Shown piece by piece: positions 1 through 7,000 of a stretch of 7,000 bases of DNA (positions are counted from its first letter, which is position 1; each line of letters begins with the position of its first letter). The notes beneath the pieces were generated by a model that worked only from the letters and a program-made list of their open reading frames with translations, searched no databases and was not told the origin of the DNA. A program made the position numbers and the translations under genes. The stretch lies in NCBI GenBank assembly GCA_012520575.1, contig JAAYOB010000048.1, forward strand, positions 1 through 7,000. The letters are read 5' to 3'. This stretch comes from Candidatus Stramentimicrobium fermentans. GTDB lineage: Bacteria > Atribacterota > Phoenicimicrobiia > Phoenicimicrobiales > Stramentimicrobiaceae.

Positions 1-75
1 CCGAAAGCACGACTTCTTTTACATATTTTTTATATTCATTAGTGAAATCCTTCTTTGGACTGTTTCTATGCTACA

Positions 76-111
76 AAAAAGCGGCTTTTGCATAATTGCC
101 AAAACCGCTTT
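76..111 (-). terminator. Putative minus-strand hairpin terminator
   Basis: Two 14-base arms (78-91 and 98-111) are almost perfectly complementary around a 6-base loop. Read on the minus strand, the hairpin runs straight into a short T tract (the A run at 75-80 of the plus strand). This is the form of a rho-independent terminator. No gene on the minus strand is seen to end here within the window, because the next gene to the right is on the plus strand. It could instead be part of a dispersed intergenic repeat together with the next hairpin. Confidence 0.45.
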
Positions 112-123
112 GTCTACGGTCTG

Positions 124-149
124 AGCCGTGGTAATTCCACAGCTTTTTT
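124..149 (+). terminator. Rho-independent terminator, plus strand
   Basis: An 8-base stem (124-131 with 137-144, one mismatch) closes a TAATT loop and is followed by an uninterrupted T run (144-149). It probably ends transcription from a plus-strand gene lying left of the window. Two plus frames are open from base 1 and stop at about 95 and 123, but neither tail is recognisable, so no partial CDS is called. Confidence 0.6.
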
Positions 150-242
150 GTTAATTGGTGGGTTAAATTTTGTTTCCCTCTTTTTTTGATAAAGCTAATA
201 AATATAATTTTTCGGTAAAAAGAAAAAAACTTCAAAAGGTTA

Positions 243-271
243 TTGACATATGTCGGAAATGCGTGTATAGT
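243..271 (+). promoter_or_regulatory. Sigma-A promoter of the DUF5320/UPF0251 pair
   Basis: A perfect TTGACA -35 box (243-248) is separated by exactly 17 bases from TATAGT (266-271), a near-consensus -10 box. Transcription would start near 278, leaving a leader of about 37 bases before the GTG start at 315. The box overlaps a palindromic operator candidate, so the promoter is intrinsically strong but probably repressed. Confidence 0.85.
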
Positions 272-290
272 GTAGTTAATGGCATATGTC
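245..290. promoter_or_regulatory. Twin palindromic operator candidates (GACATATGTC / GGCATATGTC)
   Basis: GACATATGTC at 245-254 is a perfect 10-base palindrome lying across the -35 box. Its near copy GGCATATGTC at 281-290 lies just after the expected transcription start. The two centres are 36 bases apart. This placement fits a dimeric repressor blocking RNA polymerase. The likely ligand is the UPF0251/DUF134 regulator encoded at 811-1167, but that assignment is inference from position only. Confidence 0.6.
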
Positions 291-314
291 ACAAACAAAA
301 AGGAGGTGAACACA

Positions 315-593
315 GTGCCCAGAATGGATGGAACAGGCCCCGAAGGCAGGGGCGCGATGACCGGCAGAGGTCTTGGCCCTTGTGGCGGCGGAAATGCCGT
401 AAGAGGCGGTGGTCTTGGCCGCCGTGGCCGTGGTAATCGTCCCCTTTGTGGACGTGGTTATGGCAGAGGCTTTGGCCGAGGTTTCGGTATGAACGAAGTT
501 TCCGCTGAAAACCGCAGGCAGCGGCTTGAAGAACACAAGGCTCTTTTGCAGGAAGAATTAAACGCAATCAATCAAGAATTAGACAGCCAGTAA
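315..593 (+). CDS. DUF5320-type Gly/Arg-rich small protein
   Basis: A 92-residue protein starting at GTG 315, set by a strong AGGAGGTG ribosome binding site at 301-308; an upstream in-frame ATG at 279 lacks a site and lies at the expected transcription start. The N-terminus (PRMDGTGPEGRGAMTGRG) matches the hallmark opening of the DUF5320 family. Residues 20-58 are low-complexity Gly/Arg with Cys23 and Cys45. Residues 64-91 form a Glu/Leu-rich helix that is probably a coiled coil. No enzymatic role is known. In anaerobes such genes commonly sit beside UPF0251 regulators and NifB/NifX-like or Mrp-type iron-sulfur genes, so a role linked to metal or Fe-S handling is plausible but unproven. Here only the regulator partner is nearby. 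The protein is cytosolic, with no signal peptide. Confidence 0.85.
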   Translation: MPRMDGTGPEGRGAMTGRGLGPCGGGNAVRGGGLGRRGRGNRPLCGRGYGRGFGRGFGMNEVSAENRRQRLEEHKALLQEELNAINQELDSQ

Positions 594-656
594 GGCATTG
601 GTAGGGAATAATACTGCGTTACCCTTAAACCAGCGTTTTCTCGTATATCTTTTCCA

Positions 657-722
657 CTTTGGCTGTGCCTTGTTCAGTTGGCATAGGATCCACTATGCTT
701 CCCTCACAAGGCTTTGCCAAAG
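657..722 (+). ncRNA. Long nested hairpin, possible structured RNA element
   Basis: Three stacked perfect stems fold on one axis: 657-663 with 716-722 (7 bp), 667-673 with 706-712 (7 bp) and 681-686 with 693-698 (6 bp). They are separated by symmetric 3/3 and 7/7 internal loops and capped by a 6-base loop. No T run follows, so it is not a plain terminator. It lies between the DUF5320 and UPF0251 genes and may be an mRNA processing or stability element, a cis-regulatory RNA, or a small palindromic repeat. No named riboswitch or RNA family is recognised. Confidence 0.45.
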
Positions 723-751
723 CGAAAAATCCGTTGCGATAAATTCGCTCC

Positions 752-803
752 TCTAAAAGTAACACAGTATAAGGAGGACGCTCCTATTCCCTTTTAGAAA
801 GGA
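752..803 (+). promoter_or_regulatory. Inverted repeats around the UPF0251 ribosome binding site
   Basis: TCTAAAAG (752-759) pairs perfectly with CTTTTAGA (791-798), enclosing a small hairpin AGGAG-GACG-CTCCT (772-785). The Shine-Dalgarno sequence GAAAGGA (797-803) overlaps the 3' arm. An AGGAGG at 772-777 looks like a second ribosome binding site but has no usable start and is tied up in the inner hairpin. Folding could modulate translation of the regulator gene; this is inference from complementarity. Confidence 0.35.
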
Positions 804-810
804 AAAAACC

Positions 811-1167
811 GTGGCAAGACCCAGAAAACGCAGGCAGATATGTGCCCTGCCCCAAAACAACCGATTTGGCCCCCTTGGAAAATCGGCTGAGCCTAGCGAC
901 CCCATCGTCTTGACGGTGGATGAGTTTGAAACCATCCGCTTAATTGACCTTGAGGGCTTTCAGCAGGAAGAATGCGCTAAGCAAATGAATGTTGCCCGCA
1001 CCACCGTACAGGGCATCTATGTGGAGGCCAGAAAAAAACTGGCGGAGGCCTTGGTACACGCAAGGCCGCTTGTGATTGAGGGCGGTGAGTACCGGCTTTG
1101 TGACGGAACGGGGCAAGGCTGCGGCAGGGGCTGCCAGAGGAGAGGCCGGGGCAGGCGCTTGGATTAA
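811..1167 (+). CDS. UPF0251/DUF134 family DNA-binding regulator
   Basis: A 118-residue protein with a GTG start at 811 and a GAAAGGA site seven bases upstream. The opening MARPRKRRQICALPQNNRFG is the family signature. Residues about 36-85 form a sigma-70 region 4-like helix-turn-helix (VDEFETIRLIDLEGFQQEE, then MNVARTTVQGIYVEARKKL). The tail (97-117) has Cys97, Cys104 and Cys108 among Gly/Arg and resembles the neighbouring DUF5320 protein in composition. The cysteines may bind a metal or Fe-S cluster and make DNA binding responsive to redox or metals. It lies 217 bases after the DUF5320 gene and no good separate promoter was found, so the two are probably co-transcribed. It may autoregulate through the twin palindromes at 245-290. 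The family call is firm; target and signal are inferred. Confidence 0.9.
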   Translation: MARPRKRRQICALPQNNRFGPLGKSAEPSDPIVLTVDEFETIRLIDLEGFQQEECAKQMNVARTTVQGIYVEARKKLAEALVHARPLVIEGGEYRLCDGTGQGCGRGCQRRGRGRRLD

Positions 1168-1184
1168 AAGAAATAAGCAAGACG

Positions 1185-1208
1185 AAAAAATTCCCAATGA
1201 TTTGGGGG
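1185..1208 (-). terminator. Terminator of the minus-strand GtrA operon
   Basis: Read on the minus strand, CCCAA (1202-1206) pairs with TTGGG (1193-1197) around a 4-base loop, extendable by G-U pairs, and is followed two bases later by a run of six T (plus-strand A run 1185-1190). It lies about 50 bases beyond the GtrA stop codon and faces the terminator of the opposing gene. Confidence 0.55.
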
Positions 1209-1228
1209 AGTAGCAGCGTCTTTTTAGG

Positions 1229-1258
1229 CGGACGGATTATTTAATCCTCCCGTTTTTT
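1229..1258 (+). terminator. Terminator of the DUF5320/UPF0251 transcript
   Basis: An imperfect stem (1229-1239 with 1242-1252, two internal mismatches) is followed directly by six T (1253-1258). The T run overlaps the TAA stop of the converging GtrA gene at 1257-1259, showing how tightly the two units are packed. There is no comparable T run on the minus strand. Confidence 0.65.
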
Positions 1259-1715
1259 ATTGCCCTTTTTTAAAAATCCCCCATTTGGAGGCGACATAGT
1301 TAAACGCCACCACACACACATTGGCCACAATTTTCACCGGCGCGTGGTGCAGGGAAAAGACCACCACCAAGAGGTTGTATAGCCCTACATCAAAGAGAAA
1401 ATAGCTGCCCAGGCGGGCGGTAAAAAAAAGCAAAAGCTCCCGCCCCGCAGCGGCGTGTTTGGCCGTGCTTTTAAACACATAGCGCTTGTTGGTCACATAG
1501 GCAAACAGTACGCTCAGCACCCAGGCCACGGCGTTTGAGAGGTTGAGCCAAAGGGCATCCTGCCCGCCCTCGCCTTTAACCAAAAGGGCGGTCAGGCCAA
1601 AATAAACCGCCCAGTTCACCAGCGTGGTTAAAACGCCGAAAATCAGGTAGGCAATGGCCTCCACGGCGTTTGGGTTGGCGGTCAGCTTTTGATACAGTTG
1701 TTTTAACTTATTCAT
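1257..1715 (-). CDS. GtrA-family membrane protein
   Basis: A 152-residue integral membrane protein with four hydrophobic segments at about 19-46, 55-75, 95-117 and 125-146. The second ends in FAYVTNKRYVF and the fourth in FNYVASKWGIF, the paired GtrA-family signatures. Family members are thought to move or help move lipid-linked sugars, such as undecaprenyl-phosphate glucose, across the cytoplasmic membrane for cell-surface glycosylation. The start at 1715 is chosen because CGGAG lies seven bases ahead and the protein then has normal family length; an earlier in-frame start at 1784 would add 23 residues overlapping the neighbouring gene. It is the last gene of a three-gene operon and overlaps the preceding gene by 8 bases, suggesting translational coupling. 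Its substrate cannot be told from sequence. Confidence 0.9.
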   Translation of the reverse strand: MNKLKQLYQKLTANPNAVEAIAYLIFGVLTTLVNWAVYFGLTALLVKGEGGQDALWLNLSNAVAWVLSVLFAYVTNKRYVFKSTAKHAAAGRELLLFFTARLGSYFLFDVGLYNLLVVVFSLHHAPVKIVANVCVVAFNYVASKWGIFKKGQ

Positions 1716-1953
1716 TTTTTTCTCCGTACAGGTCAATTTCGCCCTTGTCACCCCGCGCGTAGCCGCAGGAAAGGAGGCGCTCATAGGAGGCGAATAATTC
1801 CTGTTTCTTTTTTCTTTGCGTATAATTAAAACCGTTTTCTAAAAGCTGTGTTACCTGAATGTTCAGGTTGCGGATTTGGCCCTCCTCATCCATGAGTATG
1901 GCCTTGATGGTTTTTTGATGGCGCAGGGAGTACGCTAAAAACCGTTGGTTCAT
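1708..1953 (-). CDS. Unrecognised 81-residue protein between GT-C-like and GtrA genes
   Basis: An 81-residue, soluble, charged protein with no membrane segment or signal peptide. The ATG at 1951-1953 overlaps the TGA of the upstream gene (ATGA, 4 bases), and its own end overlaps the GtrA start by 8 bases. No clear ribosome binding site precedes it, so translation is probably coupled. Predicted content is mixed: an N-terminal basic stretch (MNQRFLAYSLRHQKTIKAIL), a beta-like middle (IRNLNIQVTQLL), and a C-terminal segment with LLSCGYARGDKG at 60-71. I do not recognise the family with confidence; the C-terminal ARGD-type ending resembles small uncharacterised Clostridia proteins. Overlaps on both sides argue that it is a real gene. 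The operon suggests, but does not prove, a link to envelope glycan assembly. Confidence 0.7.
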   Translation of the reverse strand: MNQRFLAYSLRHQKTIKAILMDEEGQIRNLNIQVTQLLENGFNYTQRKKKQELFASYERLLSCGYARGDKGEIDLYGEKNE

Positions 1954-3893
1954 GGCGCTTCAAAGATGATGGTGGAACCGTCTTCGGACTCAAAGGCTAT
2001 TTCGTAGCGGTCAAAAAGGGCCTGCTCATCCACACTGTAGCGGTACAGCTCGTCGGGCGAGAGGAGAATGTAGGAAGCCCCATACTTTTTGGGGATGTCT
2101 TTTCCAAGTTCGGGATTTTCATAAAATAACCGCAAGTCGCTTTCCCGCTTGGCAATATCAAAGCCGTGCCAATAGAGCCACAGCGACGGCCCGCACACAA
2201 TTCGACGGCCCGCAAGGGCGCTCACGGGATTCAGGTGGTTGGTGTCTGTTACAAACAGGGCGTCCTGCTCGGTGTTTTCCTCAACCCAAGCGGCAGTTTC
2301 GCAGTCTGCCGCTGAAAACATGGAGTAGTCGCTTTTGGCTTCACGAATCAACGCCAAGCCGCCCGATACAAACATCACAAAGCAGCAAAGGGCGGCTATA
2401 AGCCTTCGGGCGCCGACGCCCTTTAATTTTTTGTAAAGCATGAGGGCATACTCGCTTACGCCCGGCAATACAAGCAGGTAGGCGACATACAGCAGCTTGT
2501 TGTTATCGTAAATGTTGGGCTGGAAGGCAATAAATTCCGCCGGCAGCCAGATGAACAGCGCCCCCATGTACAAAAACCGCCAATGGCTGTTTTTTTCAAA
2601 AAGCGACAGGATAAATAAAAGGAAGGGCAGGCCGATATTTTTCAGGTAGAAAAACAGTACGCTGTCTTTCAGCCCGCCCTCGCCGTTGACCCAGTTAAAG
2701 GAAAGCCGAAGGAAGGAGTCGCTTGCGCCCACCTGACCGAAGGTAAAGGTGAACAGCTGCGGCAGGGCAAGGGCCACGGCAATGACGCCATAGAGAATGA
2801 TGAAGATGTTCAACCTCTTTTGCTTGATAAAATCCAACGCCAGCCAGCCCAGGGTGCACAGGCCCAGCGCTAAAAAGGAATGGGTGTGAATGAGGGGAAG
2901 GCCCCCTGCCATCAGCCCCAAAAAGAGGGTGGTGCGCAGCCCTTGCTTTTCCTGAAACATTTCATAAGTCAGGTACAGGCAGGGCAGCAGCGCCATCCAG
3001 CCGCCCAAGAAAGTGCGTTGGGGTAAAAACAGGTCAACCAAAATATTGGACCATCTGAGGTTATAGGTGGAAAACTCGGCATGGTTGGCCGGCGTTTGGT
3101 ACCAACCATCCACAATGTTTTTGAGCCTGTCCAGCCATACCCCTTGCTGCAACTGGTTTTGCCCCATTTGCCCAAGGGACACGCCCGCCATATCAAAGGC
3201 GTATAAAAAACCGAGGCCGCCGTTTAGAAACAGTAATAGTACCGTTAATACGGCGGCGCCTTTAGAGCTTGTCCACCGGCAAGCGAGGATAATAACTCCA
3301 CAGGCAACCAGCCCAAACATCAGCGCCCCTGCAAGGCGAATGCTCGCTCCGAGGGGCAGGCCAAAGATCATAAGTGTTGTGGATAGGCTATCGGTTAAAA
3401 AGGGGTAGGCCAGCCGCTGTCCCGGGAAAATGGAATAGTCGCTTGGAAGCTTGGCTCCCCGAAGGGAAGAAGCGATGCCAAGGTGTAGCGGCAAATCTCC
3501 GTAGGTTGCCTGCCCCGTGTTGTAGCCGCCATCCACCGGGCGCAGGATATGGGTGTATTGAACAAAACAAAAATAGATCAAAAAAGGCAGCGCAAGCGTC
3601 AAGATTAAACGAATAGTACGTTTATCCACCTCATCGGCCATGCGCCTTTCACGCTTGTCACGAAGGAAATAGCCGCACAACACAAAAAGACCCAGCAACG
3701 CCAAGGCTATCAGCTCCCCTTGTATGGTATAGCCGAAGACAAAGGCGCATAGGGCGGGCAGCCACATCATCAAAAACACACTGGCGGACAGGCCAAGCCA
3801 TAGCCTTGCCGTCATGCGCAGACGGGGCAAAAGCAATCGGGCAAGCGCTGCGCCCGCTACTAAATAAATGCAAACAACCGAAACGGCGACCAT
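1950..3893 (-). CDS. Multi-spanning GT-C-like membrane glycosyltransferase (putative)
   Basis: A 647-residue protein with roughly a dozen hydrophobic segments through residue 520 and a soluble C-terminal portion (about 530-647). An acidic loop after an early membrane segment contains RPVDGGYNTG (118-127) and YGDLPLHLGI (131-140), with Asp121 and Asp133. Acidic residues in the first large external loop are typical of GT-C transferases that use polyprenyl-phosphate sugars. The C-terminal part has TDTNHLNPVSALAGRR (about 550-565), a pattern met in large membrane proteins of this class. Start at ATG 3893, with AAGGAGG four bases ahead. It heads an operon with an 81-residue protein and a GtrA protein, which supports a role in transferring a lipid-linked sugar outside the membrane. 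Specific donor, acceptor and exact Pfam family are not identified; a non-catalytic membrane protein remains possible. Confidence 0.65.
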   Translation of the reverse strand: MVAVSVVCIYLVAGAALARLLLPRLRMTARLWLGLSASVFLMMWLPALCAFVFGYTIQGELIALALLGLFVLCGYFLRDKRERRMADEVDKRTIRLILTLALPFLIYFCFVQYTHILRPVDGGYNTGQATYGDLPLHLGIASSLRGAKLPSDYSIFPGQRLAYPFLTDSLSTTLMIFGLPLGASIRLAGALMFGLVACGVIILACRWTSSKGAAVLTVLLLFLNGGLGFLYAFDMAGVSLGQMGQNQLQQGVWLDRLKNIVDGWYQTPANHAEFSTYNLRWSNILVDLFLPQRTFLGGWMALLPCLYLTYEMFQEKQGLRTTLFLGLMAGGLPLIHTHSFLALGLCTLGWLALDFIKQKRLNIFIILYGVIAVALALPQLFTFTFGQVGASDSFLRLSFNWVNGEGGLKDSVLFFYLKNIGLPFLLFILSLFEKNSHWRFLYMGALFIWLPAEFIAFQPNIYDNNKLLYVAYLLVLPGVSEYALMLYKKLKGVGARRLIAALCCFVMFVSGGLALIREAKSDYSMFSAADCETAAWVEENTEQDALFVTDTNHLNPVSALAGRRIVCGPSLWLYWHGFDIAKRESDLRLFYENPELGKDIPKKYGASYILLSPDELYRYSVDEQALFDRYEIAFESEDGSTIIFEAP

Positions 3894-3916
3894 AAAGCCT
3901 CCTTATTTTTGCCAAC

Positions 3917-3945
3917 AGTATAGCAAAATCCGATAAGCAAGGCAA
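3917..3945 (-). promoter_or_regulatory. Sigma-A promoter of the minus-strand membrane operon
   Basis: On the minus strand TTGCCT (3940-3945) lies 17 bases before TATACT (3917-3922). The predicted start is near 3910, only about 17 bases before the ATG, so the leader is very short and contains little more than the AAGGAGG site (3898-3904). Confidence 0.7.
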
Positions 3946-4052
3946 AAGTAGAAGGTTGTGCATCATACGCCATGATTTTTTTAAGTATAATTTCCATGAA
4001 AAACAAAGGCGGTGTTCCTGTAAGATAGCAATGGGATTTTTGCCTTAAACGC

Positions 4053-4081
4053 TTGAGTTTACATATTTTCTTGTGTATGAT
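4053..4081 (+). promoter_or_regulatory. Candidate promoter of the macro/vWA pair
   Basis: TTGAGT (4053-4058) and TATGAT (4076-4081) are spaced by 17 bases. This would give a leader of about 105 bases before the macro gene start at 4194. Upstream there is also a perfect TATAAT at 3986-3991, but without a well-placed -35 box. The rest of 3946-4193 contains no gene that I can support. Confidence 0.45.
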
Positions 4082-4133
4082 GATACCGGAAAATCCTTAC
4101 GAATGCTTTACGGGCATACTCTTTTATCATGAT

Positions 4134-4145
4134 TTGATCGATCAA
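4134..4145. promoter_or_regulatory. 12-base perfect palindrome in the macro gene leader
   Basis: TTGATCGATCAA is a perfect palindrome 48 bases before the macro gene start and downstream of its candidate promoter. It could be an operator for the XRE-like domain encoded by the next gene, acting as a roadblock. A 12-base palindrome can also occur by chance, and only one copy is seen. Confidence 0.25.
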
Positions 4146-4193
4146 TTTATCCTGCCTATCAATACCGGACAATGGAAACAAAGGGGGAGCATT

Positions 4194-5240
4194 ATGCCAT
4201 TATATATTGTCAGAAACGATATAACACAAATGAAAGTGGACGCGATCGTCAACGCCGCCAACAGGTCGCTTCTTGGCGGCGGCGGTGTGGACGGCAGCAT
4301 CCATCTTGCCGCTGGTCCAGCTTTGCTGGCGGAGTGTAAAACGCTTGGCGGCTGCCAAACCGGCAGCGCGAAAATTACCGGCGCGGGCAATCTGCCGTGC
4401 AAGTATGTGATTCACGCAGTTGGGCCCCGTTGGGCGGGAGGCGGTTTTGGAGAGCGTGAACTCCTCATTTCCTGCTACCGTACCGCCCTTGAGCTGGCAA
4501 AAGAAAACCAATGTGAAACGGTTGCTTTTCCGCTCATATCTTCCGGTGCCTATCACTATCCCAAAGACCAGGCGCTGAGAATAGCCGTTGATACAATCAG
4601 CGAATTTTTGCTTGAAAACGAGATGACCGTTTATCTGGTGATCTACGTTAAAAAATCATATCAGATTGATGGGAAACTGTTCGCTGACCTTGCCAAATAC
4701 ATTGATGATAATTATATAGATGAACAGGTCGTCCAATATCCTAAGTTTATACAGCGAAGAGAAGCGTTTATAGAGGGAGAACAGCCATGCGATTTTTCTG
4801 TTTACGAGGCGAGCGAAGCGTTTGAAAGATTCACGCCCCCCGTGCCGGAGGCTGCCACTTACCCGATGGCCAGGTCGCTGGATGACGCGCTCAATCAAAT
4901 GGATGAGAGTTTTTCTGAAATGTTGTTGCGCAAAATCGATGAATGCGGCATGACGGACGCGGAGTGCTACAAAAAGGCAAACATTGACCGAAAACTCTTT
5001 TCCAAAATCCGCAGCGATAAAATGTATAAGCCCTCAAAACCCACGGCAATCGCCTTTGCTATTTCCCTTGAGCTGTCTTTAGATGAAACCAGGGAAATGC
5101 TTATGAAAGCCGGATTTGCCCTCTCCCGCTCCAACAAGTTCGATATTATCATTCAGTATTTTATCGAAAACAAGAATTACAATGTCTTTGAAATCAACGA
5201 GGCCCTGTTTGCCTTTGACCAGAATTTGCTGGGGGCTTGA
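4194..5240 (+). CDS. Macro domain (ADP-ribose hydrolase type) fused to XRE-like HTH domain
   Basis: A 348-residue cytosolic protein. ATG 4194 is preceded by GGGGGAG (4183-4189); the reading frame stays open back to a TTG at 4053, but that start has no site and the extra 47 residues fall outside the macro fold. Residues 1-175 are a MacroD/YmdB-type macro domain: NAAN at 20-23, GGGGVDG at 28-34, HAVGPRW at 74-80 and [11 protein letters not shown] at 113-123. Asn23 and Asp33 match in spacing the catalytic Asn and Asp of MacroD enzymes, which remove ADP-ribose from proteins or deacetylate O-acetyl-ADP-ribose. After a linker (about 176-232), residues 235-310 resemble an XRE-type helix-turn-helix ([20 protein letters not shown], then [22 protein letters not shown]), followed by a helical tail to 348. 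The fusion suggests an ADP-ribose-sensing regulator or a targeted hydrolase. A vWA gene follows 119 bases downstream on the same strand. Confidence 0.88.
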
Positions 5241-5260
5241 TAGGGGAAATAGATTAACAA

Positions 5261-5284
5261 TTTGTCGCCTGCCAAGCGACCAAA
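5261..5284 (+). other. Small hairpin between the macro and vWA genes
   Basis: GTCGC (5264-5268) pairs with GCGAC (5276-5280) around a 7-base loop, and flanking TTT/AAA can extend it past a bulge. No T run follows, so it is unlikely to be a full terminator. In the rest of 5241-5346 I found no convincing promoter, which favours read-through from the macro gene. Confidence 0.3.
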
Positions 5285-5359
5285 CCGAATGCGTTTTTCT
5301 CTATGCTATGGCTGTAAGGTAAACCCCGAACAGTCATATTTTATTTGGAGGCAGAAAAA

Positions 5360-6019
5360 ATGAAAAAGAACCTAACAGAAATCGTATTCATTCTGGACCG
5401 CAGCGGCTCGATGAGCGGGCTGGAAAAAGACACCATCGGCGGCTTTAACGCCATGATTGAGAAACAGAAAAAAGCGGAGGGCGAGGCGCTTATTTCCACC
5501 GTCCTTTTTAACCATGAAAGCGAAGTTATTCATGACCGGGTGGGTGTTCAAACCATTCAATCAATGACCGATAAAGACTACATGGTAGGCGGCTGTACCG
5601 CGCTTTTGGACGCCATCGGCCAAGCCATTCACCATATTGGCAATGTTCATAAGTACGCGCGTGATGAGGATGTGCCGGAGCATACCATTTTTGTTATCAC
5701 AACAGACGGAATGGAAAACGCGAGCCAACGCTATTCCAGCAATAAAGTTAAGCAGATGATTGAGCGCCAGAAAGAAAAACACGGCTGGGAATTTTTGTTC
5801 CTTGGCGCCAATATTGACGCTGTTGAAACAGCAAGAGGCTTTGGCATCGCCCAAGATCGCGCGGTCAATTACCACGCCGATAGCGTGGGGACTCAGCTTA
5901 ACTATCAGGTGGTAAGCGACGCCATTTGCGCCGTCCGCTCCAGCGCGCCCCTTGATGCCGATTGGAAAAAGCGCATTGATGAAGACTATGAACAGCGTGA
6001 AAGCCAATACAAGAAGTAA
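5360..6019 (+). CDS. Stand-alone von Willebrand factor A (MIDAS) protein
   Basis: A 219-residue soluble protein made almost entirely of one vWA domain. The metal-ion-dependent adhesion site is complete: DRSGS at 13-17 (Asp13, Ser15, Ser17), Thr80 in GGCTALLDAIG, and Asp116 in TTDGMENAS. There is no signal peptide, membrane anchor or sortase motif, so it acts in the cytosol, unlike adhesin-type vWA proteins. Cytosolic bacterial vWA proteins usually scaffold Mg2+-dependent complexes, for example with MoxR-type ATPases or in stress and TerD-type systems. ATG 5360 is set by GGAGG (5347-5351). Weak similarity of the opening to proteins encoded beside kinase, phosphatase or ADP-ribose genes is only an impression. 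The nearest partner here is the macro/HTH gene 119 bases upstream, so the two are probably one unit. No MoxR ATPase is in the window. Its binding partner is unknown. Confidence 0.9.
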   Translation: MKKNLTEIVFILDRSGSMSGLEKDTIGGFNAMIEKQKKAEGEALISTVLFNHESEVIHDRVGVQTIQSMTDKDYMVGGCTALLDAIGQAIHHIGNVHKYARDEDVPEHTIFVITTDGMENASQRYSSNKVKQMIERQKEKHGWEFLFLGANIDAVETARGFGIAQDRAVNYHADSVGTQLNYQVVSDAICAVRSSAPLDADWKKRIDEDYEQRESQYKK

Positions 6020-6121
6020 TTGATTCACGTTGCCCACGCCATCGTGCTATCCTTTGGTTTATTATACAATTTCACGCGATTCCGAAAGGCTTTGTATACT
6101 ATGCTCCCCAAACTCTATTCC

Positions 6122-6166
6122 GCAGAAAGCAAGCCCCGTACTTTCGGGGCTTACCATTTACTCTGC
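6122..6166. terminator. Strong hairpin between convergent vWA and phosphatase genes
   Basis: AAGCCCCG (6131-6138) pairs perfectly with CGGGGCTT (6145-6152) around a 6-base loop, and an outer pair GCAGA (6122-6126) / TCTGC (6162-6166) encloses it. It sits in the 158-base gap between two converging genes, the expected place for a shared terminator. T tracts are weak on both sides, so its efficiency is doubtful. Confidence 0.5.
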
Positions 6167-6177
6167 TTAAACGAAAT

Positions 6178-6747
6178 TTACATGAATAAATTGTATTTCT
6201 TTATTTCCAAACATTGCCCGTATTCATCAAAAACAAAGGACACGATCCAAGGCATCAGAAATCTGATTTCGCAAAAATCCTCATATCCAAAAGAACTGTC
6301 ACAGTAATTGATAATTGTGCTCAAGGCTGTTCCGTGACTACCTATCACAATGTTTTTTCCTGCGTGTTTCTCCAATACGCTTTATAAAGCCGAAACATTC
6401 TTGTCCTGGACTTCTTGAAGGCATTCACCATCTGATAATTTATAGGAAAAATCATTCCATTGCTTTTGGGCAAATGACGTAAAATTATCAATCCAGCCGC
6501 TATCGACTTTTCGTTCTCGAAATGAATCGATCGTTTCTATATCGAGTCCGTTTAAATCGGCGAAATCCTTGATTGTGTCCACTGCCCTTTTATATGGACT
6601 GGACAAGACAATATCAATTTCCTTGTCTGACAAAAAATCAGTCACAAGCTTTCTGTCCTTCGTTCCTTTGGGGGACAGTTCCCGAAGCGCGTCATTATGA
6701 TTGTTGTAGTTGGGTTCCGCATGCCTGACAAAATATACCGTTGTCAT
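6178..6747 (-). pseudogene. Histidine phosphatase gene interrupted by an in-frame TAA
   Basis: The frame from ATG 6745-6747 encodes 189 codons but carries TAA at codon 122 (6382-6384). Both sides are in the same frame, so this is a nonsense change, not a frameshift. The N-terminal part has the phosphoglycerate-mutase-like signature FVRHAEP (6-12, phospho-acceptor His9, Arg8) and SSPYKRA (49-55, Arg54). The second conserved His lies after the stop in IGSHGTALS (His138), so the truncated product would lack a catalytic residue. Family members remove phosphate from sugars, cofactors or small metabolites; the substrate is unknown. The start is set by homology of the opening MTTVYFVRHAEP; only a weak GGGGAT precedes it. 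An alternative is that the stop is a sequencing error or that the downstream piece is re-initiated at TTG 6373-6375, which looks unlikely. An insertion sequence end lies about 130 bases upstream. Confidence 0.8.
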
Positions 6748-6815
6748 AGTTTTATCCCCATCATTTTGTGTTTCCCTTTTCTTTTTTGATACTTCACATA
6801 ACGCTGTATATTCAC
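6744..6815 (-). CDS. Possible 23-residue leader peptide overlapping the phosphatase start
   Basis: A GTG at 6813-6815 is preceded by GAGGAG (6824-6829) with ideal 8-base spacing, a better site than the phosphatase itself has. The frame runs 23 codons (VNIQRYVKYQKRKGKHKMMG then IKL), rich in Lys and Arg, and stops at TGA 6744-6746, forming an ATGA overlap with the phosphatase ATG. It may serve to couple translation to the phosphatase. It is short enough to be chance. Confidence 0.35.
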   Translation of the reverse strand: MNIQRYVKYQKRKGKHKMMGIKL

Positions 6816-6831
6816 AAAGGTAACTCCTCAA

Positions 6832-6861
6832 ATTATAAATGAATGCGCTGCTAAAAAGCAA
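6832..6861 (-). promoter_or_regulatory. Candidate promoter of the phosphatase gene
   Basis: On the minus strand TTGCTT (6856-6861) is followed after 18 bases by a perfect TATAAT (6832-6837). It lies 16 bases before the leader ORF start and within about 20 bases of the insertion sequence end, so the -35 region could have been contributed or altered by the insertion. Confidence 0.55.
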
Positions 6862-6877
6862 CTTTCCCCCGCGGGTT

Positions 6878-7000
6878 CTACTCCCAAAGTCGTAACGGAT
6901 TCGGGCAGGCGAGCTGTAGTTTGCCTGCGATGAGATAAATCATCGAGGAGAAGCCTTCAAATGTATGGTAGCCTCTGGCTTTTCGTTTGGCGGCCTGCAC
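6878..7000 (-). mobile_element. C-terminal end of an insertion sequence transposase, probably ISL3-like (partial)
   Basis: The minus frame enters at base 7000 and runs 40 codons to TAG at 6878-6880. The peptide contains AKRKARGYHTFEGFSSMIYL followed by an IAGKL segment and a CPNPL ending. This is the typical C-terminal tail of transposases of the IS204/IS1001/IS1096/IS1165 (ISL3) type, as best I can recall; the exact family is less sure than the transposase call. The rest of the gene lies beyond the right edge. The terminal repeat of the element should be close: the segment starting near GGGTTCTACTCCCAAAG (6873-6889) overlaps the stop and looks like an end, but the partner repeat is outside the window. 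Transcription of the transposase points toward the broken phosphatase gene. Confidence 0.7.

Follow-up and report, generated by a model that had tools for sequence, protein, structure and literature searches.

ADP-ribosylation-countering systems centred on an ADP-ribosylglycohydrolase (ARG) combine vWA genes, ARG genes and ADP-ribose-type HTH regulators with an occasional NADAR or macro gene and no linked transferase (PMC9503650, section 3.8). Their regulators are of the Nudix or WYL type and are described as negative, and the systems occur in actinobacteria, planctomycetes and proteobacteria (PMC9503650). The stretch of DNA analysed here, a window of 7 kb that is the complete contig G000:C40, encodes a macro domain protein with a C-terminal HTH (P0001, macro-HTH) and a vWA protein (P0002). 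Macro domains are known both as hydrolases and as passive ADP-ribose readers.

The locus has the vWA/predicted chaperone gene of the ARG-centric systems; it has neither their ARG core nor a Nudix-HTH or WYL-HTH regulator, no ARG being found in the window by Pfam, and for these two reasons we did not file it among them. The Nudix sensor domain that marks NrtR was likewise not found in P0001 by Pfam. No DarT ADP-ribosyltransferase domain was identified in the window, which leaves a DarTG-like reading unsupported there; an earlier reading of the bare sequence had seen no ADP-ribosyltransferase or toxin in the window, and neither its open reading frames nor Pfam revealed one. The macro-HTH/vWA pair was not found described in the open-licence literature searched, which is weak evidence of absence.

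Domains, distribution and origin of the two genes

The features of the locus are collected in Table 1. Pfam finds only Macro in P0001 (E 5e-44), and the nearest solved relatives of this domain are MacroD1 and MacroD2 (E 1e-62 to 1e-58), so that the MacroD-type assignment made from the sequence alone stands, including the intact Asn23 and Asp33. Asp33 is invariant and Asn23 present in at least 90% of a 53-sequence alignment of the macro-HTH family. Both residues are found in 106 of 126 fused macro-HTH proteins, whereas about 19 lack one of them; Asp33 is replaced by Cys in 11 and elsewhere by Ser or Glu, or it is the Asn that is replaced. The frequent retention of both residues, together with MacroD enzymes being the closest relatives, would suit a macro domain that serves mainly to hydrolyse ADP-ribosyl bonds or deacetylate O-acetyl-ADP-ribose, placed on DNA by its HTH to remove ADP-ribose from nucleoid proteins or DNA itself, with the vWA protein as a helper. 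We regard this as improbable, as most of the proteins that lost one residue kept their vWA partner and the operator described below usually occurs once per genome, at a promoter. Since macro domains without Asp33 mostly retain vWA, conservation points to ligand binding as the conserved need of the macro domain and to hydrolysis as optional.

Table 1. Features of the macro-HTH/vWA locus, in positions of the 7-kb window.
Feature	Position	Strand	Remarks and basis
Macro-HTH gene P0001	4194..5240	+	348 aa; candidate activator of transcription and sensor of ADP-ribose
MacroD-type macro domain, residues 1-165	4194..4688	+	Pfam, MacroD1/D2 profile matches, family conservation
Cro/C1 (XRE) HTH, residues 237-309, includes recognition helix	4902..5120	+	AF2, VIA-align, conservation
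Two more conserved helices past the HTH, residues 310-348, possibly for dimerisation	5121..5237	+	Helices at 90-100 and 106-115 in the AF2 domain model
Dyad TTGTCGC-CTGCCAA-GCGACC, putative macro-HTH operator	5262..5281	+	Conserved before vWA genes
-10 element TATGCT, 30 bp from dyad centre, no -35	5302..5307	+	Conserved spacing, -35 depletion
vWA mRNA leader hairpin	5307..5338	+	Fold z -1.6, weak; homologous leaders fold better
vWA ribosome-binding site GGAGG	5347..5351	+	Sequence
vWA/MIDAS gene P0002	5360..6019	+	219 aa; proposed main output of dyad promoter; PHROG 7371; MIDAS invariant

The linker of P0001 (about residues 179-226) was modelled at low confidence, and the C-terminal domain was modelled by itself using AF2 with 53 sequences, giving a mean pLDDT of 93.4. 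In VIA-align this model reached Z scores of 9.3 for SinR, 8.9 for 434 Cro and 8.5-8.6 for P22 c2, with the Cro/C1 matches covering about model residues 12-84, which correspond to residues 237-309 of the protein. The AF2 model thus has the five-helix Cro/C1 fold, and the HTH that had been proposed within residues 230-348 proved to be of the XRE/Cro-C1 kind. A Foldseek search of the model against PDB and BFVD returned no match with E <0.001, though many Cro/C1 folds appeared at a probability of 0.97-1.0. HTH_26 of Pfam is matched by 15 of 53 family members; the DUF7353 match of the window's own C-terminal domain was set aside as a chance match, the assignment needing the fold. With a mean column identity of 82%, the C-terminal domain is better conserved than the full alignment, for which the value is 58% with the variable linker included.

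P0002 matches PHROG 7371 (E 5.5e-58), and the Pfam VWA families match it beneath their curated cut-off. It starts at ATG 5360, and its end at 6019 had been placed correctly in the sequence-only reading, which had also described it as a stand-alone MIDAS protein downstream on the same strand; the MIDAS residues (DxSxS with D13, S15 and S17, then T80 and D116) are invariant in 39 sequences. A weak match to vWA-TerF-like was obtained for 8 of these 39 members. In an untargeted look at the recurrent neighbours, neither TerB, TerC, TerD or TelA nor a kinase with PP2C was noticed.

Adjacency of the two genes across genomes, on which the proposed pairing depended, was borne out. A macro-HTH query yielded 80 homologue loci in GTDB genomes, a set biased to close relatives. 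By tblastn, 68 of them have vWA on the same strand further downstream and none has it upstream; two of the remaining loci end too early to judge and ten have no vWA nearby. The gap between the genes is below 200 bp in 29 loci, and other genes often lie between them in the rest. An ArsC/glutaredoxin-family gene recurs in this position (L016-L078; 20 loci at first count), and YjbR, Fic, HD and methyladenine glycosylase genes were seen near the same loci. Because the 80 loci are biased towards close relatives, a sample of 196 Clostridia genomes was drawn, in which HTH module and vWA occur together in 52, the HTH module alone in 6, vWA alone in 1 and neither in 137 (Fisher p 2e-39, uncorrected for phylogeny). 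A vWA gene is in fact present in 14 of 18 genomes that at first seemed to have none at the locus; some of these genes are adjacent and others lie on a different contig. The module was also found on viral contigs and plasmids. Judged by this distribution, macro-HTH and vWA are a conserved pair.

The window contig differs from the genome to which it is assigned. Its GC content is 48%, compared with 36-42% in 15 other sampled contigs (one sampled stretch being masked in this comparison), and its tetranucleotide correlation is 0.57, compared with at least 0.86 for the sampled contigs. Same-genus and same-family genomes have neither the HTH part of P0001 nor the 647-aa membrane protein of the contig, and P0002 is missing from them apart from a single partial vWA match. 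The contig is probably foreign, either mis-binned or recently acquired. The genome holds a second vWA gene, 40% identical (L222 3296-4959, on G000:C44), that directly follows an ARPP-1 gene (PF20208, E 2e-100), lacks the dyad and has a DndB-like gene upstream. As the window contig is probably mis-binned, this second vWA gene may belong to another organism and was kept out of the evidence.

The dyad promoter and leader of the vWA gene

K-mer counting gave a very strong signal in the region before vWA. It found no shared site or dyad before the macro gene, and autoregulation as the main role was dropped for that reason. The element before vWA is an inverted repeat with the consensus WTGTCGC-N7-GCGACC, present with at least 9/10 core matches before 121 of 129 vWA genes, with TAnnnT at +30 in 118. 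In 95 of 116 dyads, the distance from the centre to the start of a TATAAT-like -10 is exactly 30 bp despite variable spacer sequences, and matches to a -35 are rarer than in shuffled sequence (mean 1.6 vs 2.6 of 6 positions). In the window, where the dyad is the sole match in its genome, the -10 agrees at four of six positions and places the predicted transcription start near 5314, with the dyad centre near -42. The sequence-only reading had given vWA no clear promoter of its own; this has to be revised, since a promoter that has a 20-bp inverted repeat and no -35 occupies 5262-5307 and the dyad is kept before the great majority of vWA genes. A role of the dyad at the RNA level was rejected because it lies upstream of the -10.

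A class II activator site, such as that of lambda cI at PRM, is a dyad centred near -42. The vWA promoters have this layout, with the dyad near -42 of the start predicted from the -10, and no -35. Having fewer -35 matches than shuffled sequence, they should be weak unaided, and the strict 30-bp spacing across varying spacers is typical of an activator that touches the polymerase and would be unneeded for a repressor. Both properties speak against the converse arrangement, in which macro-HTH represses vWA through the same operator until an ADP-ribose ligand releases it. Such repression would agree with the negative Nudix and WYL regulators of the ARG systems (PMC9503650), with the overlap of the dyad and the expected -35 position, and with a leader that guards against read-through, as would suit a gene kept off; we nevertheless consider it rather unlikely.

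This leader was examined in 90 homologues. Their read-through RNA folds better than shuffled sequence, with a median z of -4.8, and the fraction of the vWA ribosome-binding site left unpaired is 0.19 in read-through RNA vs 0.70 in RNA from the gene's own promoter, a difference that arises partly since the longer RNA offers more pairing partners. Shuffling only the spacer, which is absent from the own-promoter RNA, raised the accessibility from 0.20 to 0.36 (p 1e-7), so the spacer itself seems to be selected to pair. In the window, the first nucleotides of the 5' arm of the hairpin would be missing from own-promoter RNA. As the hairpin hides the ribosome-binding site in read-through RNA at most loci, vWA is probably not simply co-transcribed.

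The apparent guarding of vWA against accidental expression, and the occurrence of the module on viral contigs and plasmids, might also be expected of a toxin-antitoxin pair with a toxic vWA protein and macro-HTH as antitoxin and autoregulator. This is the least probable of the explanations that we considered: most loci have no dyad before macro-HTH and hence no autoregulated bicistron, the two genes are unlinked in several genomes, and vWA gave no PADLOC match.

Regulon and candidate reader of the dyad

The composite of dyad and -10 was found at 81 sites in 391 Clostridia genomes, compared with 2 for a reversed control pattern. Among 35 newly fetched sites, nearly all from genomes outside the earlier samples, 31 precede vWA, 2 an ARG gene and 2 something else. 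Genomes with the dyad usually hold a single site, at a promoter. ARG genes with a dyad promoter occur in a minority of loci only (L090, L186, L214/L196, L229, L233, L303 and L305); on the viral contigs L229 and L233, macro-HTH, dyad, ARG, dyad and vWA follow one another in a row. A SIMPL-ARG-DnaJ arrangement lies behind a dyad in L210, and vWA-SIMPL operons were found at two loci, L217 and L216, the second of which has a NADAR gene immediately upstream. A dyad with a perfect TATAAT at +30 precedes a type I restriction HsdR gene (L269 56-3220, G188:C5), a single case that could be chance. No NAD-biosynthesis gene was recognised under a dyad promoter.

Several further sites were recorded in passing. 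By eye, nucleotide-metabolism-like genes follow the row on the two viral contigs (L229 1256-4024, L233 1858-4632), and a dyad site stands before an HsdS-like fragment in L313. Two near-identical dyad promoters precede short lipoprotein-like repeated genes (L212 2976 and 3614, G208:C67). Extra dyads in L211 and L213 have no -10 at +30 and were taken as chance.

Four lines of evidence connect the dyad with the HTH module. First, 37 of 38 genomes with the dyad also carry the module. Second, in divergent pairs of vWA and an HTH gene that lacks a macro domain, the dyad lies between the two (L174-L178). Third, vWA genes unlinked to macro-HTH in the same genome are still preceded by the dyad (G101, G102, G103, G105 and G106). 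Fourth, the operator changes with the recognition helix. The 132 promoters with GTCGC on both sides mostly go with the usual recognition helix, whereas L179, with the helix VNRKVISKLRIK, has two GTCTC-N7-GAGAC sites and L182, with the helix LPRQTMSKIKCV, has one GTCAC-N7-GTGAC site, each locus with TAnnnT at +30; both altered dyads are changed symmetrically and keep their geometry. One of the two half-sites is altered at four loci that carry the usual helix. The two variant loci point to a natural swap in which operator and recognition helix change together, and from the four lines combined we infer a protein-DNA contact in which the HTH module binds the dyad.

If the dyad were instead the site of a different transcription factor, unlinked and common in Clostridia, macro-HTH and vWA would be functionally linked neighbours and nothing more. 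Of the six genomes with HTH but without vWA, three have no dyad near the HTH gene (G160, G282 and G307), the usual helix being present in at least two of the three, as such a factor would allow. The near confinement of the dyad to genomes with the HTH module, its position in the gap of divergent HTH/vWA pairs and its symmetric alteration along with the recognition helix make this explanation very improbable.

A macro domain is missing from some of the HTH proteins that go with the dyad (L174-L178, L185), so sensing by a macro domain would not always be needed. In L182, an exonuclease-BRCT protein (1222-2925) carries the same HTH module in fused form, and a separate RNase_T exonuclease gene (4023-4748) stands behind the variant dyad promoter. 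An 851-aa protein of L191 (262-2817) combines a related HTH with a YgjP-like metallopeptidase and an IrrE-like peptidase domain.

We consider it likely that macro-HTH is an ADP-ribose-sensing one-component activator of vWA and of some ADP-ribose-removing genes, with contact, ligand and activation as the inferred elements. The macro domain would bind ADP-ribose, O-acetyl-ADP-ribose, ADP-ribose-1''-phosphate or an ADP-ribosylated end, and the XRE HTH of P0001 would bind the dyad GTCGC-N7-GCGAC. Bound at about -42 to a promoter without a -35, macro-HTH would bring in RNA polymerase in the manner of lambda cI at OR2/PRM. Its main target would be vWA, with an ARG or SIMPL gene under the same promoter in some strains. 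With its ribosome-binding site hidden in read-through RNA, vWA would at most loci be translated mainly from its own, signal-controlled promoter, and the products of the regulon may bind and clean up ADP-ribosylated molecules. The earlier suggestion of a DNA-binding macro protein that reports ADP-ribose status gains support from the conserved dyad promoter, its coupling to the HTH module, the activator-type geometry and the ARG genes with the same promoter.

With slightly less confidence, we favour the broader view that these proteins form an undescribed activator family with a macro-domain sensor, a 17-bp operator and an ADP-ribose-response regulon across Clostridia, phages and plasmids, which would comprise vWA, ARG, SIMPL and occasionally type I restriction genes. 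Comparison across genomes establishes the fold, the pairing, the dyad, its spacing, the regulon and the two loci with co-variation. If the broader view is true, ADP-ribosylation or free ADP-ribose compounds would elicit a dedicated genetic response in many gut Clostridia, and with the operator defined, a simple reporter could test the inducing signal directly. The use of a macro domain for sensing in a bacterial transcription factor would then be new, as far as the open-licence literature shows, and the vWA proteins that recur unexplained beside ADP-ribose enzymes would gain a handle.

Comparison with described systems

With MacroD1/2 and YmdB hydrolases, macro-HTH shares a macro domain with the active-site Asn and Asp, but its family is fused to an XRE HTH and some members have lost the Asp. 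DarT-DarG resembles the present locus as a two-gene unit with a macro domain in bacteria and phages; here, however, vWA is the second gene and the first joins its macro domain to an HTH. Like NrtR, a Nudix-HTH regulator of NAD metabolism, macro-HTH joins an ADP-ribose-binding domain to an HTH in a regulator, with macro in place of Nudix as the sensor and with different targets.

The promoter architecture is closest to that of lambda cI at OR2/PRM, which from general knowledge shares the Cro/C1 HTH, a dyad at about -42 and a poor -35. Macro-HTH differs from cI in carrying a macro effector domain rather than a self-cleaving peptidase, in having usually one site per target promoter and in showing no autoregulation.

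In gene content, the ARG-centric systems are similar, with vWA, an ADP-ribose-linked one-component HTH regulator, ARG, occasional NADAR and macro genes, and no linked ADP-ribosyltransferase. They differ from the present unit, which has a macro domain as its sensor, a core of macro-HTH and vWA with ARG as a minority extra, a promoter that looks to be of the activator type, and Clostridia and some other Bacillota as hosts. The macro-HTH/vWA unit may work like the ARG-centric systems.
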